In this document: piece by piece, positions 1 through 64,000 of the stretch
How positions within the stretch are numbered: the first letter of the stretch is position 1
Layout: every line of letters starts with the position of its first letter
Assembly (NCBI GenBank): GCA_030698405.1
Contig: JAUYMU010000055.1
Location: forward strand, 1 to 64,000
Source: Bacteroidota bacterium
Lineage (GTDB): Bacteria; Bacteroidota; Bacteroidia; Bacteroidales; Prolixibacteraceae
DNA length: 64,000 nt
Direction of reading: 5' to 3'
Program-made: the position numbers and the translations under genes
Notes under the pieces: model-generated
Databases searched by the model: none
Told to the model about the DNA's origin: nothing
Seen by the model: only the letters and a program-made list of their open reading frames with translations

Positions 1-130
1 GCAAAGGATATCTTGCAACCAATTGTATTGCAGCCGCCAACATTTCAAACCCTTCAAACTTTTCCAGTCCGTCGGCTAAAGTCGAACAGCCTGTCCCGAT
101 TTTTATCGGGAGCAAAGGATATCTTGCAAC
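1..130. repeat. Imperfect direct repeat and CTTCAAA-type low-complexity DNA at the left edge
   Basis: The 19-base word GCAAAGGATATCTTGCAAC occurs at 1-19 and again at 112-130, each time followed by a similar but diverged stretch and then tracts rich in CCCTTCAAA and CATTTCAAA. A small palindrome (CCCGAT/ATCGGG) lies at about 93-110. No open frame of note occupies 1-199. This is non-coding repeat DNA inside or after the eCIS operon. Whether it continues to the left cannot be seen. Confidence 0.6.
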
Positions 131-199
131 TTATTACAACATAGCCGTTAAACCCTTCAAACCCTTCAAACCCTTCAACCATTTCAAACATTTCCAACA

Positions 200-493
200 T
201 CATCCACCAATAATCACAGTTGCGCAACCTGCCACTATTACGCCGCCGTGCGCTGTGCTGTCACCCATGCGGGCTGCCGGTTTACCGCCTATCAATACTG
301 TTCCCGATCCGGCGGCAATCGTATCCGGCGGACCGGTACATACACACATATCGCCAACCGTTGCTGCCGGCATTCCGCCAATCAAGACGGTAGGAGCGCC
401 GGGTGGCAATACCGGACCTCCAACGTGTGGAACCGGCCCCGGATTCACCATCGGGCAGGTGTGCATGTCTGTTATTCTAGCGGCTAAAGGCAT
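200..493 (-). CDS. PAAR-domain spike-tip protein of an eCIS
   Basis: A 97-residue protein that should sharpen the tip of the VgrG-like spike of a contractile injection system, binding one metal ion at the apex. It contains two similar blocks (about residues 34-48 and 64-78, each TVLIGGxPAAxxGD-like), and the second carries a literal Pro-Ala-Ala-Arg motif at 72-75. His11, His23, His82, Cys50, Cys52 and Cys90 are possible metal ligands, as in PAAR proteins. The start is the ATG at 493; an in-frame TTG a few codons upstream lies at the edge of a GC-rich palindrome and is less likely. It is the last gene visible in the operon, about 220 bp after the VgrG-like gene. No C-terminal effector extension is fused, so this is a plain structural tip. 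Confidence 0.9.
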   Translation of the reverse strand: MPLAARITDMHTCPMVNPGPVPHVGGPVLPPGAPTVLIGGMPAATVGDMCVCTGPPDTIAAGSGTVLIGGKPAARMGDSTAHGGVIVAGCATVIIGG

Positions 494-508
494 GGAGCCC
501 CTCCCCAA

Positions 509-716
509 CCCTCCCCAAAGGGGGAGGGAGCAAGAACCGAAGCCCCACCCAAACCCTCCCCACAGGGGGAGGGCTTAAAAAGCGTTGATGTTGTGTTTTC
601 GTTTTTCATATCATTAAGCGTTAATGTTGTTTATTCTTTCTTTAAGTCCCCTCTTTTGGAGGGGATTTAGGGGAGGCCTCGTTTTTTAGCCTTCGGGAGG
701 TTGGGGGAGGCCTCTT
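509..716. repeat. GC-rich palindromic intergenic repeats
   Basis: The spacer between the PAAR and VgrG-like genes holds several hairpin-forming C/G tracts: CCCTCCCC (509-516) facing GGGGAGGG (521-528), the same stem at 554-561/566-573, and CCCCTC/GAGGGG at 648-664. A further G-rich tract reads to 716. The arms recur with small changes, like the short palindromic repeats dispersed in many Bacteroidetes genomes. Seen from the minus-strand transcript they are transcribed hairpins inside the operon. They lack the U-tract of an intrinsic terminator. Confidence 0.7.
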
Positions 717-2468
717 TTAGTTAATCATTACCGTTGCTCCTTTTAATGTCAACGAACCACTTGCCTTAACTTCGGCTGCTGCTGAAGCTTCGGCTGCGAA
801 TTTGGCTTGTGCTTTCATCTCTATGTTTAATCCTTCCATTTTCAAATCCTGTGTGGCTTTTATTTCAATTTTCCCATTACTTTGGATAAGTATGCCATTG
901 CTGTCCATCACCAGCTTGTTATCATTCTCGTCCATTATTTTGATTTCACCGGCATCTTCATCCACAATGATTTTTTTTCCTGCCGGAGTTTCAAGCGTGT
1001 ATGATTTTTTTTCATCATCGAAAATCATTTTCATTTTGCTTCGGGTCGTAAACCCCTTTTTGTGATTGGTGTCCTCAGCAGTCAAAGGAGCTGGCAGCTT
1101 ACTACTGTGAACCATGCCGAGTACAACGGCATCGCGCGGATCATCGTTGATAAACCCGACAATTACTTCATCGCCAATTTCAGGTAAAAAGAAAGAGCCG
1201 CGTTCTTTTCCGGCGTCAAGCGTTGAAATGCGGGCCCAAATTCCGTCATCACTGCTACTGATAATTGGCATGCGGACTTTAATGCGGTTTTCTCCATCCG
1301 GATCACTTTCCAATTGAGTAACGATGCCGGTTTGCAGTCCGTGAACGGCAGCAAGCAATCCTGCGGATGGTTTATCATTCAGGTCGTTTGTTTCGGTAAA
1401 CCATTCCGGATCAACGCCAAACTGGATGTTAAGTTGCCAGTCGCCAGCCGCAACAAAATGCTGCACCGCGCTTACAAAAGCCTTCCCGTTGAAGCGATCG
1501 CCCACACCGCCAAGTTCAATGATCATTCCGGGTTTTACTGTGTGTACCCCTTTGCATTTCACCCGTCCGCGTACTTTTGCAAGCTGCCGTTTCAGCAAAA
1601 GCGCATCGCCCCATGCCTGCAATTCATTTTCTTCCACCTTTCCACCATGATTCAGAATAAATTTATCGAGCCCGATCACTTTGGCAAGATCAGGACTGGT
1701 GAGGTTCCCATTGAGTGCCACGCTGGGGTCGGTGGCTTCAGTTTCCACGATTTGCTGGTCGGCATAACTCCACGATTTGGAAGTGATATTTTTCAGTTGG
1801 TGACGAGCATCAATCTCCGCATCAAGTTCCAGAATTGTAGCGCCATACAAAAGTGAAAGCACGGCGGATTGTGTCAACTGAGGCGCTTTTACATTTAATT
1901 GGCCATCGTCAGGAAAACAAAACTTTCCATTGGCTTCGGCACGTGCAACCACAAAATCCCAATCGGTACAATCATACTGAACCACTTCCTTGTGGGTGAC
2001 ACTGGTTGCTTCAACAGTTGTACTAAATCCGCTGTATGTGCTCGTTATCTGAGAAATGATGTCACTGTCTTTGATCGCTAAAAAATATTTGCTTTTGCGC
2101 CCAATGGTCATTTTCACCGTTTCGTCGCGGCACTCAAGTACCAGCAAGGAAGCACCTCCTGCGCGGATTTTAATGCTCATTTTAATGATGATCCCTTTGA
2201 AAATAGTGTTGTTATCGCTCTGGTAACCACATTTGATCTCAATTTTTTTGCCCGGAATAAACAAAGCATCGTTGCTGGCCTGAAAGTTTTCAGACGAAGC
2301 TTCACCATCTAACAAAATCACCTTTGCCCAGGGAATCCGATTGACCTCTTTTGTTACCGTGATCGAATCTACCTGGAATGTCCGTGCAATTTCGTTGCCT
2401 TCAATTTTAATAACTGAAGTTACGACACTGGCAGGCCTTGTGGTTGGTATGTCTCTTGGTTGTGGCAT
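717..2468 (-). CDS. VgrG-like spike/hub protein of an eCIS (Afp8-type)
   Basis: A 583-residue protein with the layout of phage gp27/gp5 fused spikes. An N-terminal hub region (about 1-370) carries late-gene-D-like segments such as GYQSDNNTIFKG. An OB-fold/gp5-like domain follows (about 375-460; VTQLESDPDGENRIKVRMP, with LPEIGDEVIVGF). The end is a repetitive beta-helix (about 480-583) with periodic K/E and alternating hydrophobics (KIEIKATQDLKMEGLNIEMK). It should form the trimeric spike on which the PAAR tip sits. It begins 1 base after the stop of the LysM gene, so the two are closely coupled. The tail ends in VMIN with no toxin domain attached. Confidence 0.93.
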   Translation of the reverse strand: MPQPRDIPTTRPASVVTSVIKIEGNEIARTFQVDSITVTKEVNRIPWAKVILLDGEASSENFQASNDALFIPGKKIEIKCGYQSDNNTIFKGIIIKMSIKIRAGGASLLVLECRDETVKMTIGRKSKYFLAIKDSDIISQITSTYSGFSTTVEATSVTHKEVVQYDCTDWDFVVARAEANGKFCFPDDGQLNVKAPQLTQSAVLSLLYGATILELDAEIDARHQLKNITSKSWSYADQQIVETEATDPSVALNGNLTSPDLAKVIGLDKFILNHGGKVEENELQAWGDALLLKRQLAKVRGRVKCKGVHTVKPGMIIELGGVGDRFNGKAFVSAVQHFVAAGDWQLNIQFGVDPEWFTETNDLNDKPSAGLLAAVHGLQTGIVTQLESDPDGENRIKVRMPIISSSDDGIWARISTLDAGKERGSFFLPEIGDEVIVGFINDDPRDAVVLGMVHSSKLPAPLTAEDTNHKKGFTTRSKMKMIFDDEKKSYTLETPAGKKIIVDEDAGEIKIMDENDNKLVMDSNGILIQSNGKIEIKATQDLKMEGLNIEMKAQAKFAAEASAAAEVKASGSLTLKGATVMIN

Positions 2469-2469
2469 T

Positions 2470-3141
2470 TTACTTTTCGATTGGCGGAAACTTGATTTTT
2501 TGTCCTGTTTTTAAATTCCTGAAATCATTTAAACCGTTGGCTTTTGCCACTTCGATATAATATTTCGAATCGCCATATACCTGAAAAGACATCAGCGGAA
2601 GTGTGTCACCTTCATTCACTGTTTTAACGTGTGTCAGATCGGGCGATTGCGAATTTTCCTTGTTCACCCGTTTGGTATCGTCCATGGAACCAATGAATCC
2701 AACCTTTGCCAATGCTCTTAACGGAAGCCCGTCGGAACGGAAAAGTTTGTAGGTAATATCAAGGCTTTCGAGGCAACAGTCGAATTTGAGCGTTCCCCAG
2801 TAAATGCTTAAAAAACGCGGACGGTGTTTGTCTCCCTTGTATTCGAGCACCAGTTTTTTAAACTTCGCCAGTTCAGATTCTACTCCATTTGTTTCGTCCC
2901 TCACGCCATTTATCACACCCGTACTGTCAAAGAGCAATTCGAAATCGAGCTTTTGAGGCTCCATTTTGCTGAACTTTGGCATCTTGGCGGTGGTTCCCGG
3001 AGCTTGTTTTTCCGAGAACTTAACAGTTATTTTTTGTGAATAGCTTTCAGGATTAACCAAAACCTCCATGTTGGCATCAGAGCTTTTTCTGTCGGCATCC
3101 GCGTAGGAGTAAATCTTTAGCTTCGAAACATTGTTAGCCAT
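2470..3141 (-). CDS. LysM-domain tail/baseplate protein of an eCIS (Afp7-type)
   Basis: A 223-residue cytoplasmic protein with a C-terminal LysM module at about 170-220 (EGDTLPLMSFQVYGDSKYY then LKTGQKIKFPP). The N-terminal 160 residues match the CIS tube-adaptor type found beside VgrG genes (VNPESYSQKITVKFSE; FLSIYWGTLKFDCCLESLDI). In phage tails such proteins (gp53/gp54 or LysM hub proteins) link tube and spike. Its start overlaps the stop of the upstream small gene by one base (TGATG), a sign of translational coupling. Position and domain order fit Afp7/Pvc7 homologues; the assignment is by domain and context. Confidence 0.88.
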   Translation of the reverse strand: MANNVSKLKIYSYADADRKSSDANMEVLVNPESYSQKITVKFSEKQAPGTTAKMPKFSKMEPQKLDFELLFDSTGVINGVRDETNGVESELAKFKKLVLEYKGDKHRPRFLSIYWGTLKFDCCLESLDITYKLFRSDGLPLRALAKVGFIGSMDDTKRVNKENSQSPDLTHVKTVNEGDTLPLMSFQVYGDSKYYIEVAKANGLNDFRNLKTGQKIKFPPIEK

Positions 3142-3317
3142 CAGCGATCGTTTTTCAGTTTTAACAATTCCATCACTTGTTCAACGCATTCAGAAATAAT
3201 CTCATCCTTATCAGGCGCAGCGCCGGCAGGGCTCCCAGCTGAAGGCGCACTGTCCTGCTCCTGCTGGTTCTGACTTACGCTCACCTTGATGTTCAGTTCC
3301 CGGATTTCTATTGGCAT
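3141..3317 (-). CDS. Small DUF5908-type eCIS protein
   Basis: A 58-residue protein starting MPIEIRELNIKVSV. This N-terminus is shared by the small DUF5908 proteins found between tube and LysM genes in contractile injection clusters. A Pro/Ala/Gly/Gln-rich linker (about 17-40) follows, then a short acidic-amphipathic helix (IISECVEQVMELLKL). The ATG at 3317 lies 10 bases after the tube gene's stop; a longer frame extending into that gene is rejected because it would run through the conserved tube C-terminus. Its role is unknown; the position suggests a tube or baseplate assembly helper. Confidence 0.75.
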   Translation of the reverse strand: MPIEIRELNIKVSVSQNQQEQDSAPSAGSPAGAAPDKDEIISECVEQVMELLKLKNDR

Positions 3318-3327
3318 TCCGATTAAT

Positions 3328-3780
3328 TTACGTAAGGGTAAAATATTGATATTGCAGCTCAAAAGTTTCGATGGCCAGTGCGGTTTGCTCAGCATTCAAA
3401 TCGCTGTGGCTCCACTTTTTTGGCCAGGCATGTTTCACATTCCAGGTCATCAGCGGTTCGTGGGTTTCATTTAACAGCGAAATGGTCAGGTCAACCGGAT
3501 TGATAATGAGCGACTGAAAGGCATCATTGCACCATGTGGTTAGCAAGTCCGAGTCTTTTACCAGACCGCGTTTCAGAACAAGTATTGGATATTTGGCGCG
3601 TACCGGCAACACATGTTCGTAACGATTTTCGCCACCTTCCTTTTTCGATTCGGTATCTAATTCCATGTTGAGACCTGAAACCGATTGGAACCGGCTGTCG
3701 ATATCGCTATTTCCAATACCTGTAAATACCACCTTGAAATGAAACCCAACCGGTGGATAATTTCGAGCTGAATCAGCCAT
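3328..3780 (-). CDS. eCIS inner-tube protein (gp19-like), second copy
   Basis: A 150-residue member of the T4 gp19-like tail-tube family. Diagnostic features are the opening PVGFHFKVVF, the SVSGLNMELDTE segment, an LVLKRGLV strand, and the LNETHEPLMTWNVKHAWPKKW block that ends tube proteins. It is paralogous to the adjacent 143-residue tube protein but diverged, as with Afp5 versus Afp1. A likely role is the tube ring or adaptor nearest the baseplate, with the other copy forming the bulk of the tube. It starts 9 bases after the stop of the first tube gene. Confidence 0.9.
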   Translation of the reverse strand: MADSARNYPPVGFHFKVVFTGIGNSDIDSRFQSVSGLNMELDTESKKEGGENRYEHVLPVRAKYPILVLKRGLVKDSDLLTTWCNDAFQSLIINPVDLTISLLNETHEPLMTWNVKHAWPKKWSHSDLNAEQTALAIETFELQYQYFTLT

Positions 3781-3789
3781 GTTTTAAGA

Positions 3790-4221
3790 TTAACCGTTTT
3801 GAATAACCAGACCTTCGTGTGCAAGTTCGAGGCTTTCGATGGCGGCCTCGTTGGCGTCACTTTTCATGTCAGGAGCTTGAATTTTAACTGGCCATGCCTG
3901 CTTCACCTTATAAACTACTACCGGTTCATGATTTTCGTTTAGTAGGTTAATAATAAGGTCTCTGCGCTCAATGGTGTTGAGTTTTACCGTATTCAGCCAG
4001 TTGAAAAACTCGTTGTCGTTTGCAAAGGTGCCACGCTTGAGGGTAATGTTTCCGAATTTATGCAATCCCGGCATTTTGGTTTTGTTGTATTCAGGGCTGC
4101 TGCCTTCGCGGTATTCGATCACCTCGTTTTCGATGGTCAGGCCTGTTACTTCGGTAAAGCCGATACGGGTACCGCCCCATTCGACCTGGAAATGAAATTT
4201 CGGTAATGGATAATTTGCCAT
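3790..4221 (-). CDS. eCIS inner-tube protein (gp19-like), first copy
   Basis: A 143-residue tail-tube protein (PKFHFQVEWGGTRIGFTEVTGL; ITLKRGTF; LLNENHEPVVVYKVKQAWPV). Hexameric rings of such proteins stack into the rigid tube that is expelled when the sheath contracts. It follows the second sheath gene after a 201-bp spacer that includes a strong palindrome, unlike the tight spacing elsewhere. That may allow tube mRNA to be produced or stabilised differently from sheath mRNA. Confidence 0.92.
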   Translation of the reverse strand: MANYPLPKFHFQVEWGGTRIGFTEVTGLTIENEVIEYREGSSPEYNKTKMPGLHKFGNITLKRGTFANDNEFFNWLNTVKLNTIERRDLIINLLNENHEPVVVYKVKQAWPVKIQAPDMKSDANEAAIESLELAHEGLVIQNG

Positions 4222-4319
4222 AACAGTAAATTTTTATTTGTGAATAATTTATTTTTAAAAAAAAATAATTCTAAGTACTTGAATTCCAAACTCACCCCGA
4301 AGTCCGCGAGCGGCCTTCC

Positions 4320-4344
4320 CCCCTCTCTTTTAAAAAGAGAGGGG
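4320..4344. repeat. Perfect 11-bp palindrome between sheath and tube genes
   Basis: CCCCTCTCTTT (4320-4330) pairs with AAAGAGAGGGG (4334-4344) across a 3-base loop. The 4222-4422 spacer is otherwise A/T-rich near the tube start and C/G-rich around 4300-4375 (GGTGGGCAGGGGTGAG). No U-run follows the stem on the minus strand, so a terminator is not supported. An mRNA-processing or stabilising hairpin, or a dispersed palindromic repeat, is more likely. Confidence 0.65.
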
Positions 4345-4422
4345 AAAGCACACCGCAGGTGGGCAGGGGTGAGTATGAAATTTTTAATCTGTGTTCATCT
4401 GTGTAATCTGTGGTAAAACAAT

Positions 4423-6429
4423 TCAGTTATTGCTTGAAAGCATCTTGTGACTGAAACGAAGAATGATGAATTCGGCTGGACGAACAACTGCCATCCCAAT
4501 TTCTACGATCATTCTGCCTTCAAGTATATCGAGTTCAGTCATGGTTTCGCCAAGCCCGACATTTACAAAAAAGGCCTGATCAGGCTTTGCACCCTGAAGG
4601 GCACCCGCCCGCCATTGCAGTATCAGGAAATTTTCTATCATTGATCGGACTTTCACCCAGGTGTTGGCATCGTTGGGTTCAAATACAAAAGGTTCCGTAG
4701 CTTTTTTCGTGCTTTCTTCCACCATGATGAAAAACCTCCGTACCGGAACATACCGCCATTCATTGTCGTTTCCGGCCAATGTTCGAGAGCCCCATACCAG
4801 CGTTCCTTTTCCGGTAAAAGCACGAATGGCATTTACCGATTTTCCGGTTGTGTGAACATTCAGGTCTTCCTGATCGCGGCTGTCAATTTTAACCACCGGA
4901 CCAATAATAGAATTGACGCTCACATTGGCTGGAGCTTTCCATACACCACGGGTGCGGTCTACAGCCGCGTAAACACCTGCAACACTGCCCGATGGAGGCA
5001 TGGTGCGCATGTGCTCAACTACTTTGTCTTTAACTCCGTGAAAGAAACTGTGTGATGCGAAAACTGCTTGCTCTGCCTGACTTTCATAAAAAAGTTCAGC
5101 GTCAAGAAGAGTTTGGTAACCACTCAATATTTTTTCAACGCTGCTGCCCAAAGCTGAAATAATACTCAGGCTACCGGCAATGCTTGCAGGGAAGTTGGTG
5201 GCATCGGCAGCAATTGAGGCATAAGTAGCACCGCCAAGCCAATCGGGTTCAAGTGGTGTATAAAGTGCATCAACTACAGCGGGCGTTCTTGTTGCCAGTG
5301 TATTGGCCACGGTCTTTGCATTTTTTTCAATTTTGATGAGAGATACAATTGCATCAGTTAACTCGGTAGTTGCCTTCAATACCTCAATATCTTTTCTGAT
5401 ACCTGAACCAACAACAGAAATCGTCTCTGCCTTTTTAAAGTTGCCGGCAATGGTCGCCAGAAGGTTAAGATAATTGCTCATGTTACCCTTTATCGACACG
5501 TTTCCGGCAATATTAGCCTCATAACTTGTCAGTAATTCTTTCACATATTCGCTTCCCCGACTCCGTAATGCGGCCTTATCTACAACCGGATCTGTAATGT
5601 CGATGGCGGTATTGGTTTCAGCCTGCCTGGCAGCAAGAGTGGTCATCAGAGCCTTTTCTGCATCATCTTTTGAATACGTAGTGAAATTTAATATTTCAGT
5701 ATTTGGAGCGGCCTTATCAAATATGTGCAACTGCCTGAGACTAATGTCATAACTGTAACTGGCAATGATCCAAGGATAATAGGCGGCGCCGTAATTGAGA
5801 AAATTGATGCCGATGTTGTCGCGAAAATCGGAGATTGGTTTATTGGATACATCTTCAGGAAGATATCCTTTCAAGATATCAAAAATGCAAAACCGATCCT
5901 GCAAGTCTGCACATTGTTTCAATGCCAGCTTCTGCAATTCCGAAAATTTCGACAGATCAGGGTTATCGCCAACATCTTTCAATCCAACGGCATCGGGCGA
6001 CAACAAAAGTGTCGGTTCATCAAACTTCCGCAGCAAATCAAAACCAGTTTTTAGCCTGTCAAAATTTATGGTGTCAGTGAATGATCCTACACTTACGATG
6101 TAGCAGTCACCGCCTCCGTTGTCATAAAACTGGCGCAAAGCATCGTAAAGGTAAAACTGCTTGTTTGGAGTTACCGAATCCAGCGAATTTCCTTTTGTGT
6201 TATCAGCAATAACTTTATAACTTGAAGGAGTATAGCCAATTCCGTATAGTGATTGAAATTCAACCAACGATTTAATCTTGACCGGAAGATCAATGAGGAG
6301 CTTTCCATTGGGGTCAGCAGCTTTTTCGGTATAACCGACAAAAGCAGGAATTGCTGTTTCCACCTGGGCAACCGATGGCGGGAAGAGTGGAACTTCCTTA
6401 ATGTAAACGCCTGGAGTTTTGTATGCCAT
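4423..6429 (-). CDS. eCIS contractile sheath protein, long paralogue
   Basis: A 668-residue sheath protein of the gp18/Afp family. The N-terminus AYKTPGVYIKEV and the C-terminal block (WRYVPVRRFFIMVEES, VFEPNDANTW, ILEGRMIVEIGMAVVRPAEF) are nearly the same as in the neighbouring 504-residue sheath, so the two arose by duplication. The extra 160 or so residues lie roughly between 270 and 450 and are rich in Ala, Thr and Ser with helical character (SLIKIEKNAKTVANTLATR), matching a surface insertion in the middle domain. In Afp/PVC systems several sheath paralogues coexist, the rarer ones near the baseplate. It starts 27 bases after the stop of the shorter sheath gene. Confidence 0.94.
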   Translation of the reverse strand: MAYKTPGVYIKEVPLFPPSVAQVETAIPAFVGYTEKAADPNGKLLIDLPVKIKSLVEFQSLYGIGYTPSSYKVIADNTKGNSLDSVTPNKQFYLYDALRQFYDNGGGDCYIVSVGSFTDTINFDRLKTGFDLLRKFDEPTLLLSPDAVGLKDVGDNPDLSKFSELQKLALKQCADLQDRFCIFDILKGYLPEDVSNKPISDFRDNIGINFLNYGAAYYPWIIASYSYDISLRQLHIFDKAAPNTEILNFTTYSKDDAEKALMTTLAARQAETNTAIDITDPVVDKAALRSRGSEYVKELLTSYEANIAGNVSIKGNMSNYLNLLATIAGNFKKAETISVVGSGIRKDIEVLKATTELTDAIVSLIKIEKNAKTVANTLATRTPAVVDALYTPLEPDWLGGATYASIAADATNFPASIAGSLSIISALGSSVEKILSGYQTLLDAELFYESQAEQAVFASHSFFHGVKDKVVEHMRTMPPSGSVAGVYAAVDRTRGVWKAPANVSVNSIIGPVVKIDSRDQEDLNVHTTGKSVNAIRAFTGKGTLVWGSRTLAGNDNEWRYVPVRRFFIMVEESTKKATEPFVFEPNDANTWVKVRSMIENFLILQWRAGALQGAKPDQAFFVNVGLGETMTELDILEGRMIVEIGMAVVRPAEFIILRFSHKMLSSNN

Positions 6430-6456
6430 AATGTATTTGGTTATTTAAATTAATTA

Positions 6457-7971
6457 CTACGATACAACCATTTTGTGACTGAATCTGAGGATTATGAACT
6501 CAGCAGGACGAACAACAGCCATACCGATTTCAACGATCATTCTTCCTTCGAGGATGTCGAGTGCGGTCATGGTTTCGCCCAATCCGACACGGACAAAAAA
6601 GGCTTCATCAGGTTTGGCTCCCATCAGTGCCCCATCACGCCACTGCAGAACCAGAAAGTTTTCTATCATCGCACGCACTTTGGTCCAGGTGTTGGCATCA
6701 TTTGGCTCAAATACAAAAGGTTCGGTTGCCTTTTTCACGCTTTCCTCGACCATATTGTAGAATCTGCGGACACTGATATATCTCCACTCATTGTCATTTC
6801 CGGCCAGCGTCCGTGCGCCCCATACCAGAATTCCTTTTCCGGTGAAAAAGCGAATGGCATTGATTGATTTTCCAGTTCCCGTCACATTCATATCCTGCTG
6901 ATCGTTGTCGTCAATTTTCACCTGAGGTTCAAATACATAATTGAGGCTCACATTGGCAGGCGCTTTCCATACTCCACGCGTACTGTCAACCATTGCATAA
7001 ACTCCTGCAATTGTTGAAGCCGGTGGAAGTATTACCTTAAAATTGTCGAGTAGCTTTTTTATCGTGGCGTACAACTGGCTGTTCATGTGGTATAGTGATT
7101 CCTGCGGGTTGACAACATTGGCTTGTCCGGGTGCAGGATATTTCCGGAGAAATTTTACTGAAGCAAGCGCATCAACTCCGCCAGTGATCGCGATTTTACT
7201 CTCATCGGCATAATAGGCCAGTGTCGTTACAAGCCACGGATAATAAGCTGCCCCATAGGTCAGGTTGTTGTTGCCAATACCGTTGCGGAAATCATCACTG
7301 AGTACCGTACCCCCGCCAACATCATAATACATATCCATCTTACCTCCCTTGAAGTCTGCCATTTTTTGAGTGGTCGAAGTGTCAAGATATAAATCAGCGA
7401 TCACAACACGATCCATTAATTCAGCAGCCTGTGTAAGCGCTTTGGAATACAATGAATAGAATTCGGCCTTTGAAAGCGATACAGCATCAGTAAATACGAT
7501 CATGGTTGGCTCGTCTTCTTTTCTCAAAGCCGCAAGCGATGCCGCCATTTGGTTCGAATTGGCGAAACTCGCATCACCATATTTTCCGGAGGAAATAATG
7601 AAACACGGACCACCTCCATTGGCAAAATACATCTGCAGGCAGTAATGAAGCCGAAACTGCAAACCCCCGTAAGGGTCCTTGAGGTCGCCATCCAAAACGA
7701 ACGCTCCCGAACCATCCTTTTTGATTTTGACACCGTTTATGGGATTGGCATCGTTGGTAAAATCAGTTTGTTTTGGAAATCCAAAGATCTGCTCAAAGTC
7801 GTTAAGCGATTTGATGCGTTTCGGTTTGTTGACAAGCGACAGTCCGTTGAAACTGTCGTTTTCGGTGTACCCAATGAAAGCGGGAATGGCTGTTTCTACC
7901 TGTGCCACCGAGGGCGGCAGTTTGGAGATTTCTTCAACATATACTCCGGGTGTTTTGTAAGTCGTTGCCAT
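6457..7971 (-). CDS. eCIS contractile sheath protein, short paralogue
   Basis: A 504-residue sheath subunit, probably the main one. It opens TYKTPGVYVEEISKLPPSVA, has the GGGPCFIISSGKYGD segment near 120, and ends in the conserved handshake domain (ISVRRFYNMVEES, AGNDNEWRYI, ILEGRMIVEIGMAVV). N- and C-terminal arms in this fold interlock neighbouring subunits so that contraction spreads along the particle. It lies 20 bases downstream of the unidentified 403-residue gene and just upstream of the long sheath paralogue. Confidence 0.94.
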   Translation of the reverse strand: MATTYKTPGVYVEEISKLPPSVAQVETAIPAFIGYTENDSFNGLSLVNKPKRIKSLNDFEQIFGFPKQTDFTNDANPINGVKIKKDGSGAFVLDGDLKDPYGGLQFRLHYCLQMYFANGGGPCFIISSGKYGDASFANSNQMAASLAALRKEDEPTMIVFTDAVSLSKAEFYSLYSKALTQAAELMDRVVIADLYLDTSTTQKMADFKGGKMDMYYDVGGGTVLSDDFRNGIGNNNLTYGAAYYPWLVTTLAYYADESKIAITGGVDALASVKFLRKYPAPGQANVVNPQESLYHMNSQLYATIKKLLDNFKVILPPASTIAGVYAMVDSTRGVWKAPANVSLNYVFEPQVKIDDNDQQDMNVTGTGKSINAIRFFTGKGILVWGARTLAGNDNEWRYISVRRFYNMVEESVKKATEPFVFEPNDANTWTKVRAMIENFLVLQWRDGALMGAKPDEAFFVRVGLGETMTALDILEGRMIVEIGMAVVRPAEFIILRFSHKMVVS

Positions 7972-7991
7972 CTGATCTTATTGTTTATTAA

Positions 7992-9203
7992 TTAGTTAAT
8001 ATGAATTTCCGAATAAAAGTTTTTCTCTGTTGTCTTAACCAATGCTTCAGTTTTAATAATGGTAGTTGCCGGATTTGGAAGATCGTCAATGGGATTGCCA
8101 TCTTTTCCCAACACCGAAACATTTTCTATAAAACCAAAACGTGTCAGCGGAAGGGGATTATCGGTAAAAGATGTGCCATTGAATTTTTCACCAACATACC
8201 GCCAGCGGGTAGATCTGTTTCGAAAGCGCAATTCATAGGCCGGAGAGCGCATAAATCCCTGCGGATCAAGCATGTTGTAGGTCGCATCGTCGCTTTTGAC
8301 ATTCAGCTGAATGATGCCGAACGGACTTTCTCTTATCAGTAAAAGGTAGAATGCAACATCATCAGTATAAACCGGAGCTGCAGATTCAATGTGCATGGAA
8401 TAAAAACCTTCAGGAAACTCCCTCATGTCAACCTGAAGGGTACGGAATTCGCCGGGGAGAATTACAACTTTCGGGGTTACAATGATTCCGGTTGCGGTTT
8501 TTATGGTTGCAACAGGCTCCACATTGGCGGCTTTAACGTGGTACAAAAATATTCCGCGAACCAATGGATGCCTGTCATTTACATTCACATATTGCATAGG
8601 CACATTATCAACCGACTCTTCGGTCAGCCAATCGCTGGCAGTTGAGGTTACCTGAGTCGTCTTCTGAAGGGCTGTAAAAAGTTTGGTTTGGTTGTTCAGG
8701 TTATCCGAAAGCATATCGCCGGGAAAATATTCCTTTGCTGCGTCGTAAAGAGGAGGAACAGCGCTGAGTGCGGGGAATTTTTTTGAACCGGCAGCGATGG
8801 TATTTTGAAAGGTGAAGATTTGACCGCTATTGCCTGTAAAAGGTAGCGCCGTATAATTCATCAAATCCATGTCGCGAAGCTTTATCAGGAAAGTGAACAT
8901 TAAATCGTCAGCCAGTTCCATGAAAGGCTTGAACTTCGGCGGTTCCAAACCATCTGATTCAGCCCGTAACCCTACAATTATGCCCGTTGAAGTAAATTTA
9001 AAGATGCAATTATGGGCGCTCAAAATTTTGCTGCATTCCTCTGTTGGAACAATTTCAAAGATCTCGCGAGCATCATATTTCAACATCATGTTTGCCTTTT
9101 CTTCGTCGCTCATGGTATCATATACATTTTCGCCTTTGTTAAGGAAAAAATGATGTAATATCCTGACCTCGAAAAGAATATCATATGTGATGGAAATGCT
9201 CAT
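7992..9203 (-). CDS. Unrecognised eCIS-operon protein
   Basis: A 403-residue protein that I do not recognise. It has no signal peptide or membrane segment. The first 120 residues look mixed alpha/beta (MSISITYDILFEVRILHHFF, then FKFTSTGIIVGLR); the rest is rich in beta strands with aromatic and proline residues (ILPGEFRTLQVDMREFPEGFYSMHIES, and LRFRNRSTRWRYVGEKF), like phage-structural or carbohydrate-binding-like beta sandwiches. It sits between the terminator-protein gene and the sheath genes, with gaps of 33 and 20 bp, so it should be made with the particle. Cap, cap adaptor or tube plug are reasonable guesses from position only. Confidence 0.6.
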   Translation of the reverse strand: MSISITYDILFEVRILHHFFLNKGENVYDTMSDEEKANMMLKYDAREIFEIVPTEECSKILSAHNCIFKFTSTGIIVGLRAESDGLEPPKFKPFMELADDLMFTFLIKLRDMDLMNYTALPFTGNSGQIFTFQNTIAAGSKKFPALSAVPPLYDAAKEYFPGDMLSDNLNNQTKLFTALQKTTQVTSTASDWLTEESVDNVPMQYVNVNDRHPLVRGIFLYHVKAANVEPVATIKTATGIIVTPKVVILPGEFRTLQVDMREFPEGFYSMHIESAAPVYTDDVAFYLLLIRESPFGIIQLNVKSDDATYNMLDPQGFMRSPAYELRFRNRSTRWRYVGEKFNGTSFTDNPLPLTRFGFIENVSVLGKDGNPIDDLPNPATTIIKTEALVKTTEKNFYSEIHIN

Positions 9204-9236
9204 CTTATTTGGTTGTTAGTTTCTTATTTTTAGTTT

Positions 9237-9830
9237 TTATGAGTTGCCCGGTTCTTCAATCCTCACTTGTTTAATAATACCGCGAGTTTCAGTTGCGCTT
9301 TCCCTTTCTAATTGCAACAGTCTTACTTTATAGCACACAAAAGGGTGCTGCTTTCCGCCCAACGTGCTCCACAGGTAATTCAATTGTTCAAAACTGAGCG
9401 TATATAAATCCAGAATAATGCGAAAATCATCAGGCAGTCCTTCAACCTGGGTCACACTATTCTTTAAGCTGAACGAGTATTTGCCCTGAAAAAAAGTTAT
9501 GGCATGTGAAAGGTAAATAAGTGCATTTTCGTAATTGGTCATACAGGCTGTCACCAGAATAAAAAGATTCAGGTTAATAGGAGGATTCTTATAAGTTACC
9601 ATATCATTATTCAAAATGGAATACGTTGGATGGTTTTTCATCGTCGCCTCTTCCGAGAAGTTAACGAGGGAAAGAAGGACGTTGTTAGTATTTTTTAGAG
9701 CATCATCATCCAGTCGCACAATACTTTGCAGGATTGCTACGGGCGATACGACCCCATCACCGTTTTTCTTTACCTGGTCGATATGGGCATTCAGTTGTTC
9801 TGCCAAAAATTTCAGGACTGGATGTATCAT
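9237..9830 (-). CDS. DUF4255/Pvc16-type tail terminator (cap) protein
   Basis: A 197-residue protein matching the DUF4255 family that caps the distal end of the tube and sheath in Afp/PVC-type particles. It starts IHPVLKFLAEQLNAHI, has a central NLFILVTACMTNYENALIYL segment, and ends YLWSTLGGKQHPFVCYKVRL, which resembles the family's LW..LG....PSVxYKVR block. It is the first gene of the minus-strand operon. A candidate promoter lies about 270 bases upstream, leaving a long leader. Confidence 0.85.
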   Translation of the reverse strand: MIHPVLKFLAEQLNAHIDQVKKNGDGVVSPVAILQSIVRLDDDALKNTNNVLLSLVNFSEEATMKNHPTYSILNNDMVTYKNPPINLNLFILVTACMTNYENALIYLSHAITFFQGKYSFSLKNSVTQVEGLPDDFRIILDLYTLSFEQLNYLWSTLGGKQHPFVCYKVRLLQLERESATETRGIIKQVRIEEPGNS

Positions 9831-10103
9831 GATAGAAATATTAGCTTAAACTATTTACCAGCGAGCAAAAGATTAAATCCTGCACGGAATGATTTAAGGT
9901 TCTTTTCTATTTTAAGGAAGCATTCTGATGGAAATCTCTTTGATTGTTTCAATTTTTATTTCCTGTTTGGGTCAGGGTTTGATTTAAAAATTGAAAATAT
10001 AGGCTACCAACTATCCATCAAAAATTCAATCAAGATTTTAGCTATCGAGCTTAGGTTCTGTCTGTTTACAGCGTATTGATTTTCAAACAAACAAGTGAAC
10101 AAC

Positions 10104-10134
10104 CAAATATACAACATTCAGATGTTAAAGTCAA
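10104..10134 (-). promoter_or_regulatory. Candidate promoter of the eCIS operon
   Basis: On the minus strand TATATTTG (10104-10111) fits the Bacteroidetes -7 consensus TAnnTTTG, with a TTG (10132-10134) 20 bases upstream as the -33 element. Transcription would start near 10097, giving a leader of roughly 265 nt before the first eCIS gene. The rest of the 556-bp spacer 9831-10386 is A/T-rich; besides this and the divergent promoter I see no gene in it. Confidence 0.5.
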
Positions 10135-10335
10135 TACCAGCTGTAAAATAATATTTCTGTATGTATTTATCCGAAAAGAGATAAAAAGGTAACCCACAAA
10201 ATCCAATTATTTTTTTTATTTTTCGAAATTTAACATTTCAATTTCTTGTGACCATAACTATAAATGCTCAAATCGTCATATTTTGGAATGATTACAGAAT
10301 GACTATTTAGAAACATATCAAATAATCTATATATG

Positions 10336-10366
10336 TTGGTTTCTTCTGTTTTTAAGCTTATCTTTG
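10336..10366 (+). promoter_or_regulatory. Candidate promoter of the methyltransferase/radical SAM cluster
   Basis: TATCTTTG at 10359-10366 matches TAnnTTTG exactly, with TTGG at 10336-10339 giving a 19-base spacer. The start codon of the methyltransferase is 20 bases downstream of the -7 box, so the leader is very short. It diverges from the eCIS promoter about 225 bp away. No metal-regulator operator (for example an ArsR-type inverted repeat) was recognised. Confidence 0.6.
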
Positions 10367-10386
10367 CACCTCAAAATTGAAATAAA

Positions 10387-11028
10387 ATGAATACAATCGA
10401 AATTGCAGGAAGATACTCGACTCTGGCAAATGAAACCTGTTGCCTGTCGTGTGGTGGCGCTGCAGAAAAGAGCGAAGCTAAAACCGGGGAGGTTTGCATT
10501 GATTTGGGAAGCGGACGCGGAACAGATGTTTTACGTTTGGCTGAAGAAGTTGGCGAATCTGGTTTTATTTACGGAGTGGATGTTACTGAAGAGATGGTTC
10601 GAAAAGCAACATCGACCGCTTCTAAAATGGGCATTGAAAACGTAAAATTTGTTTTGGCCGATCTTGAGCAAATACCTTTGGAAAGCGAAATTGCTGATCT
10701 GATTATTTCAAATTGCACTCTGAACCATGTGAGCAACAAAACCAAAGTCTGGGACGAAATTTATCGTTTGCTAAAAAATGGCGGACGATTTGTGATTAGT
10801 GATATTTATTCGAGTGAACCCGTTCCTGAAGAATATGCCAAAGATCCTGAAGCCGTTGCTGAATGTTGGGCCGGATCAATCACTAAAACCGAATACCTAG
10901 CGATTATTAAAAATGCCGGATTTAAAGATTTCAGCATTCTTGAAGAAAGCCAACCCTATCCGAAAGGAAAGATTGATGTTTCGAGCTTTACGATTACCGC
11001 GACGAAAGACGAATTTAGTTGCTGTTAA
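10387..11028 (+). CDS. ArsM-like SAM-dependent methyltransferase, shortened and Cys-rich
   Basis: A 213-residue class I methyltransferase. SAM-binding motif I is IDLGSGRGTD (38-47), followed by YGVDVTEEM and later FVISDIYSSEPVPEEY. The order and wording follow arsenite methyltransferases, including SNCTLNH (Cys110) and AECWAGSI (Cys160), the latter at the position of a conserved arsenic-binding Cys. It differs from typical ArsM: the usual N-terminal region is compressed to a CCLSCGG motif (Cys18, 19, 22) directly before motif I, and the protein ends in Cys-Cys (212-213). Arsenite, another metalloid/thiol, or the peptide encoded just downstream are all possible substrates. It is first in the cluster, 170 bp before the small peptide gene. 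Confidence 0.8.
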   Translation: MNTIEIAGRYSTLANETCCLSCGGAAEKSEAKTGEVCIDLGSGRGTDVLRLAEEVGESGFIYGVDVTEEMVRKATSTASKMGIENVKFVLADLEQIPLESEIADLIISNCTLNHVSNKTKVWDEIYRLLKNGGRFVISDIYSSEPVPEEYAKDPEAVAECWAGSITKTEYLAIIKNAGFKDFSILEESQPYPKGKIDVSSFTITATKDEFSCC

Positions 11029-11198
11029 AACAGAGTTTCAAGTTCAAGGTTTCAAGTTCCAAGTTTGCTGAATAATTTGGATATTGGATATTCAGAATTA
11101 GATATTTTTTGAAAAGTCTGAGAGTATTTTATTTCGAACCTTGGTTCATTTAAACTACTTTTATTCACTATAGTTTAATCAATGCAAAATTCTCAAGA

Positions 11199-11294
11199 AT
11201 GAAAAGTTTAGTAAAAAAAGTCCGCAAAGGACAGGTTAAACAGGCACAATGCTGTGCCAAACAATCACAGATTATTGCCGGATGCCACGATTAA
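11199..11294 (+). CDS. Small Cys-containing peptide, candidate radical SAM substrate
   Basis: A 31-codon ATG-to-TAA frame between the methyltransferase and the radical SAM gene. The N-terminal half is very basic (K2, K6, K7, R9, K10, K14), like a leader peptide. The C-terminal half reads QCCAKQSQIIAGCHD, with Cys18, Cys19 and Cys29. A short peptide placed immediately before a SPASM-type radical SAM protein is the standard arrangement for ribosomally made, post-translationally modified peptides, where the enzyme links Cys sulfur to carbon. No database support is available to me and no clear promoter precedes it. A chance frame is possible, but composition and position argue for a real gene. 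The Cys-Cys pair echoes those in the neighbouring methyltransferase. Confidence 0.55.
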   Translation: MKSLVKKVRKGQVKQAQCCAKQSQIIAGCHD

Positions 11295-11314
11295 GGCATT
11301 TAAAGTTGATTGAT

Positions 11315-11394
11315 GATTAACGATTAACGATTGATGATTGAAGAAGTACTCTGAAGTCTGAAAATCAATAATCGTTAATCTCTAATCGTTAATC
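11315..11394. repeat. Inverted repeat between peptide gene and radical SAM gene
   Basis: GATTAACGATTA (11315-11326) is complementary to TAATCGTTAATC (11383-11394), and a second overlapping copy (11322-11331) pairs with ATCGTTAATC at 11371-11380. The transcript could fold into alternative long hairpins. Similar A/T-rich palindromic units occur in other spacers of this window, so it may be a dispersed repeat. Here it lies where an attenuator would reduce enzyme relative to peptide expression. Confidence 0.5.
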
Positions 11395-11410
11395 TCTAAT
11401 CAGTTTTTCA

Positions 11411-12715
11411 ATGCAACTCTCCAAATATAACATCACATCAAAAATAAAAGACTCCGGCAATTGGTTCGTAGTGAATTCATTGTCGGGGCAAGCCGATATT
11501 CTCGATCAGGAAACTTTCGGGCAATTGAAAAATATTGACGAAACAAATCAGGAACTGATTGAAAATGGTTACATCGTTGACCCGGTTCAGGAAAAGAAAT
11601 TGTTTCGCGAAAAGTACCTGAAGTTTCTTGACGACCGCGAGAAGGATGAGGTTCAAATCTTTTTCGTGACCAACTATTCGTGCAATTTCGATTGCTCCTA
11701 TTGCTACCAGGCTGGCTACGAAGCTTTGCCTGTCGCGTTGTCGAAAGAAGTTACCGACTCGTTTTTTGAATATATCCAGAAAGAGTTTTCCGGAAGACGA
11801 AAATATATCACCCTTTTTGGCGGCGAACCTTTTATGAATGCACCGCGCCACAAGGAAAATATCGAATACATTATAGAACGGGCGACCGCGTTAAATCTTG
11901 AAATTGCCGCGGTTACCAACGGATACAATCTGGAAGAATACATTCCCATTTTGAAAAAGGGAATTATTCGCGAAATTCAGGTGACAATAGACGGAACCGC
12001 CGATGTTCACAACCAGCGTCGTTATCTGAAAGGCGGCAACCCGACTTTCGATCGCATTGTGCGCGGCGTTGACCTGTTGATTGAAAACAACATTCCGGTC
12101 AATCTCCGGATGGTAGTTGACAAACAAAATATTGGCAATCTGCCTGATTTGGCTCAGTTTGCCATCGACAAAGGCTGGACTGCATCTCCGTTATTTAAAA
12201 CCCAGTTGGGCCGTAATTACGAATTGCACGAATGCCAGGCCAACCACTCGAAATTGTATTCGCGGTTGGAACTGTACCAGGATTTGTACAATTTGCTGCA
12301 ACAATTCCCGCATATCAGTGAATTCCACAAACCTGCATTTTCGGTCTCAAAATTTTTGTTCGAGCAGGGCGAAATGCCTGCTCCGCTTTTCGATGCCTGC
12401 ACCGGAACCAAAACCGAATGGGCCTTCGATTTCACCGGTAATGTTTATGCATGCACGGCTACAGTCGGAAAGCAGGGCGAAAGTCTGGGCACTTTTTATC
12501 CTGAAGTCAGGAAAAATACGGAAGCTGTTGAGGAATGGCAGGAACGCGATATTTTATCGATCCCAAAATGCCAAAGCTGCAACCTGAGCCTGATTTGTGG
12601 CGGCGGCTGTGCATCGATGGCAAAAAATTACAACGGATCACTGAACAGCCACGATTGCCGTCCGGTTACAGAATTGCTGGAACTGGGTATTGGTCATTAT
12701 TTTAACGAAGAATAG
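11411..12715 (+). CDS. Radical SAM/SPASM peptide-maturase-like enzyme
   Basis: A 434-residue enzyme expected to cleave S-adenosylmethionine at a [4Fe-4S] cluster bound by CNFDCSYC (Cys91, 95, 98; CX3CX2C). GGEP at 137-140 is the SAM-binding motif. The C-terminal SPASM domain carries ligands for auxiliary clusters: Cys330, Cys348, then C387-X2-C390-X5-C396-X3-C400 and Cys416, the canonical CX2CX5CX3C spacing. The N-terminal 75 residues (NWFVVNSLSGQADILDQETF) resemble the small recognition-type domain often preceding the barrel in peptide-modifying members. It follows the Cys-peptide gene, and its stop directly abuts the ATG of the DUF1847 gene. Sulfur-to-carbon thioether formation is the commonest chemistry of SPASM enzymes but is inferred here. 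Confidence 0.9.
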   Translation: MQLSKYNITSKIKDSGNWFVVNSLSGQADILDQETFGQLKNIDETNQELIENGYIVDPVQEKKLFREKYLKFLDDREKDEVQIFFVTNYSCNFDCSYCYQAGYEALPVALSKEVTDSFFEYIQKEFSGRRKYITLFGGEPFMNAPRHKENIEYIIERATALNLEIAAVTNGYNLEEYIPILKKGIIREIQVTIDGTADVHNQRRYLKGGNPTFDRIVRGVDLLIENNIPVNLRMVVDKQNIGNLPDLAQFAIDKGWTASPLFKTQLGRNYELHECQANHSKLYSRLELYQDLYNLLQQFPHISEFHKPAFSVSKFLFEQGEMPAPLFDACTGTKTEWAFDFTGNVYACTATVGKQGESLGTFYPEVRKNTEAVEEWQERDILSIPKCQSCNLSLICGGGCASMAKNYNGSLNSHDCRPVTELLELGIGHYFNEE

Positions 12716-13264
12716 ATGGACTGCACCAACTGCGCGTACGACAAACAATGCCGGTCAACGGAAACCTGCAAAGCAACTTCGTTTGATTGTGATGAGGTGA
12801 TTCAGAAGTATGCCGAAGAATCAAAAATTGTTCAGGCAGCTGCAAGTTTGGTTGATGAAGGACGTGCCGGAACATTGTCGCGGCTTCAGGAAACCATTGC
12901 TTTTGCCCGGAAAATGGAATACAAGCGAATTGGGTTGGCGTATTGCTATGGCATGGAAAATCAGGTCAAACAAATTACCGAAATTATTCGTAGTAATGGA
13001 CTGAATGTGAGACCGGTTTCCTGCACTGTTGGAGGAATACCGCAGAACGAAGTGAACCCTGAAAGTTCAATATGCAATGTCTCCTGCAACCCAATCGGGC
13101 AGGCACTGCAATTGAATCACGAAAATGTTGATTTGGTAGTTATGATCGGACTTTGTTTGGGACACGACATTTTGTTTCAGCGCGAAGTGAAAGCCGATTG
13201 TACTACTTTGGTGGTAAAAGACCGGGTGCACAATCATGCACCTTTGAAAGTGTTGGAAGATTAA
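12716..13264 (+). CDS. DUF1847-type cysteine-rich metal-binding protein
   Basis: A 182-residue protein with 11 cysteines, matching what I know of DUF1847. The N-terminus has five Cys in 25 residues (Cys3, 6, 12, 18, 25), a likely metal or Fe-S site. The remainder looks like an alpha/beta domain (RIGLAYCYGMENQVKQI, then VDLVVMIGLCLGHD) with Cys77, 103, 120, 124, 147 and 162. The biochemical role of the family is not known to me. Zero spacing to the radical SAM gene and 29 bases to the thioredoxin fusion imply the three products work together, perhaps as a sulfur, metal or electron carrier. Confidence 0.82.
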   Translation: MDCTNCAYDKQCRSTETCKATSFDCDEVIQKYAEESKIVQAAASLVDEGRAGTLSRLQETIAFARKMEYKRIGLAYCYGMENQVKQITEIIRSNGLNVRPVSCTVGGIPQNEVNPESSICNVSCNPIGQALQLNHENVDLVVMIGLCLGHDILFQREVKADCTTLVVKDRVHNHAPLKVLED

Positions 13265-13293
13265 AAAAACCAGAAAATCAAAAAACATATACC

Positions 13294-14562
13294 ATGAAAG
13301 AAATAGTAGAAGCAGATTACGAAAAAGAAGTATTAAACGGTGGAAGCGTATTGGTCGATTTTTATTCAACAGAATGTGCACCATGTGAGGCCGTTGCACC
13401 TAAACTGGAAGGTCTTGAAAAGCTTTTCGGAAAGGAAATCAAATTTGTGAAAATTTTCCGTCAGGGAAACCGCGAACTGTCGGATAAGTTAATTGTAAAA
13501 AGCTCTCCGACACTTTTATTTTATCAGGATGGGGAAGAAGTTTGCGGTCGTTTGGCGGGTGGCATTAAACGCTCCGAAATTGTTCGCGAACTGAAACATG
13601 TTCTGGGAAAAGAAAAAGTAACTGAAATAATGGCAACGCAGCAACCTTTTGTAACCGATGTTGATGTGGCCATTTTGGGTGCCGGCCCGGGCGGTTTGAC
13701 AGCAGGATTGTATCTGTGTCAGGCTAAAATAAATACTGTTTTAATCGACATTGCGCTTCCCGGCGGATATGTTTCTACTACCCACATGGTGTCGAACTAT
13801 CCCGGATTTATTGATCCGCAGCCCGGATATCTGCTCGGACACAACATGTCGGAGCAGACCAAACAATGCGGAACAACCTATAAAGTGGCGGTTGACGTGA
13901 CAAAAGTCGATCTTCAGAAAAAAGAAATTACCATTGACAATCAGGAAACCATTCGCGCCAAACGAATTGTTGTCGCAACCGGAACTTCACCAAACAAAAT
14001 GGGCATTCCCGGAGAAGTGGAATTCCGCGGCAAGGGAATTTCGTATTGCGCGACCTGCGATGCCAAATATTTTGGCGACAAGGAAGTAATTGTTGTTGGC
14101 GGTGGAAATTCCGCCATCGAAGAAGCTGATTTTATTGCGAAGTTCGCTTCCAAAATCACCATCATACACCAGTTCGACCAACTTCAGGCCAACAAAACTG
14201 CGCAGGAAAAAGCTTTTTCCAATCCAAAAATTTCGTTTCTGCTATCGCACGAACCACGTGCGATTAAAAAGGACGGAGATAAAATGATGGTTGAGGTGGA
14301 GGATATGAAAACCAAAGAAATGAAAACGATTACTGCCGATGGTATTTTTGTTTTCATCGGGCTAAAACCTAACCTCGAAATCTTCAACAATCAATTTGAA
14401 CTCGATGAGTGGGGCTATATCAAAACCGATGAAGATAAACGAACCAATATTGAAGGCGTGTTTGCGGTGGGCGATGTGACCAGCAAAAAGTACAGGCAGA
14501 TTACAACTGCTATTGCTGATGGAACCATTGCTGCCATTTCAATAACAAGGGAAATCGGATAA
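13294..14562 (+). CDS. Thioredoxin/thioredoxin-reductase-like fusion protein
   Basis: A 422-residue fusion. Residues 1-108 form a thioredoxin fold with active site CAPC (Cys28, Cys31) and the cis-Pro at SPT (71-73). Residues 122-422 form a flavoprotein of the thioredoxin reductase family, with GAGPGGLTAGLYL (129-141), redox pair CATC (Cys252, Cys255), GGGNSA (269-274) and the FAD motif GVFAVGD. The usual NADPH-phosphate-binding HRRxxxR is replaced by HQFDQLQ (292-298), so NADPH is unlikely to be the donor; NADH or a ferredoxin-type donor is possible. A longer frame begins upstream inside the DUF1847 gene, but the ATG at 13294 starts the domain properly. It probably supplies or removes electrons for the Cys-based chemistry of its neighbours. 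Confidence 0.9.
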   Translation: MKEIVEADYEKEVLNGGSVLVDFYSTECAPCEAVAPKLEGLEKLFGKEIKFVKIFRQGNRELSDKLIVKSSPTLLFYQDGEEVCGRLAGGIKRSEIVRELKHVLGKEKVTEIMATQQPFVTDVDVAILGAGPGGLTAGLYLCQAKINTVLIDIALPGGYVSTTHMVSNYPGFIDPQPGYLLGHNMSEQTKQCGTTYKVAVDVTKVDLQKKEITIDNQETIRAKRIVVATGTSPNKMGIPGEVEFRGKGISYCATCDAKYFGDKEVIVVGGGNSAIEEADFIAKFASKITIIHQFDQLQANKTAQEKAFSNPKISFLLSHEPRAIKKDGDKMMVEVEDMKTKEMKTITADGIFVFIGLKPNLEIFNNQFELDEWGYIKTDEDKRTNIEGVFAVGDVTSKKYRQITTAIADGTIAAISITREIG

Positions 14563-14664
14563 ATTGGGGTGCGTAGATTTTTAATCTCCGATATTGTTTT
14601 TTTGCAATTCGCGATTAAAATCCGCGACACCCATGCAGATATTAGTGGTTAAGATTAAATTCAG

Positions 14665-14716
14665 AAATTCCGGTATTTATTTTCCTGAAAAGGGGAGTGA
14701 AGCCGGAATTTTTTTT
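14665..14716 (+). terminator. Candidate intrinsic terminator after the thioredoxin fusion gene
   Basis: AAATTCCGG (14665-14673) pairs with CCGGAATTT (14703-14711) and is followed by a T-tract to 14716. The loop of 29 bases is long but can partly fold itself. The position fits: about 100 bases after the last gene of the redox cluster and just before the next promoter. Confidence 0.5.
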
Positions 14717-14726
14717 CCTGCAACTA

Positions 14727-14756
14727 TTGCTTTTTGAATTTCTATTATTAGCTTTG
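14727..14756 (+). promoter_or_regulatory. Promoter of the membrane-protein gene
   Basis: TAGCTTTG at 14749-14756 is a -7 element, with TTG (14727-14729) placed 19 bases upstream. The predicted transcription start falls at the AAAGTACTTT palindrome, only about 13 bases before the ATG, so the message is nearly leaderless. Confidence 0.55.
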
Positions 14757-14762
14757 CAACTC

Positions 14763-14772
14763 AAAGTACTTT
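14763..14772. promoter_or_regulatory. Palindromic candidate operator, copy 1
   Basis: AAAGTACTTT is a perfect 10-bp palindrome just downstream of the -7 box. The surrounding 16 bases, TCAAAGTACTTTTAAA, recur exactly in the promoter of creD (15912-15927), at the same distance from a TTTG-ending -7-like box. A shared site flanking a gene for a winged-helix regulator suggests this is its binding site, placed to block transcription initiation. Confidence 0.5.
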
Positions 14773-14775
14773 TAA

Positions 14776-15414
14776 ATGAAAACAAACTCAGCCAATCCAA
14801 AGGAAGATCTTCAGGCCATTCGCGAGATCATGGAACGATCTTCCAAGTTTTTGTCGTTAAGCGGTTTATCAGGCGTTTTTGCCGGCGTATGTGCTTTGAT
14901 CGGCGCTGCGGTTGCCTGGTTAATTATTCTTGATTCGGGACATGTGCAATACGATGAATACATGCGTAGTCTGGGGGCTTCGCCAACGGCTAACATCAGG
15001 CTTTATCTGGCAATTGACGCCTTACTGGTTTTGGGCTTTGCCATTTTGGGAGCTGTTTACTTTTCTTTCAGGAATGCAAAAAAAGCAGGCCAGCAATTCT
15101 GGACCAATTCAACCAAACGTTTGGTCGGACACCTTCTGATTCCGCTGGTTTCAGGCGGTATCTTTGCGATCATTCTGGTTTTCCGAAACAACATCGAACT
15201 GGTAGCTTCAGTAATGCTGATTTTTTATGGCTTGTCGCTGGTAAATGCCGGAAAGTTTACGCTGGGTGAGATTCATTATCTCGGCCTGACTGAAATCGTC
15301 CTGGGTATTCTTGCCGGAATTTTTATCAATCACGGTTTGCTGTTTTGGGTCGTGGGATTTGGAGTGGTGCACATTGTTTACGGAACAGTGATGTATTATA
15401 AATATGAGCGGTAG
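14776..15414 (+). CDS. Integral membrane protein of unknown function
   Basis: A 212-residue inner-membrane protein with about six hydrophobic helices (around 30-52, 75-98, 115-137, 143-158, 163-184, 187-207). The N-terminus is a soluble amphipathic stretch, EDLQAIREIMERSSKF. No enzymatic motif is seen. It precedes the winged-helix regulator gene and shares a promoter motif with creD, so these three probably belong to one cell-envelope response unit. Similar trios of membrane protein, HTH regulator and CreD are known in Bacteroidetes from general experience, but I cannot name this family. Confidence 0.75.
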   Translation: MKTNSANPKEDLQAIREIMERSSKFLSLSGLSGVFAGVCALIGAAVAWLIILDSGHVQYDEYMRSLGASPTANIRLYLAIDALLVLGFAILGAVYFSFRNAKKAGQQFWTNSTKRLVGHLLIPLVSGGIFAIILVFRNNIELVASVMLIFYGLSLVNAGKFTLGEIHYLGLTEIVLGILAGIFINHGLLFWVVGFGVVHIVYGTVMYYKYER

Positions 15415-15586
15415 TGGCGGAGGCCATGGAAAATAGTCGCAGTTTTCAGTCTCAGTTGGCAGTGAAGAACGGGAAAAGTCGCAGGTAACGCGCCAACTTG
15501 GAATTTGGAACCTGAAACCTGGAACCTGAAATTTGGAGCTCAAATTAGTAAATCGTAAATAGTTAAATTGTAAATAATAGTCTCTG

Positions 15587-15883
15587 GTGAAAAATCCAAT
15601 TTCAAATCTTCAGAAAGTATTCGAAAGCCGCATCAGGCTTGGAATCATGTCGGCACTGATGGTGAACGACACGCTGGATTTCAATGCCCTGAAGGATTTG
15701 CTTGAACTGACCGACGGAAATCTGGCCAGTCATCTGAAAGCATTGGAACAGCAAGAAATTATACTGGTTTCCAAACAATTCGTTGGCCGGAAACCCAGTA
15801 CAACCTACCGGGCAACAGATCTTGGAAAGAATTTATTTCGCCAACATCTGGCAGCCCTGGAAGAACTAATTGGCAATCAATAA
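15587..15883 (+). CDS. Winged-helix transcriptional regulator linked to creD
   Basis: A 98-residue DNA-binding protein of the ArsR/MarR-like winged-helix type (HTH_34-like). The helix-turn-helix lies around 30-65 (DFNALKDLLELTDGNLASHL), and the wing around 70-85 (VSKQFVGRKPSTTYR) is followed by a C-terminal dimerisation helix. It has no cysteine or histidine metal site, so a metal sensor is unlikely. The start appears to be GTG at 15587. It lies 54 bases upstream of creD. The duplicated AAAGTACTTT boxes before its two neighbours are candidate operators. The 15415-15586 spacer holds only repetitive A/T-rich DNA with GTAAATCGTAAAT-like words. Confidence 0.85.
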   Translation: MKNPISNLQKVFESRIRLGIMSALMVNDTLDFNALKDLLELTDGNLASHLKALEQQEIILVSKQFVGRKPSTTYRATDLGKNLFRQHLAALEELIGNQ

Positions 15884-15913
15884 ATTTTTTTTTATTCATA
15901 AACTTTGTAATTC

Positions 15914-15923
15914 AAAGTACTTT
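15914..15923. promoter_or_regulatory. Palindromic candidate operator, copy 2 (creD promoter)
   Basis: This is the second copy of AAAGTACTTT, inside the identical 16-base context TCAAAGTACTTTTAAA. Just upstream lies ATAAACTTTG, a near match to the -7 consensus with one extra base. It is 14 bases before the creD ATG. Confidence 0.5.
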
Positions 15924-15937
15924 TAAAAATTCAAACT

Positions 15938-17245
15938 ATGGAAACAAAAGGTATTCAACAATTCATGAACAGTTACAGTGTGAAGATGATCATCGTATCA
16001 GGCCTGGCGATTTTGCTGTTGATTCCGTCTTTTTTAATTCAGGACATCATCAGAGAGCGGATTGCCTTGAGCGAAAAAGTAAAAAATGAACTCTATGCTC
16101 AATGGGGCAGTAAGCAGGTGGTTGCAGGTCCGGTGCTGAATGTGCCGTTTGTTATTCAGGAACAAAATGAAATTGGGCAAGCGATGATTGAACGAAAAGG
16201 CATTGCCCATTTTTTGCCTGAAACCTTGAAAACGGATGGTTCGCTGGCTCCTGAAAAACGTAAACGGGGAATTTACGAAGTGGTGGTTTACGAAGGCCGC
16301 ATCAAGCTGAAAGGCACGTTTTCTCAAACAGATGTTTCGCAGCTGGATATTCCGAATGCCCGTTATAACTGGGATGCAGCTTATTTTACCATTGGAATTT
16401 CGGACATGCGGGGCATCAAAAATCTGCCCGAACTGGTTGTCAATGGTCAGAAATTTAAGGTCGATCCGGGTGTGGCTGACACCGATTTGTTTCAATCAGG
16501 AATAACGGTAAAGGCTGGTGGAATTGATTTGATGCAGCCTATGAATTTTGAGATTGAACTGGTTTTGAATGGTTCGGAAGATTTGTCGGTGGAAGCTTTG
16601 GGTAAAACATCGGAAGTCAATATGAAATCGGATTGGGCCTCACCGAGTTTTACCGGATGGTTTCTTCCCTCAGATCGGAATGTTACCGCCAATGGGTTTA
16701 CTGCCAACTGGTTGGTGACCCATCTGAACCGCAATTTTCCGCAGCAATGGGTTGACCGGAAATACAACACGCATGAGGCAACGCTGGGGGTTGAACTGCT
16801 CATTCCAATCGACCACTATCAGAAATCGATGCGTTCGGTGAAATACGCCATACTGTTTATTGCACTCAATTTTATCATCTTTATTTTCATTGAGATGAAA
16901 AGCAAAACCCGAATTCATCCGTTTCAATATTCGCTGGTAGCTTTTGCGCTGCTGATTTTTTATGCCTTACTTACTTCCATCGGCGAGCAAACCGGTTTTA
17001 ATTGGGCTTACCTGATTTCGGCTGTTTCAGTTACTTCGCTCATTTCATGGTATTCTTTTTCGATCCTGAAAAATATAAAAATGGTAGGATGGGTAAGCCT
17101 ACTGCAAATCGGATTGTATGTCTTCCTTTTCACCATTTTGCAATTACATGATTATGCTCTGTTGGCAGGAAGTATCGGGCTGTTTATAATTCTGGCGATT
17201 ATCATGCGGGCTTCGCAGCAAATTAAATGGTATTCAGAAGGATAA
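15938..17245 (+). CDS. creD: Inner-membrane protein CreD
   Basis: A 435-residue CreD-family protein. There is one N-terminal membrane anchor (about 14-32), a large periplasmic domain (about 35-300) containing KNELYAQWGSKQVVAGPVL near the start as in CreD proteins, then a C-terminal block of five to six helices (about 302-430). E. coli CreD is tied to envelope stress and beta-lactam or colicin tolerance; the molecular activity is not established. Linkage to a small winged-helix regulator is typical of the Bacteroidetes and Xanthomonas versions. Confidence 0.9.
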   Translation: METKGIQQFMNSYSVKMIIVSGLAILLLIPSFLIQDIIRERIALSEKVKNELYAQWGSKQVVAGPVLNVPFVIQEQNEIGQAMIERKGIAHFLPETLKTDGSLAPEKRKRGIYEVVVYEGRIKLKGTFSQTDVSQLDIPNARYNWDAAYFTIGISDMRGIKNLPELVVNGQKFKVDPGVADTDLFQSGITVKAGGIDLMQPMNFEIELVLNGSEDLSVEALGKTSEVNMKSDWASPSFTGWFLPSDRNVTANGFTANWLVTHLNRNFPQQWVDRKYNTHEATLGVELLIPIDHYQKSMRSVKYAILFIALNFIIFIFIEMKSKTRIHPFQYSLVAFALLIFYALLTSIGEQTGFNWAYLISAVSVTSLISWYSFSILKNIKMVGWVSLLQIGLYVFLFTILQLHDYALLAGSIGLFIILAIIMRASQQIKWYSEG

Positions 17246-17257
17246 TATTTTGGAAAC

Positions 17258-17288
17258 GTGAGGGTCTGACTCCAAGTCAGGCTCTCAC
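17258..17288. terminator. Bidirectional hairpin between creD and the ion channel gene
   Basis: GTGAGGGTCTGAC (17258-17270) folds onto GTCAGGCTCTCAC (17276-17288) with two G-U wobbles and a 5-base loop. The genes on either side converge here, and T-rich sequence follows on the plus strand, so a shared terminator is likely. Confidence 0.6.
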
Positions 17289-17294
17289 TCAATT

Positions 17295-18077
17295 CTACTT
17301 TATTTCCTCCCCGCACTGATTGCAAAATTTTGCATTTTCAGGATTTTCGTTGCTACAATTAGCGCAGGTTTTGTTTGAAGATTTGCTTTTTGATAATTCA
17401 ACGGTGATAATTCCTGTTGGAACGGCAATAATTGCATATCCCATAATCATTGCAATGGACGAAAGGAACTGTCCCAAAACTGTTCGTGGTACGATGTCGA
17501 CAAAACCGACGGTTGTAACAGTAACTATTGCCCAGTAAATACTTTGCGGAATGCTGGTAAATCCACTTTCACTTCCTTCAACAACATACATCATGGTGCC
17601 CAATAATGTCACCATTGAGATAACTGCCAAAAGAAAAACACCTATTTTATATGAACTTCCCTTCATTGCCTCGAGTAGCACCTTTGCTTCTTTGTTGAAC
17701 CTGACCAGTTTTAATATTCTGAAAACCCGCAATAGTCTAAATATTCTGACTGTTAGCAGATAATGGTAGCCGGGTGCCATTAAGTCAATATACGTTGGGA
17801 ATATTGCTAAAATATCTACAAGTCCCCAGAAACTAAAGATGTATTTCCATGGTTTTGGCGAACTCCAAATTCGAAGCAAATATTCGATTGAAAATAGAAT
17901 CGTGAAAATCCATTCGATCAGATAAAATTCTGAGAAGAAGTTGGCGTGATATTGCGGAATACTTTCAATAATAACTACAGTAACACTAAGTAATATAAGC
18001 CATAACAAGATTATATCAAAGAGTTTTCCGGCTTTGGTATCGTGTTCGAAAATAATATTGTACAGTCGTTTTCGCAT
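17295..18077 (-). CDS. Voltage-gated cation channel with altered selectivity filter and zinc ribbon
   Basis: A 260-residue six-helix channel subunit. S4 carries a regular positive array (R111, R114, R117, R120, K123, R126 in VRIFRLLRVFRILKLVRF), so it should sense voltage. The pore loop reads TVTTVGFVDIVP (187-198). Potassium channels have TVGYGD here; this one has TVGFVD, replacing the second filter glycine by valine, so potassium selectivity is doubtful. The C-terminus ends in a CxxC...CxxC zinc ribbon (Cys238, 241, 252, 255), an unusual cytosolic add-on. It stands alone and converges on creD. Confidence 0.88.
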   Translation of the reverse strand: MRKRLYNIIFEHDTKAGKLFDIILLWLILLSVTVVIIESIPQYHANFFSEFYLIEWIFTILFSIEYLLRIWSSPKPWKYIFSFWGLVDILAIFPTYIDLMAPGYHYLLTVRIFRLLRVFRILKLVRFNKEAKVLLEAMKGSSYKIGVFLLAVISMVTLLGTMMYVVEGSESGFTSIPQSIYWAIVTVTTVGFVDIVPRTVLGQFLSSIAMIMGYAIIAVPTGIITVELSKSKSSNKTCANCSNENPENAKFCNQCGEEIK

Positions 18078-18269
18078 ATTGAATGTTTGAAACTTCTCGA
18101 TTTGAGCTTAAAAGACATTCGTCTTAAAATGCAAATATCTTTATAATTCCGGTATAAAATTTTAAAATCATAGTTTATTGATTTTCTGAAGAGAGAAACT
18201 CGGAATAACCGGAAAGTGATTGCTGATTTATTGTATTTCACTTTTGCAACATATTGTCACATTTTACCC

Positions 18270-18277
18270 TAAATTTG
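18270..18277 (+). promoter_or_regulatory. -7 promoter element of the epimerase operon
   Basis: TAAATTTG matches TAnnTTTG exactly, 48 bases before the ATG. A TTTTG at 18242-18246 could serve as -33 with a 23-base spacer. The 18078-18324 spacer contains nothing else recognisable. Confidence 0.45.
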
Positions 18278-18324
18278 GCGGTCATTGGGATTACCAATTT
18301 TTCTGATTCAATATCGTTTTAATC

Positions 18325-19431
18325 ATGCAGATTACGCAAATAGAAGTCTATAAATTTCCTGTAAAGTTGAAAAAGCCCTTTGTAATTTCATTGGGATCGT
18401 TCGATTATGCTGAAAATGTGATTGTTGTTATCCTTACGAGCGAAGGGTTGACCGGTTTTGGAGAGTGCAGCCCATTTATGCCAATTAACGGAGAAAGCAT
18501 GGAAACTGCCTATCTGGTTGCCAATTACCTGGGCAAAGCTTTGATCGGCAAAAATCCGCTGGATATTGAAGCTTGTTCAGTAGAAATGGATCGCACCATT
18601 TATGGCAATTCGAGCATCAAAAGCGCCTTTGACATTGCACTTTACGATATTGCTTCCCAACATTCAGGACTTCCACTGTATGCATTTTTGGGTGGGAAAA
18701 ACAATAAAACGCTGATTACTGATTACACTGTAAGTCTGGGAAATCCGGAACAAATGTCGGCTGATGCACAGGAAATTAAAGATCGCGGATTTAAGGTGAT
18801 CAAGGTAAAACTGGGCGACGATCCGGAGAAAGATATTTTCAGGATAAAAGCAATTCGTGCGCAAATCGGTGATGAAATTCCCTTGCGGCTGGATGCCAAT
18901 CAGGGTTGGAGTGTTGATTCTGCAATTCATGTTTTAAACGAACTGGCTCCATACAACATTCAATTCTGCGAGGAACCAATTGACAGATGGAATTTTATGG
19001 AATTATCGCGGATAAGAAGGGAAAGTCCGATCATGATCATGGCCGACGAATCGTGCTGCGATCATCACGATGCCAAAAGGCTGATTGATCTGGAAGCAGT
19101 GAAATCGTTCAATATCAAACTTGGAAAATCATCAGGAATATTTAATGCCCTGAAAATTATCCGGTTGGCAGAACATGCCTATATCCAGTTACAAATCGGC
19201 GGTTTCCTTGAATCAAGAATCGGATTCACCGCCGCCGCACATTTGGCCTTGGCAAGCGATAATGTTATATTTTGCGATTTCGATACACCAATGATGTTTT
19301 GTGAAGATCCGGTTTCAGGAGGAATAAAATATGGACAGAATGGGATTGTGACTATTCCTGAAGTAGTAGGATTGGGTGCCAGTATCGAAACTGAATATTT
19401 AAAAGCCTTAACCGGCTTCACTATTAAATAA
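18325..19431 (+). CDS. Dipeptide epimerase-like enolase-superfamily enzyme
   Basis: A 368-residue protein of the mandelate racemase/muconate lactonizing family. Catalytic residues are in place: KVK (Lys160, Lys162), metal ligands Asp190 (LDANQGW), Glu216 (EEP) and Asp241 (ADES), and Lys268 in KLGKS. Spacing fits the L-Ala-D/L-Glu epimerases, which act on murein-derived dipeptides in the cytoplasm. Substrate specificity in this superfamily often varies, and other dipeptides or muconate-like acids remain possible. It leads a tight five-gene operon (gaps of 3-28 bp). Confidence 0.82.
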   Translation: MQITQIEVYKFPVKLKKPFVISLGSFDYAENVIVVILTSEGLTGFGECSPFMPINGESMETAYLVANYLGKALIGKNPLDIEACSVEMDRTIYGNSSIKSAFDIALYDIASQHSGLPLYAFLGGKNNKTLITDYTVSLGNPEQMSADAQEIKDRGFKVIKVKLGDDPEKDIFRIKAIRAQIGDEIPLRLDANQGWSVDSAIHVLNELAPYNIQFCEEPIDRWNFMELSRIRRESPIMIMADESCCDHHDAKRLIDLEAVKSFNIKLGKSSGIFNALKIIRLAEHAYIQLQIGGFLESRIGFTAAAHLALASDNVIFCDFDTPMMFCEDPVSGGIKYGQNGIVTIPEVVGLGASIETEYLKALTGFTIK

Positions 19432-19438
19432 ATTGACA

Positions 19439-19765
19439 ATGAATTGGATATTATTAATCATAGCGGGATTGTTCGAGGTTGGTTTTGCCAGCTGCCTGGG
19501 AAAAGCGAAAGAAACTTCAGGAGCAGAATCGGCCTGGTGGCTGGTTGGTTTTTTATTGAGCCTGACAATGAGCATGATTTTGCTTTACAAGGCATCGTTG
19601 ACCATCCCAATCGGAACTGCGTATGCTGTTTGGACCGGAATTGGTGCAGTTGGTACAGTGATTATGGGCATCGTTTTCTTTAAAGAACCGTCTGATTTCT
19701 GGCGAATGTTTTTTATCAGCACCTTAATTATTTCAATTATTGGACTGAAAATCAGTTCACATTAA
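19439..19765 (+). CDS. SMR-family exporter, Gdx/SugE type
   Basis: A 108-residue four-helix membrane protein of the small multidrug resistance family. Glu13 in AGLFEVGF is the proton/substrate-coupling glutamate, and GTAYAVWTGIGAVGT is the family signature in the form found in guanidinium exporters (Gdx, formerly SugE). The ATG at 19439 is preferred over a TTG six bases upstream. It follows the epimerase by 7 bases. No guanidine riboswitch is visible upstream, so guanidinium export is inferred from sequence type only. Confidence 0.85.
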   Translation: MNWILLIIAGLFEVGFASCLGKAKETSGAESAWWLVGFLLSLTMSMILLYKASLTIPIGTAYAVWTGIGAVGTVIMGIVFFKEPSDFWRMFFISTLIISIIGLKISSH

Positions 19766-19793
19766 ATGTACACATCAATTAAAAACTGGAAAT

Positions 19794-20042
19794 ATGGAAA
19801 ATGAAATTTACCCGGTTGAAGTTTTCGAGGGAAATGACTGGGAGGCCTCGTTGCTGAAAAGCTTATTGGACAATGCGGAAATCGAATCGTTTACCAAAGA
19901 TGAACGAATGGGCGTTCTTGCTCCCTGGAATGTGGCGGGTGGAGGCGCCGGACCAGTAAAAATATTTGTCTCGAACATCGATTACGAAAAGGCAAAAGAA
20001 GTGATTGAGCAATTCGAAAAGTCAGAGAAGGAAGAAAGCTAA
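19794..20042 (+). CDS. DUF2007-type small protein
   Basis: An 82-residue protein with the pattern of DUF2007/signal-transducing PII-like small proteins: EVFEGNDWEASLLKSLLDNAEIESF near the start (a domain that pairs a strand with a helix) and IFVSNIDYEKAKEVIEQFEK at the end. The GGGAGPVKIFV segment resembles the loop before the last strand in this family. Its role is unknown. It lies 28 bases after the SMR gene and 3 bases before a methyltransferase gene. Confidence 0.75.
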   Translation: MENEIYPVEVFEGNDWEASLLKSLLDNAEIESFTKDERMGVLAPWNVAGGGAGPVKIFVSNIDYEKAKEVIEQFEKSEKEES

Positions 20043-20045
20043 GAG

Positions 20046-20684
20046 ATGGAAAACTTTGATATTTCGGTACAGCGTTTTGATGAATTTGCAGCCGAATATG
20101 CCGTTCGATTTTCGGATGTTAGTGGCTATCAGGATTCGATTGAAAACTTCTGTCGAGCAATAAAAAGGAATCATCCAAACATTCTTGAATTGGCGTGCGG
20201 CCCCGGAAATTTCACACAACATTTAAAAAACCATTTTCAGTACAGCCGTATCACGGCCATTGATCTGGCTCCAAAGATGATTGAAATTGCACAAAAATCG
20301 CTGCCCGACGTGGATTTCAGGATAATGGATGTTCGAGATATTTCCTCAATTCCTGAAAAATTTGACGCGGTGATGTGCTCTTTTTGTCTGCCATTTTTAT
20401 CGAAAGCCGATTCGTGCAAATTAATTGCCGATTGCGCTGAAAAACTCAATTCAGGAGGACTGTTATATGTGAGTACGATGGAAGGTGACGAAACCAAAGC
20501 CGGATTTGAGCGCACCAGTTTTTCAGGAAATTCGGAGATCTATTTTAATTATCACAGCAGGGCCGATCTGGAGAATTCGTTTGCTGAAAGCGGGTTTGAG
20601 ATCAGTCATCTCAAACTTCAGGACTACCCCGAACCTGATGGGCGAGTGACTACAGATATGATTTTCATAGGAACAAAAATATAA
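20046..20684 (+). CDS. Class I SAM-dependent methyltransferase
   Basis: A 212-residue methyltransferase with motif I ILELACGPGNFT (about 44-55), acidic motif ITAIDLAPKMIEIA, and DAVMCSFCLPFL for motif IV, followed by NSGGLLYVST. It resembles small-molecule methyltransferases of the UbiE/SmtA type; the acceptor is unknown. A second, unrelated methyltransferase follows after 5 bases, so the two may act in sequence or be general detoxification enzymes. Confidence 0.85.
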   Translation: MENFDISVQRFDEFAAEYAVRFSDVSGYQDSIENFCRAIKRNHPNILELACGPGNFTQHLKNHFQYSRITAIDLAPKMIEIAQKSLPDVDFRIMDVRDISSIPEKFDAVMCSFCLPFLSKADSCKLIADCAEKLNSGGLLYVSTMEGDETKAGFERTSFSGNSEIYFNYHSRADLENSFAESGFEISHLKLQDYPEPDGRVTTDMIFIGTKI

Positions 20685-20689
20685 AAGAG

Positions 20690-21316
20690 ATGAGTGAATT
20701 CTGGGACAATAAATTTCAAGAAATTGGGACAAACTGGTCGTTTGAACCGACAGATTCTGCTATTCAAACAAGTAAACTTTTCACCGAAAACAATTTAAAA
20801 ACAGTACTGATTCCGGGAGTTGGATTTGGTCGTAATGCCAGGCCTTTTCTCGAAACGGGCTTTGAAGTAACCGGAATCGAAATTTCGAGAACAGCCATTG
20901 ATCTGGCACGTGAGAATGGACTGGATTTTCCGATTCATCATGGTTCGGTGCTTAAAATGCCGCTCGACAAAGAGAAATACGATGGTATTTTTTGCTTTGC
21001 GCTGCTACATTTGTTCAATCAGACCGATCGTAGAAAAATCATGCAGAAATGCCTTGACCAGCTACAAGATGGTGGATGGATGGTTTTTGTTGTTGCCTCT
21101 GATAAGAATAAGCTATTCGGCAAAGGGAAATTTGTAAGCAATAACCGGTTCATGATAGAGAAAGGATTGACCGTTTTCTTTTATGATTCGGCAGCCATCG
21201 AAAAAGAATTTGCACCTTTAGGATTGGTTGAATCGCGTGAAATTGACGAGCCCGTGAAACACATTGAAAACGAAGAACCCATGAAGTTTTGGATGGTGGT
21301 ATGCCGGAAAAAGTGA
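20690..21316 (+). CDS. SAM-dependent methyltransferase, TehB/TPMT-like
   Basis: A 208-residue methyltransferase starting with FWDNKFQEIGTNWSFEPTDS, as in thiopurine and tellurite-resistance methyltransferases. Motif I is VLIPGVGFGRNARPFLETG (about 40-58), then VTGIEISRTAIDLA and YDGIFCFALLHLF. Such enzymes methylate thiols, chalcogenides or halides. It ends the operon that includes a small cation exporter, consistent with a detoxification theme. Confidence 0.82.
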   Translation: MSEFWDNKFQEIGTNWSFEPTDSAIQTSKLFTENNLKTVLIPGVGFGRNARPFLETGFEVTGIEISRTAIDLARENGLDFPIHHGSVLKMPLDKEKYDGIFCFALLHLFNQTDRRKIMQKCLDQLQDGGWMVFVVASDKNKLFGKGKFVSNNRFMIEKGLTVFFYDSAAIEKEFAPLGLVESREIDEPVKHIENEEPMKFWMVVCRKK

Positions 21317-21352
21317 AGAGTCCTCAAAAACAAAAATGCGTGGGATAACGCT

Positions 21353-21781
21353 TTATTTTGTTGTCAATTCTTCAGTTTGTGCGATTTCTGATAGCAATTT
21401 GTCGGATGTTAAAAACAATTCGATTTGTCCTTTCACTTTCAGTGCTGATGCCAATTGAATTGAATCCAAAGTTCGAAGTCCTTTCTTCCAATGTTTCCCA
21501 ATCAAGTTTTGTGCATGTTGGCGTAAAATGCGATCCTCTGTAACGAAATTAAATTTAGCAGAATCGCGAATAAATTTCTCAATCAATTGTTTTGCGATAT
21601 CTTCATCAATTTCATTTTTTCGACATTTCTTCCAAACGACCGAACTAAATTCTATTTTGGTGATTTCTGCCAAATAAATAACTTCCATTCCAACCTTGTT
21701 GAAAAGCCTCATTAATTCTTCGGTGCCATCCTCATGATGATAAAGCTTAAACAAAGACGATGTGTCAAAGAATACCTTCAT
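21353..21781 (-). CDS. PIN-domain toxin (VapC-like)
   Basis: A 142-residue PIN-domain ribonuclease candidate. The acidic active-site pattern is present: Asp6 in VFFDTSSLFKLY, Glu in TKIEFSSVVWKK (mid-protein), Asp in TLDSIQLASAL and Asp in LTSDKLL near the end. Such toxins cleave specific RNAs when the antitoxin is lost. The gene overlaps the upstream antitoxin gene by 4 bases, the classical toxin-antitoxin arrangement. Confidence 0.88.
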   Translation of the reverse strand: MKVFFDTSSLFKLYHHEDGTEELMRLFNKVGMEVIYLAEITKIEFSSVVWKKCRKNEIDEDIAKQLIEKFIRDSAKFNFVTEDRILRQHAQNLIGKHWKKGLRTLDSIQLASALKVKGQIELFLTSDKLLSEIAQTEELTTK

Positions 21782-21996
21782 ATTGCATTCCGTCTTTCTT
21801 CAATAACTTCATCGGAGAATGAACCTTTGTAATCTTTTAATAATTCCTGACTTTCAAGAAATGAGAAATCAGAGAGTTTCAGAGGCGTATTTAGTTCTTC
21901 TTCAAAAGTTACGGTTACTTTCACCGGTTTTTTTGTTTTAAATGGCCTTTCCAGTTTAAGTTCACCATTGAAATATGTTCCTGCTATTGTTGTCAT
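21778..21996 (-). CDS. Antitoxin partner of the PIN toxin
   Basis: A 72-residue protein. The N-terminal 35 residues are beta-rich (TIAGTYFNGELKLERPF, then PVKVTVTFEEE), like swapped-hairpin or DUF2281/DUF104-type antitoxins. The C-terminal part (LSDFSFLESQELLKDY, then EVIEERRNAI) is a helical toxin-wrapping tail. Overlap with the toxin gene and a promoter directly upstream support an autoregulated pair. Confidence 0.8.
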   Translation of the reverse strand: MTTIAGTYFNGELKLERPFKTKKPVKVTVTFEEELNTPLKLSDFSFLESQELLKDYKGSFSDEVIEERRNAI

Positions 21997-22013
21997 TTTT
22001 TCAGTGTTTTGTA

Positions 22014-22021
22014 CAAAGATA
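22014..22021 (-). promoter_or_regulatory. -7 promoter element of the toxin-antitoxin pair
   Basis: On the minus strand the sequence reads TATCTTTG, an exact match to TAnnTTTG, ending 18 bases upstream of the antitoxin ATG. No convincing -33 element was found. Confidence 0.45.
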
Positions 22022-22079
22022 CATTTTTCGTTAGATAGCTGGAATATTAGTGAAACGATTCAGATTAGAAAATCACTGA

Positions 22080-23105
22080 TCACTCTTCCCCAATCACATT
22101 CACTTCCCGTTCCAGCTCTACCCCAAACTTCTCCTGAACCGATTGTTTAATTTCTTCTGAAAGTTCATAGATTTCGCGACCCATCGCATTTCCGTAGTTG
22201 ACCAAAACCAGCGCCTGTTTTTCGTGTACGCCTGCATCGCCCCGGCGAAAACCTTTCCATCCGCATTGTTCGATCAGCCAACCGGCTGCCAGCTTTGTTT
22301 TTCCTTCGGTTGCCGCATATTGAGGCAGCGTTGGAAAGTTGTTCAGCAGTTGCTCAGCTATAGCAGCTTCCACAATCGGGTTTTTAAAAAAGCTGCCTGC
22401 ATTACCCATAACCCTCGGATCGGGCAATTTCGATTCACGAATCAGAATTACTGTTTGGCGAATATTTCGCAGATTGACTTCGCCCAGCTTTTCAACTTCG
22501 GTTTTCAAATTGGCGTAGTTGAGTATAAACTCCGGAAATTTATCGAGCTTGAAAACTACGCTGGTAATTACAAATCGGTTCTTCAAATGATTCTTGAAAA
22601 TGCTGTCGCGGTAAGCATATTGGCAACTTATTGAATTGTATGTGTATTCAGTTTGCGTTTCAAGGTCAATTCCAGTAACCGATTCAATCTGGTTTTGGAT
22701 TTCCATGCCATAAGCGCCAATGTTTTGCACTGCGGCGGCGCCTACTTTCCCTGGTATCAATGATAAATTCTCGATTCCGCCCCATTTGTGAAAAACGGTG
22801 TATTCAACCAGATCGTCCCACACAACTCCGGCGCCAACTTCAAGCCAAACATTGTTCCGGTCCTCATGTACGATGCTGATTCCCGGAATATTTGGATTGA
22901 TAATTAAACCCTGAAAATCGTTGACGAAAAGCAGGTTGCTTCCTTCTCCCAAAATCAGGATTGGCAAGTTCTGCCATTGTTTGTTGGTAGCCAGAAATTC
23001 TTGCAGATCTTCGGTTTCAGTAAATTCGAAATAGTATTTTGAAGTGGCTTCTATTCCGAATGTATTGTGCTTTTTGAGGGGAAAATTGGTATATGTGCGG
23101 ATCAT
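22080..23105 (-). CDS. murB: UDP-N-acetylmuramate dehydrogenase
   Basis: A 341-residue cytoplasmic flavoenzyme that reduces UDP-GlcNAc-enolpyruvate to UDP-MurNAc in peptidoglycan synthesis. Visible features are FPLKKHNTFGIEA at the N-terminus, the FAD-binding ILGEGSNLLF, LSLIPGKVGAAAVQNIGAYG, the AGSFFKNP catalytic-Ser region and AGWLIEQCGWKG. A TTG 18 bases upstream keeps the frame open, but a -7 promoter element covers it, so the ATG at 23105 is the start. It stands alone, about 80 bp from the antitoxin gene. Confidence 0.96.
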   Translation of the reverse strand: MIRTYTNFPLKKHNTFGIEATSKYYFEFTETEDLQEFLATNKQWQNLPILILGEGSNLLFVNDFQGLIINPNIPGISIVHEDRNNVWLEVGAGVVWDDLVEYTVFHKWGGIENLSLIPGKVGAAAVQNIGAYGMEIQNQIESVTGIDLETQTEYTYNSISCQYAYRDSIFKNHLKNRFVITSVVFKLDKFPEFILNYANLKTEVEKLGEVNLRNIRQTVILIRESKLPDPRVMGNAGSFFKNPIVEAAIAEQLLNNFPTLPQYAATEGKTKLAAGWLIEQCGWKGFRRGDAGVHEKQALVLVNYGNAMGREIYELSEEIKQSVQEKFGVELEREVNVIGEE

Positions 23106-23120
23106 CTGAATTATTTTTGG

Positions 23121-23128
23121 CAAATATA
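23121..23128 (-). promoter_or_regulatory. -7 promoter element of murB
   Basis: The minus strand reads TATATTTG, a perfect -7 element 15 bases from the murB ATG. Its position decides against the upstream TTG start and implies a leader of only a few nucleotides. Confidence 0.5.
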
Positions 23129-23328
23129 GCAGAAGAACGGCCTAATTCCCTTAATTTGGCACTACGAATAAAATTAACATTTCAGGATAAATTCTGCTGG
23201 TGAAAATTTAATTATACATGAAACGACCATGAGAAAACCTTTCTCACACTGGAAGATGATTATTCGGGAGTTCTCCCGATATACCGGGACGAGCATCTGG
23301 CAATTATAAAACAAATTACGAAAAGATG

Positions 23329-23393
23329 AACCACATAGACACATAGGACACATAGTTTTAAATTTTCTATGTGAACTATGTGCCTATGTGGTT
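23329..23393. repeat. Long inverted repeat upstream of the glycosyltransferase gene
   Basis: AACCACATAGACACATAG (23329-23346) and CTATGTGCCTATGTGGTT (23376-23393) are complementary with one mismatch, and pairing continues inward through CACATAG/CTATGTG. Each arm is itself built from tandem CACATAG-like units. The structure ends 13 bases before the glycosyltransferase ATG and could form an RNA hairpin of about 30 bp. The rest of the 23106-23406 spacer has a smaller palindrome (TCGGGAG/CTCCCGA near 23264-23281) and no gene. Confidence 0.75.
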
Positions 23394-23406
23394 AAAAAAG
23401 TAACAG

Positions 23407-24525
23407 ATGAAAAAAGTTTCGCTCAGCGTAATCAACGATCTGGTAACCGACAACCGGGTGCACAAAGTCATGGTCAGTCTGCAAAAGATGGGTTTTGAAC
23501 CTGTTTTAATTGGACGGATTTTGCCTGAAAGCGATGGCGTTGAGCGTACTTACCGCACACACCGAATGAAATTGTTATTTCGGAAGGGGTTTTTATTTTA
23601 CCTCGAATACAATATTCGCCTTTTCTTCTTTTTACTGACAACCAAGGTGGATGTGCTGGTTGCCAACGATCTGGATACTTTGCCTGCCAATTTTCTGGCC
23701 AGCCGGATTAAAAGGAAACCTTTGGTTTATGACAGTCACGAGTATTTTACTGAAGTGCCCGAACTGCTTGGCCGACCTGTTGTAAGAGGTACGTGGACAT
23801 TGATCGAAAAATTGCTTGTTCCAAAAGTTAACGCTGCTTATACGGTTTGTGACTCAATTGCCGAAGTGTACCACGATTTGTACAAGGTTGATTTTAAAGT
23901 GGTGCGCAATCTTCCAACCTGCTCTGGGAAACAAGCTGTTTTGCCGGAAGTGCATGAAAAATCAAACTTTCCAAAAATTATACTTTACCAGGGCGCCCTC
24001 AATTTAGGACGGGGAATTGAAGCTGCAATTCGGGCAATGATATACATTGACGGCGCTGAACTTTGGCTCGCGGGTGACGGCGATCTTACTGCTCAGTTGA
24101 AACAACTGGTTGCAGAACTTCAGCTTGAAGCGAAAGTGAAGTTTTTGGGCAGGTTGCCGATTAGCCAATTAAGTGAAATAACCCGACAGGCTGATTTGGG
24201 CATTTCGCTTGAAGAAGATCTTGGCTTAAATTACCGTTTTGCTTTGCCCAATAAATTGTTCGATTACATTCAGGCCGGAGTTCCGGTGCTGGTTTCAAAT
24301 CTGCCGGAGATGAAACGAATTGTTGAACACTACCAGATTGGAGCAATTGCCGAAACACATCAGCGGAAAGATCTGGCAGAAACCATCAAAAGGACGCTCT
24401 TTAATCAGGAGAAAAATGCAGTTTGGAAGAAAAATCTGATAATAGCCGCGAAAGAACTTTGCTGGGAAAATGAGGAAGAAATCCTTATCGGAATTTACAA
24501 ACCGTTTCTTTTTGAAAATAGCTGA
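23407..24525 (+). CDS. Family 4-like (GT-B) glycosyltransferase
   Basis: A 372-residue cytoplasmic glycosyltransferase with a GT-B fold. The N-terminal half has DRVHKVMVSLQKMGFEPVLIG-like acceptor-domain sequence (shortened here) and DVLVANDLDTLPANF. The C-terminal donor domain has LYQGALNLGRGIE (about 197-209), AELWLAGDGDL and ALPNKLFDYIQAGVPVLVS, the usual nucleotide-sugar region. The acceptor and sugar are unknown; cell-surface polysaccharide or glycolipid synthesis is likely. It is not part of an evident sugar cluster. Confidence 0.85.
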   Translation: MKKVSLSVINDLVTDNRVHKVMVSLQKMGFEPVLIGRILPESDGVERTYRTHRMKLLFRKGFLFYLEYNIRLFFFLLTTKVDVLVANDLDTLPANFLASRIKRKPLVYDSHEYFTEVPELLGRPVVRGTWTLIEKLLVPKVNAAYTVCDSIAEVYHDLYKVDFKVVRNLPTCSGKQAVLPEVHEKSNFPKIILYQGALNLGRGIEAAIRAMIYIDGAELWLAGDGDLTAQLKQLVAELQLEAKVKFLGRLPISQLSEITRQADLGISLEEDLGLNYRFALPNKLFDYIQAGVPVLVSNLPEMKRIVEHYQIGAIAETHQRKDLAETIKRTLFNQEKNAVWKKNLIIAAKELCWENEEEILIGIYKPFLFENS

Positions 24526-24652
24526 AAGAAATTATTCGAGATTATAGCTAGCAGAAAGATTTACAATTAGACAATTTGCAATTTACTCTCTGATTGTCAG
24601 ATGAATGCGATAAATGGTAAATCGTCAATAAATAAATCGTCAATAATTAAAT

Positions 24653-25348
24653 TCATCCTTTTTCTTTCTTCGTAATCACCGTTTCGTAAATTTTTTGGTC
24701 ATCAACCGTAATGATTCGGGCCGGGAAACGGCGGATCAACGGGTAGTCGTGGGTTGCAATTACAACCGTCTTTCCCTGTTCGTTCAGGTCTTTGAAAATT
24801 TGCAGCAAATCAATTGAAGTTTGCGGATCGAGGTTTCCTGTTGGTTCGTCGGCCAGAATTATTTCAGGATTATTGAGCAAAGCCCTCGCGATAACTACCC
24901 TTTGCTGTTCTCCGCCTGACAACTGGTGCGGCATCGATTTTATTTTGTTGGTCATGTCCACTTTATCGAGCACAGCCAAAACCCGGTCTTCAATTTCAGT
25001 AGCGTCTTTCCAGTCGGTGGCCTTAAGTACAAAGGCAAGATTGTCGTAAACGTTGCGGTCGCTCAGTAACCTGAAATCCTGAAATACGACGCCTAATTTT
25101 CTTCTCAGGAAAGGAATATCGCGGGTTTTGAGGTCTGCAAGGTTGAAACCGGCAACGGTTCCTTCGCCTTTTGTAAGCGGTAATTCAGCATTCAGCGTTT
25201 TTATCAGGCTCGATTTTCCGCTTCCAACTTTGCCGATCATGTAAACAAATTCGCCGGTTTTTATTTCCAGACTAATGTCTGAAAGTACCACATGATCGCG
25301 TTGAACGATGTCTGCATTAACGAGTTCTATGATGTTTTCTTCTGACAT
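24653..25348 (-). CDS. ftsE: FtsE-like ABC ATPase
   Basis: A 231-residue ATP-binding protein with Walker A GKVGSGKS (39-46), Q-loop VFQDFRLLSDRNVYDNL, signature LSGGEQQRVVIARAL, and Walker B IILADEPTGNLDP. The FQDFRLL...RNVxxNL wording is typical of FtsE, which with FtsX controls peptidoglycan hydrolases at the division site. No ftsX gene is adjacent: the genes on both sides are divergent or unrelated, as is common in Bacteroidetes. A LolD-type lipoprotein exporter ATPase is the main alternative. Confidence 0.85.
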   Translation of the reverse strand: MSEENIIELVNADIVQRDHVVLSDISLEIKTGEFVYMIGKVGSGKSSLIKTLNAELPLTKGEGTVAGFNLADLKTRDIPFLRRKLGVVFQDFRLLSDRNVYDNLAFVLKATDWKDATEIEDRVLAVLDKVDMTNKIKSMPHQLSGGEQQRVVIARALLNNPEIILADEPTGNLDPQTSIDLLQIFKDLNEQGKTVVIATHDYPLIRRFPARIITVDDQKIYETVITKKEKG

Positions 25349-25371
25349 GGCAATACGGATTGGTATAGGTG

Positions 25372-25379
25372 CAAAACTA
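25372..25379 (-). promoter_or_regulatory. -7 promoter element of ftsE
   Basis: The minus strand reads TAGTTTTG, a match to TAnnTTTG, 24 bases before the ATG. The poly-T/A tract at 25381-25390 lies in the spacer. The -33 element is uncertain. Confidence 0.4.
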
Positions 25380-25516
25380 ATTTTTTTTATCCAACCAAAT
25401 ACTAATAGAACCTAATTATCAGTTTTTGTATAGAAATGGTACAATTTGTGTATCCAAGTCGAATTTGATTGATAATTTTACATTTTATCTGAATCATTCT
25501 AATACCAGAACATACG

Positions 25517-28500
25517 ATGAAGACCAAACGGTTTATACTTTTCCTATTTTGGGTTGCATTTATGCCAACCCTTTTATCTGCCCAAAATACAGTTTACTAT
25601 CAATCTCCCAGTCTGGATATCCTGAAAGCCAAAGAGCTTTATTTGGCCCGAAATTATGTTTCTGCAATCAATCAGTTCGATCAGATTGCAAGGGAAGCGG
25701 ATGAAAATTCGGAGGTCAGGGCTGAAGCAATGTTCTATAAAGCATTGTGTGGCTTAAAACTCGACAACAGAAATGCCGACGGCCAGATTGCTGAGTTTAT
25801 GAACCAGTTTCCTGAAAGTTCGTTCAGGAACAGGGCTTTGTTTGAACTGGCGATTTATAATTTCGACAAAAGGAAATTCGCTGCTGTTCTGAAATCTTTC
25901 GATGGTTTCAATAAAAATAAACTGAGCAGGGACGAACTTGCCCATTTTTATTACATGCGGGGTTATGCGAATTTTGAACTCGAGAAAATGGATGCTGCGT
26001 CTCTGGATTTTTTTGAGATAAAAGAGGGGAATTCTTTGTATGCAGCTCCGGCAAAATATTACTGGGGACATATTCATTATTTGAAAGGAAATTACGAATC
26101 GGCGCTTCAGGAGTTCCTGAAATTGCAGAAGAACCCGGTTTTCGAAAAGGTAATCCCTTTCTACATCAGTCAGATTTACTACAAACAAGGCAAATACAGC
26201 GAGGTGGTAAAATATACTGCTCCGCTGATCAATACAGTTTCGGCTGACCAACAGCCTGAACTGGCGCGGATTCTGGGAAGTTCGTATTTTCACCTTCGAC
26301 AGTTTAAAGAAGCAATCGAGTTTTTGGAATTCTATCTTTCGGACAAAAGCAACCGTGGACGCGAAGAAAATTACATGCTTGGATATTGCTATTACCTGAA
26401 TAATCGGGAAGCCAAAGCAATTCCACATCTCGAAATTGCATCGAAAGGAAAAGATGAACTGGCACAAAATGCCTATTATCATCTGGCTGCCTCTTATGTG
26501 GTTGCCAACGATAAAAACAAAGCAAGACAAGCTTTTCAGGCTGCATCTGAATTCGATTTCGATGCCAAAATAAAGGAAGACGCTTTGTTTAATTATGCCA
26601 AAATTACTTACGAGTTATCTTACTCGCCATTCAACGAAACCATCAAGGCATTCGATAAATACATTTCCCTGTATCCAAACTCGGAACGAAACGATGTTGC
26701 TTACGATTATCTGGTAAAAGTTTACATGAGTACCAGCAATTACCGCGATGCAATGGCTTCGATCGAAAATATAAAAGTTAAAAGCCCATCGGTGAAAAAA
26801 GCTTACCAGCGTGTTGCCTATTTCCGCGCACTGGAAAGCTTTAATAATCTGGATTATTCAGCAGCGATCGAAAGCTTTGACAAATCGCTGGATGCCGGTG
26901 ATTTTGACAAGAGTTACAGGTCGCTCTCGCTTTACTGGAAAGCCGAAGCAAACTACCGCCTGAATAATTTCAACAATGCGGTTTCGGGATACAATAGTTT
27001 CATGAAATCGGTTGGCGCATTTTCTCTTCCTGAATACAAATCGGCCCATTACAATTTAGCCTATTCTTATTTTCAGTTGAAGGATTATTCGAATGCTTCC
27101 GACTTTTTCAGGAAATATTTAAACCTTGAGGGAAGTGCGCGTAGCGAAAAAGTGGCTGATGCCAGCAACCGTTTGGGCGATTGTTATTTTCTGAACCGCA
27201 ATTATGCCGAAGCCATTGCCAGTTACGACAAATCGGCCCGGATGAATTTATATGACGCCGATTATGCACTTTTCCAGAAGGCCATTTGCCTTGGTTTACA
27301 GCGCGATAACCAGGCAAAAATAACGACATTACAGGCACTTGTTCAGAATAATCCAAAATCATCTTATCACGATGATGCTTTGTACGAACTGGGTCGGACT
27401 TATGAGCGGGCAAATCAACCGCAGCCAGCCATTGGATATTACAAGGACCTGATCAGTAAATTTCCTCAAAGCACTTTCCTGAACAGGGCGTTGGTTCAGC
27501 TTGGCCTGGTTTATTACAATTTGAACGAGTACAACACTTCAATAGGATATTACAAACAAGTAATCGATCGCTCGCCCAACAGTCCCGAAACACAGGCTGC
27601 ACTTACCGGAATTAAAAATAATTACATTGAATTAAACGATGTGGATGCTTACTTTGCTTATACCGGAAAGTTAGGAAACGGAGTTCAGGTTTCAGTCAGC
27701 GAACAGGATTCGCTTACCTATCGTGCTGCCGAAAAGTTATACATGGCCCGCGATGCAAAAGCGCGTCAGCAGTTCGAACGATATCTCAATCAGTTTCCAA
27801 GAGGCAGTTTTGCGTTGAATTCGCATTTCTATCTGGGGGAGATTTTGTACAATGAAGGAGAGGTTACGAAAGCATTGCAGGAATATGAATATGTAATTGC
27901 CCAGCCCGGAAACGGTTTTACCGGAACGGCTTTGTTAAAAGCAGGCGGCTTGCAATACAACGCCGGAAATTACAAGCAGGCGCTCGCTCATTTTGAAAGA
28001 CTTGCCAGTTTGTCAGGTTCCGGAAATAACCTGCAAAGCGCTCAAACCGGGATAATGCGCAGTCAGTTCCGACTGGCAAATTATGCGGCTTGTATCGAAG
28101 CGGCCAATCGTGTTCTGGTAACCGAAAAAGTTTCGGATATTCTGAAACGGGAAACAAACTACATGCTGGCAGTATCATATTACAGAACCGGCGAAAAAGA
28201 CAAAGCACTGCCGATTTTAACCAGACTTTCCGGCGATACCAATTCAGCAGAAGGCGCCGAAGCGAAATTTTTAGTTGCGGATATTCTGTACGGGAAACAA
28301 CAACTGAAAGAAGCTGAAAAAGAGATACTCGACTTCATTGACAAGAATTCGCCCCATCAGTTCTGGCTGGCCAAAAGCTTCATATTGCTGTCGGATATTT
28401 ATTTGAAAAACGGGGATGAATTTCAGGCAAAGCATACACTGAAAAGTATCGAGGAAAATTATCCTGAACCAAATGATGGGATCATGGAAACAACCCGCCA

Positions 28501-28588
28501 GAAATTGCAGATGATTGAAGCCAACGAAGCGCGGCAAACCAAAAACGAGCCGAAGCCACTTGAAATAAATATCAAAGGAAATAAATAG
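25517..28588 (+). CDS. Large TPR-repeat periplasmic/outer-membrane-associated protein
   Basis: A 1023-residue exported protein. A signal peptide (about 1-22, FILFLFWVAFMPTLLSAQ) is followed by tandem tetratricopeptide repeats across almost the whole length (AKELYLARNYVSAINQFDQIA; ALYELGRTYERANQPQPAIGYY; AEKLYMARDAKARQQFERYL). TPR solenoids bind partner proteins. The next gene, 40 bases on, encodes an outer-membrane barrel, and the pair is probably co-expressed as an envelope complex. The family is seen widely in Bacteroidetes without a settled function. Confidence 0.88.
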   Translation: MKTKRFILFLFWVAFMPTLLSAQNTVYYQSPSLDILKAKELYLARNYVSAINQFDQIAREADENSEVRAEAMFYKALCGLKLDNRNADGQIAEFMNQFPESSFRNRALFELAIYNFDKRKFAAVLKSFDGFNKNKLSRDELAHFYYMRGYANFELEKMDAASLDFFEIKEGNSLYAAPAKYYWGHIHYLKGNYESALQEFLKLQKNPVFEKVIPFYISQIYYKQGKYSEVVKYTAPLINTVSADQQPELARILGSSYFHLRQFKEAIEFLEFYLSDKSNRGREENYMLGYCYYLNNREAKAIPHLEIASKGKDELAQNAYYHLAASYVVANDKNKARQAFQAASEFDFDAKIKEDALFNYAKITYELSYSPFNETIKAFDKYISLYPNSERNDVAYDYLVKVYMSTSNYRDAMASIENIKVKSPSVKKAYQRVAYFRALESFNNLDYSAAIESFDKSLDAGDFDKSYRSLSLYWKAEANYRLNNFNNAVSGYNSFMKSVGAFSLPEYKSAHYNLAYSYFQLKDYSNASDFFRKYLNLEGSARSEKVADASNRLGDCYFLNRNYAEAIASYDKSARMNLYDADYALFQKAICLGLQRDNQAKITTLQALVQNNPKSSYHDDALYELGRTYERANQPQPAIGYYKDLISKFPQSTFLNRALVQLGLVYYNLNEYNTSIGYYKQVIDRSPNSPETQAALTGIKNNYIELNDVDAYFAYTGKLGNGVQVSVSEQDSLTYRAAEKLYMARDAKARQQFERYLNQFPRGSFALNSHFYLGEILYNEGEVTKALQEYEYVIAQPGNGFTGTALLKAGGLQYNAGNYKQALAHFERLASLSGSGNNLQSAQTGIMRSQFRLANYAACIEAANRVLVTEKVSDILKRETNYMLAVSYYRTGEKDKALPILTRLSGDTNSAEGAEAKFLVADILYGKQQLKEAEKEILDFIDKNSPHQFWLAKSFILLSDIYLKNGDEFQAKHTLKSIEENYPEPNDGIMETTRQKLQMIEANEARQTKNEPKPLEINIKGNK

Positions 28589-28628
28589 TATTATCAGGAA
28601 ACAAAAACGATATAAAAAGACCAATCTC

Positions 28629-30386
28629 ATGAAGATCAGGAAGACATTCATTATAACGCTGTTGATCGTGTCGGCGACATTCGGTTCATTGAACACAATG
28701 GCACAACAAGAGACTACAAAGATTAAACAGGAGGTAGAGGTGGTAAAAGCATACCAGCCAACTATTTCGGAAGTTGAAAAGATTAATGACATTCCAAAGA
28801 TCAAAACAGAACAGACAGAAGCTCCGGTTTTTGATTATTCAATTTTCAGCAAGCCTGTTTTTTCAACTTTTGATGTAACTCCGGTTGCCGCTGCGAAAAT
28901 GGTTGGCGAACCCAAACCTGAAATGGAGATGGGTTTATTGAAACTCGGTTTTGGAAATTACATGACTCCATACGGTGAGCTGTTCTTTAATTCGCAACCC
29001 GATAAAAATTCCAATTTCGGAATGCACTTCAAGCACTTGTCGTCGTATGGAAAAATTGGATTGCTGAACGGTGATATAGTAAAAGCCCCGCAAAGTGAGA
29101 ATATTGCTGAAATATTTGGTGAAAAATTTTGGCGAAAATCAACACTTTCGGGCAGTTTGGCTTTCGACCGAAAATCGTTTAATTATTATGGCTATACCGG
29201 CGATATGTTGTCGGATGAATTGAAAGATGAAATGATTCCCTATTATCAGGACAAACAGTATTTTTCCAAAGGAACTGCAAGTATAGGTTTGAAGGGCGAG
29301 AATATTTCGCCATTGGATTTCAACTACAATTTTAGACTCAAATATCATTATTTCAAAACTAAAACCGGTCAGACAGAGAATCAAACGGTATTCTCGGGCG
29401 ACATGAGCAAAAAGTACGGTCAGACATTCGGTTTGCTAAATACTTCGTTAACTTATTACCTGGCTGATGGTGTAATGAATAATTTTTCAAACAGTATCGG
29501 ACCCAAACAGCAGATTCTCATCAGGATTAATCCTTCAGTCATGTGGAAAACCGAGGGTGCAAAATTGCAGGCTGGAGTGAATTCGACCATTGTTTTTGAC
29601 GACGATACGGATGCTTCTATGCTGATATGGCCAAAAGTGAAAGCCGAATGGTCGCCTGTACCAAAGATTCTCACCATTTTCGCCGGAGTTGACGGGCATT
29701 TGCAACACAATACCTATTCAAACATAGCAGCCGAAAATCCTTATGTCGATCCGTTTCACGATGTTTTAAATACGAATTATAAGTACATCGTTTCAGGAGG
29801 TCTAAAAGGAAAATTCAGTTCAAAAACCAATTATGTTGCCGAAGCTTCGTACTCGAAAGTGAAGGATCAGCATTTTTATATTATTGAAAGTGTAAATTTT
29901 AATAATCCTGCAGCCTCTATTCGCCAACTTAACAACACTTTCAGTTGGGTTTACGACGATTTAAAAGTACTGAAACTGTCGGCTGAAGTAATGCATTCGG
30001 TGTCAGAAAATTTTTCGCTTCGTCTTTTGGGAAACTATTATTCGTATGAATTGGAAACGATCGAAAAAGCCTGGCAGATGCCGGATTTTGATGTCACTTT
30101 TTCAGGAATTTACAAACCAACAGAACAGTTGAAATTTACCACTGATATTTTTGTAGTTGGAAAACGTACAGCGCTGATAAGCGAGCCATCGGTATCATCA
30201 TTGTTCTCACTGGAGGTTGAAATGGATCCGATTATCGACCTGAATGCAGGAGTTGACTACCAATTCAACAACTCTTTGAACTTCTTTGTCAGGCTCAATA
30301 ATTTTGGTTTTCAGAAGTATGAACAATGGCTTGGATACACCAATAAAAGTTTCAACTGGATGGCCGGAATCAGTTATACTTTCTAA
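28629..30386 (+). CDS. Outer-membrane beta-barrel protein, TonB-receptor-like
   Basis: A 585-residue protein with a signal peptide (about 1-25, ending TMAQQ). An unusual acidic/basic N-terminal segment (QEVEVVKAYQPTISEVEKIN) precedes about 480 residues of amphipathic, aromatic-rich strands ending in WMAGISYTF, a typical outer-membrane C-terminus. There is no complete plug domain, so active TonB-coupled import is not shown. Coupling to the TPR gene suggests a structural or secretion-related role. Confidence 0.8.
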   Translation: MKIRKTFIITLLIVSATFGSLNTMAQQETTKIKQEVEVVKAYQPTISEVEKINDIPKIKTEQTEAPVFDYSIFSKPVFSTFDVTPVAAAKMVGEPKPEMEMGLLKLGFGNYMTPYGELFFNSQPDKNSNFGMHFKHLSSYGKIGLLNGDIVKAPQSENIAEIFGEKFWRKSTLSGSLAFDRKSFNYYGYTGDMLSDELKDEMIPYYQDKQYFSKGTASIGLKGENISPLDFNYNFRLKYHYFKTKTGQTENQTVFSGDMSKKYGQTFGLLNTSLTYYLADGVMNNFSNSIGPKQQILIRINPSVMWKTEGAKLQAGVNSTIVFDDDTDASMLIWPKVKAEWSPVPKILTIFAGVDGHLQHNTYSNIAAENPYVDPFHDVLNTNYKYIVSGGLKGKFSSKTNYVAEASYSKVKDQHFYIIESVNFNNPAASIRQLNNTFSWVYDDLKVLKLSAEVMHSVSENFSLRLLGNYYSYELETIEKAWQMPDFDVTFSGIYKPTEQLKFTTDIFVVGKRTALISEPSVSSLFSLEVEMDPIIDLNAGVDYQFNNSLNFFVRLNNFGFQKYEQWLGYTNKSFNWMAGISYTF

Positions 30387-30543
30387 AAGAAGGCCAAATT
30401 CACGATACTTTTTTTGCTTCGTTTAATTTTGTGTGAAGTCAATTCTAAATTGCTGAAAATCAGTATTTAATTAGTTCATAAAATGTTAAAAAGTTTAACG
30501 TCTGGAAAGCCATTTTTCACGTCGGTGGTAAGCGCATTTTTAC

Positions 30544-30551
30544 TATATTTG
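30544..30551 (+). promoter_or_regulatory. -7 promoter element of gyrB
   Basis: TATATTTG fits TAnnTTTG exactly. The leader to the gyrB ATG would be about 175 nt. The spacer 30387-30734 is A/T-rich and contains no other gene or recognisable RNA element. Confidence 0.5.
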
Positions 30552-30731
30552 CAACTTAGTAATTGAAGGTTTTACAACGTGAAGAATTTACTTGGAATCA
30601 AACGTCTTTTTTATTACCCAATCCGGCAAATTTCAAAAAAAAGCAGAAAATTACTTGATTTTGTATGAAGGGTTTTAGCCTTTCAAAGAGGATTGTTTGG
30701 GTAAATTTTACAGAATAATTAAAAATTTTGA

Positions 30732-32711
<1,980 letters not shown>

Positions 32712-32732
32712 CTTCGATTTACAATTTGTTTA

Positions 32733-32790
32733 TTTACGATTTACTATTTGTGCTATTGTCGTCGATTATGCATAAATAGTAAATCGTAAA
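32733..32790. repeat. Perfect 17-bp inverted repeat downstream of gyrB
   Basis: TTTACGATTTACTATTT (32733-32749) and AAATAGTAAATCGTAAA (32774-32790) are exactly complementary around a 24-base loop. A/T-only stems without a T-run are poor terminators. The same words (GTAAATCGTAAAT) recur at about 15549-15573 and, changed, at 24613-24648, so this belongs to a dispersed family. Confidence 0.7.
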
Positions 32791-32815
32791 TGTTTTAATC
32801 GTAAATACATAATTT

Positions 32816-33397
32816 ATGAACATTTGTGTTTTTTCTTCTTCCAGCAATGCCATTCCCGATGTTTATGTGAATGATGCCATTGATTTGGCGCGTTTGATAG
32901 GTCAGGCAAAATTCTGTTTGATAAACGGTGGCTCAAATGTCGGGCTAATGGATGTGGTGACCCGCGAGGCTGGTATTTGCGGAGCAAGAACCATTGGTAT
33001 TATTCCTGAGAAATTACGCGACTTCAACCTTGCATCTATTCATGCCCACGAAATAATTGTTTCGGGCGATATGATGGAGCGGAAAGCAAAGATGAGGGAT
33101 ATGTCGGATGCATTTATTGCTTTGGCAGGCGGTTTTGGCACGCTCGAAGAAATTCTGGAAGTAATTACACTGAAACAACTGGGCTATCACGACAAAGCCA
33201 TTGTTTTCATCAATACCAACGGTTTTTATGACGATCTTTTCCGTCAGTTTGAAAAAACGTATGAAGAAAAATTTGCCAAGGAAAATTACCGGAAACTTTA
33301 TTTTATTGCAGAAAATTCAGCCGAAGCTATGAGTTATCTGTCGAAATACCAGCCTGAAAAAACGGTTGACAAATGGTTTGTAGTGCCTACGAGATAG
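32816..33397 (+). CDS. LOG-family (TIGR00730-type) Rossmann-fold protein
   Basis: A 193-residue protein resembling cytokinin riboside 5'-monophosphate phosphoribohydrolases and related nucleotide hydrolases. Motifs are INGGSNVGLMDVV (about 38-50), RKAKMRDMSDAFI and LAGGFGTLEEILE. The usual PGGxGTxxE motif has Ala in place of the first Pro. The physiological substrate in bacteria is generally a nucleoside monophosphate. Confidence 0.88.
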   Translation: MNICVFSSSSNAIPDVYVNDAIDLARLIGQAKFCLINGGSNVGLMDVVTREAGICGARTIGIIPEKLRDFNLASIHAHEIIVSGDMMERKAKMRDMSDAFIALAGGFGTLEEILEVITLKQLGYHDKAIVFINTNGFYDDLFRQFEKTYEEKFAKENYRKLYFIAENSAEAMSYLSKYQPEKTVDKWFVVPTR

Positions 33398-33478
33398 GGT
33401 ATTTGATTTCTTGATTTCGAAGTTAAGCTGATCGGATCTGATTGCCTTTCTGCGACTGAATTCTGCGACTGAATACTT

Positions 33479-35506
33479 CTAATTCGTCTGTATGCTGAAA
33501 TAAAACTTCGATCCTTTCCCCAATTCCGATTCAACTCCGATGTTTCCTCCTAAAAGTTCAATCAGGTTTTTCGAGATAGCAAGACCCAATCCTGTTCCAC
33601 CAAAATTCATTTTATGACCTTCGTTGGCTTGAATAAACCGCTCAAAAATGGAAGCCTGTTGTTCAACAGGAATGCCGATACCTGTATCTGTTATGCTGAA
33701 ATGAACCCTGTCTCCCTGAATATTAACGTCAAGTGAAACAGATCCATTAGATGTGAACTTAATAGCGTTTCCAATCAGATTGTCGAGTATCTGGCGAAGC
33801 CTGCTTTCGTCGGTCAGGATTGAGATGGTTTGATTTTCTATTGTGTTCATCCGGAACTGAATTTTTTTATCTCTTTTCAAGGCCAGCGTTTCAGTATAAT
33901 GTTCATTTATTTCGTTCAGAAATTTATTCAGTAAAACAGGTCTTTTTCTTACAGAAAGAAGGTTGGCTTCAATCTTGGAAATATCAATGATATCATTGAT
34001 CAGGTTCAGTAAAATATCTCCATTTTTCCTGATAAGCGAAACGAAAACAGTTTTATCCGCCTCATCCTGAGATTCATCTTCGAGCAGCTCTGAAAAGCCA
34101 AGAATGGCATTCATCGGAGTCCTTATTTCATGAGACATATTTGCCAGAAAAGCTGATTTAAGTCGATCCGATTCCATCGCCTTCTGCTGTTCCTCTATTA
34201 ATTTGTCCTGAATTTCTTCACGTAAAACGATCATTTCATTTGCTGCTTCACCGGCTTTTTTAAACTCATCGAAATAAAAATGGCTGATATTTAACTTGTT
34301 GAAACTATGCTGAGATAAGTAGAAGAAATTGAAAAATCGATCGAAATCAGCTTTGTAGCGTTTATTGAAGTGGTAAATAATTATTGCTTCCAAAACCAAC
34401 AGGCAAATCAGAATAAAGACAATGATCAGGATACTTTTTTGCTGGTCTCTCCGAAGTGATGCTTGCTGTTCTTTAATTGTATTTTCGATTTCATCCATAT
34501 AAAAACCAGCTCCGACAATCCATCCGTATTCCTTAAAAAGTTGAATATATGAACATTTATCAGACAAAGTTATTTCATTTATTTTATTCCATTTATAATA
34601 GAAAAAACCTTCTGATGGTATGGTTTTAATCAACTCAAGTTCTTGCAGGAAAATATTTTTTCTGCTATCATCAGCGTTGCTGAGTAAATTGAGATCGCCT
34701 TTGTATACTTTGCCATCCATTACAATCGGGGTACCGTTAACATCGTTCATGAAAACGTATCCTCCGTGTCTAAACCTCACTGCACTAATCTTTTCGGCAA
34801 TTTCATTCCTGAATTCCGGGAAGAAATCATCTACATATTGTTTCGATCCGAAATACCAGTTGTATTGGCTGAATTTCTTAACAAAAGTTATCTTTTTATT
34901 GGGCGAGGTTTCTAAAGCTTCATCTGAGTTAATATTGTAATCAAGAAAACCTTCCGAATCATTTTTCAATAATTTTATCTCCTCCTGAATGACTGGTAAT
35001 CCATTTGCATCTTTAAAATTTCTTAAATTTTTACCTGTAAATTCAGGTTTCCGAGGATAGTAAACTCCTGATCCATCCATGGTCGAAATAAAAACTTCTT
35101 CAAATTCCATGTTAAACTTAAGCGATGAGACGGTAGCTATTATCAGCGATTTAATTTCATCATCCGATTTTTTACCGGAGTATTGCTGGTGAATCGATGC
35201 TGCGATATTAATCGCCTGATCAACGTTTGATTTTATTTTGCTTTTAATTCTCTGTTTAAACGCAATGTTTTGCAGCCGAATATATTCCGTTTCATTTTTA
35301 ACAATCTCCTGAATATAAATTTTTTGGTCTTCCACATATTCCTTGCTTTTTTGCTGGCTAATCTTGCTAAAGAACATCGTTTGCTGGATAATCAAAACGC
35401 CGCCAATTAATAAAGTTGTAGCTACAGTGACAATTATCAGTGTATGGCTTAGGTAAGTTGAGATATTTGATGGGATTGCAACTCTCTTGAAAAATTTTAA
35501 AGGCAT
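33479..35506 (-). CDS. Cache-domain sensor histidine kinase
   Basis: A 675-residue membrane kinase. TM1 (about 20-40) and TM2 (about 350-372) flank a large periplasmic double Cache sensor (GFLDYNINSDEA and YGWIVGAGFYMDEIE are Cache-like). A linker helix leads to HisKA with the phospho-acceptor His459 in MSHEIRTPMNAIL. The HATPase domain contains the N box DNLIGNAIKFT, G1 DTGIGIPVEQ and G2 GGTGLGLAIS. It has no receiver domain and no adjacent response regulator, so the partner lies elsewhere. The ligand is unknown; Cache sensors often bind small organic acids or amino acids. Confidence 0.92.
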   Translation of the reverse strand: MPLKFFKRVAIPSNISTYLSHTLIIVTVATTLLIGGVLIIQQTMFFSKISQQKSKEYVEDQKIYIQEIVKNETEYIRLQNIAFKQRIKSKIKSNVDQAINIAASIHQQYSGKKSDDEIKSLIIATVSSLKFNMEFEEVFISTMDGSGVYYPRKPEFTGKNLRNFKDANGLPVIQEEIKLLKNDSEGFLDYNINSDEALETSPNKKITFVKKFSQYNWYFGSKQYVDDFFPEFRNEIAEKISAVRFRHGGYVFMNDVNGTPIVMDGKVYKGDLNLLSNADDSRKNIFLQELELIKTIPSEGFFYYKWNKINEITLSDKCSYIQLFKEYGWIVGAGFYMDEIENTIKEQQASLRRDQQKSILIIVFILICLLVLEAIIIYHFNKRYKADFDRFFNFFYLSQHSFNKLNISHFYFDEFKKAGEAANEMIVLREEIQDKLIEEQQKAMESDRLKSAFLANMSHEIRTPMNAILGFSELLEDESQDEADKTVFVSLIRKNGDILLNLINDIIDISKIEANLLSVRKRPVLLNKFLNEINEHYTETLALKRDKKIQFRMNTIENQTISILTDESRLRQILDNLIGNAIKFTSNGSVSLDVNIQGDRVHFSITDTGIGIPVEQQASIFERFIQANEGHKMNFGGTGLGLAISKNLIELLGGNIGVESELGKGSKFYFSIQTN

Positions 35507-35553
35507 TGATTCTGTTTTTTTGATCTGATCAGGTGTGGTTTATCCACAATCAG

Positions 35554-35561
35554 CAAATATA
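35554..35561 (-). promoter_or_regulatory. -7 promoter element of the sensor kinase gene
   Basis: The minus strand reads TATATTTG, 47 bases before the kinase start codon. A TTATCCACA word (35540-35548) lies within the presumed leader. The remainder of the 35507-35817 spacer is A/T-rich and no clear plus-strand promoter for the protease was found. Confidence 0.45.
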
Positions 35562-35817
35562 ACAGAAATGAATTTGTTGTATGCATATTCAGTCAAATGG
35601 CAACAAATTTATTATTGCCCGGCAATATCGAAAGTATTACTTAAGAGTTTGTTTACTGGTTTGAATCTTGAACAGGAAAATTTGTGTTTAAGTTGTTGTT
35701 AAAAACTGTTAAACAACTTGAATGAATTACAAATGTCAAAACAGATATGAATGTTAAGCGTTATCTTTAATATTCCATTTAAAAAGTAATAAATTATTAA
35801 CCCAAAAGAACTAAGTG

Positions 35818-37266
35818 ATGATAACTTTCAAGAAAGTAATTTTTACATTGTTGATTGCATTGGTTGGCGGATTTGTTGCACTTTGGTCATATACGCGTTT
35901 TTTTGATGAGCCGAAAATCGTGACTGTTCAGCAGGACCAGCCAATGAGATACACCAGTTTACCTGCAAACTATTCGGGAAATTTGCCTGATTTAACGTTT
36001 TCAGCAGAAAACTCAGTTCATGCCGTTGTGCACATTAAAGTGTTGCAAAAGGGTAGATATTACAGTTCGAATAATCTGCTCGACTATCTTTTTGGAGATG
36101 GCGCTAATCGTCCGCAACAAATGCCCATCAGGCAAGGTGCCGGCTCAGGTGTAATTATTTCAGCCGATGGTTTTATCGTTACCAATAATCATGTAATTGA
36201 CAATGCAGATGAGATTAGTGTAATCTTGAATGACAAACGGGAATTTAAGGCTAAGCTCATTGGTTTCGATGCATCCACCGATTTAGCCCTGATTAAAATT
36301 GATGCCAGCAACATGCCGGTTTTAAAATTCAGTAACTCTGATAATCTTAAACTTGGTGAATGGGTTTTGGCTGTTGGTAATCCGTTTAATCTGACTTCAA
36401 CCGTCACTGCCGGGATTGTTAGTGCGAAGGGTCGTGACATTGGGATTAATCCCGATCAAATGCGTATTGAGTCGTTTATTCAGACAGATGCAGCAGTAAA
36501 TCCCGGAAATAGTGGAGGCGCTCTGGTAAACACCAGGGGCGAACTTGTAGGAATAAATACTGCAATTGCTTCTCAAACCGGATCTTTCACCGGATATTCC
36601 TTTGCGATTCCGTCGAATATCGTTCAAAAAATCGTAGCCGATTTAAAAGAATACGGTGAAGTTCAACGGGCATTGTTGAACGTTAAAATCCGCGATGTTG
36701 ACGCTGAAATCGCAAAATCAAATAATCTTGATAAAATTGAAGGAGTTTTTATAGCAGAAGTTCAGCCGGGAGGAGCTGCAGAATTAGCAGGGATAAAAGA
36801 TAAAGACGTCATTGTCAGTGTGAATGGAGTGGATGTAAATTCAACTTCCGAACTTCATGAGCAAATAAGTAAACACCGTCCGGGAAATAAAGTTACAGTG
36901 GTGGTAAAAAGAGATAATAAAAGGAAACCATTAAACGTAACGCTTCGTAACAAACACGGTGATACAGAGATTGTGAAAGCTGATGGACCCGACGATATTT
37001 TTGGAGCGAAATTTGTTGCAATTTCCGACCGCGATAAAGAAAAACTGGGAATTCGTACCGGGGTGAAAATCACTGAACTCGGAAATGGTAAATTCAAGGA
37101 TGCAGGAATTAAAGAAGGATTTATTATTATTCAGGTTAACAAGACTGCTATTTCGGAAGTAAATGAATTTAAACGTATTATTAAAAATTCAAGGGGTGGA
37201 ATATTAGTTGAAGGAATTTATCCAAATGGAGAGGTCGCTTACTATGTTTTTGGAATCAATTCGTGA
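35818..37266 (+). CDS. DegP/HtrA-type periplasmic serine protease
   Basis: A 482-residue protease/chaperone with a signal anchor at about 5-25. The catalytic triad is His125 (NNHVID), Asp155 (STDLALIKID) and Ser232 (GNSGGAL). Two PDZ domains follow: about 280-370 (FIAEVQPGGAAELAGIKDKDVIVS-type, shortened) and about 390-480 (ITELGNGKFKDAGIKEGFII). It degrades or refolds damaged envelope proteins. The start is the ATG at 35818; a GTG one codon upstream is in frame but not needed. Confidence 0.95.
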   Translation: MITFKKVIFTLLIALVGGFVALWSYTRFFDEPKIVTVQQDQPMRYTSLPANYSGNLPDLTFSAENSVHAVVHIKVLQKGRYYSSNNLLDYLFGDGANRPQQMPIRQGAGSGVIISADGFIVTNNHVIDNADEISVILNDKREFKAKLIGFDASTDLALIKIDASNMPVLKFSNSDNLKLGEWVLAVGNPFNLTSTVTAGIVSAKGRDIGINPDQMRIESFIQTDAAVNPGNSGGALVNTRGELVGINTAIASQTGSFTGYSFAIPSNIVQKIVADLKEYGEVQRALLNVKIRDVDAEIAKSNNLDKIEGVFIAEVQPGGAAELAGIKDKDVIVSVNGVDVNSTSELHEQISKHRPGNKVTVVVKRDNKRKPLNVTLRNKHGDTEIVKADGPDDIFGAKFVAISDRDKEKLGIRTGVKITELGNGKFKDAGIKEGFIIIQVNKTAISEVNEFKRIIKNSRGGILVEGIYPNGEVAYYVFGINS

Positions 37267-37321
37267 AAATTTCAAGGCGTAGGTTATGAAAATATCAAAA
37301 TAAGCCATAATAAAAATACCA

Positions 37322-37353
37322 TTTGAATTATTGACCCTAAAAGCCTATATTTG
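37322..37353 (+). promoter_or_regulatory. Promoter of the primary sigma factor gene
   Basis: TTTG (37322-37325), a 20-base spacer and TATATTTG (37346-37353) reproduce the full Bacteroidetes consensus. The ATG follows 23 bases after the -7 box. Confidence 0.65.
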
Positions 37354-37376
37354 CACGCTATTTTTTTGAAGGGTAT

Positions 37377-38237
37377 ATGAGACAATTAAAGATTACAAAA
37401 TCGATTACCAACCGTGAGAGCGCTTCTTTAGACAAGTATTTGCAAGAAATTGGAAAAGAAGAACTTATTACCGTTGAAGAGGAAGTGGAGTTGGCGCAGC
37501 GGATTAAAAAAGGTGATCAGGCCGCATTGGAGAAATTGACCAGAGCAAATCTGCGTTTCGTTGTTTCCGTAGCTAAACAGTACCAAAATCAGGGCTTAAG
37601 TTTGCCCGACCTTATAAATGAGGGAAATCTGGGATTGATTAAAGCTGCTGAAAAGTTTGATGAAACCAGAGGGTTCAAGTTTATTTCTTACGCGGTATGG
37701 TGGATTCGTCAATCGATCTTACAGGCATTGGCAGAGCAATCGAGAATTGTTCGTTTACCTTTGAATCAGGTTGGTTCGTTGAATAAAATCAACAAGGCAT
37801 TCTCGAAGTTTGAGCAGGAAAATGAGCGGAAGCCATCACCTGAAGAACTTGCAGAATCGTTGGAATTACCGGCAGAAAAGGTTGCAGATACTCTTCGCGT
37901 TTCGGGCAGACATATTTCTGTTGATGCTCCTTTTGTTGAAGGTGAGGACAACAGTCTTCTCGATGTTCTGATCAACAATGATTCTCCAAATGCCGACCGT
38001 GCTTTGATGATGGAGTCACTGGCTAAAGAAATTGAACGTGCATTGGCTACTTTAACTGAACGTGAAAGCGACATTATCCGGATGTTCTTCGGAATCGGAT
38101 GTCAGGAAATGACACTCGAAGAAATCGGAGAACGTTTTGGACTGACACGGGAACGCGTCCGTCAGATTAAAGAAAAAGCAATCCGCCGCTTGAGGCACAC
38201 TTCAAGAAGTAAATTATTGAAAACATACTTGGGATAA
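37377..38237 (+). CDS. rpoD: Primary RNA polymerase sigma factor (RpoD/SigA)
   Basis: A 286-residue group 1 sigma factor of the short Bacteroidetes type. Region 1.2 begins at about 10 ([16 protein letters not shown]), region 2 has [16 protein letters not shown] and [13 protein letters not shown], and region 4 has the helix-turn-helix in [22 protein letters not shown]. There is no region 1.1. It should recognise the TTTG/TAnnTTTG promoters seen throughout this window. A single-gene unit with its own promoter and terminator. Confidence 0.96.
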
Positions 38238-38247
38238 AGCCCATAAA

Positions 38248-38273
38248 AAAACCGCTCAAAAGGCGGTTTTTTT
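38248..38273 (+). terminator. Intrinsic terminator of the sigma factor gene
   Basis: AAAACCGC (38248-38255) pairs with GCGGTTTT (38263-38270) across a 7-base loop and continues into a run of T to 38273. It begins 11 bases after the stop codon. The A-tract on the other side makes it usable for the converging polysaccharide operon as well. Confidence 0.9.
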
Positions 38274-38285
38274 ATGCGTAGAAAT

Positions 38286-40391
38286 CTACTTCAGATCTTC
38301 AAGTTCCTTTACTGCTTCATCATATTTTTTGGCAACAGCCTTTTCAAATTCGGCCAGTTTTTTCCATTTTTCATCCCCGTAAACTCCGGCCTTCGAATAG
38401 TCAAATGGCTTAAACCCGATTTTCTTCATCAGTGCTTTGTTTTTTATCCTGAAGTCGAAACCGTCAGGATTCACAAATTCGGGATTGGCTACGACAGAAT
38501 TGCGGTCTTTGCCTGTGGCCTGCCATTCTTTGAACGAAAGTTTATCGAAGCGTACATCTTTGGTGCGCGCATCCCAGTAGCAATTATTATCGGAATTGAT
38601 TTTGACCTGGCTCCAGCGACTGGTGAGTAAACTTCCGGAGTTGAACCAAACGATGTTGTTGGTAAAATTGAAAGAAAGATGCTCTTCCACGCGTGTGGCC
38701 TGCAACTGACCCTTAATATTACCGGCAAAAATATTGTTTCTGATGGTGTTTTCTTTCCCGTAGTGCTGGTGGAAACCCGAATTTTTACAGGCATAAACAA
38801 GGTTATTTTCCATTAAAATTCCGGTTGAACCTTCGTCGGTATATAATCCCCAACCGCCGTAATCGAACGAATACACATGGTGGATCACGTTGTTGCTCAC
38901 CGATGTTCCTTCCGACTCGCCAAGGCAATAAACGCCGCCCATGTCGCACAGTTCGCCCCAGCCGAGGTGGTGAATGTGGTTGAATTCGATGATGTTCCGT
39001 TTGCTCGGGCTGTGCGAATATCCCCAAACCCAGCCGACCGACACGCCCGAATAGCGGAAGTTGGCAATTTCGTTGTGGGTAACGGCATTGTCGCTGGCCT
39101 GAAAAATAGTGACCCCAACCGCGCAAGGAAAAACATAACCGCCTGAACGGATGATGTTATTGTCCACCTTGATGCGTTGAGTCAGTTCTTTTTCATTTTC
39201 AGGAATGCGTATGTCGCCAATTTTAACCCCACCGGCGCCCAAATCGTGCAGGTAACACTGCTGAATGGTGCAATCGGTGCAGGCTTTCCGCAGCCAGATG
39301 GCGCTTGTGCCGGTTTGCGATATTTCACAATTCACAATGCTGATATTGCTGGCATAGTCGGCCATGATGGTAGCCTCAACCGGCGAAGCAGCCTGTGCCG
39401 GCTCGTTTCCCCAGAGCGGCATCCGGTAGCCCGACACCTCGAAGCGAAGGTTTTCGAAGCGGATGTGTTGCACTTTTTTCCCTGTTTGCTCATTACCCAA
39501 CAAAGTCACAAATCGTTCGGTTACCGGCGCGTAAATCTTCATTTGATTGGGATTTTCTCCTTCCGCCGGAATGTAAAGCAAATCGCCATTGCGTTCGAGG
39601 TACCATTCGCCAACAGTATCAAGCGCTGCTTTGAAATTTTCGATGGTGTAGCGGCTTTTTTTATCGAGGCTGTTCCATGGTTTCATGCCTCCTCCGGCAG
39701 TAAAAACGGTTGAGCTGTCGGCATCAAATGCAGAAACTCTCTTGCGGGTATTGTCCCATTTGTGGTAAAGGGTCAGCACTGCATCATCAAAATCAGTTTT
39801 CGAGAATTTGGCAAAATCGGTGGCGGCATCCGGAAAAACCTTCAGCTTTTGAACCGCCATTTCGGGCACTCTTCCGTTTCCTTTTGAAACAACCGTTTCG
39901 TCAACTCCCTTCAGAAAATAAAACCCCTGATTGGGCGATTTGGCGCGGGTTACGCGTTGTCCGTTCACGTAAAGCTGCTCGAAGTAAAAACCAAAGCGAC
40001 TTACCTCCTGAACTTTGGCTTTCCATACTTTATCGCTTACTTTTTCCCAGTTTCTGATTGGAATGCCTCCAATAAAAACCGGATTGGCGCCTTCTTCGGC
40101 CCTGTAAATAACCGGAAAAGTTTCTGTTCCGGAATCCTGATCGGTCAGCAGCAAAGGTTCGCTCATAAAATACATGCCATTTGAAACCATCACGCGTACT
40201 TCCTCGTTCAGTCTGCCCAGACTCCGTAGTTGACGAATCAGGTCGCGCGCGCCATTCAGACTGGCAAGCGGTTGTATTTTAGTTCCGGGATTTTGATCGC
40301 TGCCATTTGTCGCCACAAAAAAATCGCGTGCCGAAAGGTTCAGGCTAAAAATGACAGCGAGAATCAATGTTAAAAATCGTGGTTTATTCAT
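38286..40391 (-). CDS. Secreted right-handed parallel beta-helix protein
   Basis: A 701-residue exported protein (signal about 1-20, ILAVIFSLNLSA). It begins DFFVATNGSDQNPGTKIQPLASLNGARD-like (shortened), the usual entry of pectate-lyase-like beta-helix proteins. Coils run through 300-560 with repeated short strands and Asn/Gly turns (DNNIIRSGGYVFP, SNNVIHHVYSFDYGG, MENNLVYACKNSGF). Such folds hold glycoside hydrolases (for example GH120-like) or polysaccharide lyases; catalytic residues cannot be assigned by eye. It is the last gene of the polysaccharide operon, 182 bp after the oxidoreductase gene. Confidence 0.85.
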   Translation of the reverse strand: MNKPRFLTLILAVIFSLNLSARDFFVATNGSDQNPGTKIQPLASLNGARDLIRQLRSLGRLNEEVRVMVSNGMYFMSEPLLLTDQDSGTETFPVIYRAEEGANPVFIGGIPIRNWEKVSDKVWKAKVQEVSRFGFYFEQLYVNGQRVTRAKSPNQGFYFLKGVDETVVSKGNGRVPEMAVQKLKVFPDAATDFAKFSKTDFDDAVLTLYHKWDNTRKRVSAFDADSSTVFTAGGGMKPWNSLDKKSRYTIENFKAALDTVGEWYLERNGDLLYIPAEGENPNQMKIYAPVTERFVTLLGNEQTGKKVQHIRFENLRFEVSGYRMPLWGNEPAQAASPVEATIMADYASNISIVNCEISQTGTSAIWLRKACTDCTIQQCYLHDLGAGGVKIGDIRIPENEKELTQRIKVDNNIIRSGGYVFPCAVGVTIFQASDNAVTHNEIANFRYSGVSVGWVWGYSHSPSKRNIIEFNHIHHLGWGELCDMGGVYCLGESEGTSVSNNVIHHVYSFDYGGWGLYTDEGSTGILMENNLVYACKNSGFHQHYGKENTIRNNIFAGNIKGQLQATRVEEHLSFNFTNNIVWFNSGSLLTSRWSQVKINSDNNCYWDARTKDVRFDKLSFKEWQATGKDRNSVVANPEFVNPDGFDFRIKNKALMKKIGFKPFDYSKAGVYGDEKWKKLAEFEKAVAKKYDEAVKELEDLK

Positions 40392-40573
40392 TTTTGTTGG
40401 TTTAAATTTTATTTTTTAAAAGCCAAATGTATTCTATTGGATTATTAGTCACCCGATGTAATTTCCACAAATTTGGTCAATAACTGCTCATTAAAGCCCA
40501 GTCCAAATTTCAGGATGTGGCGTATTGGGTTTGCCCATGGATTTTTCACACCTACGGGCCGATCTCAGAGCCA

Positions 40574-42256
40574 TTACGGTATTCCAATCTTTGTTGCATC
40601 AATTATTTGATTTTGCTCAATAAGTAAATTGCTTAAAGTTTTGTAATTGACATTTTGCACCGATGTGTTATTGACTATCGCCAAAACAGCAGCTACGGCA
40701 CAAGCCTGACCCATTGCCATATAGGTAAATTCAATTCTGATTGCTCCATAAGCCACATGGCTCGATGATGGGCAAGTTGGCGTTAAAAGGTTGGTGCATT
40801 CTTTATCTCTTGGAACCAAAGCCCTGTAAGAAATACCGAATGGTCGCCAGGAATCTCCGCCAAAAACAAAACCTTCGTTATAGGCATAGCCATCTTTTAC
40901 AATTCGCCTTGCAGAATGCAAATCGGGAGGCCAAAAGGCAACGGCAACAGGATCTTCTGCTATCAGCGGGTTCGTAAGGTTTGTATGATGCTCTGTAATA
41001 ACATAGTCGGAGACCATTCGCCTTCCATCGCGCACATAAAACTGACGTGGCCAGCCTTCATTATCTGTAAATTCATATTTGCATAAACCCCATTGTTTCC
41101 AGGTTTGCTGAAGTTCAGCATCCAACTGCCCAACTTCAGTATCGTTTGCCAGAAAGTAAAACAATCCTTGTGTGAATGTTTTGTGTTGTCTGAAAATCCT
41201 TTGACGGACTTCATAATTCCCGGCAGGATAGTCGCGATTCATTCCGTAAAGGTTATGAGACAAATCGTGCCAGGCTCCCAAATCTGTTTTGTTGTTCGGT
41301 ATCCTGGCAATTGGAGTATATAGTTTCCCCCCGGCTTTAAGATATCGTAAATATATTTCGTATTGGTTCCGGTCATAATTTTCGGGCTTTTTAAATGGAA
41401 TACGGTTTGCTTCATCTTTGGTTAAGCACATCCTGAAACAAAATGCCTGAATAGACTTGTCGCCTTCACCTGGTCTTCCAAACGCTTCGTCCTGGATCGT
41501 AGGAATAACTCCGCTTGATGATTTTCCCTGAACAATGTAAGGATCAACTTTTACCTGAAACTGTCTATAGGTGGTTTCGGCCTGAATACCATTTTTCGTT
41601 TCACCATAAAGTGAATTACTTTCTCTTCCCCAGGTAGTTGAAACACCGGCATTTGCAAGCAAATCACCTTCGAGAGTTGCATCTATAAATACTTTTGCTG
41701 TAAACACGCGTCCATCTTCTGTTTCAACATGACTTATATTCGTCCCCGCTTTCTGAACTGATGCTTTACCTTCTTTCAATCTGGTATTCAAAAATAGTGT
41801 GATAGGGTATTCATTTATCCAGCCCTTAATTATTTTTTCAGCAACATGTGGTTCAAAGCGCCACAATGATTCATCCTTGACTTTGTTTTTATGTTTGTCA
41901 TCGAATTCATTCAATCGCCCGTAATGTTTGGCAACTTTACGGTAGAATTCCAAAGCTATTCCACCTACAGCTAAACTGTTTTGAAATTCCTTATGATTAT
42001 CGATATCAGTTCCACCCAAGCCATTGACTATGATTCCTCCAATATGTGAATCCGGCTCTATAATAGCAACCGTTTTACCCAATCGTGCAACTTGAATCGC
42101 TGCTGCAAGACCTGCCGGAGTGCCACCATAAATTACAATATCAAAAGAACTTTGGTTTTGATATACTGATGCACTTCGTTTGTTTTTTGCCTTCCCGTTT
42201 AAACCACTTAAACATGCAAGTGTAATTAGAAATGATATTTTCGTTATTGTCCACAT
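40574..42256 (-). CDS. Exported FAD-dependent oxidoreductase
   Basis: A 560-residue protein with an N-terminal hydrophobic signal (about 5-20) and the FAD-binding start FDIVIYGGTPAGLAAAIQ at about 39, then VAIIEPDSHIGGIIVNG. It belongs to the FAD_oxidored type often found in PULs, whose reactions on sugars are poorly characterised. A sugar or uronate oxidation or elimination step is possible. Spacing of 19 bases to the next gene upstream supports co-transcription. Confidence 0.85.
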   Translation of the reverse strand: MWTITKISFLITLACLSGLNGKAKNKRSASVYQNQSSFDIVIYGGTPAGLAAAIQVARLGKTVAIIEPDSHIGGIIVNGLGGTDIDNHKEFQNSLAVGGIALEFYRKVAKHYGRLNEFDDKHKNKVKDESLWRFEPHVAEKIIKGWINEYPITLFLNTRLKEGKASVQKAGTNISHVETEDGRVFTAKVFIDATLEGDLLANAGVSTTWGRESNSLYGETKNGIQAETTYRQFQVKVDPYIVQGKSSSGVIPTIQDEAFGRPGEGDKSIQAFCFRMCLTKDEANRIPFKKPENYDRNQYEIYLRYLKAGGKLYTPIARIPNNKTDLGAWHDLSHNLYGMNRDYPAGNYEVRQRIFRQHKTFTQGLFYFLANDTEVGQLDAELQQTWKQWGLCKYEFTDNEGWPRQFYVRDGRRMVSDYVITEHHTNLTNPLIAEDPVAVAFWPPDLHSARRIVKDGYAYNEGFVFGGDSWRPFGISYRALVPRDKECTNLLTPTCPSSSHVAYGAIRIEFTYMAMGQACAVAAVLAIVNNTSVQNVNYKTLSNLLIEQNQIIDATKIGIP

Positions 42257-42275
42257 TTTCTACTAATTTAAAAAA

Positions 42276-44120
42276 TTATTTCAGCACAAGTGTCACCTTT
42301 TCGGCATAAGGTTTCAGCAACGCTCTGATTTTTAAGCTTTCCCACATCAATTCAATCTGGTCTCCCGACTGGCTGACTGCAACCTTCTTATCCGTATTTA
42401 TTGGACCATTTTTCATGCAAACTAAAAATCCCAGGATGGCTTCCTGAATTTCCCCAAAGTTAAACTCCTTTTCGTCTCCGGAATAAATAACGAAATCAAC
42501 CCATTTGTATTTATCATCACCGCCAGTTGTCAATGTACCGCTATAATCTCCGAATCTAACCACCGGAAGTTCAATCCTGAAGTTTACCTTGCCTGAAGTC
42601 CCATTGACTACTCTGTTTTTTATATCGGCGGATGTGAAGTTGAGGCTGCTTAAATCACCTGTAAATTCGAACCGCAGGCGCAGATCGGTGGCTTTGATGG
42701 TGGCATTCTGTATCACGTCGATGGTTACATGCCGGTCGCCGCCATTGGTGGTAAAATTTATGGCCCCCAGCACATTGGTCGAATCCTGTGCGCAAAAAAT
42801 ATTCGCCGCAGCATAATCATATCCATCGTGCAGAAAACGAATTTGCATCGAAACGGGCTTTTGCGTGGTTCCCCAATAGGCAATCAACGGGCGACGCTGA
42901 TTCCAAAGGCACGACTGATTGGCCGACGACAGCACAAAATCATTGGTAAAATACGATTTACCGATCACCTCTTTGGTCTCGATCCACACTCCCCGATCGC
43001 TTTCCTGGTAAGAGACCAGCGGGTTCAGTTCAATTTTTTGTCCTCCGCGAATGAACGTATCAACTTCCATTCTGGGAAGTTTGGGCTGTGTAAAATAAGG
43101 TATCAAGTCCGCCGGAATCTGATGTTTCAGGATGGGATCCTGGTCTTTGGAAAATTCTGTCGAAGTTTCGGGATTGACAATTCCGCCGGAAGCAGTGTAC
43201 AACCAGTTGTAAGTTGAAGAGCCAAGCAAAACGCTGTATGCTCTCCCATGCGGGCCAGCCCATTGTGCAGTGGGCTGATGATAGTGCCGGGCAATAACAT
43301 TCCAACCGGTGTGGTAGATAAATTCGAGCATAGCCAGATCTTCGGGATTAATCACATGATTTTTCAACCGCAACACTTCGTCGAGCGACAATTTGAAATA
43401 GACCGGGCTGTTGTATTCGATAAACCCCTTGTTCAGAACCGTGCAGTCGTAAAATGCTTTGAGGCGTTTACGTGCATAATCCATCAGGCCGGCATCGTTG
43501 TACATATCGGCGGTCATGTAACAAACATACAAGCCCATCAGCGAAATGTTGGTATAATCAGGGCGAACATCGCGCTTTCGTATGGCTTGCGAAGCCAGCA
43601 AAAGCGCTTTTTGGGTTTTCTCTTTCAGGTCGTTGGGCAGAATATCGCTGTGGTTGTTGATGATTCCGATGATCGGCACTGCCGAAAAATCGGCCCAGTT
43701 GCGATCGGCAGGAGTTTTCTTGGTGGCAAGAGGTTCTTCAAGGGTATATGGCCAAACACCGCAGGTTTTCGATTCCGTATCCTGATCCTGAAGGGCAATA
43801 ACTGCGCGCAACACATCAAAAGCACGTTCACGAAATTCGGATTTGCGTGAATTAAGCAAGGCTTCGGCATAACCTAACGACGACCTGACACTGTGCACTT
43901 TGGTTTCTTCCTGAAAATCGGAATGGTAATGTTTGTTTTGTGTTGCCCACACCAAATGGACCGCCGAATCGTATTTCGGTTCGTATCGTTCGATTTCTTT
44001 CAGCACGACTTCAATTTCCTGCTCGGAAAGTACAATGGGCTGGAGAGTCGTGTTCTTTTGATGCGATGGCGCACAGGCTGAAAACAGGTACAGGCAAAAA
44101 AGGATAGTTAGTTTAGTCAT
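42276..44120 (-). CDS. PUL lipoprotein with helical-toroid fold
   Basis: A 614-residue lipoprotein: signal with lipobox FSAC (Cys15 in the LYLFSACAPS stretch). Residues about 70-320 are helix pairs with aromatic-rich loops (EFIYHTGWNVIARHYHQPT; QWAGPHGRAYSV), like the (alpha/alpha) toroid of polysaccharide lyases. The C-terminal 280 residues are beta-rich, as in the sandwich half of such lyases. I do not recognise the family. Its start overlaps the GH88/GH105 gene's stop by 4 bases, so translation is coupled and function on the same oligosaccharides is likely. Confidence 0.7.
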   Translation of the reverse strand: MTKLTILFCLYLFSACAPSHQKNTTLQPIVLSEQEIEVVLKEIERYEPKYDSAVHLVWATQNKHYHSDFQEETKVHSVRSSLGYAEALLNSRKSEFRERAFDVLRAVIALQDQDTESKTCGVWPYTLEEPLATKKTPADRNWADFSAVPIIGIINNHSDILPNDLKEKTQKALLLASQAIRKRDVRPDYTNISLMGLYVCYMTADMYNDAGLMDYARKRLKAFYDCTVLNKGFIEYNSPVYFKLSLDEVLRLKNHVINPEDLAMLEFIYHTGWNVIARHYHQPTAQWAGPHGRAYSVLLGSSTYNWLYTASGGIVNPETSTEFSKDQDPILKHQIPADLIPYFTQPKLPRMEVDTFIRGGQKIELNPLVSYQESDRGVWIETKEVIGKSYFTNDFVLSSANQSCLWNQRRPLIAYWGTTQKPVSMQIRFLHDGYDYAAANIFCAQDSTNVLGAINFTTNGGDRHVTIDVIQNATIKATDLRLRFEFTGDLSSLNFTSADIKNRVVNGTSGKVNFRIELPVVRFGDYSGTLTTGGDDKYKWVDFVIYSGDEKEFNFGEIQEAILGFLVCMKNGPINTDKKVAVSQSGDQIELMWESLKIRALLKPYAEKVTLVLK

Positions 44121-45940
44121 TTCAATATAGCTTTGTTCATGTTACTCACTTCAATTCCGGCGAATAAAACCGCAAACAATCCATGCGTGTCATTGTCGTA
44201 AAATGGCCTGTCAAGGTAATAATTTATATCTTCAGAGCACATGGTTCCGTAGCATATATTGTGCACGGTTCCATCGGGTTCGATTTGAGTTTTCAATGCT
44301 TCCCAGCCTTTCAGCACATACGGTTTGTACTTTTTAGCGTTCAGCCAGCCGTTGGTAATTCCACGGGCAATGGTCATGGTGAAAATGGCTGTTCCTGAAA
44401 CTTCTTCACGCGAATCGGGGCGATCCAAAACTTGCAGCCAAAAACCATTTTTATTCTGAAGGGCAACCAACGCGTCAACATGTTTGCGGTAATGTGCCAA
44501 TATGATTTTGTAATTCGGATGGTTTTTCGGTAGCACTTTCAGCACTTCGGTGGTAGCCCAGATTCCCCAGCCATTGGCGCGCGACCAGTGCGGAAGCTTG
44601 ACGTCCTTCTCCGAATATTTGGCATGCATATACAGGTTGGCTTCTTTGTTCCAAACCTGCTCATTAAAACGGACGGCCTGATTCGCAGCATCATCTAAAA
44701 ACAGCTTTTTTTCTTCCGGAGTGGTTGCATATTGTGCCGCCTGAACCAGAAACGGAATTCCCATAAACATATCATCCACCCAGGTAGTGTATTTTTCAGG
44801 AGTGAGGCGGGTATAAATGTTCGATCCGGGAAAACGAACCTGCTCGTCTTTGGCATATTTCAGCATGCGGCTGATGTATTTTTCGTATGCTTCACGATTG
44901 GCAAACGAATCTTCTTTCCGGAGCTTATAAATGAACGGAAGCGCCGGAGCCAAAGTGAAATCGAGCAGCGGTGAAAACAAAAATCCATTGTTGGCCGAAT
45001 TAACAGCCCGCAAGGTTTTTACCTGATATTCGATAAACGGGGCGCTGTTGATTTGAAAATCACAAAAATTGGTGGCGTATTGATTGTATTTCGTTTCAGC
45101 TGTTACTTCGGCCAACTGCTGCATGGCCCAGGCAACGCCGCCGTTGTGGTAATTCCAGGTATAATTTGTTCCCCATGGCAGCGGATCAATCAAGTCGCCC
45201 AAAACCTCCACTTTCGGAATCGTCCACGTGATTGGCGACGCGGAACCTTCGTACATTTTCCCAAAAACCAGTTCTTTTTCAGGAGCATAAAAAGTTTTTA
45301 TTCCTTTCCCGCTGGAATTTGCAAACGGGCCGATAACCAGCCAATTGGTTATTTCGGCAATTTGCTGATCTACATTCGGAACCGATTTCAGGCCAATTTC
45401 AGGATATTGCATTGATTCAGAAACAACTGCGCCTTTTAAACTTGGCGGCTGAAGATAAACCACCCACTCGTTTCCGTAAGTTTCTGACTTGATCAGCAAA
45501 CTATTCTCCCCTTTTTTTAGCCTGATGGCAAATTGATTTTCCATCTCAACACTTCGTTCTTCAAACAGAAGTTCCAATTTGTGTTTGCCACGTTTTTCAT
45601 AAACGAGTTCATTGTTTATCCAGATTTTGCAGCCATCATTGTGAGCAGTCTGCAAAACCATTTCAGTATCGGCATTGGCGGTCAGATGCGTGTAGGCATA
45701 AGCCACGGCAGGCAGGCTGGTCTCAAACGTTCGGCCAAAGTCAACGAACTGCAACCCGTCGAATTTCGGATTGTTTGCCTGAAGTGTCAGCCGGTATTTA
45801 AACGGCGTATCCCGTATCAGTTTATCGCCAATCAGCTTGACCACCTCCAATGGATCAGTCATTGCGGAAACATTGGGTTGCGCCATAAGCCTGAATGAAC
45901 AGGCCAGTAAAAGCAGGGTAATGAGAGTCGTATTTTTCAT
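44117..45940 (-). CDS. GH88/GH105-type unsaturated uronyl hydrolase
   Basis: A 607-residue exported enzyme. A signal peptide (about 1-20) precedes an N-terminal beta domain (about 50-190) resembling carbohydrate-binding sandwiches. The catalytic (alpha/alpha)6 barrel (about 235-600) includes TWVDDMFMGIPFLVQ, the diagnostic Asp-Asp region of GH105/GH88, plus HWSRANGWGIWATTEVL and EVSGTAIFTMTIARGI. These enzymes hydrate the unsaturated 4,5-uronate left at the non-reducing end by polysaccharide lyases, releasing it. GH105 (rhamnogalacturonyl type) is favoured over GH88 (glucuronyl). Confidence 0.88.
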   Translation of the reverse strand: MKNTTLITLLLLACSFRLMAQPNVSAMTDPLEVVKLIGDKLIRDTPFKYRLTLQANNPKFDGLQFVDFGRTFETSLPAVAYAYTHLTANADTEMVLQTAHNDGCKIWINNELVYEKRGKHKLELLFEERSVEMENQFAIRLKKGENSLLIKSETYGNEWVVYLQPPSLKGAVVSESMQYPEIGLKSVPNVDQQIAEITNWLVIGPFANSSGKGIKTFYAPEKELVFGKMYEGSASPITWTIPKVEVLGDLIDPLPWGTNYTWNYHNGGVAWAMQQLAEVTAETKYNQYATNFCDFQINSAPFIEYQVKTLRAVNSANNGFLFSPLLDFTLAPALPFIYKLRKEDSFANREAYEKYISRMLKYAKDEQVRFPGSNIYTRLTPEKYTTWVDDMFMGIPFLVQAAQYATTPEEKKLFLDDAANQAVRFNEQVWNKEANLYMHAKYSEKDVKLPHWSRANGWGIWATTEVLKVLPKNHPNYKIILAHYRKHVDALVALQNKNGFWLQVLDRPDSREEVSGTAIFTMTIARGITNGWLNAKKYKPYVLKGWEALKTQIEPDGTVHNICYGTMCSEDINYYLDRPFYDNDTHGLFAVLFAGIEVSNMNKAILK

Positions 45941-45990
45941 CTTATTGGGTTTTCGTGTGTTTATTTCGGGTTATTTGTTGTCACTTGTTG

Positions 45991-48324
45991 TCATTTTAAT
46001 GACCACTTTTCTTTTTTCAATACTATTTCGCGGCTTTCGCCTGGTCGCAAGCTGATGATCTGTCCATCCTTCAGCACATTTTCGCCCAAAGGAATGCGAG
46101 CCTGTTCCGATGATTCGACAAACAACTTCACATTTGCATGTGCTTTGGTTGGATTGGTCAGTTTCACTTTCAGCAATCGTGGTTTGTCCTGAATGATTTG
46201 AACTTCCACATTATCAATTGCGCAGATATACGATTTGTCGGGCTGCACGTAAACACCCGGCAATTCGATGTATGTCAGCATCAGCGAAGTTTCGGCCCAG
46301 GTTGAGCCGTACATCAGTTCGCCGATGCCCTCCAGCCAATCGGTGGTACTCACCCGCTCCGACATCCAGCCAATTTTCATTTTCTCGATTGGCCGCGACG
46401 GATGCGACAAATATTGTGGCATAACAAACGCAATTTCTTTTAAAAGCTGCATGTAACGGGTATTTCCGGTGGCACGAAACAATCGCCACAAAGCAATTCC
46501 CGAATGGGTACAAATTCCCGGGGCTCCATGTTTGTTCTGTGTGTTGGCAAACACCATTCCGGTGGTTTGAACACCCAGTTTTCCCAATGTCGAGTTCTCC
46601 GGAAACTGATAATCGTAAGGCATCACCCAGCTCGAAAACTGATTGGCCATTTCTTCGGCTCGCTCCAGCCATTTTTTATCGAGGGTGGATTCGTACAACA
46701 ACATGAACGATTCGAGCATGGCATACGACGATTCGCTGTCGGGGTTTTGCATGGCATCGCCCGGACCGCCGCAGGTAATTCCTTTTTTTATAAAGTTTTG
46801 GTAATACTGTTCTGCCGAAGCCTCTGCTACCCGCTGGTAGTCCTGATTATTGAAATATCGTGCGGCCAAAAGCAGTGCCGCCGGAACGATGGCCCCGCTG
46901 GTAGAACCACCCACCACCACATCGCCGGTTTGACTGTCCACGAAGTTGCCGAACTGATGCCATTTGTCCCAAAGCCTGACAAACGAATTTGCAACGGTTT
47001 GCGTTCCGGCTTTCCATTCAGGCTTCACAGCGATGTTTTGCTTTTCCATCAGCATCAACTGTTTGATGACGTAATACAGTCCATCGCCGCTTTTGCGCAC
47101 CAGATGCCAGTTTACGGTGTTGGGTTTGCGAATGTCGCCTCCATACCATTTCGTGCCTTTTTCGCCCGAATCCCAGAAAAATCCGGAAGGACTGATGCCG
47201 TTGGGGAACAGCCAGTCGAAATTGCGAATGACATGCTGCTTGCTGGTTTCATTTCCGGCGAAAAGCAAAGGATATGTGCTGATCATTCCGCCAGTCCAGC
47301 CAATTTGCCAGTCCTGAAGAAAATTTTCGCGCATTCCAACCGAATAATAGCCATGCTCCTCTACCCAGTTTTGCTCGTTAAATTTGGTTTCCTGTACCGA
47401 AAAGCAAGACGAGAAAGGAATAAAAGGCTTCAGTTTGGTTTCTCCTGAAAGATCTTTTCGGATTTCAGCAAACCGATTGTACAGACCTTGAATTTCAGGA
47501 GAATGAAAATGATACAACCTGAATTTGATGGTAAATTCATCGCCAGTCTTAAAATCGGGCGCAATGTCTTTAGTTGCAGTTTGATTATCGGCGATGAAAT
47601 ATTGATAATTCTCGAGAATGACAGGAATATTCAAACTGATTACCGCTGTTTTTCGGTCGCGCGATTCTTCGATGCTGATTCCCGTGTCACCAAACTTAGT
47701 GCCCTGATGGGTCAGCAACAAAAAGCCTTTTTTTGTTGAGTCCGATTGAAATCCAATCGCCGGAACGCTCATCGAGCCCGAACGATCCTGAATACGCGAC
47801 GAGCCATCGTTGATGTTCAGACGCGGAACATCAGAAATGATCATCGGTTTATCCGGCCCAATGTCGCGCGAATCGAGCAGTTTGGGCGAGTAACGAATCC
47901 GGCGGGATTCGAAGCGATTGCCATTGTAAGCCGAAGCAGGCATCAAAACATGGTTGGATTTTGACCAGTTATCGAAAGTAAAATCAATTGAAATGCTGGT
48001 TTGAGGGGAAGTCCCTTTAATCAGTTTAAAATGAGCCACCACTTCAAGCGCATCGGGGCGATCAGACGGAATTGCTGATTGATAATCCATTTGCCAAATG
48101 CCCTCCAAAAATTCAAATTCCTGATGGTCGCCCGGATTTCCAAAGGCGAAAGTCCGATGAGATTCAGGGCGGTTGAAGAAATTGTAATCGTGTTGTACGA
48201 TCTTCAAGGATGCCTGGCAATCAGCATTTTTCAGCCAATCGTTCAAAGTCACGTTGGTTTGTGAAAATCCTGAAATGGTCAAAATCCAGGCTAATAAAAA
48301 ATTTATAAGTGTTCGCAATTTCAT
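45991..48324 (-). CDS. Exported putative six-hairpin glycosidase-like protein
   Basis: A 777-residue protein starting at the ATG 48324 (signal RTLINFLLAWILTISGFSQT); a longer frame reaches back into the upstream gene and is rejected. About residues 30-330 are beta-rich. The middle (about 340-660) has helix-hairpin repeats with aromatic and acidic patches (WDSGEKGTKWYGGDI, CTHSGIALWRLFRATG, KIGWMSERVSTTDWLEG). The C-terminus is a small beta-sandwich. This layout is common in (alpha/alpha)6 glycosidases of PULs, but I cannot name the family. The gap to its upstream neighbour is 19 bases. Confidence 0.7.
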   Translation of the reverse strand: MKLRTLINFLLAWILTISGFSQTNVTLNDWLKNADCQASLKIVQHDYNFFNRPESHRTFAFGNPGDHQEFEFLEGIWQMDYQSAIPSDRPDALEVVAHFKLIKGTSPQTSISIDFTFDNWSKSNHVLMPASAYNGNRFESRRIRYSPKLLDSRDIGPDKPMIISDVPRLNINDGSSRIQDRSGSMSVPAIGFQSDSTKKGFLLLTHQGTKFGDTGISIEESRDRKTAVISLNIPVILENYQYFIADNQTATKDIAPDFKTGDEFTIKFRLYHFHSPEIQGLYNRFAEIRKDLSGETKLKPFIPFSSCFSVQETKFNEQNWVEEHGYYSVGMRENFLQDWQIGWTGGMISTYPLLFAGNETSKQHVIRNFDWLFPNGISPSGFFWDSGEKGTKWYGGDIRKPNTVNWHLVRKSGDGLYYVIKQLMLMEKQNIAVKPEWKAGTQTVANSFVRLWDKWHQFGNFVDSQTGDVVVGGSTSGAIVPAALLLAARYFNNQDYQRVAEASAEQYYQNFIKKGITCGGPGDAMQNPDSESSYAMLESFMLLYESTLDKKWLERAEEMANQFSSWVMPYDYQFPENSTLGKLGVQTTGMVFANTQNKHGAPGICTHSGIALWRLFRATGNTRYMQLLKEIAFVMPQYLSHPSRPIEKMKIGWMSERVSTTDWLEGIGELMYGSTWAETSLMLTYIELPGVYVQPDKSYICAIDNVEVQIIQDKPRLLKVKLTNPTKAHANVKLFVESSEQARIPLGENVLKDGQIISLRPGESREIVLKKEKWSLK

Positions 48325-48343
48325 AATCCTCAATATTTTGTCA

Positions 48344-50308
48344 CTACCATTCCCGTTTGTCAATTTCCTTTTCCAGTTTTTGCTGCCATTCTTTGGCTTC
48401 CGACTGATCAACCGTGTTGCCAATTTGTTTGTCGTCGATGATCCATGCGCCTTTCCACGGAAGGGTTGAAACGATGTTGGTATAATTTTTTAGCTGGGTT
48501 TCGAGGTTTTCTTTTTCAGAAGCGGTTAATACCGGCGGAACCTCAAACACATCGTAGGCCTGTTTTCGCTGAACCGACCAAACTTCCAGAAACTGTTGCA
48601 ACAACCAGTCGAATGGATTGCGAATCAGCCCGTTTTCCCAAAGACTGGCAGAAGCCATGCTGTTGTACGACCTCAAAACAGCCAGTTTAGCTTTGGGCTT
48701 GGGTGGCAATCCTGCGGCAAGTTTTTGGTGAAAAGCGGCTGCACGTTTCCAACTGTCGGGCCTTACATTCGGATAGGTATCGCCATATCCCAGCCAGATA
48801 ATGCCGTCAACTCCCTGTGCCCATTGTTCATCGGCCATTCGATCAACCTGCCCGGGAGTTACATGTTGTAATTTCGCATACACATGCGCCTGCATCCAGG
48901 GAACCAGCGACTTGTTGTACCGGCGTGCCAGTCCCGAACAATAACTCATGTCGCGCGGAATGGCTTCGGTATATTCTCCACCTACCACCGGATACGGATC
49001 AAGATGCACAATGTCCAGATTTTGAGTTAACAGTTCCTGCCCGCTGCCGTCCAGATTGTTGGATAGATCAAAAATGCCCATCCGTGTGGTATTTCTGAAG
49101 ACTTTAAGCCCGGGAGCAGTTTTAGCGATTTCTTCGCGAACCGTTCCAACCAGATTGGCTAACTGTTCGTGTAAATTGTACATCCACCAACCGTAGGCAG
49201 CTTCACCATAAATTTCGGGGAATCCCCAGGTGCGGGGATATTCAGCTTTGCCAGCATGTTTCTGGAATGACTGAACTGTTGGAGCGCTGAAGTCCCACAG
49301 TGGATAATTCACCGCCGCCGATCCGTTGGTTTGCGAATGTCCGGTGATGTAAAAACATTCGTCACCATAGCGAACTGCCACGACCACGTCGGAAGGGAAA
49401 TTACCGTTGTTGGCTTCTGTCCATTTGGCCAACTCCTTTTGCACCACTTTTTGAAGCGCCTGTTTAGTGGTGTTGGCGGCAGCGCTCACATTTCCACGAC
49501 CGAACAACCAGTATTTCCTGGTTCCATGATAAGGCCAGTAAACAGCTATCCCAACCTGATTGAGCAAAGCAGCATCCAAGCCAGTTAAATCAAACGAAAC
49601 CTGATAAAGTTTGCGGTTTTTTGTTTCCGATGCTACCGGCATATCCGGGGTAACACTGTCAAATTCGGGTTTTGATCCTGCCGGAGCTTCGGTGATTTGG
49701 GCGGTAATAATTTTGAGGTGCTGCCTGCCGTCAAACTTTTTGAGTGGAACCACAATTTCGGCTTTCACCGGATTCGTCATTTCCGGATAATAATGGGCAA
49801 TTCGGTCGCCAAGTCCAGCTTCGCTGGTGCTTCCGTCGTTTTCGGTGTAGGCAAATGCCTTGTTATAAACAGGCGGTTCAATAATGATCGTATTTTTCCC
49901 GGCCTTAAACTGAAATAAGTGCCTGTCGATGGCTTTCCGCTGATAAACGCCACCAATCATCAGCGCATCAACCGGTTCGTAGCCTTCTTCGCGAACCAGA
50001 TTGGCACGTTCGGTTATATCGGGTAAGTTGATGTGGTATTTCATGCCGAACTGCCTTGCCAATTTTAGTTTTTCACGGGAGTCGGCCACATCGCGGGCAT
50101 TCATGTCAACCAAACCAACGCCATGCGCTTTCATATCGGCAAAATCCTGCTCGTAGGTCGCCACTTTTTGGTAGCTGGTCCACGCGACAGGCAGGGTGTT
50201 TGGGCTGGTTGGATGGGTTTGGGCGAACAGATTGATTGACAAAAAAACAGTCACAATGACTAAACCTATTCTTCTGCAATGATTATTCTTACGAAAATTC
50301 TGTTTCAT
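48344..50308 (-). CDS. Exported TIM-barrel glycosidase-like protein
   Basis: A 654-residue protein with signal (about 12-30, IGLVIVTVFLSINLFAQ). Barrel-like segments start at about 55 (DFADMKAHGVGLVDMNARD), are interrupted by a beta-sandwich insert at about 140-270, and resume at about 300-560 (VVAVRYGDECFYITGHS; DIVHLDPYPVV; GVDGIIWLGYGDTYPNV). Acidic residues at strand ends (for example GDECFYI, WGFPEIYGE) could be catalytic. The family is not recognised. It is co-transcribed with the lyase gene 52 bases upstream. Confidence 0.7.
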   Translation of the reverse strand: MKQNFRKNNHCRRIGLVIVTVFLSINLFAQTHPTSPNTLPVAWTSYQKVATYEQDFADMKAHGVGLVDMNARDVADSREKLKLARQFGMKYHINLPDITERANLVREEGYEPVDALMIGGVYQRKAIDRHLFQFKAGKNTIIIEPPVYNKAFAYTENDGSTSEAGLGDRIAHYYPEMTNPVKAEIVVPLKKFDGRQHLKIITAQITEAPAGSKPEFDSVTPDMPVASETKNRKLYQVSFDLTGLDAALLNQVGIAVYWPYHGTRKYWLFGRGNVSAAANTTKQALQKVVQKELAKWTEANNGNFPSDVVVAVRYGDECFYITGHSQTNGSAAVNYPLWDFSAPTVQSFQKHAGKAEYPRTWGFPEIYGEAAYGWWMYNLHEQLANLVGTVREEIAKTAPGLKVFRNTTRMGIFDLSNNLDGSGQELLTQNLDIVHLDPYPVVGGEYTEAIPRDMSYCSGLARRYNKSLVPWMQAHVYAKLQHVTPGQVDRMADEQWAQGVDGIIWLGYGDTYPNVRPDSWKRAAAFHQKLAAGLPPKPKAKLAVLRSYNSMASASLWENGLIRNPFDWLLQQFLEVWSVQRKQAYDVFEVPPVLTASEKENLETQLKNYTNIVSTLPWKGAWIIDDKQIGNTVDQSEAKEWQQKLEKEIDKREW

Positions 50309-50360
50309 TTTCAGTTGTTTTTGTACTCCTTATTGGAGGTTATCTCTATTTTGCTGTATT

Positions 50361-53141
50361 TCATGGCAATTGAACAGCCCAGTCTGGTTTTCCGGCTCTT
50401 TGTTTGGCCAGCCATTCAGGAATGTCGCCAAACGGATATCCGGCATCGGGGACAAATAAACCTATTTCGCCTTGCGAGCGGTTTAAATCAATTTCATTTC
50501 CGGATAAGCTCAACAGCTTTTTACCCGATCGGCTGATGCTGACCACTTCTGAACTTTCTGCTGAAACAGGTTGATTGCCTTTGAAAACAATTACATCATT
50601 CCCTACCTGCACGCCATTTGGAATTTTTTTCATTTCAGGCGGAGTATTTCCGGGATACATCATGGTTATCATTTCACCAGTTTGGCCAGATATTTCCAGC
50701 CGGATTCCTTTGGTCTCCTCGTGGCCGCCATTTTCGTGCGACCAATCAAAGTTTTTCATGTTGAAATCGGGATGGGTGCAAAAAAGAAACAACTTTCCAA
50801 AGTCGATCATCTGACCTTTCCTGACCGGAGTTTCGCCATAGGTATGCAGGCAGTAAGCAGCTTTTAGCGGTCGGTCGGCCCAATACTGATCGCGGAAAAC
50901 AAAATAATCCTGATCGCCGTTTTTCATCAAAACCACCGTCCGGCGATAAACCAGCGGTTCATCAAATTGCAGTTGAGGATAACGGGCATCCCAGATTTCA
51001 GGAGGAAGTGGTTCCACTTTTCGAAGTCGATTGCTCTCCACCTGACCAACTGCAACATCCACTTCCGGCGAAGTTTTTAAAGCCAAAACCCGTTCATAAC
51101 CGTCCATGTTGGCAAAAGGCATTTCGTTGGTAAAAAATGCGAGGCGGTTGTGCATGTGCTCCTGTCCGGCACGCGGGCGGTAGCTGCAATGATGATCGAC
51201 CACCAGCGGGCGGCCATTGGCGCAATATTGATAAGCCAGTTGATCGCCGTGATAATGGCAGCGGTTAGGACCACTTTTGAAACTCAAATAGGTTTCGCGA
51301 TCGGTTCCGGGGCGATTGGCAAACAAAACGCCAAATCCCGGGAATTCTTCAGTCTTCCAGCTTTTCACTAAATCCAGATTCACTTCAACTTTTGGCATCC
51401 CGGTTTTTCCTGAACGGTCGGGGTGCGAATCGCCCATAGGTGAACCGCGGCGTATTTCGCCATCGGGATAACTTATTCGCTGATAGAATTTTTCGGAAGC
51501 TTCGAGCCGCTCGTTGATGAATTTCATGTCGAAGTCCAGGTGTTTTTCGCCCATTTCCACTATTTCGCGCCAAAGCGACATACCGTAGTGGCTGTATCCG
51601 GGGCATTCCTGCCCCGCGCCACCCGGCAGAGTAATCGAGTGGTAAAGATCTTCTTTGAACTTATCTTCAGCTAGTTTCCTGAATACTTCAAACTGTGGAT
51701 GCTCTTTCAAATTGGTCGCCAGCGCAATTGGAACAAGGTTATAATCAGTAAAGAAATTGGGATTTTCGGGCGAAAAATAGTCCCAGTAACTGGCCCAGCA
51801 ATCGTTATGGATCAGCGTTTGAAACCGGATCAGCGTAGTTTCATCGGCAGGCTGACCGGCATTTTTCATAGCCTCTTTACCAATGCGTCGAATGGTGTGG
51901 GTCGGATTGGTTTGCTCCGAATTGTAGGGATTAATGCTCCGCCATTTAACTGGTTTCCCTGGCCAATCGAGGATATAGTCGTGATTGATTTTATCAAGGT
52001 TTTCCCAAACGTGTTTGCGAATGTATTCGGTGTTCATTGGTTCCCATGAAGCAGACAGCCACCAAAGCCGCTGACCGCACCAGGTTGAACAACGGATTCC
52101 GGCATAATTTCCCTCGGGTTTTACCACACATTGCAGGTTATTGTCGTGTGGCCATTTCCATACGCTGGCTTTTACGGCTACGGCACTCAACTGACGGAGG
52201 CCGTCGGAGGCCGCAAATGCCCAGCCATCTTTAAAATGCTGGTTCCAGCGCGGAATCAGGTTGATGTACAAATCGGGAGCAAACGAAACACTTTCGAAAG
52301 GCACCAAATCACGATCCATTGCAGGAACCACATAGTTGGAATCTCCGCCGGGACCATCATTATAGTGTTTGCTGATTCCCTTCCGGGGCGACCATCCGTG
52401 ACTCATTTCGAACTCCCAATAATCATCGACACCCATTTCATGGCGCTCGAAAATGGAAATATGTTCCGATTCCGGTGCCAGCAGTATGTCGATTTCAGCA
52501 AACGCAGGAATATCTTTGTTTGCTCCGGCCATTTCATCAAAATCGTAACGAAGGCGGACTTTGGCAAAAATGGTTCCGTCGCCAATAACCGTTGCCGAAT
52601 ATTTTTTAAGTCGTTTGTCGGTCTTCCAGAAACTCTGGCCAGCCCAAATTCCATCGGCCAGTTTAATTCCGTCAACCGGGCCCGGAATATTTTTGCTGGC
52701 GCGGGCAGGTATTTTTACCGAAATTTTTTCGTTTTCAAGAATAAAAAAGGTGGATTCTTTGCGGATAGACACCTTCTTTGGGAAGGATTTGGGAGTTCCC
52801 GGAACAACTTCAAACTGATTGCTGACGCCGGGAGCAAAATCACCACCAATCCAAATCTGTTTTTTTCCGTTGATTTCTTCAACCTGATATGGAATTTCTT
52901 CCCCGTCTTTTCGCACAAGGAACGATGCGGATGAATTTGGAAAAGGCATTTTCAGGCGTACCGGCTCACTTTTAAAAGAATGGGGAGTAGGATTAAAAAT
53001 TACATTTTCTTCCGGAGAAAAATTATTATTTCTGAAACCGAAAACAGATGAAGGCAAAAGCGCAAAGCCTGTTGCAGCGAGTCCCGCAGCCCGGATAAAA
53101 TTCCGGCGGGATAGTTGGTTGGTTGGTTGGGTTAGTTTCAT
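50361..53141 (-). CDS. Tat-exported heparinase II/III-like polysaccharide lyase
   Basis: A 926-residue protein. The start at 53141 places a twin-arginine signal near residues 11-35 (SRRNFIRAAGLAATGFALL); a longer frame upstream lacks a signal and is less likely. The central toroid (about 380-600) and the C-terminal sandwich show the heparinase II/III wording CHYHGDQLAYQYCANGRPLV and DHHCSYRPRAGQEHMHNRLA, with conserved His/Tyr positions likely to bind substrate or metal. It should cleave uronic-acid glycans by beta-elimination. Tat export suggests folding, perhaps with a cofactor, before secretion. The 185-bp spacer to susD has a weak hairpin (ACTCACC/GGTGAGT). Confidence 0.85.
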   Translation of the reverse strand: MKLTQPTNQLSRRNFIRAAGLAATGFALLPSSVFGFRNNNFSPEENVIFNPTPHSFKSEPVRLKMPFPNSSASFLVRKDGEEIPYQVEEINGKKQIWIGGDFAPGVSNQFEVVPGTPKSFPKKVSIRKESTFFILENEKISVKIPARASKNIPGPVDGIKLADGIWAGQSFWKTDKRLKKYSATVIGDGTIFAKVRLRYDFDEMAGANKDIPAFAEIDILLAPESEHISIFERHEMGVDDYWEFEMSHGWSPRKGISKHYNDGPGGDSNYVVPAMDRDLVPFESVSFAPDLYINLIPRWNQHFKDGWAFAASDGLRQLSAVAVKASVWKWPHDNNLQCVVKPEGNYAGIRCSTWCGQRLWWLSASWEPMNTEYIRKHVWENLDKINHDYILDWPGKPVKWRSINPYNSEQTNPTHTIRRIGKEAMKNAGQPADETTLIRFQTLIHNDCWASYWDYFSPENPNFFTDYNLVPIALATNLKEHPQFEVFRKLAEDKFKEDLYHSITLPGGAGQECPGYSHYGMSLWREIVEMGEKHLDFDMKFINERLEASEKFYQRISYPDGEIRRGSPMGDSHPDRSGKTGMPKVEVNLDLVKSWKTEEFPGFGVLFANRPGTDRETYLSFKSGPNRCHYHGDQLAYQYCANGRPLVVDHHCSYRPRAGQEHMHNRLAFFTNEMPFANMDGYERVLALKTSPEVDVAVGQVESNRLRKVEPLPPEIWDARYPQLQFDEPLVYRRTVVLMKNGDQDYFVFRDQYWADRPLKAAYCLHTYGETPVRKGQMIDFGKLFLFCTHPDFNMKNFDWSHENGGHEETKGIRLEISGQTGEMITMMYPGNTPPEMKKIPNGVQVGNDVIVFKGNQPVSAESSEVVSISRSGKKLLSLSGNEIDLNRSQGEIGLFVPDAGYPFGDIPEWLAKQRAGKPDWAVQLP

Positions 53142-53326
53142 CGTCAGCAGTTTACATGAGAGAAATGAGTTTGTCTCAAAAGTCACTTTTAAATCAATAC
53201 GCTGTCAGGTTTTTCAAATGCTGATAGCGTATCAATTATTAACCTTTGTTACTCACCCCAAGTGTGATTCGTTTACCACACCAGGGTGAGGTGAGTCAAA
53301 AATAAGAATATCGAATTTTATTGCCG

Positions 53327-54964
53327 TTATTTTTTATTAAAATCGGTTTCGCTAAGTGGTAACGGATAGAAGAAGTTGGCATAAGGTGCATTTACATCAG
53401 GCACACTGCGGTCGCCGGGACCAATTGGTTTGCGGAACATTTGCAGCCAGATGATGCGGTCGCCCTCAAAATTCATTTCCTTGATCCATTCCTGATCGAT
53501 CATTTCCCAGTTGGCTTCAGCATCAGTCAAAGGTACGTAAGCTCCACTTTTGGCAGTATCCCATGCACGTTGACGGACTTTGTTCAGATCAGCAGCTTGT
53601 CCGCCTTTACCGGTTATCTGTTTCAGTGCAGCACGCCACAAATACAATTCGGCAGAGCGAATAATCGGGAGGTTTTGTGGGGCTGCTGTTTTGGCCTGTC
53701 CAAATGCAGGAACGCGGAAGTATTTACTGCTCATGTAAACCGGATCGATTTTACCAACCCTGCCTTCGAATGCGCGATTGACCAAATATTTGTAGTTGTA
53801 TTTGGTGGTCGATGGCAAGCTATTGTCGTAACCTTCCCAGCGATGAACCAATTTCGAACGTTTGTCGTTTGCCCAACCGGCCGGAACCGAATTGTCATCG
53901 GCCAACATTCCGCAACGTTTTACTGTTTTGGTATTCAGCGACCAAATCCACCAGTCGCGCCAGTCGTCAACATTCGGAAAAATAACATTGTCGAAATAAT
54001 GGAACATCATATTGTGCCTGAAAGCTGTGCTTAAATTGATGTCGGCATAAAAGCCATACCATATTATTTCGCTGCTTGTCCAGGCTGCAGTTGCGCTGTT
54101 GTTTAGCCAGTTGACTTCCGGGTCGTTTTCCAGTGTGCGAGGCATAGACGTGTCATCCAAAACAGCATTCAGCTCGGTCAGTGCTTCATCGTATTTACCC
54201 ATTTGCATCAAAGTGCGGGCTAAAAAGGCTCCTGCAGCATGTTTGTTCGTGCGTCCGAATTTAAAGGCATTGTGCATACCGGCTTCCCATTTCAAAGGAA
54301 GCAACGCTTTGGCCTCGGTAAAATCTTTTACAACCTGTGCATAAACATCTTTGGTTGCAGCCGGAGTATTATCCAATGCAATTTCAAGATTTACCGGGGT
54401 TTTAATCCGGAGTGGCAATAATTGAGCATCGTTGGCGCCATCTTTATTGAATGCAGGAGTGTACCAAATCAACAAATGATAATAAGCCAATGCCCTCAAA
54501 AACAAAGCTTCGCCTTTTATGCGGTTGATGTTTTTCGTTTTGTCAGCTTCTGATGCATCGGGGAACGGGTTGCTGTCAACAAAGTCGATCATGTTGTTGC
54601 AATACAGGATAACCTGGTAACAAATCGAAAATTTGTCGGTTTGTCCGATACGTTGTTGAAAATCTCTGGAATAAGTAACGTTCGAATTCCAGCCGCCGTT
54701 CACACTGATTTCGCGTACAATGTCGCTCTGCCCAAAGTGCACAAAGGGCATAAAGTTCCAGCAGGCGCTCTCGTTCTGCACAATGGTTAAACGATAGGCG
54801 TTTGCAATTCCCATTTCCATGTCAGGGATGGTTCTCCAGCTTGTTACCGGCGGCCCATCCAATTCGAAGAATTCCTCGTTTTCGCATCCGGCAAATGTCA
54901 GCAGTAAAGTCAGGCCAAATACCGACATCAGCTTTGCAATTTTTATGCTATTTATTATTTTCAT
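53327..54964 (-). CDS. SusD/RagB-type glycan-binding lipoprotein
   Basis: A 545-residue lipoprotein (lipobox TFAGC at about 23-27). The TPR-rich SusD fold is recognised from the start ELDGPPVTSWRTIPDMEMG, the internal GEALFLRALAYYHLLIWY, and the C-terminal YPLPLSETDFNKK. On the outer leaflet it lids the SusC barrel and captures oligosaccharides. It lies 27 bases downstream of susC. Confidence 0.95.
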   Translation of the reverse strand: MKIINSIKIAKLMSVFGLTLLLTFAGCENEEFFELDGPPVTSWRTIPDMEMGIANAYRLTIVQNESACWNFMPFVHFGQSDIVREISVNGGWNSNVTYSRDFQQRIGQTDKFSICYQVILYCNNMIDFVDSNPFPDASEADKTKNINRIKGEALFLRALAYYHLLIWYTPAFNKDGANDAQLLPLRIKTPVNLEIALDNTPAATKDVYAQVVKDFTEAKALLPLKWEAGMHNAFKFGRTNKHAAGAFLARTLMQMGKYDEALTELNAVLDDTSMPRTLENDPEVNWLNNSATAAWTSSEIIWYGFYADINLSTAFRHNMMFHYFDNVIFPNVDDWRDWWIWSLNTKTVKRCGMLADDNSVPAGWANDKRSKLVHRWEGYDNSLPSTTKYNYKYLVNRAFEGRVGKIDPVYMSSKYFRVPAFGQAKTAAPQNLPIIRSAELYLWRAALKQITGKGGQAADLNKVRQRAWDTAKSGAYVPLTDAEANWEMIDQEWIKEMNFEGDRIIWLQMFRKPIGPGDRSVPDVNAPYANFFYPLPLSETDFNKK

Positions 54965-54991
54965 AATGGTTTCAATTTTAAATTATTACAA

Positions 54992-57900
54992 TTAGAAAGT
55001 TACAGTAACGCCAGCGCTGAAAGTTTTTACAGACGGCAGAATAGATTCATTGGCGCCTGTCTCAGGATCAAAACCGGTATATTCGGTTAAGGTAAACAAG
55101 TTAGTGGCCGAGCCGTAAACTTTCAGGTTTTCCATATACATTTTAGCAGCAATCCTTTTAGGTATATTATATCCAAGAGTTACCGATTTCAAACGCAAAT
55201 AATCGCCTTTTTCGAGGTATTTGGTTAACTGTCGGGCGCCGTTTTTGTCGTAAGTTTCTTTGGCATTGGGCTGAACGAGGTTGTTGATGTCGGGGTTTTT
55301 CCACCAACCGGTCAGACCGGTATTCGGGTCGATGGCATTTAAATCCCATGCCGTTGTTGCAGGAGCAAATCCTTCCATAAATAACAGCGGATATTTGGCA
55401 TCGGTTTGGCCCGGAGTAGTCCACGAATTGGTCAACAAATCGCGTTTTTTCACCCAATAACCGTTTGATGGAGCTGTCCATTCTTTTTCGCGGGAATTAT
55501 AAAGATAGTTTCCGCCCGAGAAGGTAAAGAATACACCCAGTTCAAAACCTTTGTATGAAAAAGTATTGTCGATACCTCCGTAGAAAGTTGGAATGTTCGA
55601 TTTGCCTTTATGTACGATTTCGTGCAAAGTTGAATTGGTATCGGTAAATGGTATTTTACGACCTGTTTTAACAAATGCACCTGTTTCGTTGTATTTGGCG
55701 CGGTCAATTTCCCAAATCATGTGTACGCCGCGCTCCGGATCAATTCCGGCATATTCGGACATTTTATATAAGCCAAGGCTTCCACCAACAAATAAAGTGT
55801 TGCCTTTCTGACGTTCCATTTCCGGAGTTAAACTCAAAATTTCGTTGTGGTTTGTTGAAAAATTAAATGAAGTGTTCCATTTAAAGTCTTTCCGGTCGAT
55901 ATTCACCGAACTCACGTTAAATTCCCATCCCCAGTTTTTCATGTCGCCCACGTTGCCATAAACGCTGCCAATGGCTGCCGAAGGTGGCGTGGAGATTTGA
56001 AGTAACATATCGGATACATTTTGCATGTAGTAAGCCAATGAACCGGAAATGCGGTTATTGAACAAGGCGAAATCGATTCCCATGTCGTAACTGTCGGTGG
56101 TTTCCCAGGTGATTAAACGGTTGCCTATTGATATGGAAGTACCGGCACTCATTATTTCGGATGTTCCGTAGCGGTTAACAGAACTGTTGTTCAGGGTATT
56201 GATGTTGCGATTTCCGGGAATAGACTCGTTACCGGTTTGCCCGAAGCTGCCACGCAATTTCAACAGGTTGACTGTTCCTTTTAACGGTTCAAAGAATTTT
56301 TCTTCTGAAATAATCCATCCTGCTGAAAGAGCGGCAAAGTTACCCCAGCGAACATCGCTTGAGAAGGCGGAAGAGCCATCGCGGCGTAAACTCACGCCCA
56401 GCATGTATTTGTCCATCAGTTTATAGTTTGCCCGTCCAAAATAAGACCGAAGAAATCGTTCGCCTCCCAGATACCCCTGCATAATGTCTTTGATTCCGGG
56501 CGAGGTACTTCCCAATTCCTGATTGTATCCAACCGGATCACGGCCTTCCATTTCGCGGGTGTACTGACTGGTAATTTGTGATTCGGTACCAGCCACTGCA
56601 TTAATGCTGTGATTTTCGTTGAAAGTAGTATTGTACTTTAAATAAGCATTGTAGTTGTAGGATGTACGGGTAATAGCGCCTTCGTAAACGTAGGTTTTGC
56701 CCGAATTGATTACTTTGCCCGAAATCCAGTTGGTGCTGTTGTCCTGAATAATATCGGTTGAACCTTCTGTGCGTAGCGATAGGCCTTTTACCCAAGGAAA
56801 ATCGACTTCAGCATAAAGGGTTCCCAGTGCACGGTAGGTCTTTTTGTTGTCGAGCATCAGGTCGCGGCGCGAAATTACTGCCAGGTTACCAGCTCCCGGA
56901 TTCCAGAAGCCCGATGGGTCATTTTCATTATAAACAGGGTACCACGGAACCGCTCCCATAATGGCCGACCCGAAACCTCCCACGTTACCGGTTGAAATCC
57001 CCGGGTTGGCATTGTCGGTTTTGTTGCGGTAGTTGTTGGTGTACATCAGGTTCATCTTGGCGCCTGTCTTGAAATTTTTCACGGGCTCCAGATCAATGTT
57101 GATACGGCCTGTCAAACGATCGAAATCGTTGCCCACGTTCACCGCTTTATCTGAACGATAGCCGAATGATGCAAAAATAGAGCCTTTTTCCAGACCCTGG
57201 GTATAAGAGAAATTAGCGTCTTTGTAACTTCCTTTGCGGAGCACATAGTCGAACCAATTGGTATTAACATTCAAAGCATCAGCACGACTGATGGAAGTCG
57301 GGAAGTTGGCGGTTAAAATATCGCCGGGTTCGAAAACACCACGGCCACCGTTCTTTTTGGCAACGTCCATAATTTCGAACCATTCAGTGGTATTGGCAAA
57401 CCCGATAGATTCAGGCGAAGTCGTCAGTTCAGAAACTCCTGAAGAATAATCGAACATTACATTGCTTTTGCCTTTTTCTTTTTTACCGCTTTTTGTGGTT
57501 ACGATGATAACACCATTCGATCCGCGCGATCCGTAAATGGCGGTTGCGGCTGCATCTTTCAGAACTTCGACCGACTGAATATCGTTTGGATTGATGGTTG
57601 ACATCGGGTTTTGTGAAACCGTTCCTGCAGTACGACCCAGTCCGCTTCCGGAGTAAACCGGCATACCGTCGATAATCCAGAGCGGATCAGTTCCGGTATT
57701 GATAGAGTTGACTCCACGCACCTGCACACTGATCGGCGCTCCCGGCGTACCAGAAGTTTCGCGTATATTAACCCCGGCGGCACGTCCCTGCATGGCAGCC
57801 GTGAACGAAGTGGATGAAACCTGTTTCAGGTCTTCGCCCGAAACCGAGGCCACCGAGCCGATCACATCTCTTTTCTTTACAGTGCCGTAACCTACGGCCA

Positions 57901-58246
57901 CTACTTCATCAATGGCAATGGCATCTTCAAGCAAAGTTACGTTAATGGCAACCCTGCCACTCACGGCAACTTCCTGCGTTTTCATCCCTACAAACGAAAA
58001 TACCAATGTTGCGTTGGCCGTTACATTGGTAATGGAGTAATTACCGTTGACATCGGTTACTGTTCCACCAGTAGCCCCTTTGGTAACAACGGTTACGCCG
58101 GGAAGCGCTTCTCCTTTGCTATCGCTTACAGTACCGCTTACTTTCAGGTTCTGGGCAAAAAGGCTCAATGAGGTCAAAAGCACAAAAGCTATACATAGCC
58201 ATGCGTATTTGAGCAGGTTTTGTTTTTCAAAAGTTTGATTTTGCAT
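54992..58246 (-). CDS. SusC/RagA-type TonB-linked outer-membrane transporter
   Basis: A 1084-residue protein with signal (about 12-31, ending LSLFAQ), a carboxypeptidase-regulatory-like domain (about 35-110; SGTVSDSKGEALPGVTVVTK), TonB box region AIDEVVAVGYGTVKKRDVIG, a plug (about 125-240) and a barrel ending VKTFSAGVTVTF. It imports oligosaccharides with the adjacent SusD using TonB energy. It is the first gene of the PUL operon and is preceded by a plausible promoter. Confidence 0.97.
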   Translation of the reverse strand: MQNQTFEKQNLLKYAWLCIAFVLLTSLSLFAQNLKVSGTVSDSKGEALPGVTVVTKGATGGTVTDVNGNYSITNVTANATLVFSFVGMKTQEVAVSGRVAINVTLLEDAIAIDEVVAVGYGTVKKRDVIGSVASVSGEDLKQVSSTSFTAAMQGRAAGVNIRETSGTPGAPISVQVRGVNSINTGTDPLWIIDGMPVYSGSGLGRTAGTVSQNPMSTINPNDIQSVEVLKDAAATAIYGSRGSNGVIIVTTKSGKKEKGKSNVMFDYSSGVSELTTSPESIGFANTTEWFEIMDVAKKNGGRGVFEPGDILTANFPTSISRADALNVNTNWFDYVLRKGSYKDANFSYTQGLEKGSIFASFGYRSDKAVNVGNDFDRLTGRINIDLEPVKNFKTGAKMNLMYTNNYRNKTDNANPGISTGNVGGFGSAIMGAVPWYPVYNENDPSGFWNPGAGNLAVISRRDLMLDNKKTYRALGTLYAEVDFPWVKGLSLRTEGSTDIIQDNSTNWISGKVINSGKTYVYEGAITRTSYNYNAYLKYNTTFNENHSINAVAGTESQITSQYTREMEGRDPVGYNQELGSTSPGIKDIMQGYLGGERFLRSYFGRANYKLMDKYMLGVSLRRDGSSAFSSDVRWGNFAALSAGWIISEEKFFEPLKGTVNLLKLRGSFGQTGNESIPGNRNINTLNNSSVNRYGTSEIMSAGTSISIGNRLITWETTDSYDMGIDFALFNNRISGSLAYYMQNVSDMLLQISTPPSAAIGSVYGNVGDMKNWGWEFNVSSVNIDRKDFKWNTSFNFSTNHNEILSLTPEMERQKGNTLFVGGSLGLYKMSEYAGIDPERGVHMIWEIDRAKYNETGAFVKTGRKIPFTDTNSTLHEIVHKGKSNIPTFYGGIDNTFSYKGFELGVFFTFSGGNYLYNSREKEWTAPSNGYWVKKRDLLTNSWTTPGQTDAKYPLLFMEGFAPATTAWDLNAIDPNTGLTGWWKNPDINNLVQPNAKETYDKNGARQLTKYLEKGDYLRLKSVTLGYNIPKRIAAKMYMENLKVYGSATNLFTLTEYTGFDPETGANESILPSVKTFSAGVTVTF

Positions 58247-58416
58247 AATTTGACTAATTTTAGTTTTGAGAAAGAATTAGAACATTTACTTTTTATTAAA
58301 CCATCAACCCAAAATCAGGTATAGTAATCCAAAGATTAAAAGACAAATTATCCCATAAAGGGCATATTCAATAACTTCAGGATTTTTCCGGCTGATCATG
58401 GGTTCAGATTTTTGAT

Positions 58417-58447
58417 CAAAGTTATGGGGAGCAACTTCGGGGTACAA
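58417..58447 (-). promoter_or_regulatory. Candidate promoter of the SusC-led operon
   Basis: On the minus strand TAACTTTG (58417-58424) matches the -7 consensus and TTG (58445-58447) gives a 20-base spacer. The leader before susC is about 165 nt. Between 58247 and 58640 I see no gene; binding sites for the hybrid regulator probably lie here but none could be assigned. A -7-like TAAATTTG at 58588-58595 points toward the Bro-N gene. Confidence 0.45.
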
Positions 58448-58640
58448 TGGATAAAAATTGCAATTACATGGAATATTGTTACCTGAAATGTTTTTTAATA
58501 CACGTAAAACATCTAAATTATAGAAAGTTACAGAAACAAGATAGATTTATATTACAAAAAGAATCGTGTCAGAGAAAAATGATTTGATAAATTTGTCATT
58601 AAAAAAATAGGACAGGACACAAGAGAATAAAATTATTAAA

Positions 58641-59480
58641 ATGAAACCACAAAATTCAATTAAACTTTTTGAAGACAAAAAGGTAAGAACCCTTTGGGAT
58701 GCCGACCAGGAAGAATGGTATTTTTCAATAATTGATGTTATTGAAATTTTGACCGAAAGTCCCAGACCACGAAAATATTGGAATGCTTTAAAAACTAAAC
58801 TTAAAATGGAAGGTAGTGAGTTGTCCCAAAAATTGGGACAACTGAAAATGCTGTCGGCCGATGGTAAATATTATCTAACTGATGTTGCTGATACAGAACA
58901 ACTCTTCCGGCTTATACAATCCATCCCATCACCGAACGCCGAACCTTTTAAACTGTGGCTGGCACAAATTGCCAACGAAAGATTAGATGAAATGCAAGAC
59001 CCTGAATTAACTATAGACAGGGCATTACAGCAGTATCTGATGTTGGGCTATTCAGAAAACTGGATCAACCAGCGTCTCAAAAGTATAGAAATACGCAAAG
59101 AACTTACAGAGGAATGGAAGAATCGAGGGCTGAAGGAAGGTCAGCAATTTGCCACTCTTACCGATATTATTACCAAAGCATGGGCAGGTAAAACCACTAA
59201 GGAATATAAAATACTTAAAGGACTGAAAAAAGAAAATCTGCGGGATAATATGACCAACACCGAACTCATCCTAAACATGTTAGCTGAAGCTTCAACCAAA
59301 GATATTTCGCAAGCGGTTGAACCAAAGAACTTTGAAGAAAGCAAAAAGATAGCCAGACAAGGCGGTAATGTTGCCAACGTGGCACGAAAAGAGCTTGAAG
59401 CCAAAACAGGGAAAAGGGTGGTAACATCCTTAAATGCAAAAAAAAGTCTGAATCGTGATTCGAAAGAATTGAGTGATTAA
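58641..59480 (+). CDS. Bro-N-domain (DinD-like) protein
   Basis: A 279-residue soluble protein with an N-terminal Bro-N domain (about 1-100; LFEDKKVRTLWDADQEEWYF, then VIEILTESPRPRKYW, SADGKYYLTDVADTEQLFR). The central part is helical and charged; the end is basic (SLNAKKSLNRDSK). Bro-N proteins occur in phages, as antirepressors, and as bacterial DinD-like proteins, where the role is uncertain. It sits between the PUL operon and its regulator gene without other phage genes. An 11-bp perfect inverted repeat at 58820-58844 falls within the coding sequence. Confidence 0.82.
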   Translation: MKPQNSIKLFEDKKVRTLWDADQEEWYFSIIDVIEILTESPRPRKYWNALKTKLKMEGSELSQKLGQLKMLSADGKYYLTDVADTEQLFRLIQSIPSPNAEPFKLWLAQIANERLDEMQDPELTIDRALQQYLMLGYSENWINQRLKSIEIRKELTEEWKNRGLKEGQQFATLTDIITKAWAGKTTKEYKILKGLKKENLRDNMTNTELILNMLAEASTKDISQAVEPKNFEESKKIARQGGNVANVARKELEAKTGKRVVTSLNAKKSLNRDSKELSD

Positions 59481-59551
59481 ATTCAAACAATTGACAAAAA
59501 AATACAAGTTGTAATTATGTTAATATAGTGTAAATAATCCTGTAATAGCCA

Positions 59552-62500
59552 ATGCCTAAATTTTTAGTATTCCTCGTAGTATTTTTAATTTTTGTTTTAC
59601 CGCCAACTTTCCGGATCAGCGCCCAAAATTCTCCGTTGACATTCGAGCGGGTTGCCACCGATCAGGGGCTGACCAGCAACCGCATCAACGGCATTGTACA
59701 GGATCAATCAGGTTTTTTGTGGATTGCCACCAATAACGGACTGAACCGCTACGATGGTTTTGAGAATAAGCAGTACACGAAACATATCGATGACACCTGC
59801 AGCCTTTCCAGCAATTCTGTGCTATCGTTATTCTGCGATAACGACGACCAGCTTTGGATACTCACCATTAATTACCTGCACCGCTACAATAAAAAGCTGG
59901 ATTGTTTTGAAAGGTTCCTTCTTTCGGAAAAGAAAGAAAGCTACCGCTACGAAAATAAGGGGATGATCACTGCCGACCCTTCAGGAAACATTTGGATAGG
60001 GACGCCGACCAACGGTTTGTTTTACTTTAACAAACAAAACAATACCTGTGTAAAAGTTTTGCCTGAAATTAATTCGGTCTCCTCGGTTTTTGCCGATCAG
60101 TCAGGGAAACTCTGGATTGGCAGCGAAAACGGGTTGCTCACTTTTTTCGATCCCACGAGCAAAGTGGTTAGTCAGTATCGCCTGGACTCCGGATTAAGAC
60201 GGTTAGTTAACGATGATTTTATCTGGAAAATCTGGCAAAATACACCGGGCCAATTAAATCTCTTTTTGACCTCCGGATTCTTTCAGTTTAATATTGAAAC
60301 GGGCAAATTTAGCGAGTTGACAGACTGGAACCAGAAGATTAATTATTCGAACCACGAACTTCGTTCGGTATTTCTGGATAAAGAAATGATTTGGGTTGGA
60401 ACGCAGGGAAGTGGCTTGTATGTGGTTGACCTGAAAAATGGGAAAGTTTCGAGGAGCTATACCGTTTCGAACAACCTGAATAGCTTAAGCAACAACAGTG
60501 TTACATCGGCTATAAAAGATCAATCGGGCGTTTACTGGATTGCCACTAAAGACGGACTGAACAAATACGACCCCACGATGGAGCTGTTTACGCATTACCA
60601 GAACGAACCTGGAAACCCCAACAGTTTGCACTACAATTTTGTGTCGTCGTTTTGCGAAAGTCTTGATGGAAATATCTGGGTTGGGACTTATGGATGGGGG
60701 ATCGCAGTTTTTAACCGCATAAATGAAACTTTTAAACTTATTTCGCATATTCCGGGGAGCAAAGGATCGCTTGTCCATAATACTGTCAGGGCATTGGAAC
60801 GCGCCCCTAACGGTAACATCTGGGTGGCAACAACCAACGGACTTTCCGAATACAATGTCGCGCAAAAACGGTTTGCGAATTTCAACAGTTCGAAAGAAAA
60901 AGGAAGCATTGCATCGGACGATATTTTATCGCTGCTGGTTTCGAAAGATAACCGGCTGTTTGTTGGCACCAATGGCGAAGGGGTGAGCGTTGCCGACCTT
61001 GCACGTATTCATACCGACGGGTTTAAAACCGTTAGTCCCGATTTTGGACTGTTAAGTTCGGGTAAAGTGAGAAAAATGATAGAGTTAAACAACGGAACCA
61101 TTGTTTTCGGCACCATTGGCGGAGGATTGGATTTTTTGTTTCAGGAACGGATAACCACCTTACGGCTTTCAGATTTTTCGAAAAGCGTGGATTCGGATTA
61201 TGTGAATGCTTTAAGCGAAGACCGGAATAAAAATGTATGGGTAGGCACCTGGGACGGGCTGTTTCTGTTGGATTCCACATTACAGATCAGGAAACAGTTC
61301 AGTACGGGAAACGGGCTTCCTTCCAACGAAATAACCGGAATTATAACCGACAACAATGGAGACGTTTGGGTGAGCGGAATGAATGGTTTGTCGCATCTTT
61401 CACCGACTGGCAATAACGAGTATAAAATCAGTAATTACACGGCCCGAAACGGATTGCAGGGTTCGTATTTTACCACGTATTCGACCCTGAAAACATCGGA
61501 TGGAGAGCTGTATTTCGGCGGCTACAACGGTTTTAACCGCTTTTATCCTGAAAAGATTACATCCAACCAGAAAGCTCCTGAAGTAAAGCTGACCGATTTC
61601 CAGGTATTTAATCAGTCAGTGCCCATCAACCAAAAAGTCGATGGGCGAATTTTGCTTCACGAAAATATTTCAGGTACTAAAAATATTACAGTGAACAACC
61701 GGCACCGGGTAATCGGGTTTCGGTTTGCAGCCATGACCACTTCGCAGATAGAGAAGGTAAAATATGCCTGTCTGATGGAAGGTGTTGACCCCGATTGGGT
61801 TTACCTGGATTATAATCAGCGGTTTATCTCGTACAACAATCTTTCGCCCGGAGAATATACCTTCACAGTAAAAGCCTGCAATGCCGATGGCGTTTGGGAT
61901 TCCGAAGGCACTTCTGTTAAGATCGAAGTGCTTCCTCCATTCTGGAAAACATGGTGGGCGTATATTTTGTACGCCGCGATAATTGTAGGTCTGCTTTATC
62001 TGGCCCGCGAATACAGTTTGTCGCGCGCACGACTTGAAAATGCAGCTTTACTTGAGCGCGTCCATCGCGAAAAGGATGCTGAAATCAACAACCTGAAAAT
62101 CAAATTTTTCATCAACATTTCGCACGAAATCCGCACGCCACTTTCGCTGATCGTTGCACCACTCGAAAAACTGCTTCATACTGAAGCTATCAGCCGAGAC
62201 TTTAAAAAGCACCTCGAAATCATGTACGGCAACACGCAACGGTTGCTCACACTCATCAACCAGTTGCTCGATTTCCGTAAAATTGAAACCGGAAATGTTC
62301 ATCTCCATGCTGCCCCATACGATATGGTTGGGTTCGTTTCAGAAATAAAAAATGCTTTTGCTGAAAGCGCTGCCCGGAAAGATATTACGCTGACGCTTAA
62401 ATCCAATATAAAAGTGCTTCCCATCTGGTTCGATCCCGACAGCATGGAAAAAATCATGTTCAACCTGTTGAGCAATGCCATCAAATTTACCTTGCAAGGC

Positions 62501-63694
62501 GGAAGTATTCAATTGGTTGTCAATCATATTCCGGAGAAAATGCAATGCGAAATTCTCGTGCGCGACAGTGGAATCGGTGTTCCGACCGATAAATTGGAGA
62601 AACTGTTCGACCGCTTTTATCAGGTCGATTCCAAAAGTTTTCTGAAACAGGATTCTATGGGCTCGGGCATTGGTTTGTCAATCGTAAAAAACCTGGTGGA
62701 ACTGCACAAGGGCGAAATTAGCGTTGAAAGTACGGAAGGCGAATTCACGCAGTTCAGGATTGTTTTCAAAGCCGGCAAAACCCATTTGGAAAACAATGAT
62801 TACATCACCATTTCTGATGAACCGATACCGTATTCAATAAACTTCAGATCCATTGCACCGGTTGCAGAGGACGTTGAAACTTCGGAGTTTTTGGAGTCGG
62901 ATCCAAGTCAGAAAAAGAAAAAAGACATCAAAATCCTGATTGTTGAGGACAACCCTGAAATCAGGTATTACCTGAAACAATCGCTCATGGAAAATTATGA
63001 AACGATGGAGGCTGCCGATGGGAAAATAGGTTATGAGCTGGCAATCCAGCACATTCCCGACCTGATTATTACCGATGTGATGATGCCCGAACGCGATGGC
63101 ATTGAACTTTGCCGGATGCTGAAAAACGAAATGCTCACCCAACATATCCCTATCATTATTTTAAGCGCCAAAAGCACCATCGAAGACACCCTCGAAGGCT
63201 TGGAAACCGGCGCCGACGACTACGTCCCGAAACCGTTTAATGAGCAAATTTTGTTGGCTAAAGTGCGAACCCTGCTAGCCAACCGGCAAAAACTGATCGA
63301 AAAATACCAGCTTTCGGCACCCAGCCAGAATAAGGACAATGAAGTGGATTTGCTGATTTTTGACGATCCGTTCATCAACCGTGTAATCGATTTCATCCGC
63401 AGCAATATTTCGGACGAAAGTTTGTCGAACGAACGGATTGAAGCGCATTTCAAGACCAGCAAGATGCAGCTTTACCGGAAGTTAAAAGCCGTTGCCGGCT
63501 GGTCGGTTAACGGTTTGATCCGCGAAGTAAGGATCACAGAAGCCAAAAAACTTCTGAAAAACCCGGAATTCAACATCTCCGAAATTGCCTACCAACTTGG
63601 CTTTTCAGACCCGCTTTATTTCAGTAAATATTTTAAGAAAGAGATTGGCGTTGCTCCGGTGCAGTACAGGAAGGATCAACTGAAGGTTCTCTAG
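59552..63694 (+). CDS. Hybrid two-component system regulator of the PUL
   Basis: A 1380-residue one-protein sensor-regulator. A signal peptide (about 1-25) leads to a periplasmic two-part propeller of reg_prop repeats (for example GFLWIATNNGLNRYDG and GNIWIGTPTNGLFYF, both repeated throughout 35-680) and a Y_Y_Y domain (about 690-795). TM follows at about 803-822. HisKA has His858 (NISHEIRTPLSLI); HATPase shows NLLSNAIKFT and GSGIGLSIV. The receiver has Asp1175 (LIITDVMMPERDG), and the C-terminus is an AraC-type DNA-binding domain (about 1275-1375). Binding of a liberated oligosaccharide should activate the adjacent SusC operon. It starts 71 bases after the Bro-N gene. Confidence 0.97.
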   Translation: MPKFLVFLVVFLIFVLPPTFRISAQNSPLTFERVATDQGLTSNRINGIVQDQSGFLWIATNNGLNRYDGFENKQYTKHIDDTCSLSSNSVLSLFCDNDDQLWILTINYLHRYNKKLDCFERFLLSEKKESYRYENKGMITADPSGNIWIGTPTNGLFYFNKQNNTCVKVLPEINSVSSVFADQSGKLWIGSENGLLTFFDPTSKVVSQYRLDSGLRRLVNDDFIWKIWQNTPGQLNLFLTSGFFQFNIETGKFSELTDWNQKINYSNHELRSVFLDKEMIWVGTQGSGLYVVDLKNGKVSRSYTVSNNLNSLSNNSVTSAIKDQSGVYWIATKDGLNKYDPTMELFTHYQNEPGNPNSLHYNFVSSFCESLDGNIWVGTYGWGIAVFNRINETFKLISHIPGSKGSLVHNTVRALERAPNGNIWVATTNGLSEYNVAQKRFANFNSSKEKGSIASDDILSLLVSKDNRLFVGTNGEGVSVADLARIHTDGFKTVSPDFGLLSSGKVRKMIELNNGTIVFGTIGGGLDFLFQERITTLRLSDFSKSVDSDYVNALSEDRNKNVWVGTWDGLFLLDSTLQIRKQFSTGNGLPSNEITGIITDNNGDVWVSGMNGLSHLSPTGNNEYKISNYTARNGLQGSYFTTYSTLKTSDGELYFGGYNGFNRFYPEKITSNQKAPEVKLTDFQVFNQSVPINQKVDGRILLHENISGTKNITVNNRHRVIGFRFAAMTTSQIEKVKYACLMEGVDPDWVYLDYNQRFISYNNLSPGEYTFTVKACNADGVWDSEGTSVKIEVLPPFWKTWWAYILYAAIIVGLLYLAREYSLSRARLENAALLERVHREKDAEINNLKIKFFINISHEIRTPLSLIVAPLEKLLHTEAISRDFKKHLEIMYGNTQRLLTLINQLLDFRKIETGNVHLHAAPYDMVGFVSEIKNAFAESAARKDITLTLKSNIKVLPIWFDPDSMEKIMFNLLSNAIKFTLQGGSIQLVVNHIPEKMQCEILVRDSGIGVPTDKLEKLFDRFYQVDSKSFLKQDSMGSGIGLSIVKNLVELHKGEISVESTEGEFTQFRIVFKAGKTHLENNDYITISDEPIPYSINFRSIAPVAEDVETSEFLESDPSQKKKKDIKILIVEDNPEIRYYLKQSLMENYETMEAADGKIGYELAIQHIPDLIITDVMMPERDGIELCRMLKNEMLTQHIPIIILSAKSTIEDTLEGLETGADDYVPKPFNEQILLAKVRTLLANRQKLIEKYQLSAPSQNKDNEVDLLIFDDPFINRVIDFIRSNISDESLSNERIEAHFKTSKMQLYRKLKAVAGWSVNGLIREVRITEAKKLLKNPEFNISEIAYQLGFSDPLYFSKYFKKEIGVAPVQYRKDQLKVL

Positions 63695-63869
63695 TGATCC
63701 TGAATTTCTGGTTCTGATTCCAAACTTACCAACTACTGAAAAATAGCATTATCAGCATTGGCATCAAATCCCAAAATGAATGTTAAGGCCAATCGAGTGT
63801 GCGAAGATTGGACTGTTATATTTCTTCAATCGGTATTATCACTCTTCTTGCCCTATAAATTGCAAAAAA

Positions 63870-63893
63870 AAGCCGACCCTCTGGCCGGCCTTT
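63870..63893 (+). terminator. Weak candidate terminator after the hybrid regulator
   Basis: An A-rich start leads into AGCCGACC, a CTCT loop and GGCCGGCCTTT: an 11-bp stem with two mismatches but no full T-run. It lies about 180 bases after the stop. The remainder of 63695-64000 holds no convincing gene; a 60-codon frame there has no family resemblance and no clear promoter. Confidence 0.35.
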
Positions 63894-64000
63894 CTACCAC
63901 AAACAAGATCAACCATTTGAGAAGGTTGATAAAAACATAGCTATTTGCATAGCTAATCACGCATTTTTATAATTTTCAGTTTCCCTACTTTGTTAGCTTT

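Follow-up and report, generated by a model that had tools for sequence, protein, structure and literature searches.

A radical SAM/SPASM maturase encoded beside a small precursor is a usual layout of bacteriocin-like RiPPs, and bacteriocins diversify in sequence. The peptide cores of PQQ and mycofactocin are Glu/Tyr and Val-Tyr, respectively; to our knowledge, few radical SAM-made peptide-derived cofactors are known. In arsinothricin-type clusters (ArsL, ArsM), an ArsM-like enzyme occurs together with a radical SAM enzyme, and the SNC and EC cysteines of ArsM serve as arsenic ligands. The window, i.e., the whole stretch of 64,000 nucleotides analyzed here (contig JAUYMU010000055.1 from a Bacteroidota bacterium), was reported in a preliminary description to carry five adjacent same-strand genes, for which a pathway that either makes a modified Cys peptide or handles a metalloid on cysteine thiols was proposed. 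All five genes are located on the + strand at unchanged coordinates. Four of them, for the peptide, a radical SAM enzyme that probably modifies it, a methyltransferase, and a thioredoxin system, form a linked set in distant bacterial groups, suggestive of a thiol cofactor or carrier that is derived from a peptide and has yet to be described.

The second gene (11199 to 11294, + strand) encodes a probable precursor or carrier, the 31-residue Cys peptide MKSLVKKVRKGQVKQAQCCAKQSQIIAGCHD, in which a leader-like MKSLVKK is followed by the fixed C-terminus AQCCAKQSQIIAGCHD. Its homologues end in AQCCxKxSxxxxGCHD and a stop codon in Bacteroidota, Spirochaetota, and Myxococcota. The peptide was initially counted in 120 of 128 loci with a motif in which C, C, K, G, C, H, D and the terminal stop codon were fixed; because this motif fixed the very residues being scored, the peptides were recounted by a profile search without any fixed motif, which recovered the same 120 loci, with the same seven residues invariant in 120/120 peptides and all 120 reading frames stopping directly after D. 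Because the peptides used to build this profile had been found by the motif, a strongly divergent one could still escape it. The conservation is also visible in a 45-row alignment, and the peptide end remains constant while the accompanying radical SAM enzymes diverge in pairs down to 31% identity (median 52%). Among the 115 distinct DNA cores, pairwise differences at the first, second, and third codon positions number 17300, 13967, and 62686, respectively. Profile matches were obtained in 6 of 395 Bacteroidota genomes, all at E<=1.5e-11 and none weaker up to 1e-3, and the peptide is present in 32/198 Spirochaetota and 14/146 Myxococcota genomes, one of the latter (G844) being omitted from the fetched loci. 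No NCBIfam model matched the window peptide at E<=1, and Pfam returned one chance-level match (E 0.19, 11.5 of 27 bits); four divergent homologues likewise gave no NCBIfam match at E<=1e-30, although so stringent a limit says little about peptides of this length.

The peptide is accompanied by a radical SAM/SPASM gene in 118 of its 120 loci (the exceptions being L116 and L121), by an ArsM-like methyltransferase (MT) gene in 117, and by a thioredoxin–thioredoxin reductase fusion gene in 110, and the linkage between peptide and radical SAM enzyme persists where the gene order is shuffled. Loci of near-identical genomes overlap, and counts are therefore also given by lineage where flanking genes are considered. 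Across the same 149 relatives, the peptide was found in 40 genomes, the radical SAM enzyme in 39, the fusion in 38, and the cassette-type MT (matches at E<=6.2e-57) in 40, and the genome sets are nearly identical. Furthermore, the six Bacteroidota genomes with the peptide are the six with the radical SAM enzyme at E<=1e-200. The expectation that the five genes travel together thus held for the peptide, radical SAM enzyme, MT, and fusion, but not for DUF1847, which is an optional member matched at >=50 bits in 38/128 loci, divergent copies counted.

Chance adjacency of a small open reading frame that is not a gene would accommodate a window peptide start lacking a clear Shine–Dalgarno sequence, together with two exceptional genomes: G126 (99% complete), which encodes an intact peptide near TusA-, DsrE-, and heterodisulfide-reductase-like genes and yields no radical SAM family match at E<=1e-10 genome-wide, its cassette MT and fusion also being absent at the cut-offs used, and G082, which has the MT without peptide and without radical SAM enzyme. 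However, the profile matches, the linkage, the invariant residues, and the predominantly third-position drift over 115 distinct cores led to rejection of this explanation, the probability of which we regard as negligible. Judged by these sequence comparisons, the 31-codon reading frame with its CC and C, as first noticed in the preliminary description, is a genuine gene at the center of the system. The five-gene arrangement is far beyond chance, given a peptide that is preserved in three phyla and shares its locus with the radical SAM gene. The same genome, G126, suits an explanation in which the peptide serves as an unmodified carrier or chaperone (for a persulfide, a metal, or a methylated thiol) while the radical SAM enzyme and MT make a separate small molecule; so does G075, with peptide and MT on a shared contig and, on a second contig, the fusion together with a fragment of the radical SAM gene. 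An unmodified carrier is nevertheless improbable in view of the near-constant presence of the radical SAM gene even in shuffled loci and of the relatives of that enzyme considered below. Peptide and radical SAM enzyme very probably work together.

The radical SAM/SPASM enzyme (11411 to 12715, + strand; 434 residues) contains the expected CxxxCxxC cluster motif (Cys91, Cys95, and Cys98, retained in 98/98, 98/99, and 99/99 homologues, respectively) and seven cysteines in the C-terminal SPASM region, each retained in 102/102 homologues; both sets are invariant in a 30-row alignment. In the predicted structure (pLDDT 90.3), an N-terminal β/α domain resembles a RiPP recognition element. The nearest solved proteins are CteB (5wgg, 5why) and SkfB, and CteB is the closest solved structure by both sequence and fold. 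The enzyme does not reach the cut-off for any of the NCBIfam models listed, including CefB (NF038107, 158 of 600 bits), TIGR04463 (133 of 525), Clo7bot (121 of 600), and PapB (116 of 340), and two spirochaetal homologues and one myxococcal homologue are also under the cut-offs of their matched models. Among the general features of a radical SAM/SPASM RiPP maturase, the cluster motif, the SPASM cysteines, and a dedicated small precursor nearby (118/120) are present. By these comparisons, the enzyme is closest to thioether-forming RiPP maturases such as CteB, a ranthipeptide- or sactipeptide-type thioether being suggested by its relatives. The nearest characterized relatives modify peptides, and of the three other relatives in Bacteroidota that stand nearest, two (L203 and L204) adjoin Cys-containing reading frames of 52–61 residues, both of which argue against the unmodified carrier.

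The MT (10387 to 11028, + strand; 213 residues) carries Cys18, Cys19, Cys22, Cys37, Cys110, and Cys160 and a C-terminal SCC tail, and the terminal motifs noted previously were located as CCLSCGG near the start and SCC at the end. Cys110 and Cys160 are retained in 99/101 and 100/102 homologues, respectively, Cys22 in 98/98, Cys18 in 85/98, Cys19 in 86/98, and Cys37 in 80/99. Peptide and MT tail were parsed together in 77 of 124 loci (66 without repeated peptides), most Myxococcota being missing from this set. The eleven best PDB matches to its fold are all ArsM/AS3MT chains, and the core cysteines (SNC and EC motifs) align to those of 5evj and 8xt7. This likeness in fold and in two core cysteines is an argument for metalloid handling, in which As(III) or a different soft element would be bound by the peptide cysteines and methylated there by the MT, the radical SAM enzyme would add a further group, and the reductase would provide electrons. 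One spirochaetal locus (L177) lies beside an ars operon, and a canonical ArsM is found somewhat more often in cassette genomes (24/41) than in others (45/108; Fisher p=0.07, kinship ignored). However, ars genes occur in the flanks of 1 of 127 cassette loci, compared with 1 of 40 control regions, the MT scores 194 bits on the arsenite methyltransferase model NF008823, under its cut-off of 263, and the host possesses a canonical ArsM (336 bits on the arsenite methyltransferase model) in a separate ars operon, relative to which the MT lacks the N-terminal 42 residues, which include the motif SCCGSSSCC, as well as 18 consecutive internal residues. Moreover, arsenic binding would not require a fixed CHD end. 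The arsenic reading is weakened accordingly, and we consider metalloid handling unlikely. The arsinothricin-type cluster was rejected since the MT is far under both arsinothricin ArsM cut-offs (NF040538, 104.9 of 500 bits; NF040539, 105.4 of 240 bits). For the metalloid branch of the preliminary description, the ArsM fold and cysteine pair speak in favor; the model cut-offs, the ars flanks, and the separate host enzyme speak against it.

The DUF1847 protein (12716 to 13264, + strand; 182 residues), probably an accessory, matches PF08901 at 134.7 bits, above the gathering cut-off of 25, and its 11 cysteines agree with the earlier count; no solved relative was found at E<=0.1, nor was the name DUF1847 found in the open-access literature. 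The fusion protein (13294 to 14562, + strand; 422 residues from the ATG) scores 324 bits on thioredoxin reductase TIGR01292, under the cut-off of 343.45, and carries an additional thioredoxin domain at its N terminus (PF00085, 61.4 bits, cut-off 23.5). Its two CxxC sites are retained in 100/100 and 101/102 homologues, respectively. An alternative TTG start given by the ORF finder, 13153, overlaps DUF1847. No structured RNA reached the gathering score at positions 9800–15000. A plasmid-borne cassette was rejected because the plasmid collection yielded no match at E<=1e-40.

Sulfur-type genes flank 39/127 loci (13/61 lineages) compared with 1/40 control regions, corresponding to 61 genes in 965 kb and 1 in 590 kb of control, with queries that were picked from the cassette flanks themselves. 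By lineage, the signal is distributed over Bacteroidota (10/29), Spirochaetota (2/27), and Myxococcota (1/5); none of these genes flanks the closest relatives of the window (L034–L050), and the scores behind the sulfide:quinone-reductase-like names are low (64 and 34 of 525 bits). DUF302, present in 100 of 149 genomes, is too common to be informative. That the cassette performs sulfur rather than metalloid chemistry is, in our estimation, a little short of an even chance. A secreted antibiotic or signal peptide of the bacteriocin-like RiPP type would be in keeping with relatives such as CteB and SkfB, which act on RiPP precursors. However, the core does not vary among the three phyla, no protease, exporter, or immunity family was recognized by eye among flank families recurring in at least three lineages or loci, and PADLOC returned domain-level matches only (mad2 for the MT; viperin-like for the radical SAM domain). 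The antibiotic explanation was rejected on the constant core and the exporter search and is very improbable; a defense system was likewise rejected on the PADLOC result. A C-terminus constant over three phyla, while the radical SAM enzymes diverge (~31–40% identity), is cofactor- or carrier-like rather than antibiotic-like, and the product is probably cofactor-like.

Taken together, a RiPP-type cassette making one constant cofactor-like Cys peptide is slightly favored over all else; G126, with its peptide but no radical SAM gene of this family, and G082 speak against it. Linkage and conservation in these genomes lend strong support to the modified-Cys-peptide pathway of the preliminary description, the modification itself being putative. 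A peptide of 30–50 residues would be made first, as conservation and codon drift suggest. Through its recognition-like N-terminal domain, the radical SAM enzyme may then bind the basic leader (in the window, MKSLxKK) and would cross-link the invariant AQCCxKxSxxxxGCHD end, most likely through a Cys thioether, as in its nearest characterized relatives. Subsequently, the ArsM-like MT may methylate a thiolate or a Cys-held soft atom, on or with the peptide, and the fusion may keep the cysteines reduced using NAD(P)H. No recurring protease or exporter that would account for leader removal, if any, was recognized by eye in the flanks. The product could be an intracellular thiol/persulfide carrier or redox cofactor, in some lineages perhaps tied to sulfide/sulfane-sulfur metabolism, as the flanks suggest. 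A more specific proposal, which we hold tentatively and consider rather doubtful, is an undescribed ribosomal thiol cofactor, the Cys-His-Asp end of which would be cross-linked (possibly from Cys sulfur to the neighboring His or Asp), methylated by the MT, and recycled by a dedicated thioredoxin reductase. In the anaerobic sulfur metabolism of Bacteroidota, Spirochaetota, and Myxococcota, it would act as a persulfide or redox carrier. If the cofactor reading is correct, the cassette would constitute a new thiol-cofactor route, provide functions for the ArsM-like clade, the thioredoxin reductase fusion, and DUF1847, and imply that some arsenite-methyltransferase-like genes serve another role. 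The preliminary description knew of no account of this gene set, and none was found in the open-access literature, outside which most subscription journals lie; neither thioredoxin nor ArsM is mentioned in the accessible portions of PMC10352776 and PMC9062424.

Among known systems, the thioether maturases (CteB, PapB, CefB, and TIGR04463) share with the cassette the radical SAM and SPASM cysteines, the β/α N-terminus, and the adjoining Cys peptide, whereas the cassette differs in its short leader, its core that stays constant across phyla, and the attached ArsM-like MT and thioredoxin reductase. Unlike in arsinothricin clusters, the radical SAM enzyme is of the SPASM peptide-maturase type and a peptide gene is present. 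The cassette resembles PQQ and mycofactocin in combining a near-constant short peptide with a radical SAM/SPASM enzyme across phyla, although neither a peptidase nor a PqqD-type stand-alone protein was recognized by eye in its recurring flanks, the radical SAM enzyme scores 61 bits against a mycofactocin maturase cut-off of 265, and the core, Cys-Cys...Cys-His-Asp, is unlike those of both.

All five same-strand genes that the preliminary description had placed at 10387-14562 were found there on the + strand, and Pfam matches identify among them a methyltransferase, a radical SAM protein, DUF1847, and a fusion of thioredoxin with a pyridine nucleotide-disulfide oxidoreductase. The host is Bacteroidales-like, and Prolixibacteraceae MAGs account for several of its nearest named records. 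Among the 25 best NCBIfam models listed for each protein, none of the five proteins reached a cut-off, and the peptide matched no model at all; ten further proteins likewise received no NCBIfam name, in a search whose limit was too strict to be informative for the peptides. The core of the gene set is the 31-residue cysteine peptide (11199-11294, + strand). A short open reading frame (ORF) lies between the methyltransferase and radical SAM genes in nearly every locus reaching that far, according to a scan based on radical SAM relatives (66 loci on named genome contigs, and 39 of 149 relatives at E<=1e-60), and M1, S3, A16, C18, C19, A20, K21, S23, G28, C29, H30, and D31 are invariant in an alignment of 45 rows. 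Since some of these residues were fixed by the motif on which the initial count across the loci relied, the count was repeated by a profile search over all six-frame open stretches in 128 loci. The peptide was detected in 120, identical to those of the motif count, with a weakest E of 7e-7 and no locus giving a second hit below 0.01. The C-terminal 16 residues read A Q C C A/S/T K x S/T x x x x G C H D, of which A, both C of the pair, K, G, and the closing C, H, and D occur in 120 of 120 loci and Q in 119; D is the final residue of every one of the 120 frames. Regarding the eight loci without the peptide, five contigs start within the radical SAM gene (L095-L099), one meets a contig end (L122), one carries the methyltransferase only (L117, genome G082), and the last (L053, genome G008) has a radical SAM match that lacks the first 93 residues and is preceded by 555 bases holding neither peptide nor methyltransferase, reflecting either a truncated gene or a misassembly.

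The peptide end occurs in 115 distinct DNA versions, whose pairwise differences number 17300, 13967, and 62686 at codon positions 1, 2, and 3, and stop codons of all three kinds are in use, which together indicate coding constraint rather than recent copying. A GGAG- or AGGA-type sequence precedes the peptide in six of eight upstream regions inspected, both exceptions being from Bacteroidales, and none was found upstream of the peptide start in the window. Judged by its sequence, the peptide gene looks translated, is strongly constrained, and is linked to the three core enzyme genes and, in some loci, also to DUF1847.

The expectation that the five genes travel together held for the peptide, radical SAM, methyltransferase, and fusion genes, but not for DUF1847, which was detected (at least 50 bits) in 38 of 128 loci, from Bacteroidota and Spirochaetota, and in none of 12 Myxococcota stretches. 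All four core genes are present in 107 of the 128 loci, and the 120 peptide loci include the radical SAM gene in 118, the methyltransferase in 117, and the fusion in 110. Among the 149 relatives, the peptide was found in 40, the radical SAM gene in 39, the fusion in 38 (E<=1e-100), and the cassette-type methyltransferase in 40, the last being counted at E<=6.2e-57, with the next hit (4.6e-47) having the length of canonical ArsM. G060 lacks the fusion where its contig ends, G121 has it on a different contig, and G088 has only a fragment of the radical SAM gene, likewise at the end of a contig. Of 395 Bacteroidota genomes drawn evenly, six carry the peptide and nine a radical SAM match (E<=1e-60); the six matches at E<=1e-200 belong to the six peptide genomes, whereas the other three (1e-70 to 1e-77) belong to genomes without the peptide. 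Furthermore, the peptide is found in 32 of 198 Spirochaetota and 14 of 146 Myxococcota genomes, and methyltransferase and radical SAM matches share the stretch in all 31 Spirochaetota stretches fetched besides L064 and all 12 Myxococcota stretches fetched besides L093, although gene order is often altered in Myxococcota, where the peptide adjoins the fusion instead.

The AlphaFold model of the radical SAM protein has a mean pLDDT of 90.3. The nearest solved structures are CteB (5wgg, E 1.1e-14) and SkfB (6efn) by sequence, and CteB (5why, 5wgg) followed by anSME and SuiB by fold. In the model, three strands and helices make up residues 1-80, which appear to resemble the leader-binding domain of such maturases. 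Ten cluster cysteines are kept in nearly all of 98-102 homologues, and a further one, Cys275, is kept in 96 of 102; it lies within a conserved GRNYELHxCQ loop (residues 267-276), which contains the sole stretch of the model below pLDDT 50 (271-275) and is a candidate for supplying a substrate-side residue. Of the three nearest radical SAM genes in the outgroup, two adjoin Cys-containing ORFs of 52-61 residues (L203:5023-5208 and L204:5579-5737) with a SVEELEERLE-type leader; neither these nor a large neighbouring ORF in L203 has a Pfam match, and the small ORFs possibly represent a separate, undescribed RiPP family.

The methyltransferase model (pLDDT 88.5) has only ArsM or AS3MT among its eleven best fold matches, and its SNC and EC cysteines align with those of ArsM; relative to the ArsM of the host, an internal stretch and the N-terminal portion with its Cys motif are absent. 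Not all homologues share its N-terminal CC pair (the two cysteines are kept in 85 and 86 of 98; the pair is missing in L115), and both CxxC sites of the fusion are conserved across homologues. An extra Cys pair sits either in the N-terminal half of the peptide or in the C-terminal tail of the methyltransferase: 66 distinct parsed pairs comprise 28 with the tail only, 19 with the peptide only, 17 with neither, and 2 with both (Fisher p=5e-5, uncorrected for phylogeny and with 47 of 124 loci unparsed). This alternation hints that the peptide and methyltransferase act together.

Proteins of sulfide or sulfane-sulfur type match the flanks of 39 of 127 loci, with 61 such genes in 965 kb versus 1 in 590 kb of control stretches from 40 genomes; this signal is suggestive only, since the queries were picked after the flanks had been seen. 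The queries were sulfide:quinone-reductase-like, CoA-disulfide reductase-rhodanese fusion, rhodanese, DUF302, YeeE-type PF04143, and TusA-/DsrE-like proteins. Rhodanese, DUF302, and PF04143 flank proteins exceed Pfam cut-offs, the matches behind the quinone-reductase-like names are weak (64 and 34 of 525 bits), the score of the CoA-disulfide reductase part stays under the NCBIfam cut-off (441 of 579 bits), and TusA, DsrE, and a protein in L172 were identified by eye. When loci are grouped into lineages via radical SAM identity, 13 of 61 have such flanks (Bacteroidota 10/29, Spirochaetota 2/27, Myxococcota 1/5). No such gene flanks the cassette in the window's closest relatives (L034-L050), and DUF302 is also common genome-wide (100 of 149 genomes). 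Regarding arsenic, the canonical ArsM of the host (336 bits, above cut-off) belongs to an ars operon located on a different contig (G000:C24, L126:5766-8475) with ArsR-, ArsC-, and ACR3-like genes named by eye. The four proteins as queries match 1 of 127 cassette loci and 1 of 40 control regions; in the former, spirochaete locus L177, the cassette adjoins an ars operon and a second thioredoxin-reductase piece lies inside the locus. No clear association was seen between the cassette and canonical ArsM, which occurs in 24 of 41 genomes that carry the cassette versus 45 of 108 that do not (p=0.07).

Upstream of the cassette, on the - strand of the window at 3328-7971, lie genes resembling those of contractile tails. 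Pfam identifies two sheath proteins and a tube protein of gp19 type among their products, so that they probably encode a contractile injection system; genes of similar appearance were seen by eye upstream in L045. In 26 of 127 loci, all from Bacteroidota, there is a short gene for a zinc ribbon of IS1595 type (PF12760; for example L112:5992-6468), mostly divergent and just upstream of the methyltransferase; it is possibly a domesticated regulator.

In the proposed mechanism, the radical SAM enzyme would modify C-terminal residues of the peptide, probably forming a thioether, the methyltransferase would act on a thiolate or a cysteine-bound soft atom, and the reductase would recycle the resulting product. 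The strongest evidence against the radical SAM step being required is genome G126, which is 99% complete and holds only the peptide, intact (L116:8339), with no match to this radical SAM family at E<=1e-10 and with neither the cassette methyltransferase nor the fusion found; TusA-, DsrE-, and heterodisulfide-reductase-like genes lie nearby, a setting that resembles a sulfur-trafficking locus. The G126 peptide also adjoins another methyltransferase family, seen likewise in L107, L108, and L123. The peptide core is constant whereas the enzymes diverge (radical SAM pairwise identity down to 31%, median 52%), as is typical of a cofactor or carrier, and the peptide would be a new cofactor if this bold reading holds. 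No description of the peptide, motif, or gene set was found in the open-access literature searched, and the main text of two RiPP-mining papers (PMC10352776, PMC9062424) mentions neither thioredoxin nor ArsM. In kind, the gene set is a radical SAM/SPASM peptide cassette; what makes it a new variety is that the constant Cys-His-Asp peptide is accompanied by both a thioredoxin reductase fusion and an ArsM-like enzyme.
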